DNA of 64,000 nucleotides from Cytophagaceae bacterium ABcell3 (GTDB taxonomy: Bacteria; Bacteroidota; Bacteroidia; Cytophagales; Cytophagaceae): contig CP133159.1 in assembly GCA_030913385.1 (NCBI GenBank), positions 3,432,584 through 3,496,583 of the forward strand, written 5' to 3'. Within the stretch, counting starts at the first letter, position 1; each line of letters starts with the position of its first letter. The notes beneath the pieces were generated by a model. It did no database searches. It was not told where the DNA came from and was given only the letters and a program-made list of their open reading frames with translations. The position numbers were made by a program, and so were the translations under genes. Below, in pieces: positions 1 through 64,000 of this stretch.

Positions 1-622
1 ATTCTTGGCCATAGACGAGCTTATAATCTACGGAGACATCATACCCGCTCACCTCATAGATCTTCCACTTAGGATGCGTTACTTCATACTCAATGCTTTT
101 GCTTTCATTATACCTTGCATACCCCCAATAGTGTTCTGTGATAAACTCGGTTTCGCTATCGGGCTGCAAATTTTGGGCTGGCCTATCACCTTTCACTTGT
201 ACACTTTGCCATTTCCCTCCCTTTTTCCATTTATAAACAGCGCTTAAAGAGTCTTCCGTTTCTTCCCAAGTATGCTCCATGGGCATGGTTTCATAATTTT
301 CATTGTAAAGGGTATTTGCTACTAAAGTAATTGCTGTTTTAGGCACAATTTCTTTAATAAACACCACTCCCCGACGCCACTCCCCATTGACAAACCTTTT
401 GACATAAAACCTTAAGTTTACCTCTTCAAAATCTTTATGAAAAGGCACACCTATCCCCAATACTTTGGTATTTACAAACATAAAACCGACCAAACTTATA
501 TAACACCGCCCCTGCCACAAGTCTAGCTCCGTGCCAAAAGGAATGTGCTTTTCTAAAAGTGAAGGATCTACCTCATAGTTAAAAATTGCCAATTTTCGCC
601 ATTCGGCCTTTAAGAAACTCAT
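1..622 (-). CDS. DUF2071 (YqjF-like) protein, 3' part cut by window edge
   Basis: This open frame runs from an ATG at 622 to the window edge with no stop, so about 207 residues of the N-terminal part are visible. It begins MSFLKAEWRKLAIFNYEVDP and continues with the pattern of the DUF2071/YqjF family: an early 'N(Y)-VDP-LL--HIP-GTELD' segment, then 'CYISLVGFMF', 'VNLRFYVK' and a late W-rich beta segment. DUF2071 proteins have an acetoacetate-decarboxylase-like fold; no reaction is established for them and none is assigned here. No partner gene is visible on the right: a copy of repeat family A separates it from the DUF2490 gene. The family assignment rests on recognised sequence pattern only. 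Confidence 0.8.
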   Translation of the reverse strand, partial: MSFLKAEWRKLAIFNYEVDPSLLEKHIPFGTELDLWQGRCYISLVGFMFVNTKVLGIGVPFHKDFEEVNLRFYVKRFVNGEWRRGVVFIKEIVPKTAITLVANTLYNENYETMPMEHTWEETEDSLSAVYKWKKGGKWQSVQVKGDRPAQNLQPDSETEFITEHYWGYARYNESKSIEYEVTHPKWKIYEVSGYDVSVDYKLVYGQE

Positions 623-654
623 ACTCTATGTTTTTAAATATTAAACACATCTTT

Positions 655-793
655 AACCTGAATTATGCAATAAGTTTTGTCATGAAGAGCAAAATATCAG
701 CATTTAGAGACCGCAAAAAATAACAACGCTATGGATAACAAATTTGAGCAAAACGACTGATTTTAAGTTATTTTATTACATATTTCAGGTTTT
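655..793. repeat. Dispersed palindromic repeat family A, copy A1
   Basis: The left end AACCTGAATTATGCAATAAG and the right end CATATTTCAGGTT are imperfect inverted repeats of each other. Between them lie AGCAAAATA..TCAG and CGACTGATTTTAAGTTATTT, the inner arms of a long hairpin. The same arrangement recurs at 1802-1970, 30923-31096 and 46903-47074. It carries no open frame. Confidence 0.8.
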
Positions 794-817
794 AAGATTC
801 TGGAATTAACAACACTT

Positions 818-1591
818 TTACCTATCCCCAAAGAGGTTTCTAATTTTTGCACTAACATATAAAATATTTACGCTGTCAAAAGCATCTCCAGACCTTTGCA
901 TAATTATTTGAAACATATAAGCTAGTTCAAAAGAAAGGTAATCCCCTGCGTCAAATTCTAGACCAAGATAGGTACGGTTTTGGTCAAAAACATTATACTG
1001 AATGCGGCTTCCGAAAGAGAGGAAAGCCTCGTTGTAAAACACCAAATCAGTGTTAGAAGATATAGGCCTTGTGAGCCTTAAGAGGTACCTAGCACGCCAC
1101 TCACGCCAAAAATACCCTGGCCTTTCATCTGAAGATATCTGCCGGTGTTCAAGCCCATACCTATGGCTAACATTAAAGAAACGATGCTGATACTCTTTTT
1201 CCATCCTTAAAGAAAACCGAAATTCGTCCTGCTCTTCTACATCTTCAAACCAGGAGTCAACGGAAATTGGAACGTCATGCACATACATTAAAGGTGAGAA
1301 AGAGATGGTAAAATCATTGGTTGGGTTAAAGTGCAACCAAGCCCTATATCCCTGATACTGATAAAACCGAGCAAAGTTCCAATCATCCTCTCCAAAGTTT
1401 TGGCGTCTGTGTTGAATATCAAGCTCCACTTCCCATTGGTCACCCAAATCTTGATTAATATAAAATGCCGTCCAAAGCATTTTATGCCGGTTATAACTGC
1501 GCTCAAGCACATCGGGCTGTCCATAACTTATATGTTGAAAAAGCACAAAAAAAAATAGTGCAACAGAATATTTTAAAGCTTTTAAAACCAT
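818..1591 (-). CDS. DUF2490 family protein, predicted outer-membrane beta-barrel
   Basis: From the ATG at 1591 the product has 257 residues and begins with a clear export signal (MVLKALKYS, a hydrophobic run and HISYGQ before the mature part). The body has alternating aromatic and hydrophobic stretches typical of an outer-membrane barrel, for example 'WEVELDIQHRRQ' and 'FNVSHRYGLEHRQ', and matches the DUF2490 pattern (H-RYGLE-R, R-RYLLR, Y-E-F). The frame stays open back to a TTG at 1672, but that would put 27 residues before the signal, so the ATG is preferred. DUF2490 proteins are widespread in Bacteroidota and have no assigned role. It is isolated between two copies of repeat A. Confidence 0.8.
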   Translation of the reverse strand: MVLKALKYSVALFFFVLFQHISYGQPDVLERSYNRHKMLWTAFYINQDLGDQWEVELDIQHRRQNFGEDDWNFARFYQYQGYRAWLHFNPTNDFTISFSPLMYVHDVPISVDSWFEDVEEQDEFRFSLRMEKEYQHRFFNVSHRYGLEHRQISSDERPGYFWREWRARYLLRLTRPISSNTDLVFYNEAFLSFGSRIQYNVFDQNRTYLGLEFDAGDYLSFELAYMFQIIMQRSGDAFDSVNILYVSAKIRNLFGDR

Positions 1592-1801
1592 ATCAAAAAA
1601 AATCATCCTCCATAAAACCGCTACCTCCTCATAAAGTTTAGGACCACAATCATATAGTCTGAAATTATCCAAGACAAAAAAGGCAAAATTACTATTATCT
1701 ACATGTACATTTTATGGTTCTTTTGGCTCTTATTGTAAGCACTTAGAAAAACATTTCCTGAAAATTTGACTTAGATAGTTGTAACGCTTAAATTCACTTT
1801 A

Positions 1802-1970
1802 GCCTAGATCATGCATTAGATTTCGTTATGAAGGGCAAAAGAACAAGAAATCAGCGTATTTGGTTTGCAAAGCATAGTGGTTCTATGGTTAAAAACCAAA
1901 TGCGACCGAAGCGTCTGATTTGAAGTTATTTTGCCACGTAATAGAAAGTTCTAATGCATATTTCAGGTTT
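1802..1970. repeat. Repeat family A, copy A2
   Basis: This is a full-length copy, about 170 bp, in the same orientation as A1. The left arm reads ATGCATTAGATTTCGTTATG, the right arm AGTTCTAATGCATATTTCAGG, and the internal arms include TTTGCAAAGCATAG and GCGTCTGATTTGAAGTTATT. It ends about 40 bp before the bTHX start codon, so it may lie in or next to that gene's promoter region. Confidence 0.85.
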
Positions 1971-2012
1971 AGCTAACAAAATAAGTTTTTTCACCCTAAA
2001 AAAATCTTTACA

Positions 2013-2150
2013 ATGGGAAAAGGAGACAAAAAAACCAAAAGAGGAAAAATGATCATGGGGTCTTATGGAAATAGCAGACAACGTAAGAAACCTAATACCA
2101 ACAAAGCAGAGCCTGTTCAAACAGCTGAGAAAAAAGTAAAAAAGAAGTAA
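2013..2150 (+). CDS. Small ribosomal subunit protein bTHX
   Basis: This short gene encodes 45 residues starting MGKGDKKTKRGKMIMGSYGN and ending in a lysine-rich tail. The start matches the bTHX (Thx) signature 'MGKGDKKT(R/K)RGK---GSYG', a tiny basic peptide that fills a cavity at the top of the 30S head in Thermus and is common in Bacteroidota. The composition (Lys/Arg about a third) fits rRNA binding. The middle, from about residue 27 to 40, is a Thr/Glu/Ala insert longer than in the shortest homologues. It stands alone and is followed at once by an intrinsic terminator. The identification is by motif and length. Confidence 0.88.
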   Translation: MGKGDKKTKRGKMIMGSYGNSRQRKKPNTNKAEPVQTAEKKVKKK

Positions 2151-2151
2151 T

Positions 2152-2177
2152 AAAAGCCCCGTCATTTGGGGCTTTTT
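2152..2177. terminator. Bidirectional intrinsic terminator between bTHX and the HTTM gene
   Basis: AAAAGCCCC, a 7-nt loop and GGGGCTTTTT form a stem with A/T tracts on both sides, so it can serve bTHX on the plus strand and the convergent HTTM gene on the minus strand. The stop codon of the latter begins inside the T-tract. Confidence 0.9.
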
Positions 2178-3559
2178 CATTGACAGCTACATTCATATAA
2201 AAGTTCATAAGAAGGACCTTCTACTTCATAATTTGGGAGAGTAACCTCTTTCATGTACACTACTTTTAAATTTGTAATTTTATCATCATTCCTACTGTTC
2301 CAGTAATTCATCAAATAATTGCAATAATATGGCCTAAAGTGTGAATTACTAATCAGTAATATGTTTTCCTGGTATTTCCTCCACCTATCTGTTGGAACAG
2401 TGCTATACACTTTTTTGGGCTTTTCCAAACTGACAGTCTTCCCTCCCCTATAAATATCCTTTTCCTCGTTTCCAATTAATACAAACCAACCATCGTCTTT
2501 AAAAACCCGTGGGGCAAACATGCCCCAATTTTGTTCAATTCGAAACAAGTTGGCTACTTTCATTGGGTATAGTTTCTCCGCAAGATCAAACTTTCTAAGA
2601 CTAACCACATTCCCAAGCAAAACCACACAAATAAAAAAGCTTACACCCCATTGTTTAAACCTATGATCACTTAACAGTTGATCCTGAATTGTATTTTTAC
2701 CTTTATCAAAAATACTTCCTGGTAATAAGCCTGCTAAAGTAACAGTGCCTATAATGGGAAAAAGTCCAACATTGAGCACTAGGCTTATCCCTAAATGAAG
2801 GCCTATGATCAGAATAATAAAACATAGCCTAAACCTGGAAACCGCAAAAGGAATAAGCAGCAGTAATGGTACCAAAAGCTCGGCAAACCAAACACTGGCA
2901 GTAAGCACGCGCAACAAGTCAGGGTAAGGATAAATTAGTTTTCCCACCGGGTATACCATTTGATCAAGGCTCAAGGCATAATAGACAGCGGTGAACTCGG
3001 AAGTCCATTCAGGCGAGTTTTTTAATAGCGCTGAAAAAAAATATACTGCACCCGTTTGCATCATATAACCGACTCCAGCCATAGAAAACACTCTATAATC
3101 AGTTATTCTTTGAGCTTTAATGGCATCTAGCGACCACACTCTTCCCCAGGGTAGGAACATGCCCCAAAAGAGGATCATGCGCAAAAGGTCATCACCTCCT
3201 TGCAAAACCAGAGGGTTCCTATTATGTAAAGAAACCATCATGAGCCAACATGCTATAGATACCCATCTGGTTCTATAACCAAACATCAGCACCAATGCAA
3301 AGACAAGGTTGAGCAGAAAGAGAAAAAGGGCAAATCCATAGCCAGAGGCCATAGTATAGAAAGAAAAATAGTAGTCGTTCCAAAGATACCGAAAGAGCAC
3401 ATTTAAAGGCATTACTCCCCCACTGGTATAATGCCCCTGAAAATCTCTCAGCCGAAGCAACAGGTCTAATACAACAATAAAAGCAGTGCCGACACGCAGC
3501 ACTGCCAATGATCTAAGGTCAAAAATACACAGTTTTTTAATCTGTCTTTTTACATCCAT
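2177..3559 (-). CDS. HTTM-domain membrane protein (vitamin K-dependent carboxylase-like)
   Basis: The 460-residue product has many hydrophobic helices. From residue 17 it shows the HTTM (horizontally transferred transmembrane) pattern: 'SLAVLRVGTAF', 'LLLRLRDFQGHYTSGGVMPL', 'SFYTMASGYGFAL', 'FGYRTRWVSIACWLMMVSLHNRNPLVLQGGDDLLRM'. The family includes the vitamin K-dependent gamma-glutamyl carboxylase, but most bacterial members have no proven reaction. A soluble C-terminal region of about 120 residues follows the last helix. It starts 3 bp after the DCC-family gene, in an operon glycosyltransferase-DCC-HTTM. DCC and HTTM genes are often neighbours or fused, which suggests a joint redox-linked function (inference). 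Confidence 0.85.
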   Translation of the reverse strand: MDVKRQIKKLCIFDLRSLAVLRVGTAFIVVLDLLLRLRDFQGHYTSGGVMPLNVLFRYLWNDYYFSFYTMASGYGFALFLFLLNLVFALVLMFGYRTRWVSIACWLMMVSLHNRNPLVLQGGDDLLRMILFWGMFLPWGRVWSLDAIKAQRITDYRVFSMAGVGYMMQTGAVYFFSALLKNSPEWTSEFTAVYYALSLDQMVYPVGKLIYPYPDLLRVLTASVWFAELLVPLLLLIPFAVSRFRLCFIILIIGLHLGISLVLNVGLFPIIGTVTLAGLLPGSIFDKGKNTIQDQLLSDHRFKQWGVSFFICVVLLGNVVSLRKFDLAEKLYPMKVANLFRIEQNWGMFAPRVFKDDGWFVLIGNEEKDIYRGGKTVSLEKPKKVYSTVPTDRWRKYQENILLISNSHFRPYYCNYLMNYWNSRNDDKITNLKVVYMKEVTLPNYEVEGPSYELLYECSCQ

Positions 3560-3562
3560 CCT

Positions 3563-3961
3563 TTAAAGTATAAATCTTTCTCGCCAGTTTGGATCAGGAA
3601 CCATACAGGCTTCCTTGTGGCCGAACCACTTATACCTATTTCGGGAAATAAACTCATAAACAACATCCCTGATTCTGGCCGGAACTATAATAAACACGTA
3701 CATTAAAGGCCATAATCCTTTTAATTTTTTCATAATCCTCAAGCCAGCAGTTGAGCGCTTATATACTTTTCCGTTCTCTATAAGCACCACTGTTCGCAAC
3801 CTATCCTCCACATTGAACTCGGCAAGTATAGGTGCTGCCTTTTCACATTGCTGACTTGAGAATTTGAAATACCCCTTAGGGTCCCTTTTCAGCACAAACT
3901 GTACAAAACCGTTGCACAGGTTACATTCGCCATCAAAAAGAATTATAGCTTTCCCTGACAT
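3563..3961 (-). CDS. DCC-family thiol-disulfide oxidoreductase (DUF393)
   Basis: Starting at the ATG at 3961 the product is 132 residues, the normal size of the family. It opens with 'AIILFDGECNLCNGFVQFVLKRD', the D-x-x-C-x-x-C signature that names the DCC family, followed by 'FKFSSQQCEKAAPIL', a central '-STAGLRIMKKL-' segment and the C-terminal 'ISRNRYKWFGHKEAC--PDP'. These proteins are predicted thioredoxin-like disulfide reductases. An extended frame upstream would overlap the glycosyltransferase by 79 bp and is rejected. The gap to the glycosyltransferase stop is 5 bp and to the HTTM start 3 bp, which implies one transcript and probable translational coupling. Confidence 0.88.
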   Translation of the reverse strand: MSGKAIILFDGECNLCNGFVQFVLKRDPKGYFKFSSQQCEKAAPILAEFNVEDRLRTVVLIENGKVYKRSTAGLRIMKKLKGLWPLMYVFIIVPARIRDVVYEFISRNRYKWFGHKEACMVPDPNWRERFIL

Positions 3962-3966
3962 ACCTA

Positions 3967-5199
3967 TTATAAGCTTTCTACAGCCATTTTGTTTGATTCT
4001 GTTTTTAAAATTGCTTGATAAATATTCTTCACGTTTTGGTCCCAAGTATGTGATGCGGCAAATTTTCTCCTGTTCATTCTTTTCTCCGGATCGTCCTCCA
4101 GCAAAGCTTTTTCAATTAACCCCACATATGCTTCTTTAGAATCCGCCAAATATACATGCTGACTAAAGAAGTCCATTGCTCGTGTCTTCGTTGCTATTAC
4201 TGGTTTGCCCATCGCCAAATACTCGTCTAACTTTAGCGGATAGTTGCCAATGGTAATCTTATTTAGCTGCTGCGGGTTTAAGCATACATCAAAACCTGCA
4301 ATCCAGTTAGGCAGATCTACTATATTCTGCTGGCCAGCAAAATGAACATTCTTCATGTCATGAAGCCTGCTTTTCCTGAAATCCTCGTCTTCCGTTCCAA
4401 CCAATACCAAGTTCCAATCTGGTCTTTGCTCGGCAATGTGCTCTAAAATGTTTATATCGAGCCTAAGTGTTGTAAGAGCGCCTACATAGCCAATGATCGG
4501 CTGAGACATATTTTTAAGAGGTTCAGGAAGCTCTTTTACTTCGTCAGGCTTAAACAGGCTTAAATCGCACCCCTGCCCAACAAAATAAGAATTATTGTTA
4601 TAGTTTGCTGCATAATCTGCGTAATAGGTAGAGTTAGCGACAACCACATCGGATTTTGCCAGCAGTTCAGGCTCTAGCCTTGAACCATGCCTATTCCAAT
4701 AATCTACCCCTGTAATAAAGTCTCGGATATAAAATACAGAAAGCGCAGGGTTTAAGTACTCTTTTAAGTAAAAGCACCTAAACAGCTCATTATCATTTAA
4801 AAGAATAACATTATCAAAACCTAAAGCTTCTAACGCTTCATTAATTTTGGCTGCCAATAGTTTACTGTTCTTCCTATTGAACTTGTCAAAGATTTCGCCA
4901 TTTTTTATCCAGTTTACAGACTGGCTTAATGTCTTAGGGTAAAACTTCCAAATGTTGGTGTCAACCTGTTGAATATCTTGTTCCTTTCCACGAAAAACGT
5001 TCAAACGCTTCGTGTTCACAGGATCAAACGGTTTACGGATGATATTGCTAACTTCAAGAGGAAGGTTTACAAATAGCACCCTGTTATCCTTCGCAATTTC
5101 TCTTGCTATATTAGAAGCATTCTTGCTCCCCACTTTATCATCCCAGTTCTCTAAACCAAGTATAACAAAATCTCTCCCTCTTAAAAGACCTTTCTTCAT
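3967..5199 (-). CDS. GT4-like glycosyltransferase
   Basis: The 410-residue cytoplasmic protein has a two-Rossmann GT-B layout. The C-terminal half carries 'IIGYVGALTTLRLDINIL', 'WNLVLVGTED', 'NVHFAGQQ-I-DLPNWIAGFDVCLNPQQLNK' and 'NYPLKLDEYLAMGKPVIATKTRAM', the donor-binding E-x7-type region of family 4 glycosyltransferases, close to teichuronic acid/TuaH-like and capsule enzymes. The N-terminal half has 'LENWDDKVGSKNASNIAREIAKDNRVLFVNLP', the acceptor-side domain. The donor sugar cannot be read from sequence. It is the first gene of the operon with DCC and HTTM proteins; no polysaccharide cluster surrounds it. Confidence 0.85.
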   Translation of the reverse strand: MKKGLLRGRDFVILGLENWDDKVGSKNASNIAREIAKDNRVLFVNLPLEVSNIIRKPFDPVNTKRLNVFRGKEQDIQQVDTNIWKFYPKTLSQSVNWIKNGEIFDKFNRKNSKLLAAKINEALEALGFDNVILLNDNELFRCFYLKEYLNPALSVFYIRDFITGVDYWNRHGSRLEPELLAKSDVVVANSTYYADYAANYNNNSYFVGQGCDLSLFKPDEVKELPEPLKNMSQPIIGYVGALTTLRLDINILEHIAEQRPDWNLVLVGTEDEDFRKSRLHDMKNVHFAGQQNIVDLPNWIAGFDVCLNPQQLNKITIGNYPLKLDEYLAMGKPVIATKTRAMDFFSQHVYLADSKEAYVGLIEKALLEDDPEKRMNRRKFAASHTWDQNVKNIYQAILKTESNKMAVESL

Positions 5200-5556
5200 C
5201 GCTCCTGAAATTTTATTTAACTTTTTTTAATTTTTCGGAAACATTAATAGAGAACTGCTGATTATACTTATAAAGAAGCACCTCCCCAGGTTGCTTATAA
5301 AGTATCGGTTCAATATCAATGAATCCGAAGAGCCTTTTTTACTCAACACTCTGCTTTCTAAACATAAAAAATTAACTATACCGTTCAACCAAAAACAAAA
5401 GTCACTAAAAAACAAATACTTAATCAATTGTTTTTTTTCACTATAACAGCAGAAACAAAAAAGTAATACGAGACTAAAATAGCTTAAAAGGTTCATCAGT
5501 TCATAACTTTCCAAAGTATGTAGAAGTTACTTATTAAAGACAAAACCAGAAATCTT
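5200..5556. other. AT-rich intergenic region, nothing recognised
   Basis: Both neighbours point away from this 357-bp stretch, so it should hold two divergent promoters. It is strongly AT-rich. A minus-strand open frame of about 90 codons within it has no family features and a composition like non-coding DNA. No clear repeat or structured element was found. Confidence 0.5.
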
Positions 5557-5907
5557 ATGAACAAAGCTATAATAATATTAGGGTTAGCTGGCACGATCAG
5601 TTTAGTCTCCTGCGATGAAAGTGGCGAAGGAACAGAACGGCGTCCTGGAGCACCAGCAACAACAAGGGCAACACCTGGGCCAGAAGCAGGCGCTCCGACA
5701 ACAGAAGACCGGCCAATGGCGCCAAGAACAGACCCAACAGATACGGCAGTACAAGGCACTACCCCAGGAACTACTGCAGGGCCAGGAGCCGCAGATCCTG
5801 AAATGCCAGAACCTCCTCCTCCTCGTGAGACAGATCCGAGAGATGGAGAAGCTGGTACCACAGCCGGTCCTGACCAAAACACTACAGGAGGCGCGGAAGC
5901 AAGGTAA
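5557..5907 (+). CDS. Low-complexity Pro/Thr/Gly-rich lipoprotein
   Basis: The 116-residue product starts with a lipoprotein signal, MNKAIIILGLAGTISLVSC, with the acylated Cys in the lipobox LVSC at residue 19. The mature part is disordered and built from Pro, Thr, Gly, Ala, Glu and Asp, including a 'PEPPPPRE' run. It probably decorates the outer membrane as an extended linker-like protein; no function is known. The gene is clearly richer in G+C than its neighbours, and for this reason other frames are also open across it. The lipobox and the terminator right behind its stop codon make this frame the credible one. Confidence 0.7.
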   Translation: MNKAIIILGLAGTISLVSCDESGEGTERRPGAPATTRATPGPEAGAPTTEDRPMAPRTDPTDTAVQGTTPGTTAGPGAADPEMPEPPPPRETDPRDGEAGTTAGPDQNTTGGAEAR

Positions 5908-5908
5908 C

Positions 5909-5932
5909 AAAAGGGGAACGCCCCTTTTTTTT
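5909..5932 (+). terminator. Intrinsic terminator after the lipoprotein gene
   Basis: AAAAGGGG-AACG-CCCC followed by eight T begins 2 bp after the stop codon. The plus-strand T-tract makes it a standard Rho-independent terminator. Confidence 0.85.
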
Positions 5933-5994
5933 ATTATATTTTTTTATCATTTATCCAACATCCTAGCGTTTTACCTTAAAAAAGTACATAACTA

Positions 5995-6026
5995 TTGGAC
6001 TTTACCAAAACTTGTCCTTACCTTTG
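5995..6026 (+). promoter_or_regulatory. Candidate Bacteroidota promoter for the mgtE leader
   Basis: TTG at 5995-5997 and TACCTTTG at 6019-6026 are separated by 21 bp, matching the Bacteroidota sigma-A form TTG / TAnnTTTG. The predicted transcription start lies near 6033, which gives mgtE an untranslated leader of about 360 nt. Confidence 0.6.
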
Positions 6027-6032
6027 CAGCAT

Positions 6033-6395
6033 AAAAATATTTAAAAAAATGGATAGTACCCCCGGTCGAATACGGACCTTAATATTGTTCAACGCCCGTT
6101 GATCTGATTGCACCTTAGTAATCCCGATCAACTGGGATAACTTTGTGTAAACCATGGCTGTAAAAGCTTATATATACCCGAACGGTAAGTTTCATTTCAT
6201 TTATATATCACCAAACAAAGCTAAAATTAATAGCTTTTGCCCTAGCTGTCATTTTTCTTTTACCATGTGGCTCCCCGCACTCCTCATCCCTATTTAGAGG
6301 AAACTTTCATTATTCACCCTCCAAACTCGACAAAAAGAGCTTGGAAACTTTACTATAAGCGAAATAAATGTTAGGAAAAGGGAAAAAGGCTAATT
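6033..6395 (+). promoter_or_regulatory. Long mgtE leader with mutually exclusive stems (candidate cis-regulatory RNA)
   Basis: The stretch between promoter and mgtE has competing inverted repeats. TCAAC (6089-6093) can pair with GTTGA (6098-6102). Alternatively GTTGATC (6098-6104) pairs with GATCAAC (6126-6132), and ATCCC (6121-6125) with GGGAT (6134-6138). GGTC/GACC (6065-6080) forms a further short hairpin. Two small frames also lie here: a 17-codon one at 6050-6103 whose stop codon falls in the switching segment, and a 47-codon one at 6154-6297. Leaders sensing Mg2+ are known for mgtA and mgtE genes elsewhere (M-box, MgtL), but the M-box consensus was not recognised. Function is inferred from position and competing stems. 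Confidence 0.4.
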
Positions 6396-7775
6396 ATGTC
6401 TCAGGAAACGAAAGATGTACTGGTAAAAGAAATAACAGAAGGAAAAGAAGCGCGCCAAATGGTACCGGAAATGAAAAAACTGGCGCTGGTTGAGCTGAGC
6501 GAAATCCTGTCTAGCTTAGATGATCAGGTAGTCATTGACCTTATGCCGGAGTTCTCCACTGAACAGCAAGGTCTGATCCTTTCAGAGTTCGACGTTAAAA
6601 AGCAGCTCTCTCTTTTCCAAAAAAGCGATGCCCGATGGTTTGCCGGAGGTTTTCAGCACATGTACTCCGAGAGTCGTGCGGACTTGTTCCAGCACATGAC
6701 CCAGCAAGAGCAAGCTTCCCTTCTGCCATTTTTGCCCAAAAAGATACGCACAGACGTAATCCGATTAAGTGCTTACCCGCCAGAAACTGCTGGCGGTATT
6801 ATGAGTACCGACTTTGCCACTGTTTGGGAAGATATGACTTGTCAACAAGCCATTGCCAAGGTACGAATGGATGCCCCTTCCAAAAAGATGATCTACTATG
6901 TTTATGTAGTAGATGAAAACATGTGCCTGGCAGGGTTTATAACTCTAAAAGATCTAATATTAATAGAACCCGACACGAAGGTAAAAGACGCCCTTCACAA
7001 AGAATACATATTCGCACACGTAGACGATGACCGGGAAAATGTCGCTGCCAAGATTGAAAAGTATGACCTGGTAGCCATACCTGTTTTGAACAACCAAGGG
7101 CAGTTGGTGGGTATTGTAACCCATGATGAGGCTATTGAAGTAATACGTGCTGAACATACAGAAGACTTCGAAAAGTTTATGGGGATTATGCCCGACAAAG
7201 AAGAGGTTTTCTATCTACAAACCTCTAGTTGGAGCCATTTTAAAAAACGGGTAATCTGGGTAGTTTCATTAGCTATTATAGGCATCATTTCCGGAATGAT
7301 CATCCATAGTTTCGAATCCACCCTCGACAAATTATTGATTTTGGCCTTATACATGCCCATGGTAGCAGATACAGGAGGGAATGCAGGCAGTCAGGCCGCT
7401 ACAGTGGTGGTAAGGGCACTAGCCTTGGGACAGGTGTCTGTACGAAACTGGTGGCGTATTATCTGGAAAGAAGCACAGATATCCTTGCTATTGGCTATCT
7501 GTCTGGGCGTATTGGCTTTTGGCAAGGTACTTTTTCTATCTTGGGAAGCAGATATACCAGAAGTTTACAACCTTTTCCAGATAGCATCGGTCATCTCACT
7601 TGCACTATCCCTACAAGTGATAACAGCCACCATCATAGGAGCAAGTTTGCCACTTATTGTCAGAAGGTTTAAAGGTGATCCGGCAGTAGCGGCAAGTCCG
7701 GCCATTACCACTGTCGTGGACATCACCGGCCTGCTCATTTATTTTGGAACAGCAGTAGCTTTTCTAAGTCTTTAA
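6396..7775 (+). CDS. mgtE: Magnesium transporter MgtE
   Basis: The 459-residue product has the complete MgtE architecture. Residues about 30-130 form the N-terminal superhelical domain ('ALVELSEILSSLDDQVVIDLMPEFSTEQQGLIL'). Residues about 140-255 form a CBS pair ('TAGGIMSTDFATVWEDMTCQQAIAKVR' and 'YDLVAIPVLNNQGQLVGIVTHDEAIEVI'). Then come five transmembrane helices containing the signature 'YMPMVADTGGNAGSQAATVVVRAL', which lines the ion pore, and 'GDPAVAASPAITTVVDITGLLIYF'. In known MgtE the cytosolic domains bind Mg2+ and close the pore when internal Mg2+ is high. The gene is single, with its own promoter and a long leader that may add RNA-level control. Confidence 0.97.
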   Translation: MSQETKDVLVKEITEGKEARQMVPEMKKLALVELSEILSSLDDQVVIDLMPEFSTEQQGLILSEFDVKKQLSLFQKSDARWFAGGFQHMYSESRADLFQHMTQQEQASLLPFLPKKIRTDVIRLSAYPPETAGGIMSTDFATVWEDMTCQQAIAKVRMDAPSKKMIYYVYVVDENMCLAGFITLKDLILIEPDTKVKDALHKEYIFAHVDDDRENVAAKIEKYDLVAIPVLNNQGQLVGIVTHDEAIEVIRAEHTEDFEKFMGIMPDKEEVFYLQTSSWSHFKKRVIWVVSLAIIGIISGMIIHSFESTLDKLLILALYMPMVADTGGNAGSQAATVVVRALALGQVSVRNWWRIIWKEAQISLLLAICLGVLAFGKVLFLSWEADIPEVYNLFQIASVISLALSLQVITATIIGASLPLIVRRFKGDPAVAASPAITTVVDITGLLIYFGTAVAFLSL

Positions 7776-7854
7776 AGGAATATTTTCTTTCAATGAAAAG
7801 ATGTAATCAAACACTTTCCAATTGAAGGTTAATGATTAAACACATAAAAATCAC

Positions 7855-8538
7855 TTGACACAGGTAATTAACATAATAACAGGTTTTATTTACGGATTGT
7901 CACCTGTGCTAATAGCAACAATTATTGGAATAGCTATTTATAGTTCATTCCCAAACCTAACAGGAATAGTAATTTCTTGAGCAGTAGAAATTTCAGCAAT
8001 ATGGCTAGGGGTTAAAATTTTCAAGCGAGTTTCAAAGGTTGGGCCAACAGAATTTATGACAGCTCTTCATGCCACTCCAGATCTTGACCATCTTGAGCCA
8101 ACATCTAATAGTGAAACAAAAAGAAGGCGTCCGTGCGAACTTGTGGAGCTAATAGAAGATAGTAAAAATCTTTGCAAAGGCGGTTCTTTAAGGCTTTATG
8201 GAAGTTGGTTTGGAAAACACTATGACAATTGTCATAAAATAGAAACCGCTCATTATTATAAAAGATTAAACATTGTAACTTTAAATTTTAAGGGAGGACT
8301 GAATTTAAAAGTATACAATCCAGAACACATTTTCGAAGCTTCAACATTTTTAAAAGTAGTACATGCTGACAGAGTTAAGCTATCTTGGATTAATGACAAA
8401 AAAAACATTAACCCAAGAAATTATTATATCGACTATACAAGGAAAAACAACAAAATCAGAACAGAAACTAACTTAAGTTGTCGCAAACCAACTTGCGACA
8501 TTTCCCTAAATGCTCCTGCGTTAATTATTTATAATTAA
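7855..8538 (+). pseudogene. ORFan interrupted by an in-frame TGA
   Basis: One reading frame, starting no earlier than a TTG at 7855 and ending at 8538, is open except for a TGA at 7978-7980. The part before it encodes a hydrophobic segment ('FIYGLSPVLIATIIGIAIYSSFPNLTGIVIS'). The part after it ('AVEISAIWLGVKIF') continues that membrane region and then becomes a soluble domain with 'RLYGSWFGKHYDNCHKIETAHY' and 'LTLNFKGGLNLKVYNPEHIF'-like segments. An ATG at 8056 would give a separate 160-residue soluble protein. The smooth continuation across the stop argues for a nonsense change, for example TGG to TGA. No family is recognised. It is very AT-rich and lacks partners, so transfer is possible. 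Confidence 0.5.
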
Positions 8539-8569
8539 CGGTTGAAGTAACAAATAAGGACCAATGTCT

Positions 8570-9085
8570 TCATCGTTCTTCCATTTCAGACTCAATCTTT
8601 CTAATTTCTCCATTTAATGTCCTTGAAATCAGCCTTAGCACCTCCTCTGGATCCGGTTCCTGATAGTACACGGTTTCGTAAACACGGACAAACACTAACG
8701 GAAAAATAAAAGCCAGAAATCCACCTGCATAACTCCAAAAATCTTTGGAGTTTAATATAATTACGGTAAGAACCATCGCAAAAACAAGCGGGTAAAAAAG
8801 GGCATACATAACAGCCCGCAACTGACCTTTCAGAGACTCGGAGATAATAACCAAATCAATTCTGCTTCCAGATTCCTCCTGAACAATTTTTCCTTTTACA
8901 CTCATAGGAGGTTTGTCAAAAGTTTTTAAGTCTAGCTCAAGACTGTTTATATTTCCCAACAAATATTTTTTTTCCGACAAGAAGTCCAGCCTAAACCCTT
9001 TTCTCTTCAAAATTTTTGAGGTCAAAAGCGCTTCAACTTCCTCTGCAGACTGTCGGCTTATAATCTGACAGGTTATTTTTCTCAT
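8570..9085 (-). CDS. Hypothetical protein with a C-terminal helical membrane hairpin
   Basis: The 171-residue product has a soluble N-terminal domain of about 90 residues rich in alternating charged and hydrophobic residues, then two adjacent hydrophobic helices ('YALFYPLVFAMVLTVIIL' and 'YAGGFLAFIFPLVFV') around residues 93-130, and an acidic amphipathic C-terminal tail ('PDPEEVLRLISRTLNGEIRKIESEMEER'). This would put both soluble parts on the same side of the inner membrane. No family is recognised. The gene is convergent with the interrupted ORFan; its other neighbour is a Nudix gene 218 bp away. Confidence 0.6.
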   Translation of the reverse strand: MRKITCQIISRQSAEEVEALLTSKILKRKGFRLDFLSEKKYLLGNINSLELDLKTFDKPPMSVKGKIVQEESGSRIDLVIISESLKGQLRAVMYALFYPLVFAMVLTVIILNSKDFWSYAGGFLAFIFPLVFVRVYETVYYQEPDPEEVLRLISRTLNGEIRKIESEMEER

Positions 9086-9303
9086 GTATCAACACTTCTA
9101 TAAGAATTGGCAGAACAAAAAATTAGCATTACTATTAAACCACCACAGACTAATGCTCCTTTGCCTGAAAAGCACCTATATCCCCTTAATAGGGTTTTTC
9201 CCCATCCAACCTTTAAAAACAACTAACACGAAAGCTGCCAAAAATTTAATTTTACCCATAACTCTTAAGAGCTCAGTTCAGAACTAACTTTGCAATTAAC
9301 CTT

Positions 9304-9735
9304 TCACAAACTCCTCAAAAAAGCTTCCATCCCAGGTTTAAAGAAACGGAACTCACGAGACATGTTTCCCGGAAAGGAATTAACGGGAAACCACTGCATC
9401 TTCTCGAATTCATCTCTAATTTCAGGAAGCACATCTGAGTCTTGTTTTACCTCAACAAAGAATACAGTATTTTCTGATATGGAGGTTTTATATTGAAAGG
9501 CCTCAGGCTCTTTCCCTGAAGTGCTAAAACGGTCTACAGCAGCTTTAATTTCCACTGTAGGATACAACTCCTCTGATAGCTCACGTACAGCACCTTCAAA
9601 AACAGTCTCCCCTTCATCAGCTCCTCCACCAGGTAGCCACCAAAAATGTTCTCCTTTATTCTCTCTTTGCCCTAGAAGTACAAAAACCTTTCCAGCGTCT
9701 TTTCTGTAAAAAAACAATTTACCTTTCCTCTTCAT
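9304..9735 (-). CDS. NUDIX hydrolase
   Basis: The 143-residue single-domain protein carries a Nudix box from about residue 36: 'GGGADEGETVFEGAVRELSEEL', that is G-x5-E-x7-RE-x-x-EE, which holds the metal-binding glutamates. The last two positions of the consensus (xG) read L-Y-P, so the loop after the catalytic helix is atypical. The flanks 'FWWLPGGG' and 'FFVEVKQD' are the usual beta strands. Substrates of such stand-alone enzymes (nucleoside diphosphate derivatives) cannot be predicted. There is no operon partner; the repeat block lies upstream. Confidence 0.88.
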   Translation of the reverse strand: MKRKGKLFFYRKDAGKVFVLLGQRENKGEHFWWLPGGGADEGETVFEGAVRELSEELYPTVEIKAAVDRFSTSGKEPEAFQYKTSISENTVFFVEVKQDSDVLPEIRDEFEKMQWFPVNSFPGNMSREFRFFKPGMEAFLRSL

Positions 9736-10549
9736 GATAATAATGTTTATTCCCTAAGAGGACAAATATATTAATTTAATTAGTTAATTGATGATACAAA
9801 AATAACAGCCCTTGCCGGACCTGTTCCGGCATCTGTCAAAAGTTTGTAGAAAAGTGATTTTTTAATAAACGTATTTTACGGGTACTGCTACTTACCAACA
9901 GACCCCGCAACGGGTGCGGGGAGTGAGCATAAGGTTTTATTTTCGGCGTTAGTTTACCTTATGCACAACTATTAGGGGTGACTTCCCCTGAAAAACAAAA
10001 TTAACAGCTCTTGCCGGACCCGTTCCGGCATCTGTTAAGAGTTGGCAGAAAAGTGGTTTTTAATAGACGTTCTTTATGGATAATGCTACTTACCAACAGC
10101 CCCCGCAACAGGTGCTGGGAGAGAGCATAAGGTTTTATTTTCTGCGTTAGTTTATCTTGGCGAATTCACTTTATCACTTTCCACAAGGTTGCCATTAATT
10201 TGGTGACTATACCTGAAAAACAAAAATATCAGCTCTTGCCGGACCCGTTCCGGCATCTGTTAAGAGTTGGCAGAAAAGTGGTTTTTAATAGACGTTCTTT
10301 ATGGATAATGCTACTTACCAACAGCCCCCGCAACAGGTGCTGGGAGAGAGCATAAGGTTTTATTTTCTGCGTTAGTTTATCTTGGCGAATTCACTTTATC
10401 ACTTACAAGGTTGTTGGTGAAAACACCAACCAACAGGGAGGGGAATAAGCCCTGTTAAGGGCGAAATATCGGTAGAACGTATCTTTAACTTCCTTATCAG
10501 CCCCATAGGGGCGAAACAAAAGAGTACAACGGAATGGAATCCTCCTACG
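9736..10549. repeat. 814-bp intergenic repeat block (family B copies and a family D unit)
   Basis: Three family B copies lie head to tail at about 9793-9985, 9988-10182 and 10213-10406. The last two are essentially identical over about 180 bp and are offset by 225 bp, so they arose from a recent tandem duplication; the first is diverged. Each begins near the palindrome TGCCGGACCCGTTCCGGCA and includes 'CTTACCAACAG' and 'GCATAAGGTTTTATTTT'. A GTTGGTG-AAAA-CACCAAC hairpin follows at 10413-10430, then a family D unit to about 10520. No gene is supported in the block. Confidence 0.85.
10448..10520 (+). repeat. REP-like repeat family D, copy D1
   Basis: Two short hairpins, GCCCT-gtt-AGGGC and GCCCC-ata-GGGGC, are each followed by GAAA and spaced about 45 bp apart, with ATATCGGTAGAA after the first. 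The same double-hairpin layout occurs inverted at 23283-23361. This resembles REP/REPIN elements; no RAYT-type transposase gene was recognised in the window. Confidence 0.55.
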
Positions 10550-11575
10550 TTACGATGACAGGTCTACAATCAACTTTCCTGTGGTTTTTCCATCTCTGAA
10601 AACCCTAAGTGCATCAGGGAGTTCTTCAAATGAAAACTTTTGACCAATGTAAGGCGGGTCAAGGTTCAACTCCATAATTTCTTGCAGGAGTGTATGCATC
10701 AGCTCTACCCTTTCGTATATCCAAATTAGGTTAAATCCCATTACGGCTTTGTTTTGGGTGATCATGGCATGAGGGTCTATCTTAGGCCTTGTTAGAAATT
10801 TCCACAATAGTTTAAGGTAGTTCGGCTTGTCACCAGACGGGGTATATCTCGCAGACCCATAGGCAATCAACCTTCCTGTTGGAGCGAGTAAGTCATAACT
10901 CATTTTCAGATACTTTCCTCCTGTAGTCTCTAGCACTAGGTTCAGTTCACGCCCGTCCAGTGCCGTTAGCACATCTTGCTTAAAATTATCTGACCTTACG
11001 ACTCCGGCTCCATATTTTTCTTTTTGTAAAAGCGGTATTTTTTCATGGTTGCCCACCACCCCAATGGTATAAGCACCTAACTTACGGGCGATGCGGTTAG
11101 CCAATATACCCACCCCACCAGCACCGCTATGGATTAAGACTGCATGGCCTTTCTGCACATTTCCCAAAGGTTTTAAAGCGTAGTAAGCTGTTAAAGCCTG
11201 TACGAGAAAAGCAGCACCTTCTTCAAATGACCAGCCTTCAGGAAGCAGCTCTATGTATTGAGAACTGATATTAAGGTGGTCTGCATATGCGCCGAATTTG
11301 GTTACCCCCATCACTTTGTCACCTTTCTTAAACCTTTCCACACCGCTGCCTACCTCCTCCACTAGACCGGAAAACTCTAGGCCAGGAACAAAAGCTTCAT
11401 TTTTAGGAGCTGCCTTATAGAGTCCCAATACTGTAAAAATATCCGCATAGTTTAACCCTATGGTCTTAACTGATATGGTAACTTCGTCTGGCGCGGGAGG
11501 GTCAAGCTGCTCTTCTACACATGCCAAATTTTTCAAAGACCCAGTCTTCCGAACTAAAAACACCTTTCTTTTCAT
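10550..11575 (-). CDS. Zinc-independent MDR oxidoreductase (quinone oxidoreductase/VAT-1-like)
   Basis: The 341-residue protein (ATG at 11575; an in-frame TTG at 11602 is less likely) belongs to the medium-chain dehydrogenase/reductase superfamily. The N-terminal GroES-like domain has 'VKTIGLNYADIFTVLGLY' and 'VPGLEFSGLVEEVGSGVERFKKGDKVMG'. The cofactor domain has 'FLVQALTAYYAL' and 'GHAVLIHSGAGGVGILANRIARKLGA', a nucleotide-binding motif typical of NADPH-using members. Structural zinc cysteines are absent, as in quinone oxidoreductases and VAT-1. It probably reduces quinones or enones with NADPH; the physiological substrate is unknown. It is monocistronic between the repeat block and an outer-membrane gene. 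Confidence 0.88.
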   Translation of the reverse strand: MKRKVFLVRKTGSLKNLACVEEQLDPPAPDEVTISVKTIGLNYADIFTVLGLYKAAPKNEAFVPGLEFSGLVEEVGSGVERFKKGDKVMGVTKFGAYADHLNISSQYIELLPEGWSFEEGAAFLVQALTAYYALKPLGNVQKGHAVLIHSGAGGVGILANRIARKLGAYTIGVVGNHEKIPLLQKEKYGAGVVRSDNFKQDVLTALDGRELNLVLETTGGKYLKMSYDLLAPTGRLIAYGSARYTPSGDKPNYLKLLWKFLTRPKIDPHAMITQNKAVMGFNLIWIYERVELMHTLLQEIMELNLDPPYIGQKFSFEELPDALRVFRDGKTTGKLIVDLSS

Positions 11576-11631
11576 AGCAGAAAGGTAAGGTACACAAGAC
11601 AAAAAATCAAAATTGTTCCTTGGGATACTTT

Positions 11632-12369
11632 TTAAAAATTTACCAAAACTCCTACAGAAGCATAATTAATCCATGTAAAATTATAAACCTCATCAACATC
11701 AGCGCCGCCTTCTAACAATCTATAGCCGCCTTTAAATGTCAGATATTGATTAAAAGTATAGGTCAATCCCAAAAACACATCCTCTGCCCTACCTTGTGGC
11801 CCTACAAGTGCGTCGCCTTCAAACAAAAGACCAAAGCGGTCATAAAAACTCCACAGGGTATAAAAGTTAATAAGTGGCACGAACCCTAAATCAGTTTTTT
11901 CGCTAGTTGTTCCGTTTCCAGACAAACGTATGGCTGCGTCTCTGATTTTACCGGTTATACCAGCCCCAAGCACAAAGTTCTCTCGTACAATAAAATTATA
12001 CCTATAGGTAAGACGGTAAGAATTAAACCTGTACCTTCCAGCTAATTCGCTTCCCGCTTCAAATACATCATTATTGAAGCGCACATCATCTGCAAATACT
12101 CCATCGGTATATTTAAGTGCCAAGGGAGCAAAAAGAGCTGATATAACATGCCTGTCGTTAAAGGTATACCCGACCCTTGCTCTGTAAAAAAACTGGGGAT
12201 TGCTTTCAAAATTATCATCAAAGTCAAAAAAAGTACCCTCATTGCCAGGCACCCTTACCTCGTTATAGCGGGTGCCGGTAACTAGCCCTGTCTCAACATC
12301 GGCAAAAAACTGTCCTAATGCATGATGTGTAAACAAAACATAAAAAATTAGGCCAAACCAATACTTCAT
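11632..12369 (-). CDS. Hypothetical outer-membrane beta-barrel protein
   Basis: The 245-residue product has a signal peptide (MKYWFGLIFYVLFTHHALGQ) and a mature part made of short amphipathic beta strands with aromatic girdles, for example 'YRARVGYTFNDRHVISALFAPL', 'YRLTYRYNFIVRENFVLGAGITGKIRDA' and 'FGLLFEGDALVGPQGRAEDVFLGLTYTFNQYLTFKGGYRLLEGGA'. The chain ends '-INYASVGVLVNF', with the C-terminal Phe expected for recognition by the BAM complex. No specific family is recognised; it resembles general OmpW/OprF-sized barrels of Bacteroidota. The gene stands alone. Confidence 0.75.
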   Translation of the reverse strand: MKYWFGLIFYVLFTHHALGQFFADVETGLVTGTRYNEVRVPGNEGTFFDFDDNFESNPQFFYRARVGYTFNDRHVISALFAPLALKYTDGVFADDVRFNNDVFEAGSELAGRYRFNSYRLTYRYNFIVRENFVLGAGITGKIRDAAIRLSGNGTTSEKTDLGFVPLINFYTLWSFYDRFGLLFEGDALVGPQGRAEDVFLGLTYTFNQYLTFKGGYRLLEGGADVDEVYNFTWINYASVGVLVNF

Positions 12370-12439
12370 AAGTGTACAGTTTAGCCATATAAATACCTAT
12401 ATAGGCTAAATTGTTTTACAAGAATGAAAAAGTGATTTT

Positions 12440-12507
12440 AAACTGGGTCATGTATTAGATTTCGTTATGAGGGGCAAAAGAAAGTTCTAATGCATAATCC
12501 AAGTTTA
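12440..12507. repeat. Repeat family A, internally deleted copy A3
   Basis: The left arm (ATGTATTAGATTTCGTTATG) joins directly to the right arm (AAAGTTCTAATGCATAATCC), so about 100 bp of internal sequence are missing. The right end supplies the TAA stop codon (12505-12507 on the minus strand) of the sanA-like gene. Confidence 0.75.
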
Positions 12508-13236
12508 AGGCAACGCTTTTTTCAAATCAAGGCTACTATCGTCCTTAACCTCTATTACTTTCACAGAATCTAAAGGCACAGGTGGTTCTATGACTATTTT
12601 TACTTTATCGCCTAAGAACTTGGGCTGGTGGTTAAAAAAGTAAAGGTCTGAAACAGCTTTACACCTAGCAAAAAACTCTCTGGCTTGCATAACACGGGTA
12701 TAATTTGCTTTAACCCCCTCTGCTGAGAAAGCGATGGCATTCAAACCGTAAAAATCACTGATAAACAATGCCCTGTTGCAATGGAAACTCTGAGTAACAA
12801 TGGTTAGCTTGCTCCTTCCAAAAACCTTTTTGCTCCTCACAATGGAGTCAAAAGTGCGAAAGCCGGCATAATCAAGGGTAATAGCAGAAACGGGGACATT
12901 TTTTGCCAATAAGGCTTTTTTCATATCCTGTGGCTCGTTGTAATACGAAAGGGAGTTATCCCCACTTACAATGATATGCTTTACCTTGCCTGAATGATAT
13001 AATGCTGCTGCAGCCTCCATACGGCTTTTAAAAAATAGGTTTACCCTTCCACTCCTGTTGTACTTGCTGGTGCCCAATACCAAAGCCACATCATTTTCAG
13101 GTATCTCATTAATATTGGTATATACCCGACCCTCTGTTTTTGCCAACATCCAGATATTGATAGAAGCAGCCCCTAAAACAACGAGCAGCACCATTATGGT
13201 AAGCCCTTTAAGTAGTTTCTTTAAATTCTTTCTCAA
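12505..13236 (-). CDS. SanA/ElyC-type DUF218 envelope protein
   Basis: The 243-residue protein has one N-terminal membrane anchor (about residues 10-33) and a periplasmic DUF218 domain: 'NDVALVLGTSKYNRSGRVNLFFKSRMEAAAALYHSGKVKHIIVSGDN', 'EPQDMKKALLAKNVPVSAITLDYAGFRTFDSIVRSKKVFG' and 'LTIVTQSFHCNRALFISDFYGLNAIAF'. This is the SanA/YdcF/ElyC family, linked to envelope integrity and vancomycin tolerance in enterobacteria; the enzymatic reaction is unknown. The start is TTG, overlapping the trmH stop as TTGA, which implies translational coupling. A later ATG at codon 16 would remove much of the anchor. The stop codon lies inside repeat A3. Confidence 0.85.
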   Translation of the reverse strand: MRKNLKKLLKGLTIMVLLVVLGAASINIWMLAKTEGRVYTNINEIPENDVALVLGTSKYNRSGRVNLFFKSRMEAAAALYHSGKVKHIIVSGDNSLSYYNEPQDMKKALLAKNVPVSAITLDYAGFRTFDSIVRSKKVFGRSKLTIVTQSFHCNRALFISDFYGLNAIAFSAEGVKANYTRVMQAREFFARCKAVSDLYFFNHQPKFLGDKVKIVIEPPVPLDSVKVIEVKDDSSLDLKKALP

Positions 13237-13952
13237 GCTTTCTTTATTATACTGAAATATTGCTTTTCAAGCATATGAGGTTTCTTCACCGATTTTCTTA
13301 CCCACCTTCTAATGATTTCCTCAGCCTCTTCTTCCTTTAAACGCCAATCTAGTGAAGAAGCGTCTAGTTTTTCCCTTAAATTCTGTATCATTATTGCAGC
13401 ACATACGGAAATATTCAAACTTTCAGTAAAGCCATGCATAGGTATTTTAATAAAACCATCGGCCAGATCCATCGCTTTGGGAGATAATCCTGTATGCTCT
13501 GAGCCAAACATGATGGCAGTTTTAGTGTCAAGCTGGTAGTCTCCAATGCTAATATCATCTGTATGCGGGGTGGCGGCCAGTACTCGATACCCTTTGTCCT
13601 TTAACGAGTTAATACATTGTTCGGTAGCATGGACACCTTTATATTTTTTTATGTCTATCCACTTCCAAGCACCAGAGCCAACTTTTTTACTAATAGAAAA
13701 CCTAGACTTATGTTCAATAATGTGTAAGTCCTGAATACCAAAACATTCACATGAACGTATTACGGCATTTCCATTGTGGGGTTGGTGAATATCTTCCATC
13801 ACTACCGTCAAATGGCGGGTACGACGACCAAGTACATCTTTTAGCCGAGCCATACGCTCTTCTGTAAGAAAGCCTGAAAGATAAACTTTCAGGCCTTCTT
13901 CAATATCATCTGAATCAGAACAAGCCCAATTGGTCTTTTCCATCATCATCAT
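13233..13952 (-). CDS. trmH: TrmH/SpoU-family RNA 2'-O-methyltransferase
   Basis: The 239-residue protein has the SPOUT knot motifs: 'VVMEDIHQPHNGNAVIRSCECFGIQDLHIIE' (motif 1, N and R for catalysis), 'AIMFGSEHTGLS' (motif 2) and 'IPMHGFTESLNISVCAAIMIQNLREK' (motif 3, binding S-adenosylmethionine). The pattern 'RTRHLTVVMEDIHQPHN' is closest to tRNA (guanosine-18-2'-O)-methyltransferase TrmH rather than the 23S enzyme RlmB. The start lies among four consecutive ATG codons at 13952-13943 and overlaps the parC 3' end by up to 38 bp. It is the second gene of the set parC-trmH-sanA. Confidence 0.87.
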   Translation of the reverse strand: MMMMEKTNWACSDSDDIEEGLKVYLSGFLTEERMARLKDVLGRRTRHLTVVMEDIHQPHNGNAVIRSCECFGIQDLHIIEHKSRFSISKKVGSGAWKWIDIKKYKGVHATEQCINSLKDKGYRVLAATPHTDDISIGDYQLDTKTAIMFGSEHTGLSPKAMDLADGFIKIPMHGFTESLNISVCAAIMIQNLREKLDASSLDWRLKEEEAEEIIRRWVRKSVKKPHMLEKQYFSIIKKA

Positions 13953-16560
13953 CTTTTTTGTTCTTGGGCTTTATGTCAAGCTTTACACTCGACCCCGGTT
14001 TGTAACCACCATCGTCACCAGAGCCTTCTTTGTCCTCCTTTTTCTTAGCACCAGATTCAAGCAAGGTCACATTTTTTACTTTTGCATTAGAAACTTTATT
14101 CCCTAACGCTTTCCAACCTTTAATGTCAAACTCGGACAGTTTTAGTTCAGCATCAGGTTCTGTGACATATTTTCCTTTTACATAGCTTACCTTGACCAAA
14201 GGTTCTTCTGAAGTAGAAGCAAATAACAACTTCGTTCCCTTTGTTTCTGGAAGAAAACTAAATTTCTTTCCTACGGTAGCCGTTTCTAGCCTAAACCGCT
14301 TGATATAGTTTACGTTAGATTCTCCCTCTACATAGACCGCAGAAATTACCAGCTCGTCGGTTACTTTATCAATATCAACTACCGTTGGGGCATCATAGCG
14401 GTTGGTCAATTCATAAGAAGTCAATTCGTAAGTCCCATCGTTATACAACACAATGACCCGGTCTTCTCCTTCAAAATTGCCTATATACCGCCCTCTATTA
14501 TCATAATTCAACCTTCCTACCACTTCATCGTACCAAATATCCACACCGCCGAGGGTAGAAGCCCCACCGGATTTGAACTGAATTTTTCGAACAGGATATT
14601 TGGTGAGGATATTACCTTGGGAACCTCTTCCTTTAATGGCAATAGAAGCAAAGTCAAACTCGAAAACTTTCATTCTGGCCTTGCAGCCTGGTGTCAGGGT
14701 CACTGTTACAATCTCCGCCTCTCCGTTAGGATTAGCTGTAAAATATAATACTTTAGAGCCTTTGGTTCCCTTAGTCAGGTCATACTCCTTGTCCCTGGTA
14801 ACAGATAAAATCTGGAAACGCTTGACCATGGAAAAACCGCTTTTCCCATCTAGGTATATCATGTTATATACCATACGGTCGTCATTCCGTTTGAACACCC
14901 CGGCATAAATGATGTTCTTGCCCGCAAAGACTTTCTCCTCTATCCGCTTTACCACACAAACCCCATCTTTACGGAAAACGATAATGTCATCTATGTCTGA
15001 GCAGTCGCAGATATATTCGTCTTTCTTAAGGCCATAGCCAATAAAACCCTCACTTCTGTTAACATAAAGCTTCTGGTTTGCCGCAGCGACTATATTGGCA
15101 GATATGACATCAAAAGTCCTGATCTCAGTTTTTCTTTCCCTGCCCTCTCCATATTTCTTTAATAAGTTTTGGAAATATTTTACTGAGAACTCAATGATAT
15201 GCTCAAGGTTATAGTTTACCTCGTCCAGGTCTTCTTGAAGTTTGCGCAACAGCTCATCTGCTTTGAAAGAGTCAAACTTCGAAATCCTTTTAATCTTAAT
15301 TTCTGTAAGCTTAATGATATCATCTTGGGTAATTTCTCTGAAAAACTGGCTTTTATAAGGCTCCAAGCCTTTATCTATAGTAATGAGGACATCTTCCCAA
15401 GTTTCACATTCCTCAATATCCCTATAAATACGGTTTTCAATAAATATCTTTTCTAAAGAAGAGAACAGCAACTTTTCCATAAGGTTGCTGCGCTTGATTT
15501 CCAGTTCCCTGGTAAGCAAAGCAACCGTCTGGTCGGTACAAATCTTCAGAATTTCGTTTACGCTAATGAAGTGCGGTTTATCTTGAATAATTACACAAGC
15601 ATTAGGAGAGATAGACACTTCACAATCTGTAAATGCATACAAAGCATCTATAGTAATGTCAGGGGATGTATTAGGCGCCAACTGCACCAGTATTTCAACA
15701 TCCTTTGCGGTATTGTCTATAACCTTCTTGATCTTGATTTTTCCACTATCATTCGCTTTAATGATAGAATCAATTAGATTGGTAGTAGTTACACCATAAG
15801 GTATATCTTTAATGACCAAGGTTTTCTTGTCCAGCTCTTCAATCCTGGACCTAATCCTGACTTTTCCGCCTTTCTGCCCTTCGTTATAATTGGTAACATC
15901 AATCATTCCCCCTGTTTGGAAGTCAGGGTAAATGGTAACGGGTTTATTTTTAAGGATATTAATAGAAGCCTCCAATAGCTCGCAGAAGTTATGCGGCAGT
16001 ATTTTTGTGGCAAGGCCTACAGCTATACCTTCCACACCTTGCGCCAACAACAGAGGAAATTTAACAGGAAGCGTAACAGGCTCCCTCTTCCTTCCATCGT
16101 ACGACAGTTGCCAAGGTGTAGTATCAGGGTTAAAAAGTACATCCAGAGCAAACTTGGAAAGCCTGGCTTCTATATACCTAGATGCGGCCGCCCTATCGCC
16201 CGTACGAATATCACCCCAGTTTCCTTGAGTATCTATCAAAAGGTCTTTTTGCCCCAGGTTCACCATAGCGTCGCCAATAGAGGCGTCTCCATGGGGGTGG
16301 TACTGCATAGTCTGGCCAATAATGTTGGCCACCTTATTATACCGCCCGTCATCCATTTCGTACATGGCGTGCAAAATCCTGCGCTGCACCGGTTTCAACC
16401 CGTCCTCAATAGCAGGAACAGCCCGTTCTAGGATTACATAAGAGGCATACTCCAAAAACCAATTTTCGTACATTCCTGAAACAGGAATTACGTCGTGTGA
16501 AAACTCACCGTTGTTATCATCGCCCTGTTCAGGGCCATCCTCTATTTCATCTTCAGCCAT
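13915..16560 (-). CDS. parC: DNA topoisomerase IV subunit A
   Basis: The 881-residue protein is a type IIA topoisomerase A subunit. Residues about 30-480 form the breakage-reunion domain with 'ERAVPAIEDGLKPVQRRILHAMYEM', 'NIIGQTMQYHPHGDASIGDAMVNL' and the catalytic tyrosine in 'DRAAASRYIEARLS' (Y129). Coiled-coil and C-gate segments follow. The C-terminal region has GyrA/ParC blade-like repeats but no canonical GyrA box (QRRGGKG) was seen, so ParC is preferred over GyrA. The tail after residue 830 is Lys/Asp-rich and ends in DQLGLF. The parE subunit gene is not in the window. The reading frame overlaps trmH. Confidence 0.92.
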   Translation of the reverse strand: MAEDEIEDGPEQGDDNNGEFSHDVIPVSGMYENWFLEYASYVILERAVPAIEDGLKPVQRRILHAMYEMDDGRYNKVANIIGQTMQYHPHGDASIGDAMVNLGQKDLLIDTQGNWGDIRTGDRAAASRYIEARLSKFALDVLFNPDTTPWQLSYDGRKREPVTLPVKFPLLLAQGVEGIAVGLATKILPHNFCELLEASINILKNKPVTIYPDFQTGGMIDVTNYNEGQKGGKVRIRSRIEELDKKTLVIKDIPYGVTTTNLIDSIIKANDSGKIKIKKVIDNTAKDVEILVQLAPNTSPDITIDALYAFTDCEVSISPNACVIIQDKPHFISVNEILKICTDQTVALLTRELEIKRSNLMEKLLFSSLEKIFIENRIYRDIEECETWEDVLITIDKGLEPYKSQFFREITQDDIIKLTEIKIKRISKFDSFKADELLRKLQEDLDEVNYNLEHIIEFSVKYFQNLLKKYGEGRERKTEIRTFDVISANIVAAANQKLYVNRSEGFIGYGLKKDEYICDCSDIDDIIVFRKDGVCVVKRIEEKVFAGKNIIYAGVFKRNDDRMVYNMIYLDGKSGFSMVKRFQILSVTRDKEYDLTKGTKGSKVLYFTANPNGEAEIVTVTLTPGCKARMKVFEFDFASIAIKGRGSQGNILTKYPVRKIQFKSGGASTLGGVDIWYDEVVGRLNYDNRGRYIGNFEGEDRVIVLYNDGTYELTSYELTNRYDAPTVVDIDKVTDELVISAVYVEGESNVNYIKRFRLETATVGKKFSFLPETKGTKLLFASTSEEPLVKVSYVKGKYVTEPDAELKLSEFDIKGWKALGNKVSNAKVKNVTLLESGAKKKEDKEGSGDDGGYKPGSSVKLDIKPKNKKDDDDGKDQLGLF

Positions 16561-16670
16561 AAATCTGGTCGGATAATATTTTGTGATCGTTCAAAATTAA
16601 GAACTAAAATAAAAAATCAAAAAGAGAGTTTATATACCATACATAGCCTCCAAATTCCCTGCACAATTAA

Positions 16671-16701
16671 TTGGACAAGGAATTTTAACAGGTTAAATTT
16701 G
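16671..16701 (+). promoter_or_regulatory. Bacteroidota promoter with a very short leader
   Basis: TTG at 16671-16673 and TAAATTTG at 16694-16701, 20 bp apart, match the Bacteroidota consensus well. The start of transcription would be near 16708, only about 6 nt before the ATG at 16714, so the mRNA may be almost leaderless. Confidence 0.65.
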
Positions 16702-16713
16702 GCAAAAAATTAA

Positions 16714-17088
16714 ATGAAAAACACCATACTCCTTTTATTTTGCTCGATTATATTTTGCTCCTGTGGAAGTACGCCTGAAATAGAAGGCTTTAGTAAAGAG
16801 GCTTGGGCCAACGACATAAAAGGCTGTAACAACCACAGAGGAGACCTTGTAAAGCTTTTACTGGAAAATAAAGAAAGCTTAAAAGGGGTTTCAGATAAGA
16901 ACCTTTTTAAGCTGCTTGGAAAGCCTGACATGCAACGCTATTATGAAAGGGGCAAAAAAAGCTACTTATACTTTTACGAACCAGGCGACCAATGTGATGA
17001 CGCTTCAGGACAAAAAAACGGCAAAAGAATAGCTTTTGAGGTAAACTCTCTAGGAGTTGTTGTTTTAATAACCGAAGAAATCCGTTGA
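16714..17088 (+). CDS. Small lipoprotein with BamE/OmlA-like segment
   Basis: The 124-residue product has a lipoprotein signal ending in the lipobox FCSC (Cys 17). Its mature domain contains 'WANDIKGCNNHRGDLVKLLLENKESLKGVSDKNLFKLLGKPDMQRYYERGKKSYLYFYEPGDQC'. The run 'LKGVSDKNLFKLLGKPD' followed by an aromatic strand is reminiscent of SmpA/OmlA (BamE-like) domains, but the match is too weak for a firm call. Three further cysteines could form a periplasmic disulfide. Its stop codon overlaps the next gene as TTGA, so the two are likely cotranslated. Confidence 0.65.
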   Translation: MKNTILLLFCSIIFCSCGSTPEIEGFSKEAWANDIKGCNNHRGDLVKLLLENKESLKGVSDKNLFKLLGKPDMQRYYERGKKSYLYFYEPGDQCDDASGQKNGKRIAFEVNSLGVVVLITEEIR

Positions 17089-17852
17089 AAGTAAAACTAT
17101 ATCTTCTTTCATTTCTATTATTGACCGGTATAGGAGCAACGCAAGCACAACCGCTTGCAGGAAGGGAAAGTATGCTCCTCCCTTACTCCATCAATGATAC
17201 CCACTCTCCCCTCCTTGCTGATGCTGCCAACCTAAAAGTAAACTCCTCCCGGTACGGCTTTCTATTGGGCATGCACCAAGGCCGGACGACCTTTTTCGAA
17301 TTTGGTGTACAAAAACACTGGAAAAAAGTCAGTCTAAAAAATCCAAGAATGTATGCCGTATATGGAACAGCAGCTTATAGTTTTCAAGACCGGGTCTTAG
17401 GGTACCAGGCGGGTGTATGGACTAAAAAAGGTGTAGACTTGACTTATGGACTAAATACATGTTACTATACTGATTTTACAGGAAGCCGCTTTGGTGGTGG
17501 CCCAGTGGTCGGCTTTAGGCTCTTAGGTTTCCACCTTATGACGGGATACAACTTTTTACTGGGGAGCAAAGAAATGGAAGAGGCTAACAACCTGCACGTG
17601 ACCATCAGATACTTTATCCCTACCGATATTAAATATAAAACAGACCAAAGTAAAGAACGCAAGCAAAAGCGAAAAGAAAAGGCTAAGGAAAAAGAGCGCA
17701 AAAAGAAGCAAAAAGAAAAAGCCAAAAAGAAAAAAGCCAAAGAAAAGGCTAAAAATAAAGGACAAGAACCGAGTGGGCTCAATAAACTTCTTATCAAAAT
17801 GAAGCTCAAAAAAGCTCCTGAGCCCGAAAAGAAAAAGTGGTACAAAAAGTGA
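17085..17852 (+). CDS. Exported protein with a lysine-rich C-terminal tail
   Basis: Translation appears to start at TTG 17085, overlapping the previous stop (TTGA); the signal MKVKLYLLSFLLLTGIGATQAQ follows at once, which supports this start. Residues about 25-185 look like a small beta-barrel or beta-sandwich ('SSRYGFLLGMHQGRTTFFEFGVQKHW', 'GSRFGGGPVVGFRLLGFHLMTGYNFLLGSKE'). From about residue 190 the chain becomes a highly basic Lys/Glu/Arg stretch of some 35 residues, probably helical. The final segment is again Lys-rich. No family is recognised. The tail might reach across the periplasm toward peptidoglycan or bind anionic polymers (inference). Confidence 0.65.
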   Translation: MKVKLYLLSFLLLTGIGATQAQPLAGRESMLLPYSINDTHSPLLADAANLKVNSSRYGFLLGMHQGRTTFFEFGVQKHWKKVSLKNPRMYAVYGTAAYSFQDRVLGYQAGVWTKKGVDLTYGLNTCYYTDFTGSRFGGGPVVGFRLLGFHLMTGYNFLLGSKEMEEANNLHVTIRYFIPTDIKYKTDQSKERKQKRKEKAKEKERKKKQKEKAKKKKAKEKAKNKGQEPSGLNKLLIKMKLKKAPEPEKKKWYKK

Positions 17853-18016
17853 CGAAGCAGTACACTATTGTTATAATTCCAATGGATCAAAAAGCGCATT
17901 GCTTTGACCTGCACAAGCAGGAATCGAAACAATGACAAATATCACCCAACCTGAAAAACCAACTAAAAAAACTAATAAACAACAAGTTAACCTACACACA
18001 TAATTATTACCTAATT

Positions 18017-18041
18017 TTTATTTAGACTTTTTCTAAATAAA
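18017..18041. promoter_or_regulatory. Perfect palindromic operator upstream of the FecA-like receptor
   Basis: TTTATTTAGA (18017-18026) and TCTAAATAAA (18032-18041) are exact inverted repeats separated by 5 bp. The site lies directly upstream of the -35-like element, where binding would block transcription. Its position before an iron receptor suggests a Fur- or DtxR-type iron repressor; the regulator itself is not in the window. Confidence 0.65.
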
Positions 18042-18042
18042 G

Positions 18043-18073
18043 TTTGCAAAAAAAACTTTCGGGTATAACTTTG
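18043..18073 (+). promoter_or_regulatory. Promoter of the FecA-like receptor gene
   Basis: TTTG at 18043-18046 and TAACTTTG at 18066-18073 are 19 bp apart, a good Bacteroidota promoter. It abuts the palindrome at 18017-18041, and the start codon follows at 18105. Confidence 0.65.
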
Positions 18074-18104
18074 CGACTGTAATTTAAAATCAATCTAAAT
18101 AAAA

Positions 18105-20324
18105 ATGATTTTCAATATAAACCGGAAGCAGGTAATTAAGATGGCGTGCCTGTTTTGCATGAGTGGTTCCTCCGCTTTGAGTCAATCAATTCCTGACTCA
18201 GTAACAGTAATTTCAGACACTGCCCTAAGCAAGCTCCCACAAGTAGAAATTATCGGAGAAAAAGGTAGCCTTTTGAAAAATATACCTGGCTCAGCAACTT
18301 ATATTCCGGAGCAAGAAATAAGAAAAATAGCCCCTATTAGTGGCAATGAAGTATTTAGAAGAACTCCCGGTGTACACGTGGTAGATGAAGAAGGTGCGGG
18401 TTTAAGATTAAATCTGGGTATCAGAGGATTGAACCCTGACAGGAGCCGTAATGTGTTGGTCTTGGAAGATGGTATCCCCATTGCGCTTTCACCTTATGGC
18501 GAACCTGAGCTATATTACACGCCATCTATTGATAGAATGCAAGGTGTGGAAATATTGAAAGGTAGTGGACAAATTATGCATGGTCCCCAGACCATCGGAG
18601 GTGTCGTAAACTATATTACCCCTAACCCTCCCGACAGTACCGAAACAAGGTTAAGGTTACAAGGTGGACAAATGGGTTACTTTATGGGCAATGCCAGCTT
18701 TGGAACCACGGTAGGAAATACCGGTATATTGGTCAACTATTTACACAGAAGGGCTGACAATATGGGGCCTACTTGGTTTAGGGCAAATGACCTGAACATA
18801 AAAACCGTTACAAAGCTAGGCAACAAGCATACGGTAGGAATAAAAGCGGGTATTTATGACGAAGTTTCCAATGCTACCTATGTAGGCATGACGCAGCGTA
18901 TGTTCGATATGGGAGGCATGGACTTTGACAGAATTGTCCCTGATGACATTCTGCCTATTAGAAGATATTCATTAAGCGTGAACCATGTCTATAAAATTAC
19001 ACCACGCCTAAAGCTGAAAAATTCGGCATTTGGATATACCACCACTAGAAACTGGCAAAGGCAAGACTATGCTTATAGTATTGTCGAAGAAGGAGCGCTA
19101 ATCAGTCCAAACGATTGGACAGGTCAATACTTCGGAGACCCTTCTGTAACAGGCGGTGCTATATTGCTAAGAAACAGAAACCAACACAGAAACAGACAAT
19201 TTGAAGTAGCTGGTGCTGAATCCAGGTTAAGCTATGACGTAGATTTTACCAATAACATAAGCAACCATACTGAAGCTGGTGTACGGTATATTTTTGAACG
19301 TGCTTTAGAACAACGTTTAATAGGCAGCAGCCCGAACTCAAGGTCTGGTGAGTTAAGAGACGATGAAATCAGGACTGGTCACGCACTAAGTGGTTTTATA
19401 CATAACAGAACGGACTTCACCAAAAGATTTAGCCTCACATTTGGAGCAAGGGTGGAATCGTATAACTATGAAAGAGATATCCTTAGATTAGGTTTTGTTG
19501 ACACAGCTTTAGTTAACAACAATAATGTTTTAGGTGTAATTCCCGGTGCAGGGGTCAACTATAACGTAAACGACAGAATTACAGTATTTACTGGTATACA
19601 CAGAGGTTTTGCCCCTCCAAGAATTAAAGATGCCATCACCCCTGAAGGAGAAGCTCTGGAACTAGATGCTGAATTTAGCTGGAACTATGAACTAGGGACA
19701 AGAACCCGTCTCCACGAGGCTGTTTTTACTGAAATTACTTTATTCCACATGGCTTTTTCCAACCAAATTGTACCAGCAGCCCTTTCTATGGGAGGCGCAG
19801 GCGTTGGTTTTGTCAATGCAGGAGCTACAGAACACAGAGGTGCTGAAATAGCCTTAAATGTTGATTTTAGCAAACTATTCAACACCAGATATAAATTTTT
19901 CTATGATGCCAATATCACTTTAGTAGATTCAAGATATACAGAAATGGAGGTTCCTAGGGATGGCGTTGATGAAAATATTGCAGGAAACAGATTGCCATAC
20001 GCACCTCGTTTATTGGTAAACAGCGCTGCCGGTTTTGAGCTGCCAGTTGGAGTGGGTGTAAGAGGTGTGCTCACTTATGTAGGCCGCCAATACACCGACC
20101 AAATTAATTCTGAAACCCCTGATGCCAATGGTAGAACTGGGGTTATGCCATCTTACTACTTATTGGACGCCACCGCTTATTATAGAATGAAAAACATTCC
20201 CTTGACCTTCACACTTGCTGGTAAAAACCTTACCAACGAAAGGTACATTGCCACAAGAAGACCTCAAGGTATTACGGTAGGCCTTCCAAGGATGATTACC
20301 GGAGGAATTGAGTTTATGTTTTAA
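18105..20324 (+). CDS. FecA-type TonB-dependent ferric citrate/siderophore receptor
   Basis: The 739-residue outer-membrane receptor has a signal region (to about residue 27), a plug at about residues 45-165 and a 22-strand barrel. The plug carries the FecA-like signatures 'GNEVFRRTPGVHVVDEEGAGLRLNLGIRGLNPDRSRNVLVLEDGIPI', 'SPYGEPELYYTPSIDRM' and 'GSGQIMHGPQTIGGVVNYIT'. The C-terminus is '-GGIEFMF', ending in Phe as BAM substrates do. It lacks both the N-terminal signalling domain of E. coli FecA and the carboxypeptidase-like domain common in Bacteroidota receptors. No FecI/FecR genes adjoin, so control probably runs through the upstream palindrome. Substrate is probably a ferric chelate; citrate itself is not proven. 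Confidence 0.88.
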   Translation: MIFNINRKQVIKMACLFCMSGSSALSQSIPDSVTVISDTALSKLPQVEIIGEKGSLLKNIPGSATYIPEQEIRKIAPISGNEVFRRTPGVHVVDEEGAGLRLNLGIRGLNPDRSRNVLVLEDGIPIALSPYGEPELYYTPSIDRMQGVEILKGSGQIMHGPQTIGGVVNYITPNPPDSTETRLRLQGGQMGYFMGNASFGTTVGNTGILVNYLHRRADNMGPTWFRANDLNIKTVTKLGNKHTVGIKAGIYDEVSNATYVGMTQRMFDMGGMDFDRIVPDDILPIRRYSLSVNHVYKITPRLKLKNSAFGYTTTRNWQRQDYAYSIVEEGALISPNDWTGQYFGDPSVTGGAILLRNRNQHRNRQFEVAGAESRLSYDVDFTNNISNHTEAGVRYIFERALEQRLIGSSPNSRSGELRDDEIRTGHALSGFIHNRTDFTKRFSLTFGARVESYNYERDILRLGFVDTALVNNNNVLGVIPGAGVNYNVNDRITVFTGIHRGFAPPRIKDAITPEGEALELDAEFSWNYELGTRTRLHEAVFTEITLFHMAFSNQIVPAALSMGGAGVGFVNAGATEHRGAEIALNVDFSKLFNTRYKFFYDANITLVDSRYTEMEVPRDGVDENIAGNRLPYAPRLLVNSAAGFELPVGVGVRGVLTYVGRQYTDQINSETPDANGRTGVMPSYYLLDATAYYRMKNIPLTFTLAGKNLTNERYIATRRPQGITVGLPRMITGGIEFMF

Positions 20325-20330
20325 AACTCA

Positions 20331-20394
20331 ATTATGTAACAGAGTTGTCATGCAGAGCTCTACTGCATAACCTGAGTTTAATTAATTTTTATTT
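20331..20394. repeat. Short palindrome related to repeat family A
   Basis: AAACTCAATTATG and GCATAACCTGAGTTT flank about 30 bp and can form an imperfect hairpin. The arms resemble the ends of family A (TTATGC / GCATAA), as in an internally deleted copy. It lies 7 bp after the receptor stop codon. Confidence 0.4.
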
Positions 20395-20398
20395 TTAA

Positions 20399-20428
20399 GG
20401 GCCACCTTCGGGGTGGCTCTTTTTTTTG
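20399..20428 (+). terminator. Intrinsic terminator of the FecA-like gene
   Basis: GCCACC-TTCGG-GGTGGC followed by a run of eight T. It is preceded by the short palindrome at 20331-20394. Confidence 0.88.
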
Positions 20429-20454
20429 CCTAAAAAAATAGTTTAGACATAAGG

Positions 20455-20585
20455 TAGTGCTAACGAAGTTTTTCTTATATAGAAAGGTTTTAGAAAGCCG
20501 TACTTTTCTGCAAACTTTTGACAGATGCCGGAACAGGTCCGGCAAGAGTTGTTAATTTTTACTTTTCGTGGGAAGTAACCCATGT
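20455..20585 (-). repeat. Repeat family B, inverted single copy
   Basis: Reading the minus strand gives the same order as the 10-kb copies: GGGTTACTTCCC, then TAACAACTCTTGCCGGACC, TGTTCCGGCATCTGTC and a diverged remainder with GTAGCACTACC-like sequence. It shows that family B is dispersed and not confined to the tandem block. It lies between the FecA terminator and the next lipoprotein gene. Confidence 0.7.
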
Positions 20586-20692
20586 CCAAACATCTTCTTT
20601 TTAAATAATCCGTATGATTTTTGTAGGAACCTTATAAAGGTTTTTTTAACAAAGCACTTAAATGGCTGGTTATATTTTAAAATTGGCTTATT

Positions 20693-21142
20693 ATGAAAAA
20701 AGGAATATTTACATATATAACAAACATATGTTTTTTAATGTCATTTGCACTTTTAACCGCTTGTGATGAACCAGATGGATTTGTCAGGGACCCAGAGGTT
20801 GAAGAAGAAATGGAAATCGAATCGGAGGAGGAAAACAAGCCTGTCATGGTCAAGGACACGATCAAGCGAACAGATACTTTGAACAATACCTCTGATACGT
20901 TAGACACCAGTTCGCATTCAGAGGCCGCAGAACCTGACACAGTAAAAACTACAAAACCGGTTAAAAAGAAGAAGAAACCAACAAAGTACTACCTCTTAAG
21001 ACATAAAGTATTTATCACTGATGCTGACTCTGAAAAAAATAACAACAAAAGAGGTATATTTTATGGAAGTTTTAATCTTGTTCCCAAGGAAATGACTTGG
21101 GAACATTATCACAAAAACAAGAAAAAAAGGAAAAAGCCATAA
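20693..21142 (+). CDS. Acidic/basic segmented lipoprotein of unknown function
   Basis: The 149-residue product has a lipoprotein signal with the Cys in 'LLTAC' at residue 24. The mature chain starts with an acidic stretch (Glu-rich, residues about 32-52), then a Ser/Thr/Asp linker, a Lys-rich segment and a small ordered C-terminal part ('YYLLRHKVFITDADSEKNNNKRGIFYGSFNLVPKEMTWEHYHK') that ends in lysines. Strong charge segregation suggests a flexible tether. No family is recognised. It is convergent with the DUF4197 lipoprotein gene. Confidence 0.6.
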   Translation: MKKGIFTYITNICFLMSFALLTACDEPDGFVRDPEVEEEMEIESEEENKPVMVKDTIKRTDTLNNTSDTLDTSSHSEAAEPDTVKTTKPVKKKKKPTKYYLLRHKVFITDADSEKNNNKRGIFYGSFNLVPKEMTWEHYHKNKKKRKKP

Positions 21143-21179
21143 ACTAGCATTATGTTCTAACAGTTAATGTAAAAATTGG

Positions 21180-21929
21180 CTAATCATATTCATTGCCAAA
21201 TACTTTTTTCAGTATTTCTGACACCCTGTGGAGCGGATCATGACGGATCATGCGTTCCTCGTCGCCCACTTTAAAAAACAAACCAGTCAGTGCTTGACTG
21301 GTAACATGTGTACTTAAACTGTTTTCTGTAATTTGATCAAACAAAAAACCTCCTAAGGATGCTGTATTGTACGCATTGATAAGGTCTTTGTACAAAGACT
21401 CTGTAGATTGCCCAAAAACAATGGGGTTATTGAGGGAATTGTTGATCTTAGGAGTAAATGCCGTTAAAAGCTGGCTATAAGTCGCACCATGCAAATACCC
21501 AGTAGCAGCCGTATCTGGGCCGTTTAATATTCCTATCGCATCTTGTATAGTTAAATTTGTAATGGCTTCAACAAATATAGGTCTTGCTTCTGAAGCTGCA
21601 TCTTCTGCCGCACGGTTCATACTTTCTATTACTTTATCTATTTGATCGTTGATAATTCCTCTTGTCGTGGCATCAGGTATACTGTTTACTGTATTCAAAA
21701 TTTTCACCCCTTCTGGTGGGAGCAAAATTTTTACTGCCTCATCCTTTAAGTACCCATTGACCGAAGACAAACGGCCAACGGCGGTATCGGTACCTACTTG
21801 CAATGCCGCTTTTAAACCTTCGGCCATTTCTTCTTCAGAAAGACTAGTATTGACCTCTTTCAATAAATCTGTGCAAGCTATAGACACCAGCAGCAGCCCA
21901 GAAAGTAAAATGATGGTATAGTGTTTCAT
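21180..21929 (-). CDS. DUF4197 lipoprotein
   Basis: The 249-residue product has a lipoprotein signal (lipobox VSIAC, Cys 19). It matches the DUF4197 pattern: 'EEMAEGLKAALQVGTDTAVGRLSSVNGYLKDEAVKILLPPEGVKIL', 'ESMNRAAEDAASEARPIFVEAITNLTIQDAIGILNGPDTAATGYLH' and 'STHVTSQALTGLFFKVGDEERMIRHDPLHRVSEILKKVFG'. The fold is all-alpha and the function is unknown; homologues occur as periplasmic lipoproteins in Proteobacteria and Bacteroidota. It starts 53 bp downstream of the MscS stop codon, so the two may share a transcript. Confidence 0.85.
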   Translation of the reverse strand: MKHYTIILLSGLLLVSIACTDLLKEVNTSLSEEEMAEGLKAALQVGTDTAVGRLSSVNGYLKDEAVKILLPPEGVKILNTVNSIPDATTRGIINDQIDKVIESMNRAAEDAASEARPIFVEAITNLTIQDAIGILNGPDTAATGYLHGATYSQLLTAFTPKINNSLNNPIVFGQSTESLYKDLINAYNTASLGGFLFDQITENSLSTHVTSQALTGLFFKVGDEERMIRHDPLHRVSEILKKVFGNEYD

Positions 21930-21982
21930 GATCGTTGAGCAATTACGCTCTCTTTTAAAAAATAGTATGGTAATTTCCTGAT

Positions 21983-23239
21983 TTACGAAATATCAGGGTG
22001 ATGGTTTAAAAACTGTACCTGGTTTCTATTATAAGAGAAAGAGATTTTCCCATTGTACTCAGGTTTACCAAACTCTTCTGTGATTGCCAACACCAGGCGA
22101 CTTTTCCATTTTCTGCGTTCACGCGCGTTTACCAAATACCGAAGTGTGGTATCAGTCCAAGATTCGTTGAAGTTAAAAAATACTTGCGGATTTTCCGGAA
22201 TGCCTTCATAGGCCAACCCAGCTTTCTGCAAAATAGTCCCATATTTTCGGGCTGGTCCCTTCATATGATCACCCAATAAGTCAGATGCCACTTTAAACAG
22301 CACTTCCATGGCCAAGCGTAAGTCTGATTCGTCAGACACCTGAACCGTTACCTCATCCCAAACAAAAGGAAAGTCTCTGGTAAGGTTAATAACAGAGCCG
22401 GCCAACACTTCATTATTGGGAAAGGTAACCAGCCTGCCGGTAGGTTGCTCTGCGTTGACAAAACCCATTCTTTCAGGTCCTCCGGTTTCCCAAACTGTTG
22501 TGGTAAGGAAGTCTATTTTATATACGTCGCCAAACACCTCTCCTACCACCACCCGGTCGCCTATCCGATAGTAACCTTGAAAAGAGTTAAGCAACCAACC
22601 TGTAAAGCTTTCTATAGGCGTTTGAAGCGCCCATGACAATGCCAATCCAAGCAGCCCCAAAGACCCGACCAATGCCCTTATATCCCCTGATAACACCCCA
22701 AAAATCATACTAATAGCAACCAGCCAAACTACAATGGTAGTCAGTGCAACTATCCCGCTGTTGCGTCTCTTGTTTTTTGAAATTTTTCTAAAAACATACT
22801 TTACCCCTTTGGTCACCATCCAAGCCACAAGCAATAGTACCAGAGCGATACCAAAACGTGGAAGGTTCCGATAAAGCGAAGCCACCATTTCACGTAGGGT
22901 TATCAGTGCCTCACTGACAGTTTCAGCAGGCGCCAACTCCTCCTCGTCCTCCTCTACTGTTTCAACTAATTCATCTACCGCTATTTCATCAATAATAGCT
23001 ACAGTATCCGGCAAATCATTGTCTTGGCTTTCAGCATCGCCAGAAGGGAGTAACATCAACAATAAAGTAGTAAAAATAACAGCGAGCAAGGTGGCTTGTC
23101 TAAACTTTCTAAGACTCCCCTTAGCACTGGACACCCTCCGCCTGCCCGACCTCCTGCGATGGGTTCGCCGGTTTCTGGCCAAGTTTCTTTTATCCCGTGT
23201 ATTCCTTCGTGACGAATTTGGTAAATTAGCTGCAGACAT
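21983..23239 (-). CDS. MscS-family mechanosensitive channel
   Basis: The 418-residue protein contains an MscS core at about residues 165-385. The pore-lining helix and upper beta domain read 'SGDIRALVGSLGLLGLALSWALQTPIESFTGWLLNSFQGYYRIGDRVVVGEVFGDVYKI' followed by 'GRLVTFPNNEVLAGSVINLTRD'. Earlier hydrophobic helices lie near residues 47-65, 130-150 and 168-188. Residues 1-40 are an extremely basic extension (more than a third Arg/Lys), unusual for the family. An acidic, Glu-rich periplasmic stretch follows the first helix. It should release solutes on hypo-osmotic shock. The DUF4197 gene lies downstream on the same strand. Confidence 0.9.
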   Translation of the reverse strand: MSAANLPNSSRRNTRDKRNLARNRRTHRRRSGRRRVSSAKGSLRKFRQATLLAVIFTTLLLMLLPSGDAESQDNDLPDTVAIIDEIAVDELVETVEEDEEELAPAETVSEALITLREMVASLYRNLPRFGIALVLLLVAWMVTKGVKYVFRKISKNKRRNSGIVALTTIVVWLVAISMIFGVLSGDIRALVGSLGLLGLALSWALQTPIESFTGWLLNSFQGYYRIGDRVVVGEVFGDVYKIDFLTTTVWETGGPERMGFVNAEQPTGRLVTFPNNEVLAGSVINLTRDFPFVWDEVTVQVSDESDLRLAMEVLFKVASDLLGDHMKGPARKYGTILQKAGLAYEGIPENPQVFFNFNESWTDTTLRYLVNARERRKWKSRLVLAITEEFGKPEYNGKISFSYNRNQVQFLNHHPDIS

Positions 23240-23282
23240 TGTAAACTAAACCCAAATCTGGCGATAGGGTTTAGCCTAAATA

Positions 23283-23361
23283 GAAAAAACACATTCGCCC
23301 GCTTCGGGGCTGGGTGGTGATGGTTGTTCTTTTTCTATAATCATATCGCCCCTTTCGGGGC
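23283..23361 (-). repeat. REP-like repeat family D, copy D2 (inverted)
   Basis: On the minus strand two GC-rich hairpins, GCCCC-gaa-GGGGC and GCCCCGAAGCGGGC, are each followed by GA(T/A) and separated by about 45 bp with ATTATAGAAAAAGAAC between. This is the same design as copy D1 at 10448-10520. Confidence 0.5.
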
Positions 23362-23451
23362 TTTTAAGCTAAAATTTAGATTTCTAACAAAAAACGGGAA
23401 GATTTGAAAATAGCAAAACACTGGGAAATATTAGGGACTAAGGACAAAAGC

Positions 23452-23895
23452 TTAATCGCCCTCTCTTAACTTATAAAGTTTATTTAAAATAAAGCAGAAA
23501 ATAATACTCAAACTGACTAAAAAAAGAGTAAAAAGCATCAACATTTGATGGAAATCCTGAAAAGGCCCCCAAAATACATGCCCACTAACTATAAAGCAAT
23601 GTATATAAAGTATTGTCAAAAAGAATACCAGTGTATAAAATAAAGAGCTAATCAGTTTTTTATTAAACGTAATACTAAAAAAGCCAAGAAGAGTATAAAC
23701 TATAGAGAAAAGAGATCTAATAATATAAAAGTTTTTTTCTTTAGGGTAACCAAACGTACCTAAACTTAAGCATCCATAAAACTCGTGATAGTTAAACAAA
23801 CACCTGACATCTGACATAGTAAACCCACTCACTACCACTAAATGTATGACTACAAAAACTTTTAAAACTTTCTTTCTAAACCACCAATTTCCCAT
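23452..23895 (-). CDS. Hypothetical inner-membrane protein, four helices
   Basis: The 147-residue product has four hydrophobic segments (about residues 9-27, 56-76, 84-106 and 118-140) separated by short polar loops. The first loop holds two Cys ('RCLFNYHEFYGCLSL') that could pair outside the membrane. It is AT-rich. No family is recognised, and no gene lies close: about 500 bp of apparently empty DNA separates it from the nrtR gene. Confidence 0.5.
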   Translation of the reverse strand: MGNWWFRKKVLKVFVVIHLVVVSGFTMSDVRCLFNYHEFYGCLSLGTFGYPKEKNFYIIRSLFSIVYTLLGFFSITFNKKLISSLFYTLVFFLTILYIHCFIVSGHVFWGPFQDFHQMLMLFTLFLVSLSIIFCFILNKLYKLREGD

Positions 23896-24378
23896 TTGCT
23901 ATCCAGTAATGTTTTTTTCAGCTATTCAAAATAAGAAGCTAAATGCATGTTATATCTCCCCAAAATTATTTCCTTGACCTAATGAGAGATTATTATGTAT
24001 TTTTCCAACAATTTCATGAATATGATGAAAAATAACTGTATTACAAATCCTATTTAACTAAACTCAACAGCACGTACTGAAAAGTAGGATTTTTCAACAT
24101 GGCTGCTTCAACTTCCAAGGCAAATCTTAAACATCAGCGCCTATCGGTTAAGAAATTACCGTTTATTTCATCCTTTATAAATATGGCCCCTCTCATATGA
24201 TTTACTAATAACCCAAACATAAAGACCTGCTTTCGAAATTGGATGGCTTATTCTTCTCTATTATCAAATTGTCCTTTTTAGAGCTTTCAAATCAATATTC
24301 ACGCCCCCCAATGAACCCATAATCAAGAAAAGTCCATTAACCCTACCCGAGCACAAGTAAGTCCTTCATAAAATTCCT
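23896..24378. other. Empty intergenic region
   Basis: About 480 bp between divergent genes with no supported frame, no copy of the repeat families and no terminator. It should contain the promoter of the membrane-protein gene on the minus strand. Confidence 0.5.
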
Positions 24379-24386
24379 TACTTTTG
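24379..24386 (+). promoter_or_regulatory. -7 promoter element of nrtR
   Basis: TACTTTTG fits the Bacteroidota -7 box TAnnTTTG. No convincing -33 TTG is present at the right distance. It lies 25 bp before the ATG at 24411. Confidence 0.4.
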
Positions 24387-24410
24387 TATTTAGCTATAAC
24401 AAGAGGAATA

Positions 24411-25103
24411 ATGGATTTCAAACAGGACATACTTCTTACAGTCGATGCCGTACTTTTTGGATATAACAGAGAAGAAGGTCTTAGCGTGCTTTTGATTAAG
24501 CGAAGACTTGAGCCTTTCATACATCACTGGGCGCTTCCCGGTGGCTTTGTAAGGGACAAAGAATCACTTGAAGACGCTGTTCTGAGGGAACTGAAAGAAG
24601 AAGCCGGTGTAGAAGTCAACTATCTGGAACAGCTTTTTACTTTTGGCACACCGGACAGAGATCCACGACAAAGGGTAGTTTCTGTTACCTACTATGGCTT
24701 GGTACGTCCTGAGGGTTTCCAAATAAAGGCCTCGTCAGATGCTGAGGACGCAGCCTGGTTTAACCTAAACAAGCTCCCTACCCTTGCTTTCGACCATGGG
24801 CATATTATCCAAACGGCACTGGAAAGGCTCAGGGGGAAAGTTACCTATGAACCTGTGGGCTTCGAACTGCTTGAACCAAAATTCCCCTTCTCAGATCTTG
24901 AAAAGCTCTATATGGCTATTCTTAACCGGGATTTAGACCGGAGGAACTTCAAAAGAAAAATAATGAAACTAGGCGTGGTTGTGGAATTGGATGAACTAGC
25001 GTCCTCTGAAGGTGCCGGAAGGCCTGGTCACTTGTATAAGTTTGATAAAGAAAAATTCCTAAACCTGAAAAAAGAGGGTTTTGTATTCGATATAGTCATT
25101 TAA
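24411..25103 (+). CDS. nrtR: NrtR-type Nudix transcriptional regulator of NAD metabolism
   Basis: The 230-residue protein joins an N-terminal Nudix domain (about residues 8-140) to a C-terminal winged helix (about 155-230, 'LYMAILNRDLDRRNFKRKIMKLGVVVELDE' and 'GRPGHLYKFDKEKF'). NrtR proteins bind ADP-ribose through the Nudix domain and repress NAD genes. Here the Nudix box is intact: G45-x5-E51-x7-R59-E60-L-K-E63-E64-x-G66, whereas many NrtR repressors have degenerate boxes, so hydrolysis remains possible. The start is the ATG at 24411; a TTG 27 bp upstream overlaps the promoter box. The next two genes, NadM-Nudix and NadV, are the expected targets. Confidence 0.88.
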   Translation: MDFKQDILLTVDAVLFGYNREEGLSVLLIKRRLEPFIHHWALPGGFVRDKESLEDAVLRELKEEAGVEVNYLEQLFTFGTPDRDPRQRVVSVTYYGLVRPEGFQIKASSDAEDAAWFNLNKLPTLAFDHGHIIQTALERLRGKVTYEPVGFELLEPKFPFSDLEKLYMAILNRDLDRRNFKRKIMKLGVVVELDELASSEGAGRPGHLYKFDKEKFLNLKKEGFVFDIVI

Positions 25104-25131
25104 TTTTTAACACATTACATAACTTCGGCAT

Positions 25132-25208
25132 ATTTGCGTAAAAAAAACACAAGTTTAATTTGCAGATTAAAATTTTTACCACTTAATTTGTGTCATATAA
25201 ACGCAAAT
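25132..25208. promoter_or_regulatory. Regulatory region of the nadM-nadV operon (candidate NrtR sites)
   Basis: A perfect palindrome TTTAATTTGCAGATTAAA lies at 25154-25171. It overlaps a TAATTTG -7-like element placed 19 bp after TTTG (25133-25136). A second, widely spaced inverted repeat is ATTTGCGT (25132-25139) and ACGCAAAT (25201-25208), which ends 5 bp before the ATG. Either could be the NrtR operator or serve looping; the sites are inferred from symmetry and position. Confidence 0.45.
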
Positions 25209-25213
25209 AGAAA

Positions 25214-26128
25214 ATGAAATCAACAGGCGTAATAATTGCAAGGTTCCAGACACCTTACCTACACGAAGGGCATTATGAATTAATCTCTCGGGTAAAAGAA
25301 AAGCATAATAAAGTAGTGATTGTCTTAGGGGTGAGCCCTGTAAAAGGATCTTTAAGAAACCCTTTGGATTTCTATACAAGGGAGAAAATGGTAAAAAAAG
25401 AATTTCCCGACGTAGTGGTTCTTCCTCTTGCTGATACCCGAAATGATGAACGTTGGTCTCTGAATTTGGACACATTATTATCCATAACTTTCCCAAGTGA
25501 AAAGTTTCTTTTATATGGTTCTAGAGACAGTTTCATCTCTTACTATTCAGGAAGGTTAGAGACAGAAGAAATACCACAGAAGGGGGCATTGACAGCAACA
25601 GCGCTCAGGGAGCAGATAAGCGATTGCGTAAGAGATTCAGAAGACTTTAGGTGCGGGATCATTTATGCTTATGCCAATATGTACCCCAAGGCCTACCCTA
25701 CTGTAGATGTAGCGCTGTTCAGGGACAATTATTCATCAATCCTACTCGGTTTCAGGGAGGAAGAGGGAAAATGGAGGTTGCCGGGTGGTTTTACTGACCC
25801 TGAAGATGATGACTATGAATCTGCTGCTTTAAGGGAGCTGCAGGAAGAATGTGGCAACCTCGAAGTTTCTGACCTGAAGTATGAAAAAAGCTTCAAAGTA
25901 AATGACTGGAGGTACAGAAAAGAAAGTGATAAAATTATAACCTTACTGTTTAGTTGCTCCTATGCTTACGGTAATGCCAAGGCCGGAGATGACCTGGACA
26001 AGGTCCAGTGGTTTTCCCTGGAAGAAGTGGCCTCCATGATGGAAGCTGGAGAAGTGGCCACCGAGCATTTCCCACAACTGAATCTGCTGAACAGCAAATA
26101 TGCAAAAATGACAACTTTAAACACCTAA
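25214..26128 (+). CDS. nadM: Bifunctional NMN adenylyltransferase / Nudix hydrolase
   Basis: The 304-residue fusion has an N-terminal nucleotidyltransferase domain (about 1-170) with 'GVIIARFQTPYLHEGHYELI', holding the H-x-G-H motif, and 'LTATALREQISD' as the ISSTxxR-like motif. It transfers AMP from ATP to NMN to make NAD. The C-terminal Nudix domain (about 180-300) has 'WRLPGGFTDPEDDDYESAALRELQEECGN', with the RE-x-x-EE-x-G core but two extra residues before it; homologues hydrolyse ADP-ribose. The gene follows nrtR and precedes nadV by 4 bp, forming a two-step nicotinamide salvage operon. Confidence 0.93.
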   Translation: MKSTGVIIARFQTPYLHEGHYELISRVKEKHNKVVIVLGVSPVKGSLRNPLDFYTREKMVKKEFPDVVVLPLADTRNDERWSLNLDTLLSITFPSEKFLLYGSRDSFISYYSGRLETEEIPQKGALTATALREQISDCVRDSEDFRCGIIYAYANMYPKAYPTVDVALFRDNYSSILLGFREEEGKWRLPGGFTDPEDDDYESAALRELQEECGNLEVSDLKYEKSFKVNDWRYRKESDKIITLLFSCSYAYGNAKAGDDLDKVQWFSLEEVASMMEAGEVATEHFPQLNLLNSKYAKMTTLNT

Positions 26129-26132
26129 TGCT

Positions 26133-27581
26133 ATGAACACTACTAAAAAAGAAAACCTCATTTTATTGGCTGACGCATATAAGTACTCTCACCACAAGTT
26201 GTACTATCCAGGAACCACTAAAATCTACTCTTATCTAGAAAGCCGCGGAGGCGTTTTTGATGAAACTGTTTTCTATGGACTCCAATATTATCTAAAAAAA
26301 TACCTGGAAGGACAGGTAATAACCAAGGCAGATATAGATGAAGCCGAAGAAGTCCTGACGCAGGTGTTTGGCCGTGATGATGTTTTTGACAGGTCTATTT
26401 TTGACTACATAGTTGACAAATATGACGGAAAGCTTCCTGTCAGGATCAAGGCTGTTAAGGAAGGGGTTTCTGTACCTGTCTCAAATGTTATGCTAACCAT
26501 TGAAAGCACAGACCCTAAGTGTTTCTGGCTTACTAATTTTCTTGAAACAGTTCTTATGCAGATATGGTATCCGATTACCGTTGCAACACTTTCTAGGGAA
26601 ATCAAGAAAGTAATCAGCCTATATTACGCAGAAACTGCATCTGAAGGGGCCGAAGCTGGAATACCTTTTGTGCTCAACGATTTCGGTTTCCGCGGAGTGA
26701 GTTCGGTGGAAAGCGGAGGCCTTGGAGGGTCAGCCCACCTCATCAATTTTAAAGGGAGCGACACTATTTTAGGTTCTGTGTTTGCCAAAAGGTTTTATAA
26801 GGCCAAAGAGATAGCCGGAGTATCTGTACCTGCCACAGAGCACTCTATCTGCACGTTGCTCGGAGAAAAAGGGGAAAAAGATATTTTTAAGCACGTGCTG
26901 GACACTTTCCCATCCGGGATTGTAGCCTGTGTTTCTGATTCTTTCAACATTTTCAGGGCATGTGAAGAATATTGGGGCGAGGATTTGAAGGAAAAAGTCA
27001 TGGAAAGAAACGGTACCTTGGTGATACGCCCTGACTCAGGCGATCCTGTACAGACGCTTTTGAAGGTTTTTGAAATCCTCTTCACGAAATTCGGTTTTAG
27101 CCTCAATGAAAAAGGATACAAAGTGCTTCCACCTCAAATCAGGGTCATACAGGGAGACGGGATAAACTATGACAGCATAAAAGAAATCTATGCCAGCTTA
27201 AAGGAAAACGGCATTTCTGCTGAAAACCTTGTGCTTGGTATGGGTGGCGCCTTGCTACAGAAGGTGGACAGGGATACGCAAAAATTTGCGATAAAGTGTT
27301 CTTATGCCGAAGTGAACGGAGAAGAAGTACAAGTGAGGAAGTCACCGGTTGAAATGGACGACAAGGGCAACATAGTTAAATCCTTCAAAAAATCTAAAGG
27401 CGGAAAACTAAAGCTCGTCTTGGAAAACGGTAGATATTCGACAGTGGCCGAAAATGAATTCCCTGAGCTGCCTGACCAACTAGAGGTGGTTTTTGAAAAT
27501 GGCGAAATCAAAAAGGAACACACATTTGAAGAGATCAGGGATAGAGCCGCACTTGCTGAAAATAAAGCTGTGGCTGTTTAA
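26133..27581 (+). CDS. nadV: Nicotinamide phosphoribosyltransferase
   Basis: The 482-residue enzyme converts nicotinamide and PRPP to NMN. It shows NAMPT/NadV signatures: 'NLILLADAYKYSHHKLYYPGTTKIYSYLESRGG', 'LNDFGFRGVSSVESGGLGGSAHLINFKGSDTI' with the Asp that selects nicotinamide over nicotinate, 'GVSVPATEHS' with the catalytic His, 'RPDSGDP' for the ribose-phosphate and 'QGDGINY'. Length equals that of mammalian NAMPT. Together with NadM it makes NAD without deamidation, under NrtR control. A long hairpin follows the gene at 27644. Confidence 0.95.
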   Translation: MNTTKKENLILLADAYKYSHHKLYYPGTTKIYSYLESRGGVFDETVFYGLQYYLKKYLEGQVITKADIDEAEEVLTQVFGRDDVFDRSIFDYIVDKYDGKLPVRIKAVKEGVSVPVSNVMLTIESTDPKCFWLTNFLETVLMQIWYPITVATLSREIKKVISLYYAETASEGAEAGIPFVLNDFGFRGVSSVESGGLGGSAHLINFKGSDTILGSVFAKRFYKAKEIAGVSVPATEHSICTLLGEKGEKDIFKHVLDTFPSGIVACVSDSFNIFRACEEYWGEDLKEKVMERNGTLVIRPDSGDPVQTLLKVFEILFTKFGFSLNEKGYKVLPPQIRVIQGDGINYDSIKEIYASLKENGISAENLVLGMGGALLQKVDRDTQKFAIKCSYAEVNGEEVQVRKSPVEMDDKGNIVKSFKKSKGGKLKLVLENGRYSTVAENEFPELPDQLEVVFENGEIKKEHTFEEIRDRAALAENKAVAV

Positions 27582-27643
27582 GCCTGAAACAGGCAATAGA
27601 AATATTCAACCTTGTTATTCGTGAGGCAAATCTTTTTTAAAAT

Positions 27644-27681
27644 AATGTAGAGGCGTTGCATGCTGCAATGCCTCTACATTA
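27644..27681. repeat. 17-bp hairpin after nadV (REP-like or terminator)
   Basis: AATGTAGAGGCGTTGCA, a 3-nt loop and TGCAATGCCTCTACATT pair over 17 positions with one G-T wobble. There is no T-run, so it is a poor classic terminator. Its symmetry resembles REP-type intergenic units. It lies between convergent genes nadV and the TonB receptor. Confidence 0.6.
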
Positions 27682-27739
27682 TGTCTCAGATACCATACCA
27701 AAGGAAACAAATGTTGGCGTTCACCCTCCCTTATTTTAA

Positions 27740-30148
27740 TTAAAACCTTGCCATTACCCTTAGATTAAAGAACCTTTGAGAAAGTGTATTGGGAATAGCA
27801 TAGCTGTTAGACTCGAGGTCGTTGACCCATAAATAGGAAATAGTGTTGTTCGCCCCCGTAAGGTTTAATACTTCCAAACTGATCCAAAGAGATTCAAAAA
27901 AAGTAGAACGGTCTACCGAGCGGTCCACAAAGCTGATCAATTTAGAAAAGCCTATATCTACCCTATGGTAAAATGGCATATTAAAAGCCGCACGGTACTC
28001 TACCGAATTTGGCGGACCAAAAGGAAGTCCACTACCAAAGACCGTCTTCAAGTACATTTTCATAGAAGGGTTGTTAGGTATATGGTCTTGGAAAAACATG
28101 GAAAAAGTGACCCTTTGGTCAGTAGGCCTTCTAATGTAGCCACGTCCATCGCCTTCCACATTTTCACGGGTTGTCAAAAGACCAAGGCTGATCCATGATT
28201 CAGCACCCCGGATAAATTCCCCACTCACCCTGAAATCTGCACCCGCAGCATAGGCAGTCGCCACATTGTCCCCAAAATAACGTAAGCGGACATTGTCCAT
28301 GTCATAGGGGATTACATTGGTCATATACTTAAAGTAGGCTTCGCTAATAAACTTAAAAGTCCTGCCCCAAGCGGTAAACAACAGGTCGCTCCCTACAATG
28401 GCATGGTAAGACGTTTGCGCACGGATATCGTGGTTGATCTGCCCTTCCCTATTTCTTAGTTCACGGTAAAATGGAGGCTGCTGGTAAACCCCGCCTGCAA
28501 ACTTCAATATCAGGTCTTTTTTACTTTTGGGGGCTATACTGTACTGTATCCTTGGACTGACCAACAACTGGTTGTTAAAGCTCCAGTAGTTTAACCGCAC
28601 CCCGTAGGTCAGCAATTGGTTTGTATCCGGCTTAATGGTATGCTGCGCAAACACCTGAGTCCTCTGAGAAGTCAGGTTTATTTCGTTGTTCATATAATAG
28701 GCCATTTCCACATAACCTGCAGAATCGACCCATCCATACTCCATAAGACGGTCATTAATGTCTTCAAAGGTTTGGGTAAAGCCTACTTCAATACTGTTCT
28801 TTTTATTAAGGACTATTTCATTCTGGCTGGTAATATTAAGGGCCTGGGCAGTCAACCGGTTTCTGGCGTGGTCCATTCCCCCACCAATCCCCCTGGTAAA
28901 GGCACAATTGTTAAAATCACCGTCCCTTACGATATCGCAAAACCTATAAGCGTATTCTACATCAAAAAACTCCCTTTCTTGAGACAAAAAACCAGATACA
29001 ATAAGGTTGGTCCTGAATTTTTGGTCTTTGGTTCTATGCGAAAATTTTATCCCTCCCTGCCACGTATCATAGTCCAACACTTCTTGGCCGCCAAAAGCCA
29101 CCTGCAGATTCATAGGTTCGAAAAAAGTACCAAACCGGGTTTCTCTTGTGGCTGGTATAACATTGTAACGGTTACGGGCATAAGAGCCCAATAGGCTAAT
29201 GGTCGTTCTTTTCTCAAAATCAAGGGAGTCTTTTCGCTTGGTAAGGTCAAAAGTTATGAATGACTGCACATCATGAAACCGGGGAAAATACTCTCCTTCT
29301 ACAGGCAATGAGTTTAAAAGATACTGGCTAGACTTTTGTCTGGCACCTATCACCCAACTGACCCGTCTATTTTTTGAAGAGTTCTCAAGATGGGCCGTTC
29401 CTCCCAACAGACCGGCGGAAACAGAACCCTTGAACCTAGTTGGGTCTTTATACTTAATGGCAAGCACAGAAGAAAGCTTGTCCCCATACCTTGGCTGCCA
29501 TCCCCCAGCAGAGAAGCTCACATCTTCCACCAGATCGGGGTTTACAAAGCTCAACCCCTCCTGCTGTCCTGCACGCACCAAAAAAGGACGGTAAATTTCT
29601 ATTTCATTAACATATACCAGGTTTTCGTCAAAGCTACCTCCACGTACTGCATATTGCGAAGAAAGCTCATTGTTGGACATTACCCCCGGAAGGGTGGCTA
29701 AAACACGGTTAAAGTCATTGAAAGCCGAAGGAACATACTTGGGGACTTTAGGGTCTAATTTAAAAGTACTGGCTTGCCGCCGTTCATCTTTATACCGTTG
29801 GCGCTGGCCTTCGATTTCCACATGATCCAGCTCATAGATATCCTCTTCAAGAGCTATGTCCATCTTGTACACTTTTTCTTCCAGGGCATCCAGAGTATAG
29901 CTTTTGAATTTGTACCCCGTGTAAAAGAAAGTAAAAGTATACGTTTTTCCGACAGGCACACTAAAGCTAAAACTTCCTTGCTCATCCGTAATAGCAGAGG
30001 CACCCGTCTCCTCAACAAATACGTTGACAAGTTCAAGCGCTTTGCCGTCCTCATCGGTTACTGCGCCCTCAAAGACAGCGTTTTGACCGTAGGATAATAA
30101 AGTTCCTGAAAGTAAAAAAAATAATATTATGAAAAGCTTTGAACTCAT
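27740..30148 (-). CDS. TonB-dependent receptor with N-terminal carboxypeptidase-like domain
   Basis: The 802-residue product has a signal peptide (to about residue 22), a CarboxypepD_reg-like beta-sandwich ('AVFEGAVTDEDGKALELVNVFVEETGASAITDEQGSFSFSVP'), a plug ('VPSAFNDFNRVLATLPGVMSNNELSSQYAVRGGSFDENLVYVNEIEIYRPFLV' and 'GAGGWQPRYGDKLSSVL'-like segment) and a long barrel ending in '-LRVMARF'. It resembles the SusC-independent receptors of Bacteroidota. The substrate cannot be inferred; no SusD gene is near. It starts 33 bp after the rpe stop codon, so it may be cotranscribed with rpe. Confidence 0.88.
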   Translation of the reverse strand: MSSKLFIILFFLLSGTLLSYGQNAVFEGAVTDEDGKALELVNVFVEETGASAITDEQGSFSFSVPVGKTYTFTFFYTGYKFKSYTLDALEEKVYKMDIALEEDIYELDHVEIEGQRQRYKDERRQASTFKLDPKVPKYVPSAFNDFNRVLATLPGVMSNNELSSQYAVRGGSFDENLVYVNEIEIYRPFLVRAGQQEGLSFVNPDLVEDVSFSAGGWQPRYGDKLSSVLAIKYKDPTRFKGSVSAGLLGGTAHLENSSKNRRVSWVIGARQKSSQYLLNSLPVEGEYFPRFHDVQSFITFDLTKRKDSLDFEKRTTISLLGSYARNRYNVIPATRETRFGTFFEPMNLQVAFGGQEVLDYDTWQGGIKFSHRTKDQKFRTNLIVSGFLSQEREFFDVEYAYRFCDIVRDGDFNNCAFTRGIGGGMDHARNRLTAQALNITSQNEIVLNKKNSIEVGFTQTFEDINDRLMEYGWVDSAGYVEMAYYMNNEINLTSQRTQVFAQHTIKPDTNQLLTYGVRLNYWSFNNQLLVSPRIQYSIAPKSKKDLILKFAGGVYQQPPFYRELRNREGQINHDIRAQTSYHAIVGSDLLFTAWGRTFKFISEAYFKYMTNVIPYDMDNVRLRYFGDNVATAYAAGADFRVSGEFIRGAESWISLGLLTTRENVEGDGRGYIRRPTDQRVTFSMFFQDHIPNNPSMKMYLKTVFGSGLPFGPPNSVEYRAAFNMPFYHRVDIGFSKLISFVDRSVDRSTFFESLWISLEVLNLTGANNTISYLWVNDLESNSYAIPNTLSQRFFNLRVMARF

Positions 30149-30180
30149 CTATGCGGTTGAACGTTCATCTGGCAGGCTTA

Positions 30181-30834
30181 TTATACCTGTTGCTTGAGAT
30201 CAACGATAACCTGAGCGGGATTTTCTGCATTAAATACAAAGCTACCCGCCACAAGAACCTCTGCCCCACAGCTAATCAATTCTTTGGCATTTTTATTATT
30301 TACACCACCATCTATTTCTATTAGCGTTGAAGCATTGTTCTCTTCGATCATTGACTTTAACTTTCTTACCTTATCATAGGTCTTTGGAATGAATTTTTGT
30401 CCTCCAAAACCAGGGTTTACCGACATAAGGCAAACCAAATCTATATCCGCAATGATATCTTCTAATACATGTACAGGCGTATGAGGATTAAGTGCAACAC
30501 CAGCTTTGCAGCCCAAGTCTTTTATTTCCTGAAGGGTTCTGTGCAAATGTGGGCAAGCTTCGTAATGCACGGTAATATTTGCAGCTCCTGCTTTTTTAAA
30601 CTGTTCCAGATACTTTTCAGGTTGTACGATCATAAGATGTACGTCCAAGGGCTTTTGGGCATATTTGTTAATGGCCTCTAAAACAGGAAAGCCAAATGAA
30701 ATATTGGGAACAAAAACCCCGTCCATTATATCTATATGAAACCAGTCGGCCTGACTGTTGTTGATCATCTCTATGTCTGAATGAAGTCTGGCAAAGTCTG
30801 CTGCCAGTACTGAGGGAGCTATTATCGGATTCAT
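30181..30834 (-). CDS. rpe: Ribulose-phosphate 3-epimerase
   Basis: The 217-residue TIM-barrel enzyme interconverts ribulose 5-phosphate and xylulose 5-phosphate in the pentose phosphate pathway. Signatures are 'APSVLAADFARLHSDIEMI', 'DWFHIDIMDGVFVPNISFG' (metal-binding His and catalytic Asp), 'DVHLMIVQPEKYL', 'LVCLMSVNPGFGGQKFIP' and 'IEIDGGVNNKNAKELISCGAEVLVAGSFVF'. All key residues and normal length are present. A TonB receptor follows 32 bp downstream on the same strand. Confidence 0.96.
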   Translation of the reverse strand: MNPIIAPSVLAADFARLHSDIEMINNSQADWFHIDIMDGVFVPNISFGFPVLEAINKYAQKPLDVHLMIVQPEKYLEQFKKAGAANITVHYEACPHLHRTLQEIKDLGCKAGVALNPHTPVHVLEDIIADIDLVCLMSVNPGFGGQKFIPKTYDKVRKLKSMIEENNASTLIEIDGGVNNKNAKELISCGAEVLVAGSFVFNAENPAQVIVDLKQQV

Positions 30835-30922
30835 GACAGCAAAAATAAAGAAAAGAAAGAAAACAATTCGCTCTTTTTAAAAAAATTGCTCCTAATAAAA
30901 AATTTCAGTTACCTTAAGTATT

Positions 30923-31096
30923 AAACCTGAAATATGCATTAGAGCTTTCTATTGCGTGGCAAAATAACTTCAGATCAGACGCTTCGTTTGCATTTGGTTT
31001 TTTAACCATAGAGCCACGCCACTATGCTTTGCAAACCCAATATGCTTTTTTTTGTTCTTTTGTCCTTCATAACGAATTCTAAAGCAACCCAGGTTA
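30923..31096. repeat. Repeat family A, full copy A4 (inverted relative to A1, A2 and A6)
   Basis: This 174-bp copy starts AACCTGAAATATGCATTAGA and ends CAACCCAGGTT. Its interior reads AATAACTTCAGATCAGACGC...TGGTTTTTTAACCATAG...TATGCTTTGCAAACC, the reverse complement of the order in A2. It lies between rpe and the small gene at 31193. Confidence 0.85.
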
Positions 31097-31154
31097 AATA
31101 AACTCCGACAGGTAAAAAAGCCAGTCAAGGTTTTACCTCTCCTTTAGAAGAAAC

Positions 31155-31186
31155 AAAAAAAGGTAGCCGCTAAACTACCTTTTTTT
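31155..31186. terminator. Intrinsic terminator of the small gene at 31193
   Basis: AAAAAAAGGTAG, an 8-nt loop and CTACCTTTTTTT. On the minus strand it follows the stop codon of the 90-residue protein by 7 bp; A and T tracts on both sides allow bidirectional action. Confidence 0.88.
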
Positions 31187-31192
31187 ATACTA

Positions 31193-31465
31193 TTAATGAT
31201 ACTGAGGCTCTTCTACTTGACTTTTCTTCCTTCTTCCTCCACCACGTTTCTTCACATCAACATCAAGTTCTTTCAATAGGTTAAAAAGCTTTCCATTTTG
31301 GGCACTCAATGGATATTCTCCGAAAAGTTCGTTAAAAATTTCAGCTTTCAAATCTACAATCGTTCCGGTCAATCCTGTCTTGGGCTCTTCTAGACCATTT
31401 TCGGTTCTAACTAACATGGTCTTCCCCTCTTTGATCAGGTTTAAATATTTTACAATGTTTGACAT
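31193..31465 (-). CDS. Small conserved-looking basic protein of unknown function
   Basis: The 90-residue product has an ordered N-terminal part ('MSNIVKYLNLIKEGKTMLVRTENG', 'GTIVDLKAEIFNELFGEYPLSAQNGKLFNLLKELDVDV') and a basic tail 'KKRGGGRRKKSQ' near residue 75 that could contact nucleic acid. No signal peptide or membrane helix is present, so it should be cytoplasmic. No family is recognised. It has its own terminator. Confidence 0.6.
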   Translation of the reverse strand: MSNIVKYLNLIKEGKTMLVRTENGLEEPKTGLTGTIVDLKAEIFNELFGEYPLSAQNGKLFNLLKELDVDVKKRGGGRRKKSQVEEPQYH

Positions 31466-31817
31466 AATTAAAGTTTATAGATTTTATTTATAAAGAGGTA
31501 AATTTATTTTAAAATTAAATGTATTTCAACCTTTACAAGAAAATAAATACGAGTTAAAAATATGTACAAAACACCCTGTAACAATGCCTCTTACACCAAT
31601 GCAAGCTACATACTCATAAATAACAAATTTGCAAAGACAGACACACATTTAAACCACCGAACAACAAAATTGTTTATATAAAAAAACTGCCTCTATTTTC
31701 TTCTTTAAAAATGCATATTTGTCATTATTCACTATAAAACAATTTGCTCTTCTGTTACTTCAATTTTCTCATACAAATTGTTGTTCTAAATGAAAAGTCC
31801 TCATACTCGACATAGTT
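31466..31817. other. AT-rich intergenic region between divergent genes
   Basis: About 350 bp without a supported gene or copy of the listed repeats. It must contain the promoter of the small protein gene on the minus strand. Several ACAAATTTG-like short symmetric stretches occur but none is convincing. Confidence 0.5.
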
Positions 31818-31825
31818 TACCTTTG
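31818..31825 (+). promoter_or_regulatory. -7 promoter element of the L,D-transpeptidase gene
   Basis: TACCTTTG matches the Bacteroidota -7 box exactly. A -33 TTG at the usual distance is missing. The start codon lies 75 bp downstream. Confidence 0.45.
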
Positions 31826-31899
31826 CTCCAAAACTCGGTTTTAAATTAAACATAAACTCCCCTTAAACTGGTTATGCATATATGAATTAGCACAAGTAT

Positions 31900-33597
31900 A
31901 TGAAACTGGAAGTACTATCAAATGTTTTACTTATACCATTGATCATAATACTCATTTCTTGCAACAGTGAGAAATCAGAAAGAAATGATTATAGTACAAA
32001 GTCCATTTTATCAGAACCAAAGAATGCTGAAATACCAACAGAGTATATAGACACCCTGAGCATTGACACCTTACTTTTAAAGCACCAATATTATAGACCG
32101 TGGCAGGAGAATATACATGCCTATTATAGTAAAAGGGACTATCAATTAGCTTGGTCTAGAAATGGTCAGTTAATACCTCAGGTAAGCATGTTTTTAAATA
32201 TCATTATCAACTTAGACAAGCATGGGTTAATCAGTGACCTGGAAGAAAGTAGCCGAATAAAAGATTTACACCATTTTGTCAGAGACCATCCCCACCCTGA
32301 ATCGGATTTGGCGGTAACTGCAAGGAAGAGCTTAGACATATTTTTAACAGCCTCTTTTTTCAAACATGCCAGTCAAATGTGGGGCGGAGTAATCGATCCA
32401 GAAGAAGCTAAATTGGAATGGTACACAGACCCCAAAGAAATAACTTATGACGAGAAATTAGACTCTATAATTGACAATACAGAAAAATATAGAAATCCCT
32501 TTTTAGAATATGAACCCTTGCACCCAGAATATAAAAAACTAAAAATTGTACTGGACAAGTACAAAGAAATCAACAGAAATGGCGGCTGGCCTATGGTAGA
32601 ACCGGTAAACAAGCAGTTAATTAAAGGCGATACCGGAGAAGTAATAGTTAAACTTAAAAAACGCTTGTTTGCAGGCGGAGATTTGCCTGTTATGTCTGAA
32701 AGTAACTTATTTGACGCCCATGTAAAAAAAGCTGTAAAATCTTTTCAGGAAAGACATGGGCTAAAACCTGATGGGATTGTTAAAGGCAAAACATTAAAAG
32801 AAATTAACAAACCGGTTTCCGAACGTATTACACAGATTATTATCAATATGGAAAGGTGGAGATGGGTGCCAGAGCGAATAAGTGATTCTTATATAATAGT
32901 CAACATTCCTGAATTTAAACTCCACGTATACGAACCTGGCAAGGACACTTGGCAAATGAACGTGATTGTCGGCAAAGCCGCTACCCATACGCCAGTTTTC
33001 AATGATGAAATTAACCATATAGTTTTCAGTCCATCTTGGACATTGCCAAAAACAATAGCGGTTGAAGAAATTTTACCTGCCTTAAAACGAAACCCAGACT
33101 TTCTCGAAAGCAGGAACATGGAACTCTTTGACGGCAATCTTGATAATCCTATACAAGCAGACACGATTAGATGGGACACCATCAATGAAGAGAACTTCAG
33201 GTTTACCATCAGACAAAAACCTGGCTTAAACAATGCCCTTGGGCGTGTAAAATTTATGTTCCCTAACAGATTTATGGTATACCTGCACGATACGCCATAC
33301 GGCAAGCTTTTCAGTGAAGAAGAAAGAGATTTTAGCTACGGATGTATTCGGGTAGAAGAGCCTGTGCTCCTGGCCCAACATCTGTTAAAAGGCCAAGGGA
33401 ACTGGACAAACGAAAGGATAACAGAAGCCATGAACTCCGAGGAAGAAATTTATGTAAAGTTGCAGAAAAAAATGCCTGTTTATATCGTTTACTTTACGAC
33501 TTGGGTAGACGACAATGATCATGTGCACTTTCGAAACGACATTTACGGGCACGATGAAAAACTATCACAACTTTACTACAACAAACTTCATGATTAA
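31900..33597 (+). CDS. L,D-transpeptidase (YcbB/LdtD-like) lipoprotein
   Basis: The 565-residue protein starts with a lipoprotein signal (lipobox LISC, Cys 21) and so is membrane-anchored in the periplasm. Residues about 60-220 form the scaffold domain typical of YcbB. Residues about 250-305 are a peptidoglycan-binding domain ('GDTGEVIVKLKKRLF', 'FDAHVKKAVKSFQERHGLKPDGIVKGKTLKEIN'). The YkuD catalytic domain (about 335-510) ends in 'MVYLHDTPYGKLFSEEERDFSYGCIRVEEP', containing the catalytic His and Cys (S-Y-G-C-I-R). It makes 3-3 cross-links or attaches proteins to peptidoglycan. Monocistronic with its own terminator. Confidence 0.93.
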   Translation: MKLEVLSNVLLIPLIIILISCNSEKSERNDYSTKSILSEPKNAEIPTEYIDTLSIDTLLLKHQYYRPWQENIHAYYSKRDYQLAWSRNGQLIPQVSMFLNIIINLDKHGLISDLEESSRIKDLHHFVRDHPHPESDLAVTARKSLDIFLTASFFKHASQMWGGVIDPEEAKLEWYTDPKEITYDEKLDSIIDNTEKYRNPFLEYEPLHPEYKKLKIVLDKYKEINRNGGWPMVEPVNKQLIKGDTGEVIVKLKKRLFAGGDLPVMSESNLFDAHVKKAVKSFQERHGLKPDGIVKGKTLKEINKPVSERITQIIINMERWRWVPERISDSYIIVNIPEFKLHVYEPGKDTWQMNVIVGKAATHTPVFNDEINHIVFSPSWTLPKTIAVEEILPALKRNPDFLESRNMELFDGNLDNPIQADTIRWDTINEENFRFTIRQKPGLNNALGRVKFMFPNRFMVYLHDTPYGKLFSEEERDFSYGCIRVEEPVLLAQHLLKGQGNWTNERITEAMNSEEEIYVKLQKKMPVYIVYFTTWVDDNDHVHFRNDIYGHDEKLSQLYYNKLHD

Positions 33598-33630
33598 CAA
33601 CAACTTAAATAAATAAAACAACACCTGACC

Positions 33631-33656
33631 AAAAACTGACAATCTGTCAGTTTTTT
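33631..33656 (+). terminator. Intrinsic terminator of the L,D-transpeptidase gene
   Basis: AAAAACTGAC-AATCT-GTCAGTTTTTT. The -7 box of miaB follows 13 bp later. Confidence 0.88.
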
Positions 33657-33669
33657 CTATTTTTTTCCC

Positions 33670-33677
33670 TATATTTG
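33670..33677 (+). promoter_or_regulatory. -7 promoter element of the miaB operon
   Basis: TATATTTG fits TAnnTTTG and lies 22 bp before the ATG at 33699. An in-frame TTG overlaps this box, which is one reason to prefer the ATG as start. Confidence 0.5.
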
Positions 33678-33698
33678 TATTCCAAAATTAATAACACC

Positions 33699-35126
33699 AT
33701 GTCTGACATCATCAAAGATATACCGATCCTTACCGACAAGGACAAAACAGCTTGTGAATTGCCCAAAATCACACCGGACAACAATACTGGCAAAAAGCGT
33801 AAACTTTATATAGAAAGCTACGGCTGCCAGATGAATTTTTCAGATAGTGAAATTGTCATATCGATCATGAATGACAACGGTTTCGACACCACATCCGATG
33901 CAGAAAAGGCTGATGTGGTTTTTCTAAACACCTGCTCCATTCGGGAAAATGCTGAGCAAAAAGTAAGAAACCGTCTAAACCTTTTCAATCACCTGAAAAA
34001 GAAAAAACCGGAACTGTTGGTAGGGGTTTTGGGATGTATGGCAGAACGGTTAAAAGCCAAGCTTCTTGAAGAAGAAAAAATAGTAGACCTAGTAGCAGGG
34101 CCTGACGCCTACCGTGACCTACCCAAGCTGGTCGGCGATGTAGACGAAGGCAACAAGGCTGTAAACGTGTTCCTTTCCAGAGAAGAAACCTATGCAGACA
34201 TTAGTCCGGTAAGGCACAACAGCAATGGTATCAGCGCATTCATCTCCATCATGAGGGGGTGCGACAATATGTGCTCTTTCTGTGTTGTCCCTTATACCCG
34301 TGGCCGCGAAAGGAGCCGTGACCCTTATTCGATCGTCAAAGAAGCGCAAGACTTGGTAAACAGAGGATATAAAGAGGTAACCCTGCTCGGGCAAAATGTA
34401 GATAGCTACAAGTGGAAACCTGAAGATGAAACAGAGCATGTAAACTTTGCACAGTTACTAGAAAAGGTAGCTTTGGTCAGTCCTGACCTAAGAGTTAGGT
34501 TCTCTACCTCCCACCCTAAAGACATAACAGATGAGGTGCTTTATACTATGAAAAAGTATGAAAACATCTGCAAATATATACATTTGCCTGCTCAGAGCGG
34601 AAACAGCAGGGTGCTTGAGGTAATGAACCGTACCTATGACAGGGCTTGGTACATGGAAAGGGTCGACCGTATAAGGGAGGTTTTGGGAGAAGAATGTGGA
34701 TTGTCCACAGATATGATTGCTGGTTTTTGCGGGGAAACAGAAGAAGAACACCAGGATACTTTATCATTGATGGAGTATGTAAAATATGACTTTGCCTATA
34801 TGTTTGCCTACTCAGAGCGACCTGGGACGCCAGCAGCTAAAAAATTCAAAGATGATGTTGCTGAAAATGTAAAGAAAAGACGCTTGAGCGAAATCATAGC
34901 GCTTCAGCAAGAACACAGTTTTTATAGAAACAAATTGGCCGTAGGCAAAACTTTCAAAGTACTTATAGAAGATTATTCCAAAAAACAAGAAGGTTACGTC
35001 AGAGGAAGAAATAGCCAAAACACCATGGTTATCTTCCCTCAGGGGAATTTCAAACCTGGAGACTATGCAACTGTTCTTGTTAAAGAATGCACATCAGGAA
35101 CTTTATTTGGTGAAGTAGTAGAATAA
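33699..35126 (+). CDS. miaB: tRNA-2-methylthio-N6-dimethylallyladenosine synthase
   Basis: The 475-residue radical-SAM methylthiotransferase modifies A37 of tRNAs that read UNN codons. The N-terminal domain holds the auxiliary cluster cysteines C43 ('SYGCQMN'), C79 ('NTCSIRE') and C113 ('GCMAER'). The radical-SAM motif C188-x3-C192-x2-C195 lies in '[22 protein letters not shown]', and the C-terminal TRAM domain covers about 410-475. All signatures are complete. It leads a tight block with the sigma54 activator (12 bp gap), lptE, a TPR-like gene and secG, so an unrelated set of functions shares one transcript. Confidence 0.96.
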
Positions 35127-35138
35127 AAGGAATAGTCT

Positions 35139-36404
35139 ATGGACATTGCAGATCTGCAAAGTATAAAACAAAGGTTTGGCATTATAGGAAATGCGCCCGC
35201 TCTAAACCATGCCATAGAAGTGGCTGTACAGGTTGCGCCTACAGATATGACGGTTTTAATCACCGGTGAAAGTGGTAGCGGAAAGGAATCATTCTCCAAA
35301 ATCATTCACCAACAAAGCCACCGAAAGCATGGTACATTTATAGCCATAAACTGTGGTGCGATTCCGGAAGGCACCATTGATTCAGAGCTTTTTGGTCATG
35401 AAAAAGGGTCATTTACGGGTGCACACGATGCCAGAAAAGGCTATTTTGAAGTGACCAACGGCGGCACAATCTTTCTTGACGAAATTGGAGAAATGCCCTT
35501 GAGCACCCAAGCAAGGTTATTGCGGGTACTTGAAAATAAAGAGTTTATCAAGGTAGGTTCTTCAAAGGTACAAAAGACAGATGTCCGGGTCATTGCCGCT
35601 ACTAATGTGAACCTGATTGAGGCTGTCCATAAGAAAAAGTTCAGGGAAGACCTATATTATCGACTTAATACAGTTCCCATTTATGTACCACCGCTTAGAG
35701 AAAGAGGCAAAGATATAGAGCTGCTTTTTAGAAAGTTTGCTTCTGATTTTTCTGACAGGTACAAGGTGCAGCCAATCAGGCTTACCAATGAAGCCAAAGA
35801 AGAGTTGTTAAAATTTAGATTTCCTGGAAATATAAGGCAATTAAAAAACCTGGCAGAGCAAATTTCTGTTCTGGAAACAGAGCGGGAAATTGATAGGGAC
35901 ACATTAAAAAAATATCTTCCACAAGACTCGTCCTTACCTGCCTTACATCGTGAGTCAGGAACAAAAGATGACTTTTCGGAAAGGGAAATCCTGTACAAGA
36001 TCCTTTTTGACATGAAAAAGGACATGAGCGAGCTGAAGAAACTGGTACTTGACTTGATGCAAAACCAAGATCCTGGGGTTATAAAAGAACACGAAGGCTT
36101 GTTTCACAATTTGCATGAAGAAGATTTTAGGAGCATGCCTTCATCTCTTCTGTTACCTCCAAAAGAAAAGCATGAGCCGGTCGTTATAAGAAATAAAGAA
36201 GTGGACCATGACAAGATTGAAGACATCATTCATGAAACAGAAGACGAAGAAGAGTCCCTATCGCTCGAAGACAAAGAGAAAGAACTGATCATTAAAGCGC
36301 TAAGAAAGAACAAAAACAAGAGAAAATATGCTGCGCGTGATTTAGGAATTTCTGAGAGAACACTTTATAGAAAAATCAAAGAATACCAGATAGAAGAGAT
36401 CTGA
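35139..36404 (+). CDS. Sigma54-dependent transcriptional activator without receiver domain
   Basis: The 421-residue protein begins almost directly with the AAA+ domain: Walker A GESGSGKE (43-50), 'NCGAIPEGTIDSELFGHEKGSFTGAHD' with GSFTGA (90-95) in place of GAFTGA, Walker B 'GGTIFLDEIGE' (D114, E115), and the arginine-finger region 'RFREDLYYRLNTVPI'-like. A linker of about 100 residues, partly coiled and acidic, leads to a Fis-type helix-turn-helix at the C-terminus ('KRKYAARDLGISERTLYRKIKEYQI'). There is no N-terminal REC, GAF or PAS domain, so its signal must be intrinsic or act through the linker. It overlaps lptE by one base. Confidence 0.9.
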   Translation: MDIADLQSIKQRFGIIGNAPALNHAIEVAVQVAPTDMTVLITGESGSGKESFSKIIHQQSHRKHGTFIAINCGAIPEGTIDSELFGHEKGSFTGAHDARKGYFEVTNGGTIFLDEIGEMPLSTQARLLRVLENKEFIKVGSSKVQKTDVRVIAATNVNLIEAVHKKKFREDLYYRLNTVPIYVPPLRERGKDIELLFRKFASDFSDRYKVQPIRLTNEAKEELLKFRFPGNIRQLKNLAEQISVLETEREIDRDTLKKYLPQDSSLPALHRESGTKDDFSEREILYKILFDMKKDMSELKKLVLDLMQNQDPGVIKEHEGLFHNLHEEDFRSMPSSLLLPPKEKHEPVVIRNKEVDHDKIEDIIHETEDEEESLSLEDKEKELIIKALRKNKNKRKYAARDLGISERTLYRKIKEYQIEEI

Positions 36405-36910
36405 TGATAAAGAACCTTTGTACCCTTTTGATCATTGCCCTGGTGTACTTGTCAGGATGTTCAGTAACCTACTCTTTTAGAGAAGGTTCGATACCGTCCG
36501 ACATCCATAGTATAGCTATCAGGAACTTTAATAACGAATCAGGGAATGGACCTCCAAACCTGACACAGGTGTTTTCTGAAACACTTCGTAACTTTTACCA
36601 AAGCAACACAAGGCTTAACTTGGTAAACAACAATGCCGACTGGGAACTAGAAGGCTCTATTGTAGGCTATTCCGTTACACCTGTAGCACCGCAAGCTGGT
36701 GAATTAACAGGTTTGAACAGGCTTACTGTAACCGTAAACGCCCGTTTTACGAATAACAAAGACGAGGAGCAAAGTTTTGAGCAGCCCTTTAACTTCTATT
36801 TTGATTTTGAGCAAAACCAAACTTTGACTCAAGTAGAAAATGAAGCATTAAATGTGATCTTTAACCAAATTGTCCTAGACATTTTCAACAGATCCACATC
36901 AACCTGGTAA
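36404..36910 (+). CDS. lptE: LPS assembly lipoprotein LptE (Bacteroidota type)
   Basis: The 168-residue product has a lipoprotein signal (lipobox LSGC, Cys 19) and a small alpha/beta domain with 'YSFREGSIPSDIHSIAIRNFNNESGNGPPNLTQVFSETLRNFYQSNTRLNLVNNNADWELEGSIVGYSVTPVAPQ'. This is the pattern of Bacteroidota LptE, which plugs the LptD barrel that inserts lipopolysaccharide in the outer leaflet. It starts on the last base of the activator gene (TGATG overlap), so the two are translationally coupled. Confidence 0.9.
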   Translation: MIKNLCTLLIIALVYLSGCSVTYSFREGSIPSDIHSIAIRNFNNESGNGPPNLTQVFSETLRNFYQSNTRLNLVNNNADWELEGSIVGYSVTPVAPQAGELTGLNRLTVTVNARFTNNKDEEQSFEQPFNFYFDFEQNQTLTQVENEALNVIFNQIVLDIFNRSTSTW

Positions 36911-36922
36911 ACGTTATAACAA

Positions 36923-37939
36923 GTGAACAAGCAAACTTTTACAACACTTATTAGAAACCCGGAAAACATTTCTGCTAACCTTCTTAAAGAGCTGGAAGAA
37001 GTGGCATCTACGTTTCCTTACAGCCAGGCAGCTCATATCCTTATCGCAAGGGCAGCACACGAAAACCATAGCATGTTGGCTGAGAAAAAACTGAAAAAAG
37101 CTGCTGCATGCACTGCCGACAGAAAGAACTTAAAGAACATCATTCAAAAAAAAACTAACAACCTTAAAGTAAAAGAACCAACAGGCCTTAACAGGCCAAG
37201 AGAAAACTCCAAGCCTCAAAACCGGATCAAAAACCTGCAGGAAGAACCTTTTAAAGAAGAGGTTTTTAGGGAAATAGAGGAAAACTTAAAGAAATTGCAC
37301 CGGCTCAGAAAACTTGCGGACCTACACGTCCCAGGCCCAGTAATCATAGTAGAAGAAGCCCCTCCGCCACCTACTCCTGAGACTTCTTACGAACTACCAG
37401 TGAGCAACGACGACACCTTGCCTTCACTGGAAGAACTGCTGCCTGTTACACCCAAAAAAGCTCCCAAGCCAGCAAAAGAAAAAAAAGAGCAAAAAGCGAA
37501 AGAGAAACATGAACCTGACGCTAGCAAAAAACATTATATAACTTCCAGTCGATTAGATGATGAGTTAACGCTGGAAGAAAAAAACAAGCTATCAGATGAT
37601 GCTGGGCTTATTTCTGACTACCTCAAGTTTATCAATACGGAAAGGGTCAAAAAGAAAAAAGACAAAAATGTCCAAAACGCTATTATAGATAAGTTTATCA
37701 AAGAAGACCCGACCATTCCGCCACTATCTTCTTTTAAGGTAAACCCTAACGCTCCACAGGAAGATTTGGCGGGAAAAACCATGAAAGCAAAACTCCCTGT
37801 GTCGGAAACTTTTGCCAAATTAATGATAAAACAAGGCAAAACAGATAAGGCTATAAATATTTACGAAGAATTAATTTTGAAATTTCCAGAAAAAAAAGCT
37901 TATTTTGCAAGCCAAATTGAAAATCTGAAAAACACATAA
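36923..37939 (+). CDS. Conserved cytoplasmic protein with helical-repeat ends
   Basis: The start is GTG at 36923, 12 bp after lptE. The 338-residue protein has a helical N-terminal region ('NLLKELEEVASTFPYSQAAHILIARAAHENHSMLAEKKLKKAAACTADRKNL'), a long low-complexity middle rich in Pro, Lys and Glu (about 165-215), and a C-terminal TPR-like unit ('PVSETFAKLMIKQGKTDKAINIYEELILKFPEKKAYFASQIENL'). No signal peptide is present. The place between lptE and secG is typical of Cytophagales gene order, which suggests an envelope-biogenesis or secretion link; no function is proven. Confidence 0.8.
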   Translation: MNKQTFTTLIRNPENISANLLKELEEVASTFPYSQAAHILIARAAHENHSMLAEKKLKKAAACTADRKNLKNIIQKKTNNLKVKEPTGLNRPRENSKPQNRIKNLQEEPFKEEVFREIEENLKKLHRLRKLADLHVPGPVIIVEEAPPPPTPETSYELPVSNDDTLPSLEELLPVTPKKAPKPAKEKKEQKAKEKHEPDASKKHYITSSRLDDELTLEEKNKLSDDAGLISDYLKFINTERVKKKKDKNVQNAIIDKFIKEDPTIPPLSSFKVNPNAPQEDLAGKTMKAKLPVSETFAKLMIKQGKTDKAINIYEELILKFPEKKAYFASQIENLKNT

Positions 37940-37952
37940 AGAAAACAAAAGA

Positions 37953-38366
37953 ATGATTACTGCATTAATTGTCCTAATAATAATAGTAGCTGTTCTCCTT
38001 GTTCTTATAGTTCTTGCACAGAACTCTAAAGGAGGAGGCCTTTCAAGCACATTTGGAGGCGGAGCCAATCAGCTTATAGGCGTTAAAAAAACTGGCGATG
38101 CGCTTGAAAAAATAACCTGGGGTTTAGCCATAGGTGTTTTAGGGCTAAGCTTTATTTTTAATGTAATGGCTGACCCAGGTCCTACAGTAGATGAGGCTGA
38201 ACTTACGCCAGCTGAAAGAAGATTGCAAGAGCGTCGTGGCCTTGGAGAAGGACAGCAACGTGAGCCTGCCGATGAGGACGCTGCTGAGTTTGAAGACGGA
38301 ATTCCTCTTGAAGAGTTTGAAGAAGAAGGAGCTGAACAAGAACTTCCTGACCTAGACCAAGAATAA
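37953..38366 (+). CDS. secG: Preprotein translocase subunit SecG
   Basis: The 137-residue protein has two membrane helices ('ALIVLIIIVAVLLVLIVLAQNSKGGGLSSTFGGGANQLIGVKKTGDALEKITWGLAIGVLGLSFIF') with the SecG signature 'QNSKGGGLSSTFGG' between them. A C-terminal cytoplasmic extension of about 60 residues is rich in Glu and Asp, which is longer than in E. coli SecG but common in Bacteroidota. It assists SecYEG-mediated export. It is the last gene of the miaB block and is followed by a terminator. Confidence 0.94.
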   Translation: MITALIVLIIIVAVLLVLIVLAQNSKGGGLSSTFGGGANQLIGVKKTGDALEKITWGLAIGVLGLSFIFNVMADPGPTVDEAELTPAERRLQERRGLGEGQQREPADEDAAEFEDGIPLEEFEEEGAEQELPDLDQE

Positions 38367-38385
38367 GAAAAGAACCTTTATAAAC

Positions 38386-38414
38386 AAAAAAAGCCGCAAA
38401 ATGCGGCTTTTTTT
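38386..38414 (+). terminator. Intrinsic terminator after secG
   Basis: AAAAAAAGCCGC, a 5-nt loop and GCGGCTTTTTTT. It closes the miaB-secG transcription unit. Confidence 0.92.
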
Positions 38415-38512
38415 GTTTATAACATCTGGTCACTCTAAGAAAATACAATATAGCACGAAGCGTCTCCCCCTTCCCTCCTTATAACTCTTCTTTTCACATT
38501 TGTGTCTTAATT

Positions 38513-38603
38513 ATAGCGCTGCTAAGCTTTGCGTCCCAAAAGTGCAGACTTATTGCTATTTTTCCACGCAATAAAAAGTTCTAAAGCATATTTCAGGTTT
38601 AAG
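38513..38603. repeat. Repeat family A, half copy A5 overlapping a stop codon
   Basis: The sequence TAGCGCTGCTAAGCTTTGCG...CATATTTCAGGTTTAA is the reverse complement of the left half of copy A6, with CCACGCAATA in the arm. Its last bases (38599-38601) form the TAA stop codon of the minus-strand gene at 38599. Confidence 0.7.
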
Positions 38604-39312
38604 CACTATAAATATGCTTTACCAACATTCTCTTGGCAATCGGGAGCAGTGTTTCCTGAAACGGGCACCTTACATTACTTTCTATCAGAAATGTTGCCGG
38701 GTTGGGCAGCTTCTTATATTTTCTAACCAATTCAATTTTTAAGGACTCGAATGTATTTCCAATACCTTTAGATATAGACTCTAGAAAGTTCATATGTATG
38801 CCACGATATTTTTCATCAGAACTTTCAAAAATCGTAACCTGATACTCAAAAACCTTGGCGTGACGCTCATCGGGTTGAGTCAAAAAAACATAGCCTTCAT
38901 CTGGGTATAATGGAGAGATGCCAATAGGTGATATCTTAATTTTATCCGCAATATCTTCATAGATATCCTTTCCTTCTGAAAGAGACTCCCGGAATTTTGG
39001 TATAGAAAAACTGAGGATATCCTCTATCTCTTTCATTACCCCCTCATCGTCTACCAGCTTTTTGTAAATAATCTGTAGCTTTTCAAAGTCTGCCCTGGAA
39101 ATTTCTTTAGGGAAATTTTCGTAAATAATCTTTTTATTATCCTTAATATCCAGTAAGTTTTTGTAATGGAAAACCAGATCAGAGAGTAAAGGATAAAGCT
39201 TTTTTTCCCCGAAATTTTTCTTTACATACTTAAAGTACGCTAAGAGTATATACTTTTTATATTCAAAATCAATAAGGCCTTCGGTCAGCCAACCTTCATT
39301 AAGTTTTTTCAT
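38599..39312 (-). CDS. Conserved-looking cytoplasmic protein of unknown function
   Basis: The 237-residue product has no signal or membrane helix. It is predicted helical at the N-terminus ('EGLIDFEYKKYILLAYFKYVKKNFGEKKLYPLLSDLVFHYKNLLDIKDN') and mixed at the C-terminus ('VFEYQVTIFESSDEKYRGIHMNFLESISKGIGNTFESLKIELVRKYKKLPNPATFLIES'). I do not recognise a family. It is transcribed divergently from groES. The stop codon lies in a repeat A fragment, so the extreme C-terminus may have been altered by insertion of that repeat. Confidence 0.7.
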   Translation of the reverse strand: MKKLNEGWLTEGLIDFEYKKYILLAYFKYVKKNFGEKKLYPLLSDLVFHYKNLLDIKDNKKIIYENFPKEISRADFEKLQIIYKKLVDDEGVMKEIEDILSFSIPKFRESLSEGKDIYEDIADKIKISPIGISPLYPDEGYVFLTQPDERHAKVFEYQVTIFESSDEKYRGIHMNFLESISKGIGNTFESLKIELVRKYKKLPNPATFLIESNVRCPFQETLLPIAKRMLVKHIYSA

Positions 39313-39548
39313 AGCTCATTGGTTTAAACAATACGGCTGATTTTACTATTAATGAATTCAAACCTGGCTTTTACAATAGTTTTAACTATGGAGCAAAAAC
39401 TATGTTTCGACTGCTTTAAAGCAAATTAACACTCGTTAAGAAACTATTGCGCTTCGTGCAGGTCTAACTTCTATCTTAAAAGATAAGCAAAAAACAAGAA
39501 AAAGTCAAGTGCTAATATGGCAGAGCGCGGACGCCGAATAGACAGGAG

Positions 39549-39578
39549 TGGCAACATTTTGTCAGGGAAAACATGCCA
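39549..39578. promoter_or_regulatory. Candidate upstream activator site of groESL
   Basis: TGGCAACATTTT (39549-39560) and AAAACATGCCA (39568-39578) form an interrupted dyad with matching TGGCA and TTTT blocks. It sits about 20 bp before the -24 element, closer than most enhancer sites, so its role is uncertain. Confidence 0.3.
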
Positions 39579-39596
39579 TTTTTACAGGTTCTAAGA

Positions 39597-39614
39597 TTGG
39601 CACAAGAAATGCAA
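39597..39614 (+). promoter_or_regulatory. Candidate sigma54 (-24/-12) promoter of groESL
   Basis: TTGGCACAAGAAATGCAA has GG at 39599-39600 and GC at 39611-39612 with exactly 10 bp between, and the -24 half is the consensus TTGGCAC. Transcription would start near 39624, 46 nt before the groES ATG. No CIRCE (HrcA) operator is seen in the region. A sigma54 activator gene lies 4 kb upstream. Confidence 0.5.
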
Positions 39615-39669
39615 TAAGGGCGGGTAAGGAATTTAAATAAAAACTTAACCTTTAAATAAAAACGTAAAA

Positions 39670-39948
39670 ATGTCAAACGTAAATCTGAAACCATTAGCGG
39701 ACAGGGTTCTGGTTGAACCTGCCGCAGCAGAAGAAAAAACAGCATCCGGCATCATCATTCCTGATACTGCCAAAGAAAAGCCACAAAAAGGATCTGTGGT
39801 TGCTGTTGGAGAAGGCAAAAAAGACGAGCCTATGACAGTTAAGGTTGGTGATACTGTACTTTATGGCAAATACGCTGGTACAGAGCTTACCGTTGATGGT
39901 AAGGATTACCTAATCATGCGTGAATCTGACATTTTCGCAGTACTTTAA
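39670..39948 (+). CDS. groES: Co-chaperonin GroES
   Basis: The 92-residue protein has the full Cpn10 fold: '[47 protein letters not shown]' including the mobile loop '[11 protein letters not shown]', and '[36 protein letters not shown]'. It caps GroEL during folding. It lies 44 bp before groEL and the two form the standard operon. Confidence 0.98.
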
Positions 39949-39989
39949 TTAAAACTCAAACTAAACCTGAAACTTAAAAACATTTTTAA

Positions 39990-41633
<1,644 letters not shown>

Positions 41634-41658
41634 TATCATCGTCTTGTATAAAGCTTAT

Positions 41659-41689
41659 AAAAGCCCTGAATTCACTTTCAGGGCTTTTT
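41659..41689 (+). terminator. Intrinsic terminator after groEL
   Basis: AAAGCCCTGAA, a short loop and TTCAGGGCTTTTT. It ends the groES-groEL unit. Confidence 0.92.
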
Positions 41690-42075
41690 CTGTATTCCCC
41701 TACAGTTTTATCAGTAAGCCAGTAGCGACCGTTAATTTGGGCTTAAAAGCAAATAACGATTCACGAAGCAATGCAGTCTTGCCCTCCAACTATCGGGGAA
41801 AAATTGCCTGTTACGGATACGGGTATTAAAATTAGCTAGTGGAACACCAGTTAAAGGACAAAAACTATTATGAGCTTTCAGAAACAACCATCATCTAAAA
41901 GGCTTCTTCAAACTTGTATCTTAACCTATACAATGCTAGTTTTGCCCTTCTGAAACGCAGACATGATGTGTTTGACCTCTAATACAATTCTGATAGACTG
42001 GCTTAAACATTTTAAAGAATTAACTCTTAAATATATTTCTGACAAAATTCAGGCGTTTACCTTGAAAATTGCTAT
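41690..42075. other. Intergenic region downstream of groEL
   Basis: About 385 bp with no supported gene and no clear member of the repeat families. A TACCTTGA element near 42059 could be a weak -7 box for the next gene. Confidence 0.4.
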
Positions 42076-42441
42076 ATGATTCATTTTGACATCACGTCCG
42101 AATGGGTATATGAACACTACTACATATACCTACATTTAAGTATAGCTGATTCTGAAAATATTATTTCAGATAGTGACTTAGAAGCCATCAGGGCCAAAAT
42201 ATTCAGCTACATGGATGATGAACGCGGAGAAAACTTGATAAAAGAGGTGCTCAAAGAGTTTCGCTCACACTCAGAGACAGAGAGACGAGATTTTATAAAA
42301 GACAATGCATCTCGCTTTCTAAGAACAGACACCATCAGGCAAAAGGTTATCTGTGACCTGGAAAAAATAGCATCCGGAGATGAAGACGGGGAAGAACAAG
42401 TAATGTTCAGATATATAAGGAAGGTTATCAACAATATATAA
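42076..42441 (+). CDS. Small acidic protein, faintly TerB-like
   Basis: The 121-residue cytoplasmic protein is helical and acidic. Its opening 'EHYYIYLHLSIADSENIISDSDLEAIRAKIFSYMDDE' resembles the start of TerB/DjlA-type helical domains, where an Asp-rich turn follows the first helix, but the match is weak and no function is claimed. Later helices read 'ENLIKEVLKEFRSHSETERRDFIKDNASRFL' and 'IRQKVICDLEKIASGDEDGEEQVMFRYIRKVI'. The lipoprotein gene follows after 61 bp on the same strand. Confidence 0.65.
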   Translation: MIHFDITSEWVYEHYYIYLHLSIADSENIISDSDLEAIRAKIFSYMDDERGENLIKEVLKEFRSHSETERRDFIKDNASRFLRTDTIRQKVICDLEKIASGDEDGEEQVMFRYIRKVINNI

Positions 42442-42502
42442 GCCCCCCAAAACAATCCCCCCTAAGTAATTCTTTATCTATAGAGACCTCTAATAATTTA
42501 AA

Positions 42503-43003
42503 ATGAAAAAGCTTATCCCGGTAGCCGCATCTTTCCTTCTTTCTTTTGGGTGTGCAGAAAAACCAGCACAAGACAAGCCTTTTTCCGAAGTCCCTTCTAT
42601 CCCAAAAGACATAGACAATAGAGCGCTTTATCAACAAATGTATGCCAACCTACAAGAAGAAATGCCCACAAGGTCGCAAGTTAACGTCCCTGCTTACCCT
42701 AATGCGGTAGTTTTTTCAATAACCGATAAAGATGATGAAAAAGGTGTATTGCCCGGAGTAACGATAATGACAACAGATGCCCCTGAAAAGGTTCGAAAAT
42801 TCTATCAGGACAAGCTTGATGACTGGAATTTTGATGAAAAATATAATGTCTTTTACCAAGACGAAGCTAAAAAGTTTCCTTTCGAAAAGTTAAACTCTAT
42901 CCCCAATATAACTATCCATAAAACTGAAGATTCTCACCCAGGAAAGAAAATTATGCCAGAAGCACGTTGTTATATTAACATTGTTTATACTCCTAAAGAG
43001 TAA
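42503..43003 (+). CDS. Lipoprotein of unknown function
   Basis: The 166-residue product has a lipoprotein signal ('MKKLIPVAASFLLSFGC', Cys 17). The mature domain appears globular: 'NVPAYPNAVVFSITDKDDEKGVLPGVTIMTTDAPEKVRKFYQDKLDDWNFDEKYNVFYQDEAKKF'. The part from 'YPNA' to 'VRKFYQDKL..W' is like the small alpha/beta domains in which a strand and a 'P-x-x-V-x-x-F/Y-Y' helix follow one another, as in several exported proteins. The role is unknown. Repeat copy C1 begins 2 bp after the stop codon. Confidence 0.7.
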   Translation: MKKLIPVAASFLLSFGCAEKPAQDKPFSEVPSIPKDIDNRALYQQMYANLQEEMPTRSQVNVPAYPNAVVFSITDKDDEKGVLPGVTIMTTDAPEKVRKFYQDKLDDWNFDEKYNVFYQDEAKKFPFEKLNSIPNITIHKTEDSHPGKKIMPEARCYINIVYTPKE

Positions 43004-43004
43004 T

Positions 43005-43262
43005 TAGGGCGCGCTGAAAAACGCCCAAAATGTTGACTTATTTATATTTGTGTAAAAATTATGAGGGATAGGTACATGGGTTTTTCGGTCATTTCTTAAT
43101 TTACCGTGCACAGTAAATTGAGAGACTTTTAATCCAATACTTCTTTTGGGCTAGCCACAAGCGCACAATCTACTTTATGGCCTTACATTCGAAGGATTCC
43201 AATACGTCTTCATGTAAGGCCATGCGTACCTTGCACACTTGTGACTTTTTCAGCAGTCCCTA
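43005..43262. mobile_element. Miniature inverted-repeat element, family C, full copy C1
   Basis: This 258-bp element has terminal inverted repeats: TAGGGCGCGCTGAAAAA on the left and, read inward from the right, TAGGGACTGCTGAAAAA. There is no coding frame, so any movement would need a transposase elsewhere. An internal palindromic arm pairs ATGGCCTTACATTCGAAGG with CTTCATGTAAGGCCAT. Related partial copies lie at 46111, 59562 and 63896. No clear target duplication is visible. Confidence 0.75.
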
Positions 43263-43274
43263 ATTAAATACTTG

Positions 43275-43772
43275 TCAATAATCTATCTGGTGGCTAAACT
43301 GCCCATTTGGATAGTAAAACCTCCATCTCCCAGTTCTCCTATTGTTATTATAATTCCCCTCTGTTCTCAAAACTCCATTCTCATGGAAAAACTTCCAATG
43401 GCCAGAGCGCACATTGTTATTATAGTTCCCTTCTTCTTTCAGATTGCCATTTGGATAAAAAAACTTCCACTGACCACTCATTCTTCCGTTATTGTAATTG
43501 CCTTCTTTCATCAAAAGGCCATTGGGCCAATAAAACTTCCAATGCCCACTCGCAACCCCATTTTTAAAATTCCCCTCATGCCTCAAGCTTCCATCATAGT
43601 AATGGCTGTAGTGATACCCATTGTAATATGGAGGGGCTGTATGAACAAAAAAGCGAGAGGTGTCAGAAGGGAAAGGGGCTATATCATCTCTGGAATGTTT
43701 ACGGCAACCAGTATCTACTAAAATAACAAGCAGAAGAAGAATAACAAGCAAAGAAAGAGGGTTCCGGTTCAT
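43275..43772 (-). CDS. MORN-repeat lipoprotein (YwqK-like)
   Basis: The 165-residue product has a lipoprotein signal (lipobox DTGC, Cys 23) and, from about residue 58, four tandem 24-residue repeats of the MORN_2 type: G-x-L-x-x-E-G-N-(Y/F)-x-N-(G/N)-x-x-x-G-x-W-(K/R)-F-(Y/F)-x-x-N. A fifth partial unit ends the chain. Similar proteins are annotated as YwqK-family antitoxins, but no toxin gene adjoins and the signal peptide makes a surface role more likely. The DNA repeats are 72 bp and diverged. Confidence 0.85.
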   Translation of the reverse strand: MNRNPLSLLVILLLLVILVDTGCRKHSRDDIAPFPSDTSRFFVHTAPPYYNGYHYSHYYDGSLRHEGNFKNGVASGHWKFYWPNGLLMKEGNYNNGRMSGQWKFFYPNGNLKEEGNYNNNVRSGHWKFFHENGVLRTEGNYNNNRRTGRWRFYYPNGQFSHQIDY

Positions 43773-43951
43773 TGTATAATATTCCTATTTTAAGAAAATA
43801 ACACTAACAAAAATAAAAACTTAACCGCTCATTTACCAGTTTTAAGCATTAAAAAAGTTTTCATTACCAACTAACAAATACCAGCATTTACCCCTCATTA
43901 ATTTGGTATAATCTTACGTCCGATGTAATTTCGGTTTTTATTACAGGCAAA

Positions 43952-45028
43952 ATGAACTTTGATTTAAGCATATTGCAATGCCCTGTTACCAAACACGACC
44001 TTTCTGAAATAAAGAAAGAAGATTTTGAGCGTTTGGGTTTAACTGAAGACTTTAAGGGGCTTGGCAAGATAAATTCTGGGCTCATAGATAGCTCCCAGTC
44101 CTACTTTTACCCCATAGTTGATGACATTATAGTTTTACACGCTAACTATGCCTTGTACATTGGGAAAGACAAGGATATAAGAGACAAAATGTCTTATGAC
44201 AAAAAGCGGGTTTTTGATTATTACAATGAAATAAACTACAAGACTCAGAATGCTATGAGCATTTATGAGGACTCTGCAAAGTGGGTCGACTATAGAGAGG
44301 TTTCGAAAGAATATATCCAAAACTCTTTTACCAAAGCGGCCAAGTTTTATCCGCCTTCAGGCAAGTATTTTTTAGATATCGCCTCAGGCCCTATAGGTTT
44401 ACAGGAATATCTAAATCTCTCCAGGGGCTATGAATATCGTATATGTATAGATATTTCAATCAATGCCCTGATTCAAGCCAAACACAACTTTCAACACAGT
44501 GCAGAAAAAGGTATCTTTATCTGTGGCGACATTACCAACATCCCTATCAAGTCTAACATCTGCAATACTGTTCTTTCGCAACATACCCTCTACCACTTAC
44601 CCAAAAAAGACCAAAAAACTGCTGTAGAAGAACTATACAGGGTGGCACTAGATGGTGGAGGTCATGTTGTAATAATTTATAGCTGGTTTTGGCACGGATG
44701 GTTTATGAACATTGCCCTAAACGTGGTACAGTTATACCGTATTGCCAGACATTTGGCTGGAAAGCTTTATGTTAAGTTAAACCCTAAAACGAAACCTCGG
44801 CTTTACTTTCACGCACACAGTCCGTCGTGGTTTAAAAGAAGCTTTTCTTTTAGCGATAAGATCGAGTTTTACTGCTGGCGAAGTACAGATATCTACTTTA
44901 TGAATATGTATATACACAAAGGTCTGGGAGGCAAAAAAATTCTACGCTTATTGCGCAAGCTAGAAGACAAATACAGCCGCTTTTTTGGTACTTTTGGAGA
45001 ATATCCAGCCATTGTAATTAAAAAATAA
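43952..45028 (+). CDS. Class I SAM-dependent methyltransferase with Trm112-like N-terminus
   Basis: The 358-residue protein starts with a Trm112-like strand pattern ('LSILQCPVTKHDL', later 'YFYPIVDDIIVLH'), then an AdoMet-dependent domain: motif I 'KYFLDIASGPIGLQEYL', 'YRICIDISINALIQAKHN', 'GIFICGDITNIPIKSNICNTVLSQHTLYHLPKKDQKTAVEELYRVALDGGGHVVII'. A C-terminal region of about 100 residues contains an amphipathic helix but no signature. The glycine-rich loop is D-I-A-S-G-P-I-G, close to the usual D-x-G-x-G-x-G. The substrate may be a lipid or sugar; it is not evident. Convergent with trhO through a shared terminator. Confidence 0.85.
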   Translation: MNFDLSILQCPVTKHDLSEIKKEDFERLGLTEDFKGLGKINSGLIDSSQSYFYPIVDDIIVLHANYALYIGKDKDIRDKMSYDKKRVFDYYNEINYKTQNAMSIYEDSAKWVDYREVSKEYIQNSFTKAAKFYPPSGKYFLDIASGPIGLQEYLNLSRGYEYRICIDISINALIQAKHNFQHSAEKGIFICGDITNIPIKSNICNTVLSQHTLYHLPKKDQKTAVEELYRVALDGGGHVVIIYSWFWHGWFMNIALNVVQLYRIARHLAGKLYVKLNPKTKPRLYFHAHSPSWFKRSFSFSDKIEFYCWRSTDIYFMNMYIHKGLGGKKILRLLRKLEDKYSRFFGTFGEYPAIVIKK

Positions 45029-45055
45029 AAAAACCGGCACTGGCCGGTTTTTTTT
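45028..45055. terminator. Shared bidirectional terminator (methyltransferase / trhO)
   Basis: AAAAAACCGGC, a 4-nt loop and GCCGGTTTTTTTT lies between the two convergent stop codons and can serve both strands. Confidence 0.9.
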
Positions 45056-46015
45056 CTATTCTGAAAGATCCTTTTTCCTTTTCAGTCCTTTTAACGGATT
45101 GTAGCCGTTCAATTCTTTCTGATAATACCCTGTACCATCATAAGGCCTTTTTTCTGGGTGACAGCGACACTCTTCGGAACATGCGCCTTCCATTTCCCAT
45201 CCACAGTTTTCACAAATAGGTACATGACGGTTACAAACAGAGTTTGCACAGTTGACCATGCGATCACACTCTACACCACACACGTAACAAGTAGAAACTA
45301 CCTTTGGGTTAACTTTATTCACGTCTACCACTACCCTATTGTCAAACACATAGCATTTTCCTTCAAAATCCTCGCCACCGGCTTCCATGCCATACTTAAT
45401 AATTCCACCGTGCAACTGGTACACATCTTCAAACCCCTGTTCCAAAAGGAAAGCACTGGCCTTTTCACATTTGATGCCACCAGTGCAGTAAGTAAGGATT
45501 TTCTTCCCTTTTAAAGGTTCCAATTCCTTCACTTTTTCAGGAAAATCCCTAAAATTTTCAATATCAAGCGTCAGCGCGTTCTTAAAACGACCGATTTTAT
45601 GCTCATAATTGGACCTCACATCCAAAATTACCACATCTTCCTGATCTTTGAGCTTTTTAAACTCTTCAGGGTTGAGGTGCTTGCCAGTTTTATTTTTTGG
45701 ATGCAGCCCATTTAATCCAGAATGCACAATTTCCGGCTTGACCCGTACATGCAGCTTTTGAAAAGCATGTTTGTCTGCATAATCAACCTTAAAATCAGTA
45801 TCAGCAAAACGAGGGTCTTCCTTGACCGCTTTCATATACGCTTCACAATCTTCAACACGACCGGAAACAGTACCATTCAAGCCTTCAGAAGCTACTATAA
45901 TTCTGCCTAGAATGCCCAGAGACACGCAAAAACGATGATGCTCTTCGCGAAATGCCTCAGGATCTTCAATGTTTGTATAACAATAATAAAGTAGTATGGC
46001 GTATTTCTGTTCCAT
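45056..46015 (-). CDS. trhO: tRNA uridine(34) hydroxylase (rhodanese family)
   Basis: The 319-residue protein has the TrhO (YceA) layout: an N-terminal ferredoxin-like domain ('YAILLYYCYTNIEDPEAFREEHHRFCVSLGILGRIIVASEGLNGTVSG'), a rhodanese domain with the catalytic Cys in 'LTYCTGGIKCEKASAFL' (C177, second Cys C183), and a Cys-rich C-terminal segment ('CYVCGVECDRMVNCANSVCNRHVPICENCGWEMEGACSEECRCHPEKRPYDGTGYY'). TrhO hydroxylates U34 of certain tRNAs. With MiaB and TrmH it is the third tRNA modification gene in the window. Confidence 0.94.
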   Translation of the reverse strand: MEQKYAILLYYCYTNIEDPEAFREEHHRFCVSLGILGRIIVASEGLNGTVSGRVEDCEAYMKAVKEDPRFADTDFKVDYADKHAFQKLHVRVKPEIVHSGLNGLHPKNKTGKHLNPEEFKKLKDQEDVVILDVRSNYEHKIGRFKNALTLDIENFRDFPEKVKELEPLKGKKILTYCTGGIKCEKASAFLLEQGFEDVYQLHGGIIKYGMEAGGEDFEGKCYVFDNRVVVDVNKVNPKVVSTCYVCGVECDRMVNCANSVCNRHVPICENCGWEMEGACSEECRCHPEKRPYDGTGYYQKELNGYNPLKGLKRKKDLSE

Positions 46016-46083
46016 ATGAATAGGAATGGTAATTTACAGATATAAACAAAATCATCCCAAAATTACTACTTTTTAAGGAAAAA

Positions 46084-46107
46084 AACCTACGAATTAATAA
46101 GTAGGTT
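46084..46107 (-). terminator. Intrinsic terminator of the NeuD-like gene
   Basis: On the minus strand AACCTAC, a 10-nt loop and GTAGGTTTTTTT form a hairpin with a U-tract, about 110 bp downstream of the NeuD-like stop codon. A family C copy lies in between. Confidence 0.65.
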
Positions 46108-46110
46108 AAC

Positions 46111-46185
46111 TAGGGCGCGCTGAAAACGTCAAAATTCCAATATGCCTTCATGTGTAAGGCCGCATAGATTTCTTCCGTCAAACCC
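46111..46185. repeat. Family C element, internally deleted copy C2
   Basis: It opens with the same left end as C1, TAGGGCGCGCTGAAAA, and then jumps to ATTCCAATATGCCTTCATGT, which corresponds to C1 near 43195. The segment between has been lost. The end is not sharply defined. Confidence 0.65.
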
Positions 46186-46216
46186 TATATTGTGCAGTAA
46201 TTTTGGGATAAAATGC

Positions 46217-46855
46217 TTAATCTATGCTTTTGGCAGGATTTCCAAAAACAGTTTCGCCATCTTTAACATCAGAAACCACCACAGAACCAGCACCTACCCT
46301 GGCCTTTTTGCCAATGGTCACACCTGAGACGATGGTTACTCCTGAACCAATAAAAGCTCCTTTGCCAATTTTCACACCTGAATTGATGATGCTACCAGAC
46401 CCTATCTGAACAAAGTCATCCAACTGTGCATCAAAATCGACTGTTGCATTGCAACTGATTATGCAGTGATTGCTAATTCGCGCATAGCTATTGACAACTG
46501 CTCCTGCATTGATCATATTGCCGTACCCTAAAAACGCATATTCTGAAACAAATGCTTTTTGATGAATCGCATTTACAGGCATTATCTTACGGTCTCGCAG
46601 CATGGAAACCATAGTTTCTCTGTACTGGTTATCATCTGAAGCTATAAAAGCTTCACATTTTTTACCCAAGTACTGGAGAAATCCTTTATCATCAGTACGG
46701 CCTAGGACAGCAATATCTCCAATCTCTTTTCCATGAAGCTCATTGTCGTCATCAAGGAAGCAGTAAATTGTAACATTGTTACTTTGAAAGATATCTAGAG
46801 CAACTTTCCCCAGTCCTTTAGCGCCAAAAATCATGACAGGGTTCTTCATCTTCAT
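46217..46855 (-). CDS. NeuD/PglD-type sugar O-acyltransferase
   Basis: The 212-residue protein has an N-terminal Rossmann domain ('PVMIFGAKGLGKVALDIFQSN', 'YCFLDDDNELHGKEIGDIAVLG') typical of PglD_N and a C-terminal left-handed beta helix of hexapeptide repeats ('GYGNMINAGAVVNSYARISNHCIISCNATVDFDAQLDDFVQIGSGSIINSGVKIGKGAFIGSGVTIVSGVTIGKKARVGAGSVVVSDV'). Such enzymes acetylate sialic acid or bacillosamine-type sugars on surface glycans. The usual catalytic His (H-D-x-x-x) appears as 'SNHCIISCNATVDFDAQLDDF' and shifts from the canonical position, so activity should be checked. No glycan operon surrounds it; the GT39-like gene lies upstream. Confidence 0.88.
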   Translation of the reverse strand: MKMKNPVMIFGAKGLGKVALDIFQSNNVTIYCFLDDDNELHGKEIGDIAVLGRTDDKGFLQYLGKKCEAFIASDDNQYRETMVSMLRDRKIMPVNAIHQKAFVSEYAFLGYGNMINAGAVVNSYARISNHCIISCNATVDFDAQLDDFVQIGSGSIINSGVKIGKGAFIGSGVTIVSGVTIGKKARVGAGSVVVSDVKDGETVFGNPAKSID

Positions 46856-46902
46856 ATTTTATGTTTTTGCAAAATTATAATTTTAGAATAATAAGAAAAA
46901 TT

Positions 46903-47074
46903 TAACCTGAATTATGCGATAGATTTCGTCATGAGGAGCAAAATAACAATAAATCAGCACTTTTGGGTCGCAAAGCATAGCAGCGCTATGGTTAAGACAC
47001 AAATGTGAGCGATGCGACTGATTTGAAGTTATTTTGTTACGCAATAGAAAGTTCTATTCATATTTTCAGGTTTA
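46903..47074. repeat. Repeat family A, full copy A6
   Basis: This 172-bp copy is the clearest example. AACCTGAATTATGCGATAGA and TTCTATTCATATTTTCAGGT form the outer arms. Next come GCAAAATAAC / GTTATTTTGT, then AAATCAGC / GCGACTGATTT, and GCATAGCAGCGCTATGG near the centre, so the whole element can fold into one long imperfect hairpin. Confidence 0.9.
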
Positions 47075-47133
47075 ATACAACAGCAGGAGCAGTTATAGTA
47101 CAGGTGATAAACAAGCCAATCACAGCGAAAAGT

Positions 47134-48840
47134 TCATTTATTGAGAGAATAAACCAAGATAAAAGCATCTTTATGCACCTCCGAGTATTTTTTTAAATCT
47201 ATTCCTGAAGGCAAGTTTTTTCCCACAGGAAGCACCAGAAAATCATAAACGGCTTTCTGCGCTTCAAAATCCACTTTGGTTTCAAGCCCCTCTTGGTTGA
47301 CATAGTGTTTAAAAAAAACATGGTAGATATCATCACCGGCAAGGATACGCCGAGGTTTTGCCTGAATAATTTCAGGAACAGTGGCGTGTAACTTCTGATA
47401 AAAAGGAAAACCGGTAGCCATTTTTCGCTCGTGTTCCTCCACACCATAACCGACCACCAATAGTATAACAGCCATAGGAAGGGCTACCAGCCACTTCCGA
47501 ACCTGCAAAGCGCGCTGTAAAAGATGGGCTATTAAAACAACAGCAGGGATGGCCATAAAAAGCAGCGTACGGGGAAATGGAAGCACCCGCTGAACAAGCA
47601 AAATGGCAGGAATGATACCAAAAAAACAAATAAGCATAACAAACTCCTCCTTTCGTTCCTTTTGTGCCACTAAGGATGATAAGGACAAAACAAGGCAAAT
47701 AGCGACCAAAACCGCAACAATTTTAGTTTCCCAAACAAACACTTGAACATCAGTTAACCATTGAGGGATATTTGCAAACATTTGCTGATAATCCATGGGT
47801 TGAATCCAGCCATTCTCAAAAACAGCTTTCCAACCGCTAAATAACATTACTGGCGCATATAAGAAGGCGACTAAGACAGCAATAGCAATATGGCTAAGGA
47901 CAAATGTTTTTACAGGGTACTTTTTATATAAAACAAAGACCAAAAGCTGACTGATCAAAAGGGCCGCATAGGGATACAAAAATACTGGAATGGTATAAAA
48001 GCCAAGCACAGAACATATTACAAAAACAACCTTATAAAAAACAGATTCATAAATCTTTAAGGCCGTATAAAAGGACATAAGGGTAAACAAAAGCATAAGT
48101 ATATACCCTCTTCCATGAGCAGCATAGAATAACATTGGGGCAGCTCCTACAAAAAAAACCAGCCCGCCAATAGCTGGCCAAAAACCATAAGTTCGATACA
48201 ACCAAAGAAATACACCTGCCATCAATATTAACGCACAAACCATTACTGGCAGCCGCATAATCACGATTGGGTTGGAAGTAAAAAGGGAAACCCAATTGCA
48301 CATGTGCAGGTATAATATATGGTTATTAGGCCCGGGATAATAAGCAGAAATGGTCCCGGCCCCTTTACTTACCAGATAAACAAAAGAAAAAGCCTCGTCT
48401 ACATGAAATGGGTAAAAGAAAGCAATGCGACCAATATATATACCAAAGCCCAGCAACAAACATCCTACAAACACCTGCTGCCACCTATGCATGCCACCAA
48501 TCGTCTCTTTTACCTTTAGAGTAAAATCAGCCCCTCCTTTTTCGAACAGTTTTGCAGCATTGACTATTTCATCAGCATAGCGAATACAGAATATTCCTCC
48601 TATCGTGTAACTTATTAGGGAGGCAATCAGGAAAATTTTTAAATTTAGGATTCGTTCTTGTGTAAATATTTCTTTTGCTAAAATTTTTATATCCAAACCT
48701 GTCGCCCGTGATAAAAAGTATAGCAAGCTTTCAATATTAAAGAACACAAAAAAAATAAAAACAACCAGGACCAAGCCTCCTAATAAGAGGGAAAATCTAA
48801 ACAAGTGCCGCCATATGTCGGGGGTTCCGGTTGTATTCAT
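47134..48840 (-). CDS. GT39/ArnT-like membrane glycosyltransferase
   Basis: From the ATG at 48840 the product has 568 residues with about a dozen membrane helices. The first large periplasmic loop holds the acidic motif in 'FFYPFHVDEAFSFVYLVSKGAGTISAYYPGPNNHILYLHMCNW', and the helix pattern 'IMRLPVMVCALILMAGVFLWLYRTYG' is typical of GT39/PMT/ArnT enzymes that use polyprenyl-phosphate sugars. The C-terminal periplasmic domain is short (about 110 residues). The acceptor is unknown. It is divergent from the 48858 gene with only 17 bp between start codons. Confidence 0.85.
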   Translation of the reverse strand: MNTTGTPDIWRHLFRFSLLLGGLVLVVFIFFVFFNIESLLYFLSRATGLDIKILAKEIFTQERILNLKIFLIASLISYTIGGIFCIRYADEIVNAAKLFEKGGADFTLKVKETIGGMHRWQQVFVGCLLLGFGIYIGRIAFFYPFHVDEAFSFVYLVSKGAGTISAYYPGPNNHILYLHMCNWVSLFTSNPIVIMRLPVMVCALILMAGVFLWLYRTYGFWPAIGGLVFFVGAAPMLFYAAHGRGYILMLLFTLMSFYTALKIYESVFYKVVFVICSVLGFYTIPVFLYPYAALLISQLLVFVLYKKYPVKTFVLSHIAIAVLVAFLYAPVMLFSGWKAVFENGWIQPMDYQQMFANIPQWLTDVQVFVWETKIVAVLVAICLVLSLSSLVAQKERKEEFVMLICFFGIIPAILLVQRVLPFPRTLLFMAIPAVVLIAHLLQRALQVRKWLVALPMAVILLVVGYGVEEHERKMATGFPFYQKLHATVPEIIQAKPRRILAGDDIYHVFFKHYVNQEGLETKVDFEAQKAVYDFLVLPVGKNLPSGIDLKKYSEVHKDAFILVYSLNK

Positions 48841-48857
48841 TTTCAATTTCAAGATAT

Positions 48858-49247
48858 ATGACAGATAAAAATAAGCAAAAGGTTTTAATTATTTGGCTAG
48901 TACTGCTGCTTATACCTTTTATCCTGTTGACAGACCTGTTTCCTTTAATGCGCTTTGGAATGTTTGCCGAGCCGGTAGTACACACAAGCCAAAAAGAAAA
49001 ACTAGAAATATTCATTTCAGAAAACAACGGTCGCAAGGTCTTTGACAGTATGAACATCAACCTTTCACCAAGCGCATTTTTTTATTTATGCCGAAACTAT
49101 TACTACAGAGACGAGTCAGCCCTATTATTGGAGCGGGTTGCTAACCTGTATAATAAAAACAACAGTACATTTTACCTATATAAAATTACCTTAGCAGACA
49201 ATCCTGCACAGAATGATACTTTAGTAGTAGCATCGTACAAGAAATGA
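48858..49247 (+). CDS. Small single-helix membrane protein coupled to an HTTM-like gene
   Basis: The 129-residue product (ATG at 48858; an upstream TTG would overlap the divergent gene) has one N-terminal helix ('VLIIWLVLLLIPFILLTDL') and a soluble domain of about 100 residues that contains 'LCRNYYYRDESALLLERVANLYNKNNSTFYLYKITL'. Its ATGA overlap with the next gene implies coupled translation, so the two proteins probably act together in the inner membrane. In some two-gene pairs of this type the small protein is a soluble-domain partner of the HTTM protein (inference). No family is recognised. Confidence 0.7.
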   Translation: MTDKNKQKVLIIWLVLLLIPFILLTDLFPLMRFGMFAEPVVHTSQKEKLEIFISENNGRKVFDSMNINLSPSAFFYLCRNYYYRDESALLLERVANLYNKNNSTFYLYKITLADNPAQNDTLVVASYKK

Positions 49248-50380
49248 TTGAAACTAGGAAAAATAACCTATACTACCTACTAGCCATTGTTGCGCTTGCC
49301 ACTACCCTGTTGCTTTATTGGTTCACCGTAAAACCTTTGGTAGTACTTGCCTATGAAGGAACGGAACCTCTATGGTTTAAAAACATTCTTGAATTTTTCT
49401 ACCCTAGGTTTTATATTGAAAAACACCGGTTTTCTGCACCATTCTTTTTAGAAAAGTCAAACCAGATCATTTTAAGGTTTTCGATGATCGCCCTACTAAC
49501 GATTATTGCTATTTGGGCTAACACGAGGACATCTTTTGTAAGAAACTTTATCAAGAACCAGTTTACACACAAACAAGTCAGCACTAAAAATATCAAGACA
49601 ATAGTTGTTCTTTTCCATCTTATCCTGTTGTTTTTCAGCGCTGAACTTACTGAGTATTTACTATCTGCTGGCAACTTAGGCGTATTCTACAAGCCTATCC
49701 CCCTATTTAACATGCTGCATTTAAACTGGCCGCCATCTTGGTTGATCTTTTTAGTAGGTATACTACAAGCAATAGCATGTTTGCTCAGCATACCCTTGAA
49801 AAAGTGGTCTTTCTATTCATCTGTATTGGCAGCAATATTGTTCATTTACCTGCAAGGCTTATCCTACGGTTTCGAAAAAATAGATCATGGCCTAGCCACC
49901 CTCACTTATGCTGCCATGCTTATGCCATTTTTGGTCAAAGGATGCTATAAGGCAAAGGAAAAAAGGCAACATCTACAGAATGCTTTCTGGTTAAAGTTGA
50001 TTATGCTGAGCATTGCAATGCCTTATTTTCTTAGTGGATTGGAAAAACTATTTATCAGCCACTTCTCATGGGCTACAGCAGCCACCTTTAGAGGCTATCT
50101 TCAGTTGCACAATGTACCTGCAGGGCAAGCGCTAGCCCAGTCCGATTTTTTTAGCCACACCTTACCTATACTGGCTTTAGTATTCCAGTTAGGATTTACC
50201 CTTGCGGTGTTTATTCCCAAAACCAGATGGGTGTTATTACCTATAGGAATCATCTTTCACATGAGCACTTACGTATTCTTTGGGGTTGGAGCCTTCTATT
50301 CTCCCTGGTGGTTAATGTACCTCTTTTTTATACCTTGGGACCGACTCAGTTTTAAGAAATCAGTTGGTGCTGCTTCATAA
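49244..50380 (+). CDS. HTTM-like multi-pass membrane protein
   Basis: The 378-residue product has about nine membrane helices. The region from about 125 to 370 resembles the HTTM/vitamin K-dependent carboxylase-like family: 'TKNIKTIVVLFHLILLFFSAEL', 'PPSWLIFLVGILQAIACLLSIPLKKWSFYSSVLAAILFIYLQGLSYGFEKIDHGLATLTYAAMLMPFL', 'FWLKLIMLSIAMPYFLSGLEKLF' and a C-terminal 'FHMSTYVFFGVGAFYSPWWLMYLFFIPWDRL'. A His in 'DHG' within a membrane helix may be functional. The reaction is unknown. Its 3' end overlaps the convergent DUF2851 gene by 29 bp. Confidence 0.7.
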   Translation: MIETRKNNLYYLLAIVALATTLLLYWFTVKPLVVLAYEGTEPLWFKNILEFFYPRFYIEKHRFSAPFFLEKSNQIILRFSMIALLTIIAIWANTRTSFVRNFIKNQFTHKQVSTKNIKTIVVLFHLILLFFSAELTEYLLSAGNLGVFYKPIPLFNMLHLNWPPSWLIFLVGILQAIACLLSIPLKKWSFYSSVLAAILFIYLQGLSYGFEKIDHGLATLTYAAMLMPFLVKGCYKAKEKRQHLQNAFWLKLIMLSIAMPYFLSGLEKLFISHFSWATAATFRGYLQLHNVPAGQALAQSDFFSHTLPILALVFQLGFTLAVFIPKTRWVLLPIGIIFHMSTYVFFGVGAFYSPWWLMYLFFIPWDRLSFKKSVGAAS

Positions 50381-51647
50381 GGTAAATACCTCCGTTGCAT
50401 TCCAAACAACGTTTACGCCGGCAGTAGTCCCTATAAAGCTGAATGCATGCCTGACTATCAAAAGCATTTCTTACCTCCAAGCCCAAGTTCTTGTAAAGCC
50501 TTGAAATCCTATTGTTTTCCGCCCCAGTAGATTCTAGTAAGGCAATTGCTTTGTCCATAAGCAGCTCATTGTCTCTTAATTTTGCGGTACAAGCTAATAA
50601 AGGCGCAATGGAATTAATAACAATATTTTCTACAGACGATCTCCCAAGCCCTGAAAGCGCCTTATCCACAGGTTTGTCAAATACGAAGTGATTTTGCCAA
50701 TAAGTCGACACTTCTACATCAAACAGATCTTCCGCTTCTTTTGTATGCTCCACATTAATCAAAGCTGTGTACAAGGACGAAAGCTTATGTATAAGTGCAG
50801 CCAACGAAGCAATTTTAACCGTAGGAAAACCAGCAGGCCTGATCCGTAAAAACTTCCACTCATGACCTTGAAGCGCTTTGTTCTTCAAACCGTACTTCTG
50901 GGACAGAAATTCAAACTCTTTCTTTAGTTGATTAGGGTAGCTATCTTTAAACGAGCCATCCAGCATACCGGCCATTCCAAACAACAACGCCTCCATCTGC
51001 ATGAGATTGGAACCATGCTTACGAAGAATTTTCAACGGCAAGGCTTTACCCAACATTAAAAAAGGTTCTGCATTAAGCTTAGAGCCAAAATTCATTGCCA
51101 ATAACTGCCAAGCAGCCTCCTCCATGTCATTATTGTTTTCTTCGTACAGCGCATATACTTTTTCAGCTTTTACATGCAATCGCTCTACAAGCACCCTATC
51201 CAACATGGCTAGCTTTTGGATATCTGGTATTTGGCAAAACTGTACAGAACAAGGTATAATCCCAGGAGCATTTAAAAACTGACGGTACTGCTCATACATT
51301 TTTGGACTGATCCTGTTTTTGAGCTCAATAGTTGGCACAAAAGTACCATCTGCACGTTGTACAGGACAGTCATCTTGCCATACCACATGCAGTACTACAT
51401 TGTTATAAGCCCTGTCGGTATGGTGCCGGTGCTTTTTCCAATCCGAAGCGTTGATATGAATTTCCACGCTACCGGACCATTCAATGCCACCTGTCCGGAT
51501 GCGTGCATTGTAAAAATCGGCCCCGGCATTGGTATTCTTCAGACCTTGATGGAGGATATCTACCACCTCTCCATCGCTTGTTTGGAGTGTTTCTTTGTCA
51601 AAAAATTGAAACTCCCAAATAAAGTGTAGGAAGGATTCTTTCATCAT
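50352..51647 (-). CDS. DUF2851 family protein
   Basis: The 431-residue protein is a DUF2851 member, a family almost restricted to Bacteroidota: 'ESFLHFIWEFQFFDKETLQTSDGEVVDILHQGLKNTNAGADFYNARIRTGGIEWSGSVEIHINASDWKKHRHHTDRAYNNVVLHVVWQDD' is its diagnostic N-terminal region, and the C-terminus has a Cys-rich 'YCRRKRCLECNGG'. A nuclease-like fold has been suggested from 'DF-NARI---G--W-GSVEIH--ASDW--H-H--D-AYNNV-LHVV', where conserved Asp, Glu and His/Lys could bind metal; this is not proven. Its start codon sits at the base of a hairpin. Confidence 0.9.
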   Translation of the reverse strand: MMKESFLHFIWEFQFFDKETLQTSDGEVVDILHQGLKNTNAGADFYNARIRTGGIEWSGSVEIHINASDWKKHRHHTDRAYNNVVLHVVWQDDCPVQRADGTFVPTIELKNRISPKMYEQYRQFLNAPGIIPCSVQFCQIPDIQKLAMLDRVLVERLHVKAEKVYALYEENNNDMEEAAWQLLAMNFGSKLNAEPFLMLGKALPLKILRKHGSNLMQMEALLFGMAGMLDGSFKDSYPNQLKKEFEFLSQKYGLKNKALQGHEWKFLRIRPAGFPTVKIASLAALIHKLSSLYTALINVEHTKEAEDLFDVEVSTYWQNHFVFDKPVDKALSGLGRSSVENIVINSIAPLLACTAKLRDNELLMDKAIALLESTGAENNRISRLYKNLGLEVRNAFDSQACIQLYRDYCRRKRCLECNGGIYLMKQHQLIS

Positions 51648-51671
51648 AGCTACTGATATTCAGCAGCTATG
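51645..51671 (-). promoter_or_regulatory. Hairpin/operator overlapping the DUF2851 start codon
   Basis: CATAGCT-a-CTG, an ATATT centre and CAG-c-AGCTATG form a 27-bp near-perfect palindrome. In the minus-strand RNA it gives an 11-bp stem with one G-U pair, and the ATG at 51647 is the last base triplet of the stem. It could be an operator or a translational switch. Confidence 0.45.
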
Positions 51672-51695
51672 AAATTAAAAGGTTCTTTTAAAAAA

Positions 51696-52511
51696 TCAAA
51701 GATATTTGGAAAGGTATTTTTCCATTTCCTCTTTAACAGCTTTGGCTTCACGGGCAGCTGCCTGGGCAAAATCTTTTCCATCAGAAGCATAAATTATACC
51801 TCTGGAAGAGTTTACCAAAAGCCCGCATTTACTGTTCATCCCAAACTCCGAAACCGTTTTTAAATCGCCACCTTGTGCGCCTACACCAGGTACCAACAAG
51901 AAATGCTCTGGGGCAATTTGACGAATTTTCTTAAACATTTCCCCACGCGTAGCACCTACCACAAACATCAGGTTATCAGGATTGCCCCAAGTCATGCTCT
52001 TTCGCATAACCTCTTCAAACAGCGCTACCCCGCTTACACCTTCGATCTGTTGAAAGTCATTGCTTCCAGCATTAGAAGTCAAGGCCAATAAAATAACCCA
52101 CTTACCCTCAAATTCCATAAACGGCTTTACAGAATCTTCTCCCATATACGGAGCCACCGTTACAGAGTCAAAAGGCAAATTTTCAAAAAAAGCCCTTGCA
52201 TAAAGCGATGAGGTGTTTCCGATATCCCCACGCTTGGCATCAGCTATGGTAAACTTATCTGCCGGGATGTAATTTAAAGTCTTCTGCAAACTGTCCCACC
52301 CCTTGGCTCCCAAAGCTTCATAAAATGCGATATTAGGCTTATATGCCACACAATAATCTGCTGTAGCATCTATAATGGCTTTGTTAAACTCAAAAATTGG
52401 GTCTTCAGCCCTTTTGAGGTGAGAAGGTATTTTTCTGATATCTGCATCGAGCCCTACACATAAATAAGAGCCGAGACGGGAGATTTCCTGAAACAATTGA
52501 TGTCTATCCAT
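51696..52511 (-). CDS. pyrF: Orotidine 5'-phosphate decarboxylase (type 2)
   Basis: The 271-residue enzyme makes UMP in de novo pyrimidine synthesis. It has '[16 protein letters not shown]', the catalytic '[23 protein letters not shown]', '[15 protein letters not shown]' and '[16 protein letters not shown]', features of the longer type 2 enzymes. It follows lolA in the order pyrD-ftsK-lolA-pyrF. An intrinsic terminator lies 8-33 bp upstream of its start codon, so expression must depend on readthrough or on a promoter at the hairpin. Confidence 0.96.
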
Positions 52512-52514
52512 AAT

Positions 52515-52544
52515 AAAAAAAGCCGTTATTTGATAATAACGGCT
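52515..52544 (-). terminator. Intrinsic terminator immediately before the pyrF start codon
   Basis: On the minus strand AGCCGTTATT-ATCA-AATAACGGCT (10-bp perfect stem, 52544 to 52521) is followed by a seven-T tract that ends 3 bp before the pyrF ATG at 52511. It should terminate ftsK-lolA transcripts and could attenuate pyrF. Confidence 0.85.
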
Positions 52545-52572
52545 CTAAAATACTACATTAAGTTTTTATTTC

Positions 52573-53217
52573 TTAGCGAAGATCTTCTTCTTTTACTCCT
52601 TTATGTTTTGACTTATCAAAAGAGAACATGCTGTCGTCTGCTTTGTAGTCATGTTGAATACTGTTGATCACATAGTTATACTGCGTACCATCTTTGTCAT
52701 ATACTTTCCAACTTCTGATGGTGTTATCGTCTTTGGCAATAACTAATCTGATTTTATAAATAGAACCTTGTCTTTCTGTTGGCTCCAAGTCAACTACATT
52801 ATAAGTTTTACCTCCTTCATTGATTTCAGACATAAGGATGTACTTGTATCCATTTTTGTACATACTGAAAATATTGGTAGGAGTAATATCGTCCTCATCA
52901 GGCTCGTAATTGGTAATCAATACCTCATTAGCTTCTTCGGTATAAGTCCAAACAGTTTTGCCATTGTTGATAATCTCCTGGCCACCCATTTTCAGGTTAA
53001 ACTTACCACCTTTTACCACAATTTCTCCAGAAGCACTTTCCTTGATCCCTCTTTCAGGGTTTTCCATTGTAGAAGTAAAGTTTGCTTTAAAGCCAGACAT
53101 ATTCTGGTACTTTTTACTCATTGCATCCAGAATAGCTTCCGCTTTGGGGTCGTTTTGTGCTTTCACAACTGTAGAGAAAGTTATGAGTGCAGCTATAAGG
53201 TAAATAACTTTTTTCAT
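52573..53217 (-). CDS. lolA: Outer-membrane lipoprotein carrier LolA
   Basis: From the ATG at 53217 the product has 214 residues with a cleavable signal (MKKVIYLIAALITFSTVVKAQ). The mature part is the open beta-barrel of LolA: 'AEAILDAMSKKYQNMSGFKANFTSTMENPERGIKESASGEIVVKGGKFNLKMGGQEIINNGKTVWTYTEEANEVLITNYEP'. It carries lipoproteins across the periplasm, which fits the many lipoproteins here. It lies 30 bp downstream of ftsK, as in related genomes. A TTG 18 bp upstream is a possible but less likely start. Confidence 0.92.
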   Translation of the reverse strand: MKKVIYLIAALITFSTVVKAQNDPKAEAILDAMSKKYQNMSGFKANFTSTMENPERGIKESASGEIVVKGGKFNLKMGGQEIINNGKTVWTYTEEANEVLITNYEPDEDDITPTNIFSMYKNGYKYILMSEINEGGKTYNVVDLEPTERQGSIYKIRLVIAKDDNTIRSWKVYDKDGTQYNYVINSIQHDYKADDSMFSFDKSKHKGVKEEDLR

Positions 53218-53247
53218 TAGTATAATTTTATTCAAGTGTGTTAAAAT

Positions 53248-55815
53248 CTAATAAGGTTTCGATTTATTATTTAGTTCATTCAATAATTGTTCCAAACTAT
53301 ATTCATCAGTAATTAAAACTTCGCGGGCTTTACTACCTTCAAAAGGCCCTACAATCCCGGCAGCTTCCAACTGGTCTATCAGCCTACCGGCCCTGTTATA
53401 TCCAAGTTTTAATTTTCTTTGCAACAAAGAAGTACTACCCTGCTGATGGGTTACAATGGTTCTGGCCGCCTCTTCAAACATAGCATCTCTTTCAGAGAAG
53501 TCAAAGTCGCCAGACCCTTCACCTTCCTCATCTGCAACTTCCGGCAAGTGATAAGCATGTTCATAGCCGCGCTGGCTGCCTATATATTCACAAACATCTT
53601 CAACTTCGGGTGTATCTACAAAAGCGCATTGCAAACGAATTAGTTCAGACCCAAGAGACAAAAGCATATCCCCTTGCCCAACCAACTGCTCTGCACCTCC
53701 TGTATCTAAAATAGTCCTGGAATCTATTTTGGAGGTCACCTTAAAGGAAAGCCTTGCAGGGAAGTTAGCCTTGATGATACCTGTAATTACATTGACCGAT
53801 GGACGCTGCGTAGCTACCACCAAGTGAATACCAATAGCCCTGGCAAGCTGAGCAAGTCTGGCTATAGGTGTTTCTACCTCTTTGCCAGCAGTCATCATCA
53901 AATCGGCAAGCTCATCAATAATAAGAACTATATAAGGCATAAAATAATGTCCTTTTTCAGGATTTAACCTGCGCTCCATAAACTTTTTATTGTACTCCTT
54001 TAGGTTACGGCAGTTGGCATCCTTTAGCAGCTCATACCTATTGTCCATTTCCATACATAGGGAATTAAGCGTATGGACAACTTTGGCGGTATCGGTAATA
54101 ATGGCATCTTCAGAATCAGGGAGTTTAGCCAAGAAATGCCTTTCAATTTTATTAAATAAAGAAAGCTCTACCTTTTTAGGGTCAATAAGGACAAACTTCA
54201 ATTGTGAAGGATGCTTTTTATATATAAGGCTGGTAAGAAGCACATTCAAACCTACCGACTTTCCTTGTCCGGTAGCACCCGCCATAAGCAAGTGTGGCAT
54301 TTTGGCCAAGTCTATCACATATACTTCATTAGAAATAGTTTTGCCCAGTGCTACAGGCAGATCTTTGTCACTCTTCAGAAATTTCTCTGTAGACAACACT
54401 GATTTCATGGCCACCATTTCCCGGTTGGTATTAGGCACTTCTATACCAATAGTACCTTTTCCTGGAATCGGGGCAATAATACGTATACCCAAAGCCGCCA
54501 AACTTAGCGCTATATCATCTTCCAGGTTCTTGATCTTGGAAATACGTATACCCGCATCAGGAACAATTTCATATAAGGTAACCGTAGGGCCAATGGTTGC
54601 TTTGATACTGGATATACCAATATTAAATTGACTTAGCGTTTCAACGATCTTGTCCTTATTGGCTTCAAGTTCTTCTTTAGAAACCTGCAATTTTCCAGTT
54701 TCATATTCCCTAAGAAGGTCAATAATAGGGTATTTATAAGAAGCAAGGTCTAAGGTTGGATCGTAATTTTCAATCTTTTTGCCAACAGCCTCTTCTTCAC
54801 TTTCCGATATAATAAACTCCTCCTTTTCCTCTACGGGTTCTTCTACTTTAATAGGTTCTTCTCCTTGAGGAATAATAGTTTCCAGCTCTAGGGTTGGTTT
54901 AGCTGGTGGCGCAGACGTTTTTTCTTCTTTGGCAGGCAATTCCAATGAAACAGTACCGTCGTCCTCTAATACCTCAGGTTCTTTCTTTTCCTCGTCCTGT
55001 TTATCGCCACCCTCTGAGTCATTTTGAGCATGCTTTACGACCCAGTCCTCATCACTTTCATCCTCATCATCTTCTTCGGCGTTGGCATCATCTTCTTGAA
55101 GCAGTTCTTCCATGTCTTTTTGGATCTCCTCTTCGGCACTTTTTTGATCTTGGGCATCATCTACCAAGGCTGGATCTGCTTTTTTAAATAAAGAGGTAAT
55201 GTTAAAGTAAAAGATATTAAACACCAGAAGAATGAAAATCAGCATCAGCGGAGTACCCCACCCTAAGAGGTCATTCAGCCATACAGCGCTTTCATACCCT
55301 ATGCCTCCAGACAACATGCCCCAATCAGACTCACCTTCTGTACGGAGCACAAAATACCCCATGGCAGGACTAGTCCATAAAACAAAAAACAGGGAAACAG
55401 TAAGTACCTTGGAAAAGTAAACATTGGCATTTTTGACCAAAATTTTGATCCCTGCCAAAAATAAAACGGGTATAAACAAGAAAGAAGCTACTCCAAACCA
55501 TTTAAAAATAAAATAATAAGAAATATAAGCTCCTGAAATCCCAAGCCAGTTGTGAATTTCCTTTCCAGCTTCATGCATCTCCGTCTGGCCAAGTGCTTCA
55601 ATTACGCTTTGGTCATTTTTACCTGTAAAAAGAAAAGACAGAAATGCCAATACAAGAAAGAAAGAAAGAACCACCAAGAAAAAACCTATGGTCAAGTGCA
55701 GGCGCTTATCTTTAAAAAAGCCCAGCCCAAAAGAAGGAAGTCTGAGCTTTTTCTGCTTCTTGTTCTTTTCCTGATTCTTTACTTTAGATCCTTGTTTATA
55801 TGTATTTACTGCCAT
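53248..55815 (-). CDS. ftsK: DNA translocase FtsK
   Basis: The 855-residue protein has four or five N-terminal membrane helices (about residues 40-215), an acidic Glu/Asp-rich linker (about 215-345), the translocase motor with Walker A 'MAGATGQGKSVGLNVLL' and Walker B 'IVLIIDELADLMMTAG', and a C-terminal winged-helix gamma domain ('LLQRKLKLGYNRAGRLIDQLEAAGIVGPFEGSKAREVLI') that reads polar KOPS-type DNA sites. It pumps chromosome ends at the septum and activates XerCD recombination; an xerD gene lies 1.3 kb away. Residues 1-35 are Lys/Gln-rich. Confidence 0.97.
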   Translation of the reverse strand: MAVNTYKQGSKVKNQEKNKKQKKLRLPSFGLGFFKDKRLHLTIGFFLVVLSFFLVLAFLSFLFTGKNDQSVIEALGQTEMHEAGKEIHNWLGISGAYISYYFIFKWFGVASFLFIPVLFLAGIKILVKNANVYFSKVLTVSLFFVLWTSPAMGYFVLRTEGESDWGMLSGGIGYESAVWLNDLLGWGTPLMLIFILLVFNIFYFNITSLFKKADPALVDDAQDQKSAEEEIQKDMEELLQEDDANAEEDDEDESDEDWVVKHAQNDSEGGDKQDEEKKEPEVLEDDGTVSLELPAKEEKTSAPPAKPTLELETIIPQGEEPIKVEEPVEEKEEFIISESEEEAVGKKIENYDPTLDLASYKYPIIDLLREYETGKLQVSKEELEANKDKIVETLSQFNIGISSIKATIGPTVTLYEIVPDAGIRISKIKNLEDDIALSLAALGIRIIAPIPGKGTIGIEVPNTNREMVAMKSVLSTEKFLKSDKDLPVALGKTISNEVYVIDLAKMPHLLMAGATGQGKSVGLNVLLTSLIYKKHPSQLKFVLIDPKKVELSLFNKIERHFLAKLPDSEDAIITDTAKVVHTLNSLCMEMDNRYELLKDANCRNLKEYNKKFMERRLNPEKGHYFMPYIVLIIDELADLMMTAGKEVETPIARLAQLARAIGIHLVVATQRPSVNVITGIIKANFPARLSFKVTSKIDSRTILDTGGAEQLVGQGDMLLSLGSELIRLQCAFVDTPEVEDVCEYIGSQRGYEHAYHLPEVADEEGEGSGDFDFSERDAMFEEAARTIVTHQQGSTSLLQRKLKLGYNRAGRLIDQLEAAGIVGPFEGSKAREVLITDEYSLEQLLNELNNKSKPY

Positions 55816-55846
55816 GTTTAATTTAAGAAAGTACTAATTTAATAAA

Positions 55847-56857
55847 TCAGGCAGAAACTAGTGCCTTATTTATCCTTTTTACGAGCGCCGGCCCTTCATA
55901 TACAAACCCTGTATAAATCTGCACGAGCGATGCCCCTGCCTTTATTTTCTCAATAGCATCTTCTGCAGAATGTATACCACCAACGCCTATGACAGGTATT
56001 TTAGTTCTTTGGCAGAGATACCGGATTACTTCTGTGGAACGCCTGGTCACCGGCTTACCGCTAACCCCGCCAGCACCAATATTTTCTATAATCTTTCTGT
56101 CCGTTTTAAGGTCTTCCCTACTAATGGTCGTATTGGTAGCTATAATTCCCGAAAGTTTTAATGATTCAGCAATTTCAACAATATCATCCAATTGCTCATC
56201 AGTTAAGTCTGGTGCGATTTTTAACAATACAGGTTTAGGCTGTGGCATAGAAGCATTTTTCTCCATCACCTTCTTTAACAGTTTCATAAGCGGTTCCTTG
56301 TCCTGAAGCTCCCTTAACCCTGGGGTATTAGGAGAGCTGACATTGGCCACAAAGTAATCTACATAGGGATGTAAAATATCTATACATTGCTCATAATCAC
56401 TAAACGCTTCTTCGTTTGGTGTGATTTTATTTTTACCAATATTTCCTCCAATAATAATTTTGGCTTTCCTTCTTTTCAACCTTTCAGCCGCCGCTGCTGC
56501 ACCATCATTGTTAAATCCCATCCTATTGATCAATGCTGCGTCTTTGGGCAACCTAAACAAACGAGGACGGTCATTTCCAGGCTGAGGGCGAGGTGTGATG
56601 GTACCTATTTCTACAAAACCAAAACCAAAGGGTTCCAACTCGTCAATAAAAGCAGCATTCTTGTCAAATCCAGCCGCTAAGCCCACAGGATTTTTAAACT
56701 TAAGCCCAAAAAGCTCCCGCTCTAAGGAAGGTGCTTTGACTGTATACATCCCGCGAATTATCCATTTAACAAAAGGTATTTTAAACGCGACTTTTAGAAC
56801 AAAGAAAATCAAGTGATGCGCCCCTTCCGGATTTAACCGGAACAACAAAGGCTTCAT
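55847..56857 (-). CDS. pyrD: Dihydroorotate dehydrogenase (quinone), class 2
   Basis: From the ATG at 56857 the product has 336 residues. The N-terminal helical part ('[24 protein letters not shown]') anchors class 2 enzymes to the membrane and forms the quinone tunnel. The FMN barrel has '[49 protein letters not shown]', '[18 protein letters not shown]' with the catalytic Ser, and '[40 protein letters not shown]'. It oxidises dihydroorotate to orotate. The next gene downstream, ftsK, starts 31 bp after its stop, and pyrF is three genes on. Confidence 0.96.
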
Positions 56858-57138
56858 AAAATGCTTATACAAAATTCTCGTAATTTAAATAATCTACAAA
56901 TATACACTCTACTGAACAAATTCACCGAAAATAAAAAGCATAATAAAACACACCTACACGACACACTTATTACTAGCACGTTACATTGCAATACCGTAGA
57001 ATGGTATAAAGGCTTTTTTCACGTAAAGCAAAATATAGAGATTTTTTAAAAGAAAGAAAAAGTATGCCGCTAATTTACAACCTGAAAGACAATTCTAGTC
57101 AACTAATGGCTCAGGTGCAACACTTTATCAACAGAACA

Positions 57139-58038
57139 CTAGCTCCGGGGATGAAATTCAGTAATCACCTGCTTTAAATAATCACGGTCTAAATGGGTGT
57201 AGATTTCTGTAGTGGTAATAGACTCATGGCCCAGCATTTCCTGAACTGCTCGCAAATCTGCTCCACCTTCCAATAAATGAGTAGCAAATGAATGACGGAA
57301 AGTATGTGGACTGATATTCTTATTTAAGTTAATTGCTTTAGCTAAATTTTTAATTATAGTAAAAACCATCACCCGACTGAGCTTGGCACCCCGACGGTTG
57401 AGAAAAACAAAATCTTCATTCCCCTTTTTAATATTGAGGTGGCACCTGACCTCTTCTACGTATATCTTAAGGTGTTTCATGGCCTCTCCCCCAATCGGAA
57501 CCAACCGCTCTTTATTACCTTTGCCAATAACCCTCAAAAAACCATGTTCCCTTAAGATATTACTTAGTTTAAGATCTGTAAGCTCAGATACGCGCAATCC
57601 AGAACTATATAAAACCTCTAGCATGGCCCGGTTTCGGGGGCCTTCAGGAGTACTTAAATCTATAGCCTCAAAAAGAGAAACCAGCTCGTGTACATCAAGA
57701 ATATCCGGAAGTTTTCTTCCTAGCTTTGGTGCTTCTATTAAGGCCGAGGGATCCTTGATAATTATATCCTCAAGTAGCAAAAAGCTATAAAACGACTTTA
57801 TGCCTGACAAAACACGTGCTTGAGAAAAAACTGACAGTCCCAGTTCATTCAGGTACTGCAAAAAACCGGATATATGGTTTTGGGTAACCTTTTGTGGCGA
57901 TACGCTTGTATTGGAGATTTCTAAAAACTGTCTTAGCTTTACAACATCATGAACATAGGCCTCAACAGAGTTAGGCGACAAGGATCTTTCGAGCTTTAAA
58001 TATCCTTTGAACTGCTTTATAAGTAAATCCCAGTTCAT
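57139..58038 (-). CDS. xerD: Site-specific tyrosine recombinase XerD
   Basis: The 299-residue integrase-family protein has an N-terminal SAM-like core-binding domain ('FKGYLKLERSLSPNSVEAYVHDVVKLRQFL') and the catalytic domain with Arg in 'SSGLRVSELTDL', Lys in 'IGKGNKERLVPIG', His-x-x-Arg in 'SPHTFRHSFATHLLEGGADLRAVQEMLGHESITTTEIYTH', ending with the catalytic Tyr. The length and 'ALIEAPKLGRKLPDILDVHELVSLFEAID' match XerD rather than a phage integrase. It resolves chromosome dimers at dif, with FtsK. It is divergent from aroQ. Confidence 0.94.
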   Translation of the reverse strand: MNWDLLIKQFKGYLKLERSLSPNSVEAYVHDVVKLRQFLEISNTSVSPQKVTQNHISGFLQYLNELGLSVFSQARVLSGIKSFYSFLLLEDIIIKDPSALIEAPKLGRKLPDILDVHELVSLFEAIDLSTPEGPRNRAMLEVLYSSGLRVSELTDLKLSNILREHGFLRVIGKGNKERLVPIGGEAMKHLKIYVEEVRCHLNIKKGNEDFVFLNRRGAKLSRVMVFTIIKNLAKAINLNKNISPHTFRHSFATHLLEGGADLRAVQEMLGHESITTTEIYTHLDRDYLKQVITEFHPRS

Positions 58039-58077
58039 GCTGTTTATAAAATAACGAACATTTTCAAACTAAGTAAT

Positions 58078-58503
58078 ATGAAAATCTTAATAGTCAACGG
58101 TCCAAATTTAAACCTATTAGGAAAAAGAGAAACCAGTATTTATGGGGCTCGTCCTTTTGAAGCGTTTTTTGACGAATTAAAAGAAAAATTTCCGGAAATA
58201 AAAATGGAGTATTTCCAATCCAATGTAGAAGGAGAGTTAGTCAACAAGCTTCATGAAGTAGGGTTTGAGTATGATGGCATCGTTATGAATGCAGGGGCCT
58301 ACACCCACACATCAGTAGCCATTGCCGATGCCATAGCCGGAATTAACACACCGACTATTGAGGTACATATATCAAATGTGTATTCCAGAGAGGGTTTTCG
58401 CCATAAGAGCCTAATGAGCAAAAACTGCGCTGGCATCATAACAGGATTTGGTTTGGACAGTTATATACTGGGCATTCAGTATTTCCAAAACAAGAACAAA
58501 TGA
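58078..58503 (+). CDS. aroQ: 3-dehydroquinate dehydratase, type II
   Basis: The 141-residue enzyme catalyses the third step of the shikimate pathway. It shows 'ILIVNGPNLNLLGKRETSIYG' with the catalytic Tyr, 'EYFQSNVEGELVNKLHE', 'GIVMNAGAYTHTSVAIADAI', 'PTIEVHISNVYSREGFRHKSLMS' with the catalytic His and the Arg-containing lid. The length is standard. Its stop overlaps the SerC-like gene as ATGA, so the two are cotranslated. Confidence 0.96.
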   Translation: MKILIVNGPNLNLLGKRETSIYGARPFEAFFDELKEKFPEIKMEYFQSNVEGELVNKLHEVGFEYDGIVMNAGAYTHTSVAIADAIAGINTPTIEVHISNVYSREGFRHKSLMSKNCAGIITGFGLDSYILGIQYFQNKNK

Positions 58504-59561
58504 TATCTTTTTATCCAGGTCCTTCGAAACTTAACGATTCAACAGGCAGATTTTTTCAGGAAGCTATTGCAACGGGTATACTAAGCTACAACCATAGAAG
58601 CCCCAAGTTTACCAGTTTAATGGAAGAGACAATTTTTCTGCTCAAAGAAAAACTACTCGTTCCAGAAAACTATACAGTATTCTTTGTTTCCTCTGCCACA
58701 GAATGCTGGGAAATTATAGCGCAAGACCTGGTTCAAAAGTCAAGTGTTCATCTTTTCAATGGCAACTTTGGAGAAAAATGGATGAACCTAAGCAAGAAGC
58801 TCCTAGAAGATGTACGTTGCCTACGTTTTGGCATTAACAACCAAATAGACACTTCCCATCTTATTATTCCAGATGCTTGCGATTTGATTGCGCTCACCGA
58901 CAATGAAACGTCCAATGGTACTTGTGTTACAAAAGATACATTAGAAGCTATCAGAAAGATGTATCCAGATAAGCTCATTGCCTCCGATGCCACTTCCTCC
59001 ATGGCTGGCGTACATCTCGACTTTTCACTTGCCGACGTATGGTTTGCGTCAGTCCAGAAGTGCTTTGGCCTGCCATCAGGTATGGCTTTAATGATTTGCT
59101 CCCCAGAAGCAATAAAAAAGGCCAAAATGAAAGAAAGCAGGCACTATAACAGCATTTCTTCATTGGCTGAAAATATTAGCAAGTATCAAACCACCCATAC
59201 ACCTAATATTCTCAACATCTTTTTACTCAACAAAACCTTAAAAGAAAGGCCGGATATCATCAGTATAGATCAAATAATCCGCCAAAGGGCAGACTCCTGG
59301 TATAGTTTTTTCGAGACAATGGACAATGTGGAGTTGTTGATTAGTAATGAAGACTGCCGTTCAAAAACCGTTATAGTCGTACAAGGAACAGAAGATCGTA
59401 TTGCAACACTGAAATTAGCTGCAGAAAAAGAAGGTTTTGTTTTAGGCAATGGATATGGCAAATGGGCAAAAACAACATGGAGAATAGCAAACTTCCCCGC
59501 TTATACGGAAGAAGATATCTTTAAACTTAAGGGCTTTTTAAGAGATTTTTACCAAAAGTAA
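58500..59561 (+). CDS. Class V aminotransferase (phosphoserine aminotransferase-like)
   Basis: The 353-residue PLP enzyme starts 'MISFYPGPSKLNDSTGRFFQEAIATGILSYNHRSPKFTSLMEETIFLLKEKLLVPENYTVFFVSSATECWEIIAQDLV', which is the SerC type of opening. The cofactor lysine lies in 'DVWFASVQKCFGLPSGMALMICS'. The closest role is phosphoserine:2-oxoglutarate aminotransferase in serine synthesis, but the phosphate-binding arginines typical of SerC cannot be fully placed and related alanine-glyoxylate enzymes exist. It overlaps aroQ; a truncated family C repeat begins right at its stop codon. Confidence 0.82.
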   Translation: MISFYPGPSKLNDSTGRFFQEAIATGILSYNHRSPKFTSLMEETIFLLKEKLLVPENYTVFFVSSATECWEIIAQDLVQKSSVHLFNGNFGEKWMNLSKKLLEDVRCLRFGINNQIDTSHLIIPDACDLIALTDNETSNGTCVTKDTLEAIRKMYPDKLIASDATSSMAGVHLDFSLADVWFASVQKCFGLPSGMALMICSPEAIKKAKMKESRHYNSISSLAENISKYQTTHTPNILNIFLLNKTLKERPDIISIDQIIRQRADSWYSFFETMDNVELLISNEDCRSKTVIVVQGTEDRIATLKLAAEKEGFVLGNGYGKWAKTTWRIANFPAYTEEDIFKLKGFLRDFYQK

Positions 59562-59665
59562 AAAAGGCGCTTGCGGCTAGCCCATAAAAGCATTGGATCA
59601 ACTTCTCAATTTATTGTACATGGATAAATAAGAAATAACCGAAAAACCCTTGCACCTATACCTTA
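59562..59665 (-). repeat. Family C element, central fragment C3
   Basis: Read on the minus strand this stretch matches the part of C1 between about 43066 and 43166: GGTTTTTCGGTTATTTCTTA and ATGGGCTAGCCGCAAGCGC are nearly the same in both. The terminal inverted repeats are missing. It starts immediately after the stop codon of the aminotransferase gene. Confidence 0.7.
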
Positions 59666-59824
59666 TAAAAGTTTATACAAGTATAAACAGGTCAATATTT
59701 TTGGTCTTTGTAGTTCGTTTCAATAGGAAATAATGTGTTTATGATATTATTTTCCCTTGTATCAGCAGGAAGGTCTTTGTTGAATCTACCACTTTAGTTT
59801 TTACACTCCTACCGCTTTTAAACT

Positions 59825-60991
59825 TCACTCAACATAGCGGCTAAAAAACTCGAAAACACCTTTGACATAACTTTGAGAAGAAGAAAAGTGGTCTCCTTTT
59901 TCGATAGGCTGTAGCCACACTTTTGAGGCTCCTCTAGCTTTCATGGCATCATAGGCATGTTGAGCATTAAAAAAGGGCACATAATCATCATCTGTGCCAT
60001 GGAATAGCTTCAGTGGTGCTTTTGGCTTCCAGTCGTAGATATTATTATCGCTGATAGTTTTTAGCAACTCTTGGTCTGTATCGTTAAGAACGCCTGTTTT
60101 AAAAGCAGTGGTAAACAGTTTTGAAGGATTGGTTTCGACAGTTGCATGCACCCCGCTTTTCTCTACTGTCGTAGCGTAAGGCTCTTTCAAAAAAGCACTT
60201 ACTGGCCTGTCAAGTCCATATACTCTATTGTAGGTATCAAGCACCCATAAATAAGAGTTGATAAACTTTAGTGATCTATCTTTTGCCAAAATATACCTGG
60301 CAAAACCAACCTTATCATAAGCACCACCACCCGGTGCACAGGCAGCAATATTAAACTCATCGGCATGTTTTTCTTCCAATAGCTTCATCAATGCCATGGA
60401 AGCATACCCACCTTCAGAGTACCCGGAAATAAAAAGCTGTTCGCTTAACGGTATCTCCTTTGACTGACAAAATTCCTTAACAGCCCTTAACATATCCCTT
60501 CCGGCTGTTGCCAAAGATTGCGCATGCTCATAAGGGTGCGGCAGGTTAGAAGATGCTCCATAACCTATGTAGTCAGGTACAGATACTGCAAAACCAGAGG
60601 AGGCAAACACTGCCCCAGTGGTATAAATTTCGTTATTGGCCCGGAAATAAGAGGGCGCCCGTGTTTCTTCTGTAATAGTACCGTGCTGAAGACTTAACAA
60701 AGGAAGTACTTTATCAGCAACCGGCAACAGCAATAAACCAGAAGCAGTAATGGGACTTCCATCTGTATTGATTGTATTGTATACGATCTTATAAGCTTGG
60801 ATATCATGCAACGCTACAGTAGCTAGTTTCCTATTCCTTTCCTGTAATTCCGCCTTAGAAACATCCCCTTTCTTCTCATAGGAAACTAGAAACTCGTGCT
60901 CTTTGACGACATTTGACCCATCTACAGTACAAAAACCTAAGTGTGACTGAATTAAAATACTGAGAAGTAAAATTAAAGGTAGTGCTTTCAT
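59825..60991 (-). CDS. Exported alpha/beta-hydrolase (secretory lipase/esterase-like)
   Basis: From the ATG at 60991 the product has 388 residues with a signal peptide (MKALPLILLLSILIQSHLGF). The alpha/beta-hydrolase core has the nucleophile elbow 'GYSEGGYASMALM', 'ACAPGGGAYDKVGFARYIL', a likely catalytic Asp in 'LFHGTDDDYVPFFNAQHAYDAM' and His in 'EKGDHFSSSQS'. The layout is like secretory lipases and the acetyl xylan/prolyl esterase relatives. The substrate is unknown. The gene is monocistronic; a TTG 81 bp upstream of the chosen ATG is a poor start because it precedes the signal peptide. Confidence 0.85.
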   Translation of the reverse strand: MKALPLILLLSILIQSHLGFCTVDGSNVVKEHEFLVSYEKKGDVSKAELQERNRKLATVALHDIQAYKIVYNTINTDGSPITASGLLLLPVADKVLPLLSLQHGTITEETRAPSYFRANNEIYTTGAVFASSGFAVSVPDYIGYGASSNLPHPYEHAQSLATAGRDMLRAVKEFCQSKEIPLSEQLFISGYSEGGYASMALMKLLEEKHADEFNIAACAPGGGAYDKVGFARYILAKDRSLKFINSYLWVLDTYNRVYGLDRPVSAFLKEPYATTVEKSGVHATVETNPSKLFTTAFKTGVLNDTDQELLKTISDNNIYDWKPKAPLKLFHGTDDDYVPFFNAQHAYDAMKARGASKVWLQPIEKGDHFSSSQSYVKGVFEFFSRYVE

Positions 60992-61132
60992 TGTGCTATT
61001 TAATAATATATCATTCCCCCACAAACAACCAACACTGCTTACCGCCAACAGATTGCCGCGGCATTGTTTCATATGAAACTAAAGACGTTAAAACTCAAAC
61101 CAAGAACTTTCCCCTCCACTACCCCTCCACCT

Positions 61133-61156
61133 CTTGTTGGTGTTTTCACCAACAAG
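61133..61156. repeat. Short perfect hairpin shared with the 10.4-kb region
   Basis: CTTGTTGGTG-TTTT-CACCAACAAG is a 10-bp perfect inverted repeat. A shorter version, GTTGGTG-AAAA-CACCAAC, lies at 10413-10430. It sits between the hydrolase and SDR genes and has no U-tract. Confidence 0.5.
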
Positions 61157-61277
61157 CTACTACACCTAGTTATATATATGTTTATTTCAAAACAAGACAT
61201 ACAATGTGTTAAAGCCCCCCTACCTTCTGCATCGTTCAACAACCTGCTAGCTTTGTCTTTTTACCCCATGACCTCTG

Positions 61278-61982
61278 CTACACTTTTTTACGCCCTGCTG
61301 GCATCAAAGGGCGCAGCTCTATTTCGGTAGCATGGAGATTTTCCGGTGTTTTGATAATATGAAGGATCATTTCAGCTACATCTTCGGCTTTCATCATATA
61401 ATCATTTGCTTGAATATGATCAATATTGTCAAAAAAATCAGTTTTTACAGAACCTGGCATAACGCAAGTTACTTTAACGCCATAGTCCCTCACCTCCTTA
61501 TACAAAGATTGAGATATTCCCCTCACCGCAAATTTGCTGCCACAATAAGCACTGAGCTTAGGCGAACCATCTTTACCTGCTATAGATGCTATGTTGATAA
61601 TATGTCCCTCTCCCCTACTTTTCATGCCAGCAATGGCCATTTTTGAGCAATAAAAAAGACCATTTACATTGACCTCAAAAATTTCTTTCCATAAAGCTGG
61701 TTCCATGTCTTCTAAAAGGCCAGAATACCCTAAACCGGCATTGTTGATAAGGATATCAGGTTGCTGCCCTAGAAAATCTACAGATGAAGCCCAAGCCTTC
61801 TCAACTGAATCATAAGAAGAAATATCCACTTGAAACGTCTTGTAGTTTTCATTACTCACTCCCTTTCCACTCCTACTCCACCCCGCTACCTTAATTCCTT
61901 CTGCCAAGAGGGCGTTTACCAACGCCAAACCAATGCCTTTAGAAGCGCCTGTGACCACTGCTGCTTTACCTTGAAGATCCAT
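61278..61982 (-). CDS. Short-chain dehydrogenase/reductase
   Basis: The 234-residue protein (ATG at 61982; a TTG 6 bp upstream is an alternative) is a classical SDR: 'AAVVTGASKGIGLALVNALLAEGIKVAGWSRS' is the NAD(P)-binding TGxxxGIG motif, 'DILINNAGLGYSGLLEDM' the NNAG motif, and 'INIASIAGKDGSPKLSAYCGSKFAVRG' holds the catalytic Ser, Tyr-x-x-x-Lys ('YCGSK'). The substrate cannot be assigned. It is unlinked to a pathway. Confidence 0.92.
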   Translation of the reverse strand: MDLQGKAAVVTGASKGIGLALVNALLAEGIKVAGWSRSGKGVSNENYKTFQVDISSYDSVEKAWASSVDFLGQQPDILINNAGLGYSGLLEDMEPALWKEIFEVNVNGLFYCSKMAIAGMKSRGEGHIINIASIAGKDGSPKLSAYCGSKFAVRGISQSLYKEVRDYGVKVTCVMPGSVKTDFFDNIDHIQANDYMMKAEDVAEMILHIIKTPENLHATEIELRPLMPAGRKKV

Positions 61983-62145
61983 ACTCAAAACACTTTTTCT
62001 TTAAAATTAATTTATAACCTATCAAACTTATTCACCTGATCAAAACATATGAACAAAGCTAAAGTTTGCAGCAAAAGAAAATTGATATAAACACTAACTG
62101 TCAATAATCATTTTTTTGCAAGTTTAGGAATGCTACCTTTGGACA

Positions 62146-62715
62146 TTAAAGCAACTTCATTGAAAAAGTCAGGACGTATATTAAAGCCAGTAAAACAATA
62201 AATACAAGTACCCTCTTTTCATCAAAGTTGTACCTAGACCATAAATTGTCATTATACATAATTGTAAAAATCAAAAAACAAAGGCCAAAATTATAGAACT
62301 GTAGCACTTGGTCAGGCACTTCAAAAAATACTAAAGGAGAAAGGGCAATGAATATACCTGTTAAAAAGGTAATCATTTCGAAATTTTTATACTTAACACT
62401 TTCTTGAATAGACCTGAATAGAATCAATAAACCAAATAAAGACATAAAACCAGTACCCACGTATATCAATATTTGGCTGATTTCAGGGTCGAGCAGTCCT
62501 AGGCTACCAAAAATCCTTGCAGAAAAACCAACAAAAAACACCCGGTACAAATGTTTTTCCGCTACGATAAAATAGGCAAGTAACAAAAACAAAAATAAAG
62601 ACTGGAATACATACCAAAAAAATGGCGCATCTGTAAAATAAAGTAGGAAAAAACTTAAAACAATACCCCCTACAGTCAGTTGTTCAATCCGGCTAATATT
62701 CTTTTTCACGGTCAT
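62146..62715 (-). CDS. Hypothetical polytopic membrane protein, six helices
   Basis: From the ATG at 62715 the product has 189 residues with six evenly spaced hydrophobic segments and little else: 'GGIVLSFFLLYFTDAPFF', 'FLFLLLAYFIVAEKH', 'ILIYVGTGFMSLFGLLIL', 'MITFLTGIFIALSPLVFF', 'FGLCFLIFTIMYNDN', 'VLVFIVLLALIYVLTFSM'. The spacing is reminiscent of small polytopic proteins such as rhodanese-coupled or DUF-type transport-like proteins, but no family is recognised. It is divergent from the PagL-like gene. Confidence 0.6.
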   Translation of the reverse strand: MTVKKNISRIEQLTVGGIVLSFFLLYFTDAPFFWYVFQSLFLFLLLAYFIVAEKHLYRVFFVGFSARIFGSLGLLDPEISQILIYVGTGFMSLFGLLILFRSIQESVKYKNFEMITFLTGIFIALSPLVFFEVPDQVLQFYNFGLCFLIFTIMYNDNLWSRYNFDEKRVLVFIVLLALIYVLTFSMKLL

Positions 62716-62798
62716 AGTAGTTAACAAATGGCAATATTAAACATATTCTGTAACACATGTAACGTCAAGTTTCATATTTTATCAAAGCATCTAAGCAT

Positions 62799-63893
62799 AT
62801 GTATAAAATATTTTTATATGTTATAGTCCTAATTGTCTTGATGCCAAACTGTTCTACAGGACAGGTAGAGGATACTCCTAACCCCTCAGGTCTTACCATA
62901 AATTTAAACCACCTGTCTGGGTTCATTTATGAACACTCTGAAAAGATGGCCCACCTAACAGACCAGTACCCCACTGCTTTTGAGCTTGACATAAACAAAC
63001 AAACCTATGGCAACCGCCCCTGGCAGCAGCTTTACAATTTCCCTCAATTTGGCGTTTCTGTCCATTACTTTAACATGGACTCAGAGAAACCATTAGGCGA
63101 TATGATTTCTATAACACCCTATTTCAACCCCATACTATACCGATCATCCGGCTTAATTGTGAGCTACCGTATTGGGCTGGGAGGAAGCTATATCAGCAGG
63201 GGTTTTCATCCTGAAAGCAACCCTGACAACGTGCTTATCAGCAGCAGGTTAAATTTTTCTCTTTACGGCAACATCAATATCAGAAAATATCTTTTTAAAA
63301 ACCTTCATGTCAATGCTGGGGTAAGCTTGATTCATTACTCAAATGGTTCTTTTAAGACACCAAATCTTGGCATTAACATACCTGCTATCCATGTTGGGCT
63401 TGGCTATGGCCAGCAGCCGCAAAAAAGCTTTCATGAAGACGATATGTCTGCCCATGAAAGGACATATTATTTTAACCTGATAAGTAATTTTGGGATTAAA
63501 GAATATAGGACACCTGGAGGAGACAAATTCCTCAATATGAGTGGATGTATGTTCGTCAGCAGAACCTTGAACCACAAAAGCAGTATTACGGCAGGACTGG
63601 ACCTCTTTTATAATGGAACCTACATTTTGCTTGCCAATAACCCAGATCCAGATGATTTAGTTTACCAGCTAACATCAGGTATTACTGTGGGGCATGAACT
63701 CACTGTTGCCAGGCTATCTATGCTGACACAAATGGGTATTTACATTTATGATCCGCTGACCCCAACACCGCCAGTTTACCAAAGGTACTACTTGAGGTAC
63801 TTTTTTACCTCCAACCTAAATATTGGCGTGGGACTCAAAACACATTACGGATATGCCGACTTTGTAGAATGGGGACTGGGCATTCGGCTTTAA
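62799..63893 (+). CDS. PagL-like lipid A acyloxyacyl hydrolase
   Basis: The 364-residue product has a signal peptide and a beta-barrel. The segment 'LFKNLHVNAGVSLIHYSNGSFKTPNLGINIPAIHVGLGY' matches the PagL active-site region (His-x-Ser with Asn, 'H-S-N-G---PN-G-N'). PagL removes the 3-O acyl chain of lipid A. The N-terminal 150 residues hold additional strands before this site, longer than in Salmonella PagL (about 185 residues). With LptE and LolA it adds to outer-membrane maintenance. Family C copy C4 begins 2 bp after the stop. Confidence 0.8.
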   Translation: MYKIFLYVIVLIVLMPNCSTGQVEDTPNPSGLTINLNHLSGFIYEHSEKMAHLTDQYPTAFELDINKQTYGNRPWQQLYNFPQFGVSVHYFNMDSEKPLGDMISITPYFNPILYRSSGLIVSYRIGLGGSYISRGFHPESNPDNVLISSRLNFSLYGNINIRKYLFKNLHVNAGVSLIHYSNGSFKTPNLGINIPAIHVGLGYGQQPQKSFHEDDMSAHERTYYFNLISNFGIKEYRTPGGDKFLNMSGCMFVSRTLNHKSSITAGLDLFYNGTYILLANNPDPDDLVYQLTSGITVGHELTVARLSMLTQMGIYIYDPLTPTPPVYQRYYLRYFFTSNLNIGVGLKTHYGYADFVEWGLGIRL

Positions 63894-63895
63894 CC

Positions 63896-63970
63896 TAGGA
63901 CCTGCTGAAAAAGCCACAAGCATGCGTTGTGGCTACATTACGCATGGTCTTACATGAAAGTATATTGGAA
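63896..63970. repeat. Family C element, right-end fragment C4
   Basis: TAGGACCTGCTGAAAAAG and the following CACGCATGGTCTTACATGAA-like sequence match the right end of C1 read from the terminus inward. After about 75 bp the match stops where a family A copy begins, so the C element appears to have been interrupted or truncated by A. Confidence 0.65.
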
Positions 63971-64000
63971 TACCTTAAATATGCATTAGAACTTTCAATT
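63971..64000. repeat. Repeat family A, copy A7 cut by the window edge
   Basis: ACCTTAAATATGCATTAGAA and then CTTTCAATT match the left end of copy A4. The rest lies outside the window. Confidence 0.65.

Follow-up and report, generated by a model that had tools for sequence, protein, structure and literature searches.

In E. coli and Salmonella full translation of the MgtL leader frame at high Mg2+ leaves a Rho site exposed, while at low Mg2+ ribosomes drop off at its EPDP sequence (Glu2, Pro3, Asp4) and mgtA is transcribed, according to the accessible part of one account (PMC11282234), and the available text of another ties the CC[C/U] codons at positions 3, 5 and 7 of MgtL to Mg2+-dependent m1G37 methylation (PMC6335274). 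The mgtCBR leader of Salmonella carries a second arrangement in which mgtP, a 17-codon frame containing proline, lies before mgtC with its last codons forming one arm of a stem-loop, and in which the ribosome site of mgtC can be masked by a stem-loop (PMC3641672, accessible part). In the Bacteroidota leader-peptide attenuation is suspected before amino-acid operons of Flavobacterium psychrophilum (PMC9723704) and short frames are described for B. thetaiotaomicron within long 5' UTRs (PMC7366714), with no Mg2+ transporter gene named in the accessible parts of either report. The phylum is said to lack Shine-Dalgarno (SD) sequences and its promoters are given a -33/-7 consensus of TTTG/TANNTTTG in the available text of PMC6847099. 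In the literature searched, with most subscription journals outside its scope, we found no description of an MgtL-like leader in Bacteroidota.

The locus described here lies in a 64,000-nt stretch of DNA (the window) from a single-contig genome of 5.1 Mb and comprises an mgtE gene together with a long leader (Table 1). The genome belongs to the order Cytophagales, as does G077, whose 4,359-base locus is identical to Flammeovirga pacifica. There is no close same-strand gene directly before the mgtE start, the nearest one upstream being a lipoprotein-like gene at 5557-5907. This small frame is rich in Pro, Gly, Thr, Ala and Glu and was assigned to no family in a Pfam search. A preliminary description of this DNA had proposed a promoter with a start near 6033, some 360 nt ahead of mgtE, and both points agree with what we found, namely a TTG-N21-TACCTTTG promoter of the Bacteroidota type and an mgtE gene beginning at 6396. 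Such pairs are not rare, as 13 TANNTTTG boxes with a TTG 18-23 nt before them occur in the 64 kb on both strands, a count in which the 5995-6026 promoter was itself classed as coding, with the frame 5615-6034 overlapping it.

Table 1 Predicted and annotated features of the mgtE locus. Positions are counted from the first letter of the window.
Feature	Position	Strand	Basis
Predicted intrinsic terminator behind the lipoprotein-like gene 5557-5907	5909..5928	+	Terminator scan
Predicted sigma-ABfr type promoter: TTG 5995-5997, 21 nt, TACCTTTG 6019-6026; start ~6032-6033	5995..6026	+	Sequence match to consensus
Stretch aligning with the mgtC-mgtE leader of genome G032 (L095/L003)	6023..6062	+	BLAST, alignment against shuffles
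Putative leader-peptide frame MDSTPGRIRTLILFNAR-stop; Asp-2 codon 6052-6054, Pro-5 CCC 6061-6063, TGA 6100-6102	6049..6102	+	Translation, M[D/E]xxP frames of relatives
Hairpin 1, over most of the leader-peptide frame	6050..6091	+	Folding
Hairpin B, with 16 pairs and -19.3 kcal/mol; stop codon within the 5' arm	6095..6136	+	Folding
Second -7-like box TAACTTTG just 3' of hairpin B, without a -33 TTG	6138..6145	+	Box scan
Candidate pairings across the purine-rich stretch before mgtE	6230..6393	+	Folding, duplex search
C-rich, G-poor stretch (32 C, 10 G), possible Rho-loading region	6240..6335	+	Base composition
mgtE, Mg2+ channel/transporter, 459 aa	6396..7775	+	Pfam MgtE, CBS, MgtE_N

Close behind the promoter of this Mg2+ transporter gene, as in MgtL, there is a short frame of 17 codons which begins 22 nt after TACCTTTG, starts 347 nt and ends 293 nt before mgtE and encodes a peptide beginning MDSTP. 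It had already been noticed as a 17-codon frame ending inside a proposed RNA switch, and its TGA does fall in the 5' arm of hairpin B. The likeness to MgtL, as far as the accessible accounts describe it, extends to the acidic residue at position 2, the proline at position 5 and the early CC[C/U] codon (here CCC at codon 5). There is a single proline and no D-P pair, in distinction to the EPDP of MgtL. The frame also resembles the mgtP/mgtM attenuator of Salmonella, going by the available text on the latter, in its 17 codons with a proline and its end in a stem arm; it differs in that the Pro codons of mgtP stand at positions 10-12, where proline is the signal, and no consecutive Pro codons are found near the end of the window's frame.

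Folding of the leader predicts two hairpins in its 5' part. Hairpin 1 comes out strong, with 9 outer pairs, in a fold of the 5' part by itself, but its pairing probability is only about 0.1 once the full leader is folded. Hairpin B is a 42-nt element of the form CCC-GTTGATC-GATTGC...GTAATC-GATCAAC-GGG whose stem holds one G-U pair, and it is stronger than expected by chance (z = -5.1, 0 of 1000 dinucleotide shuffles), its best 52-nt segment ranking 13th of 2336 intergenic segments from both strands of the 64 kb. The first 118 nt of the leader as a whole fold better than 200 of 200 shuffles (z -4.0), and the 3' part at 6150-6395 shows no unusual folding (z = -1.2). Hairpin B is followed by ATAACTTTGTGT and does not qualify as an intrinsic terminator in the sense of a GC-rich stem with a T run; the terminator scan listed only its small inner form at 6121-6138, one of 7 terminator-like sites between 5000 and 8000 where shuffles give 2.7. 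We discarded the idea of a repeat element, GTTGATC-N12-28-GATCAAC being present once in the genome, as well as that of a tRNA-like remnant, ARAGORN reporting none in the window. Two further hairpins in the window are a near-perfect intergenic palindrome at 27640-27685 (TAATGTAGAGGC...GCCTCTACATTA), which is among its strongest, and a strong terminator-like hairpin at 38390-38416 (AAAGCCGCAAAATGCGGCTTTTTTT).

The preliminary description had built its switch from shorter pairings in which GTTGA (6098-6102) would pair either with TCAAC (6089-6093) or with GATCAAC (6126-6132), with ATCCC (6121-6125) and GGGAT (6134-6138) as a third option. All of these segments are where they were said to be, but mutually exclusive 5-mers are no commoner here than by chance: in 701 of 1000 dinucleotide shuffles the leader has at least as many. 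The two weak alternative stems together reach -10.4 kcal/mol against -19.3 kcal/mol for hairpin B and are no competitor of it, and in the fold of the full leader each pairs with a probability of about 0.02. Beyond the long hairpin B the proposed switch stems, the GGGAT/ATCCC option among them, find no support.

Further downstream, the C/G ratio of the stretch at 6240-6335 is reached in 0.9% of 96-nt segments on both strands. Two helices could cover the ribosome site of mgtE, one joining 6248-6264 with 6374-6390 (15 pairs in the folded leader, pair probabilities 0.15-0.72) and the other 6230-6244 with 6379-6393, the best partner in a duplex search (-14.5 kcal/mol, p 0.05). Support for these two candidates is moderate and a strong SD switch is not seen before mgtE in this search.

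The comparison also covered the genes around related transporters. The 13 close MgtE orthologues (60-68%, outside MAGs) all lie behind an MgtC-family gene, identified by Pfam in four cases and by tblastn in the others, with little or no gap between the two genes in 12 of the 13 and a 167-residue frame between them in the remaining one (L002). The mgtC gene is Mg2+-associated. A search of 59 genomes with the leader DNA returned only short pieces outside its own locus; at low stringency BLAST gave matches before mgtC in G032, a genome belonging to another family than that of the window, and weaker ones in G057. The alignment with G032 runs from the end of the -7 box through the 5' UTR and the frame start into codon 5, reads TTTGCAGCAT.AAAATATTT.AA.AAATGGAT..AG.ACCCC and has a score of 27, which 0 of 2000 shuffles reached (shuffle maximum 16). 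The aligned stretch opens the frame MDSDPIGKTRKFKN in G032 and MDSDPISNTRQFKN in G057, both starting MDSDP with the D-P pair included. For five leaders resembling that of G032 (alignment A5) we obtained a common structure of two helices with 86.3% of cells paired and a covariation score that lies above slid controls and was reached by 6 of 500 shuffles, which is modest support for a conserved leader structure. An alignment of six hairpins (A4) was rejected as covariation evidence as its arms were misaligned.

The genome holds a second MgtE paralogue at G000:C1:4276759-4278123 (L085, L086), 60% identical and, by eye, behind a deaminase-like gene, before which no such leader was found. In Flammeovirga (L049-L052, L079-L082) another short frame, MTK[K/R]Y[S/T]QRTII..., stands 104-126 nt before mgtE and is perhaps another leader peptide; it begins 11 nt after TACTTTTG in 4 of the 5 named loci (L049-L052, not L048).

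We then surveyed the leaders of mgtC itself. MgtC searches gave matches in 17 of 390 genomes of the order at E <= 1e-45 and in 15 of 390 genomes of family f19 at E <= 1e-60, this family including Pleomorphovibrio marinus, a member of the Cyclobacteriaceae in the NCBI taxonomy, and all 31 distinct mgtC loci in Cytophagales were examined. Under a rule that calls for an ATG frame of 8-25 codons located 16-30 nt after TAnnTT[T/C]G and at most 350 nt from mgtC, 18 of the 31 loci have a frame and 13 have none. The motif M[D/E]xxP begins 14 of these 18 frames, the four that break it reading MADSSS..., MFYGAF..., MDTESE... and MDYSSQ.... By the same rule the window contains six frames and the one at 6049 is the sole motif match. 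None of 11 background frames drawn by this rule from the mgtC loci and the window carries the motif (Fisher p 4e-5), and the motif is likewise missing from all 39 non-family frames of a broader background limited to 8-20 codons; L112 (22 codons, no motif) falls outside that length range and was counted in the survey. Since these data also served to define the motif, the p-values are descriptive and not an independent test. The 15 motif leaders, the window included, come from five families (f1, f11, f15, f19 and f22), ten of them from f19. In these 15, codon 5 is CCC 13 times and CCT once, against a share of 22% CCC (106/476) for the proline codons of long frames at these loci (binomial p 2e-7).

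About 341 kb away in the same genome, a separate mgtC has the frame MDSNPDPEQQIVNF (MDSNPDP, with a D-P pair) after TACTTTTG, and the genome's second MgtC-like gene (39%, L093) has no such frame. In Lunatimonas lonarensis (L117/L046) no ATG frame precedes mgtC, and by eye a GTG frame, MEISFKRLKRTYRI, lies there about 20 nt after TAATTTTG; it was not counted. A look-alike frame in L029, MDSPSISTTRV, does not stand before mgtE and was dropped.

Taken with the hairpin at its stop codon, these comparisons suggest that the frame at 6049-6102 is very probably a functional leader peptide of the mgtC-leader class. The general layout of the class consists of a TAnnTTTG-like box, 18-28 nt, a frame of 11-18 codons and a hairpin at the frame end, with M-[D/E]-x-x-P as the typical start of the frame and CCC as the usual Pro-5 codon. 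The preliminary description had suggested a Mg2+-responsive leader or a leader-peptide attenuator, perhaps of a new class; the leader-peptide part is supported by the similar frames and box spacing before mgtC, and the particular switch is not, beyond hairpin B.

The identity of the signal is less secure. Among the inner residues Pro-5 (15 of the 18 listed peptides) is second in conservation only to position 2, and Salmonella mgtP answers proline limitation through its Pro codons (PMC3641672, accessible part), which raises the alternative that the peptide senses proline charging or the status of EF-P or tRNA-Pro in place of Mg2+, proline shortage acting as a signal of osmotic or other stress. 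We consider this unlikely since 9 of the 18 peptides, that of the window among them, hold a single proline and would make weak charge sensors, and since the acidic residue at position 2 is conserved alongside Pro-5 (17 of 18), two partners that better suit ribosome destabilisation. For the mgtE leader we put Mg2+ as the signal at slightly better than an even bet.

With respect to the frame ends, a hairpin at the stop codon is significant (p < 0.05) in 15 of 18 leaders, the window among them, and in 16 of 18 with other shuffles, as against 3 of 39 control frames, with a median z of -3.3 in leaders and -0.2 in controls (Mann-Whitney p 9e-8). Over the 17 other leaders, with the window left out, the combined p is 1e-15. 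The leader of the genome's own mgtC fails in the fixed 51-nt folding segment (p 0.29 and 0.24) and gives p 0.02 in a longer one chosen afterwards; it has a 9-pair helix between an anti-SD and the SD, ACCTCCTTT/AAAGGAGGT. In six f19 leaders (L107, L108, L110, L114, L116, L119), chosen after seeing the folds from 12 in that family, an anti-SD begins 5-10 nt past the stop inside the hairpin and can instead form a duplex with the mgtC SD of -10.7 to -14.5 kcal/mol, the sequences differing between leaders. Combining all 18 leaders gives the SD duplex a p of 5e-11, a figure in which L107 stands with a wrong start codon, and the duplex is not clearly above shuffles in L101 (p 0.25), L114 (p 0.15) and L118 (p 0.50). 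An output of the alternative structures is visible in the six f19 leaders and the SD helix of the genome's own mgtC, and is not clear before mgtE.

A different account would keep ATGGA-N7-CC and the hairpin as RNA structure, the frame being incidental. Codons 2 and 5 are conserved at the nucleotide level and in L118 (MDYSSQ) the CCC is shifted one base out of frame, both as this account would have it, but codon 2 alternates between D and E, codons 3-4 are free to vary and the base of the hairpin lies at the stop codon and at no fixed distance in frames of 11-18 codons, and we regard it as improbable.

We hold it to be improbable in similar degree that transcription starts at the second box, with the frame absent from the mgtE transcript and hairpin B a DNA operator or a chance palindrome. 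Transcription from this box would bypass the leader peptide; the box lies directly 3' of hairpin B and boxes of the first kind are, as noted above, not rare in the window. Against this, the second box lacks a -33 TTG, the alignment with relatives covers the first box and the frame, and the stem contains a G-U pair, which is allowed in RNA.

The preliminary description had also remarked that no M-box consensus was apparent, and searches bear this out. Rfam gave nothing at gathering score in the window and none of seven weak matches found on 5900-6450 up to E = 10 was an M-box, nor did any of 17 relative mgtC loci with family-like frames match Rfam at gathering score. The M-box (RF00380) was found in none of 59 genomes of the order, the window's own included, under strict filters in a search whose controls, the B. 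subtilis and L. lactis genomes, gave matches. The same mgtE family does have it in Bacteroidales, where an M-box of 84-149 bits precedes mgtE orthologues (57-62% identical) in 17 of 17 Bacteroidales/Bacteroidetes MAG loci (L032-L045, L047, L054, L055). An upstream alignment of these with the window's leader revealed only the Bacteroidales M-box and was set aside. A covariance model of the leader hairpins (R1), for which a single sequence was entered twice, recovers only its own locus in 76 sources, 39 genomes and, with stricter filters, 390 genomes of the order; without relatives outside the genome the window's hairpins therefore offer no covariation test. A Mg2+- or other ligand-binding riboswitch with no translated frame is very improbable; the folding of the 5' 118 nt and the 17 M-boxes would favour it, but there is no Rfam match, the hairpin model has no relative and the leaders share a frame and stop hairpin with no core.

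Sequence comparison thus yields the order of box, frame and hairpin, the motif, the codon bias, a hairpin at most stops and the anti-SD in six f19 leaders. From these we read the mgtE leader as probably a leader-peptide attenuator whose class also includes the leaders of many Cytophagales mgtC and mgtC-mgtE genes, with induction predicted at low Mg2+. With ample Mg2+ ribosomes would translate the frame to its end and open the hairpin. At low Mg2+ they would stall at M[D/E]xxP, the acidic-proline start, or drop off there, through destabilisation of the ribosome and/or poor reading of CCC by tRNA-Pro without m1G37. Following such failed translation the hairpin would close, and in f19 the mgtC SD would be freed or, elsewhere, premature termination blocked, either of which would allow the Mg2+ gene to be expressed. 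In the window hairpin B would be the structure governed by ribosome progress, and candidates for the mgtE output are a Rho-dependent stop in 6240-6335 or the weak ribosome-site helix. The proposed mechanism follows the enterobacterial logic because the parts are the same, that is an early acidic residue, a CCC proline, a stop hairpin and, where visible, a ribosome-site switch.

As in MgtL the downstream structure would depend on ribosome progress, here as a prediction. The leaders differ from that of mgtA in phylum and in the gene families served (mgtC/mgtE), only M[D/E]xxP being kept, and they show a stop hairpin and, in six f19 leaders, an anti-SD/SD switch where MgtL has a known Rho site. 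The likeness we propose is one of working, and we claim no common descent, convergence being as likely. We give an even chance to the broader proposal that Cytophagales possess a class of ribosome-based Mg2+ sensors of their own, independent of MgtL, in which failed translation of an M-[D/E]-x-x-P/CCC-5 peptide at low Mg2+ closes the stop hairpin and frees the mgtC SD or prevents termination before mgtE, and which takes the place of the M-box found before the same mgtE family in Bacteroidales.

Were this true, a second phylum would have come to use the ribosome's own need for Mg2+ as a sensor, and with the same pair of chemical features, an acidic residue together with an early CCC-encoded proline. 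Whether MgtL responds to destabilisation of the ribosome, to m1G37-tRNA-Pro or to proline would become open to a comparative test. The proposal would also account for how these transporters manage without the M-box of their Bacteroidales relatives, and would place an SD-based switch in a phylum said to lack such sequences.

Regarding the wider setting of the mgtC leaders, the apparent end of a histidine-kinase gene was seen by eye 91-104 nt before the leader frame in L095, L107, L109, L113, L116 and L119, that is in 6 of 7 loci (not L103), and the one tested with Pfam gave HATPase_c. Tandem TTCTAA-like repeats, again by eye, stand before the -7 box as they would for a response-regulator site, and together the kinase end and the repeats are reminiscent of the control of mgtC by PhoPQ.
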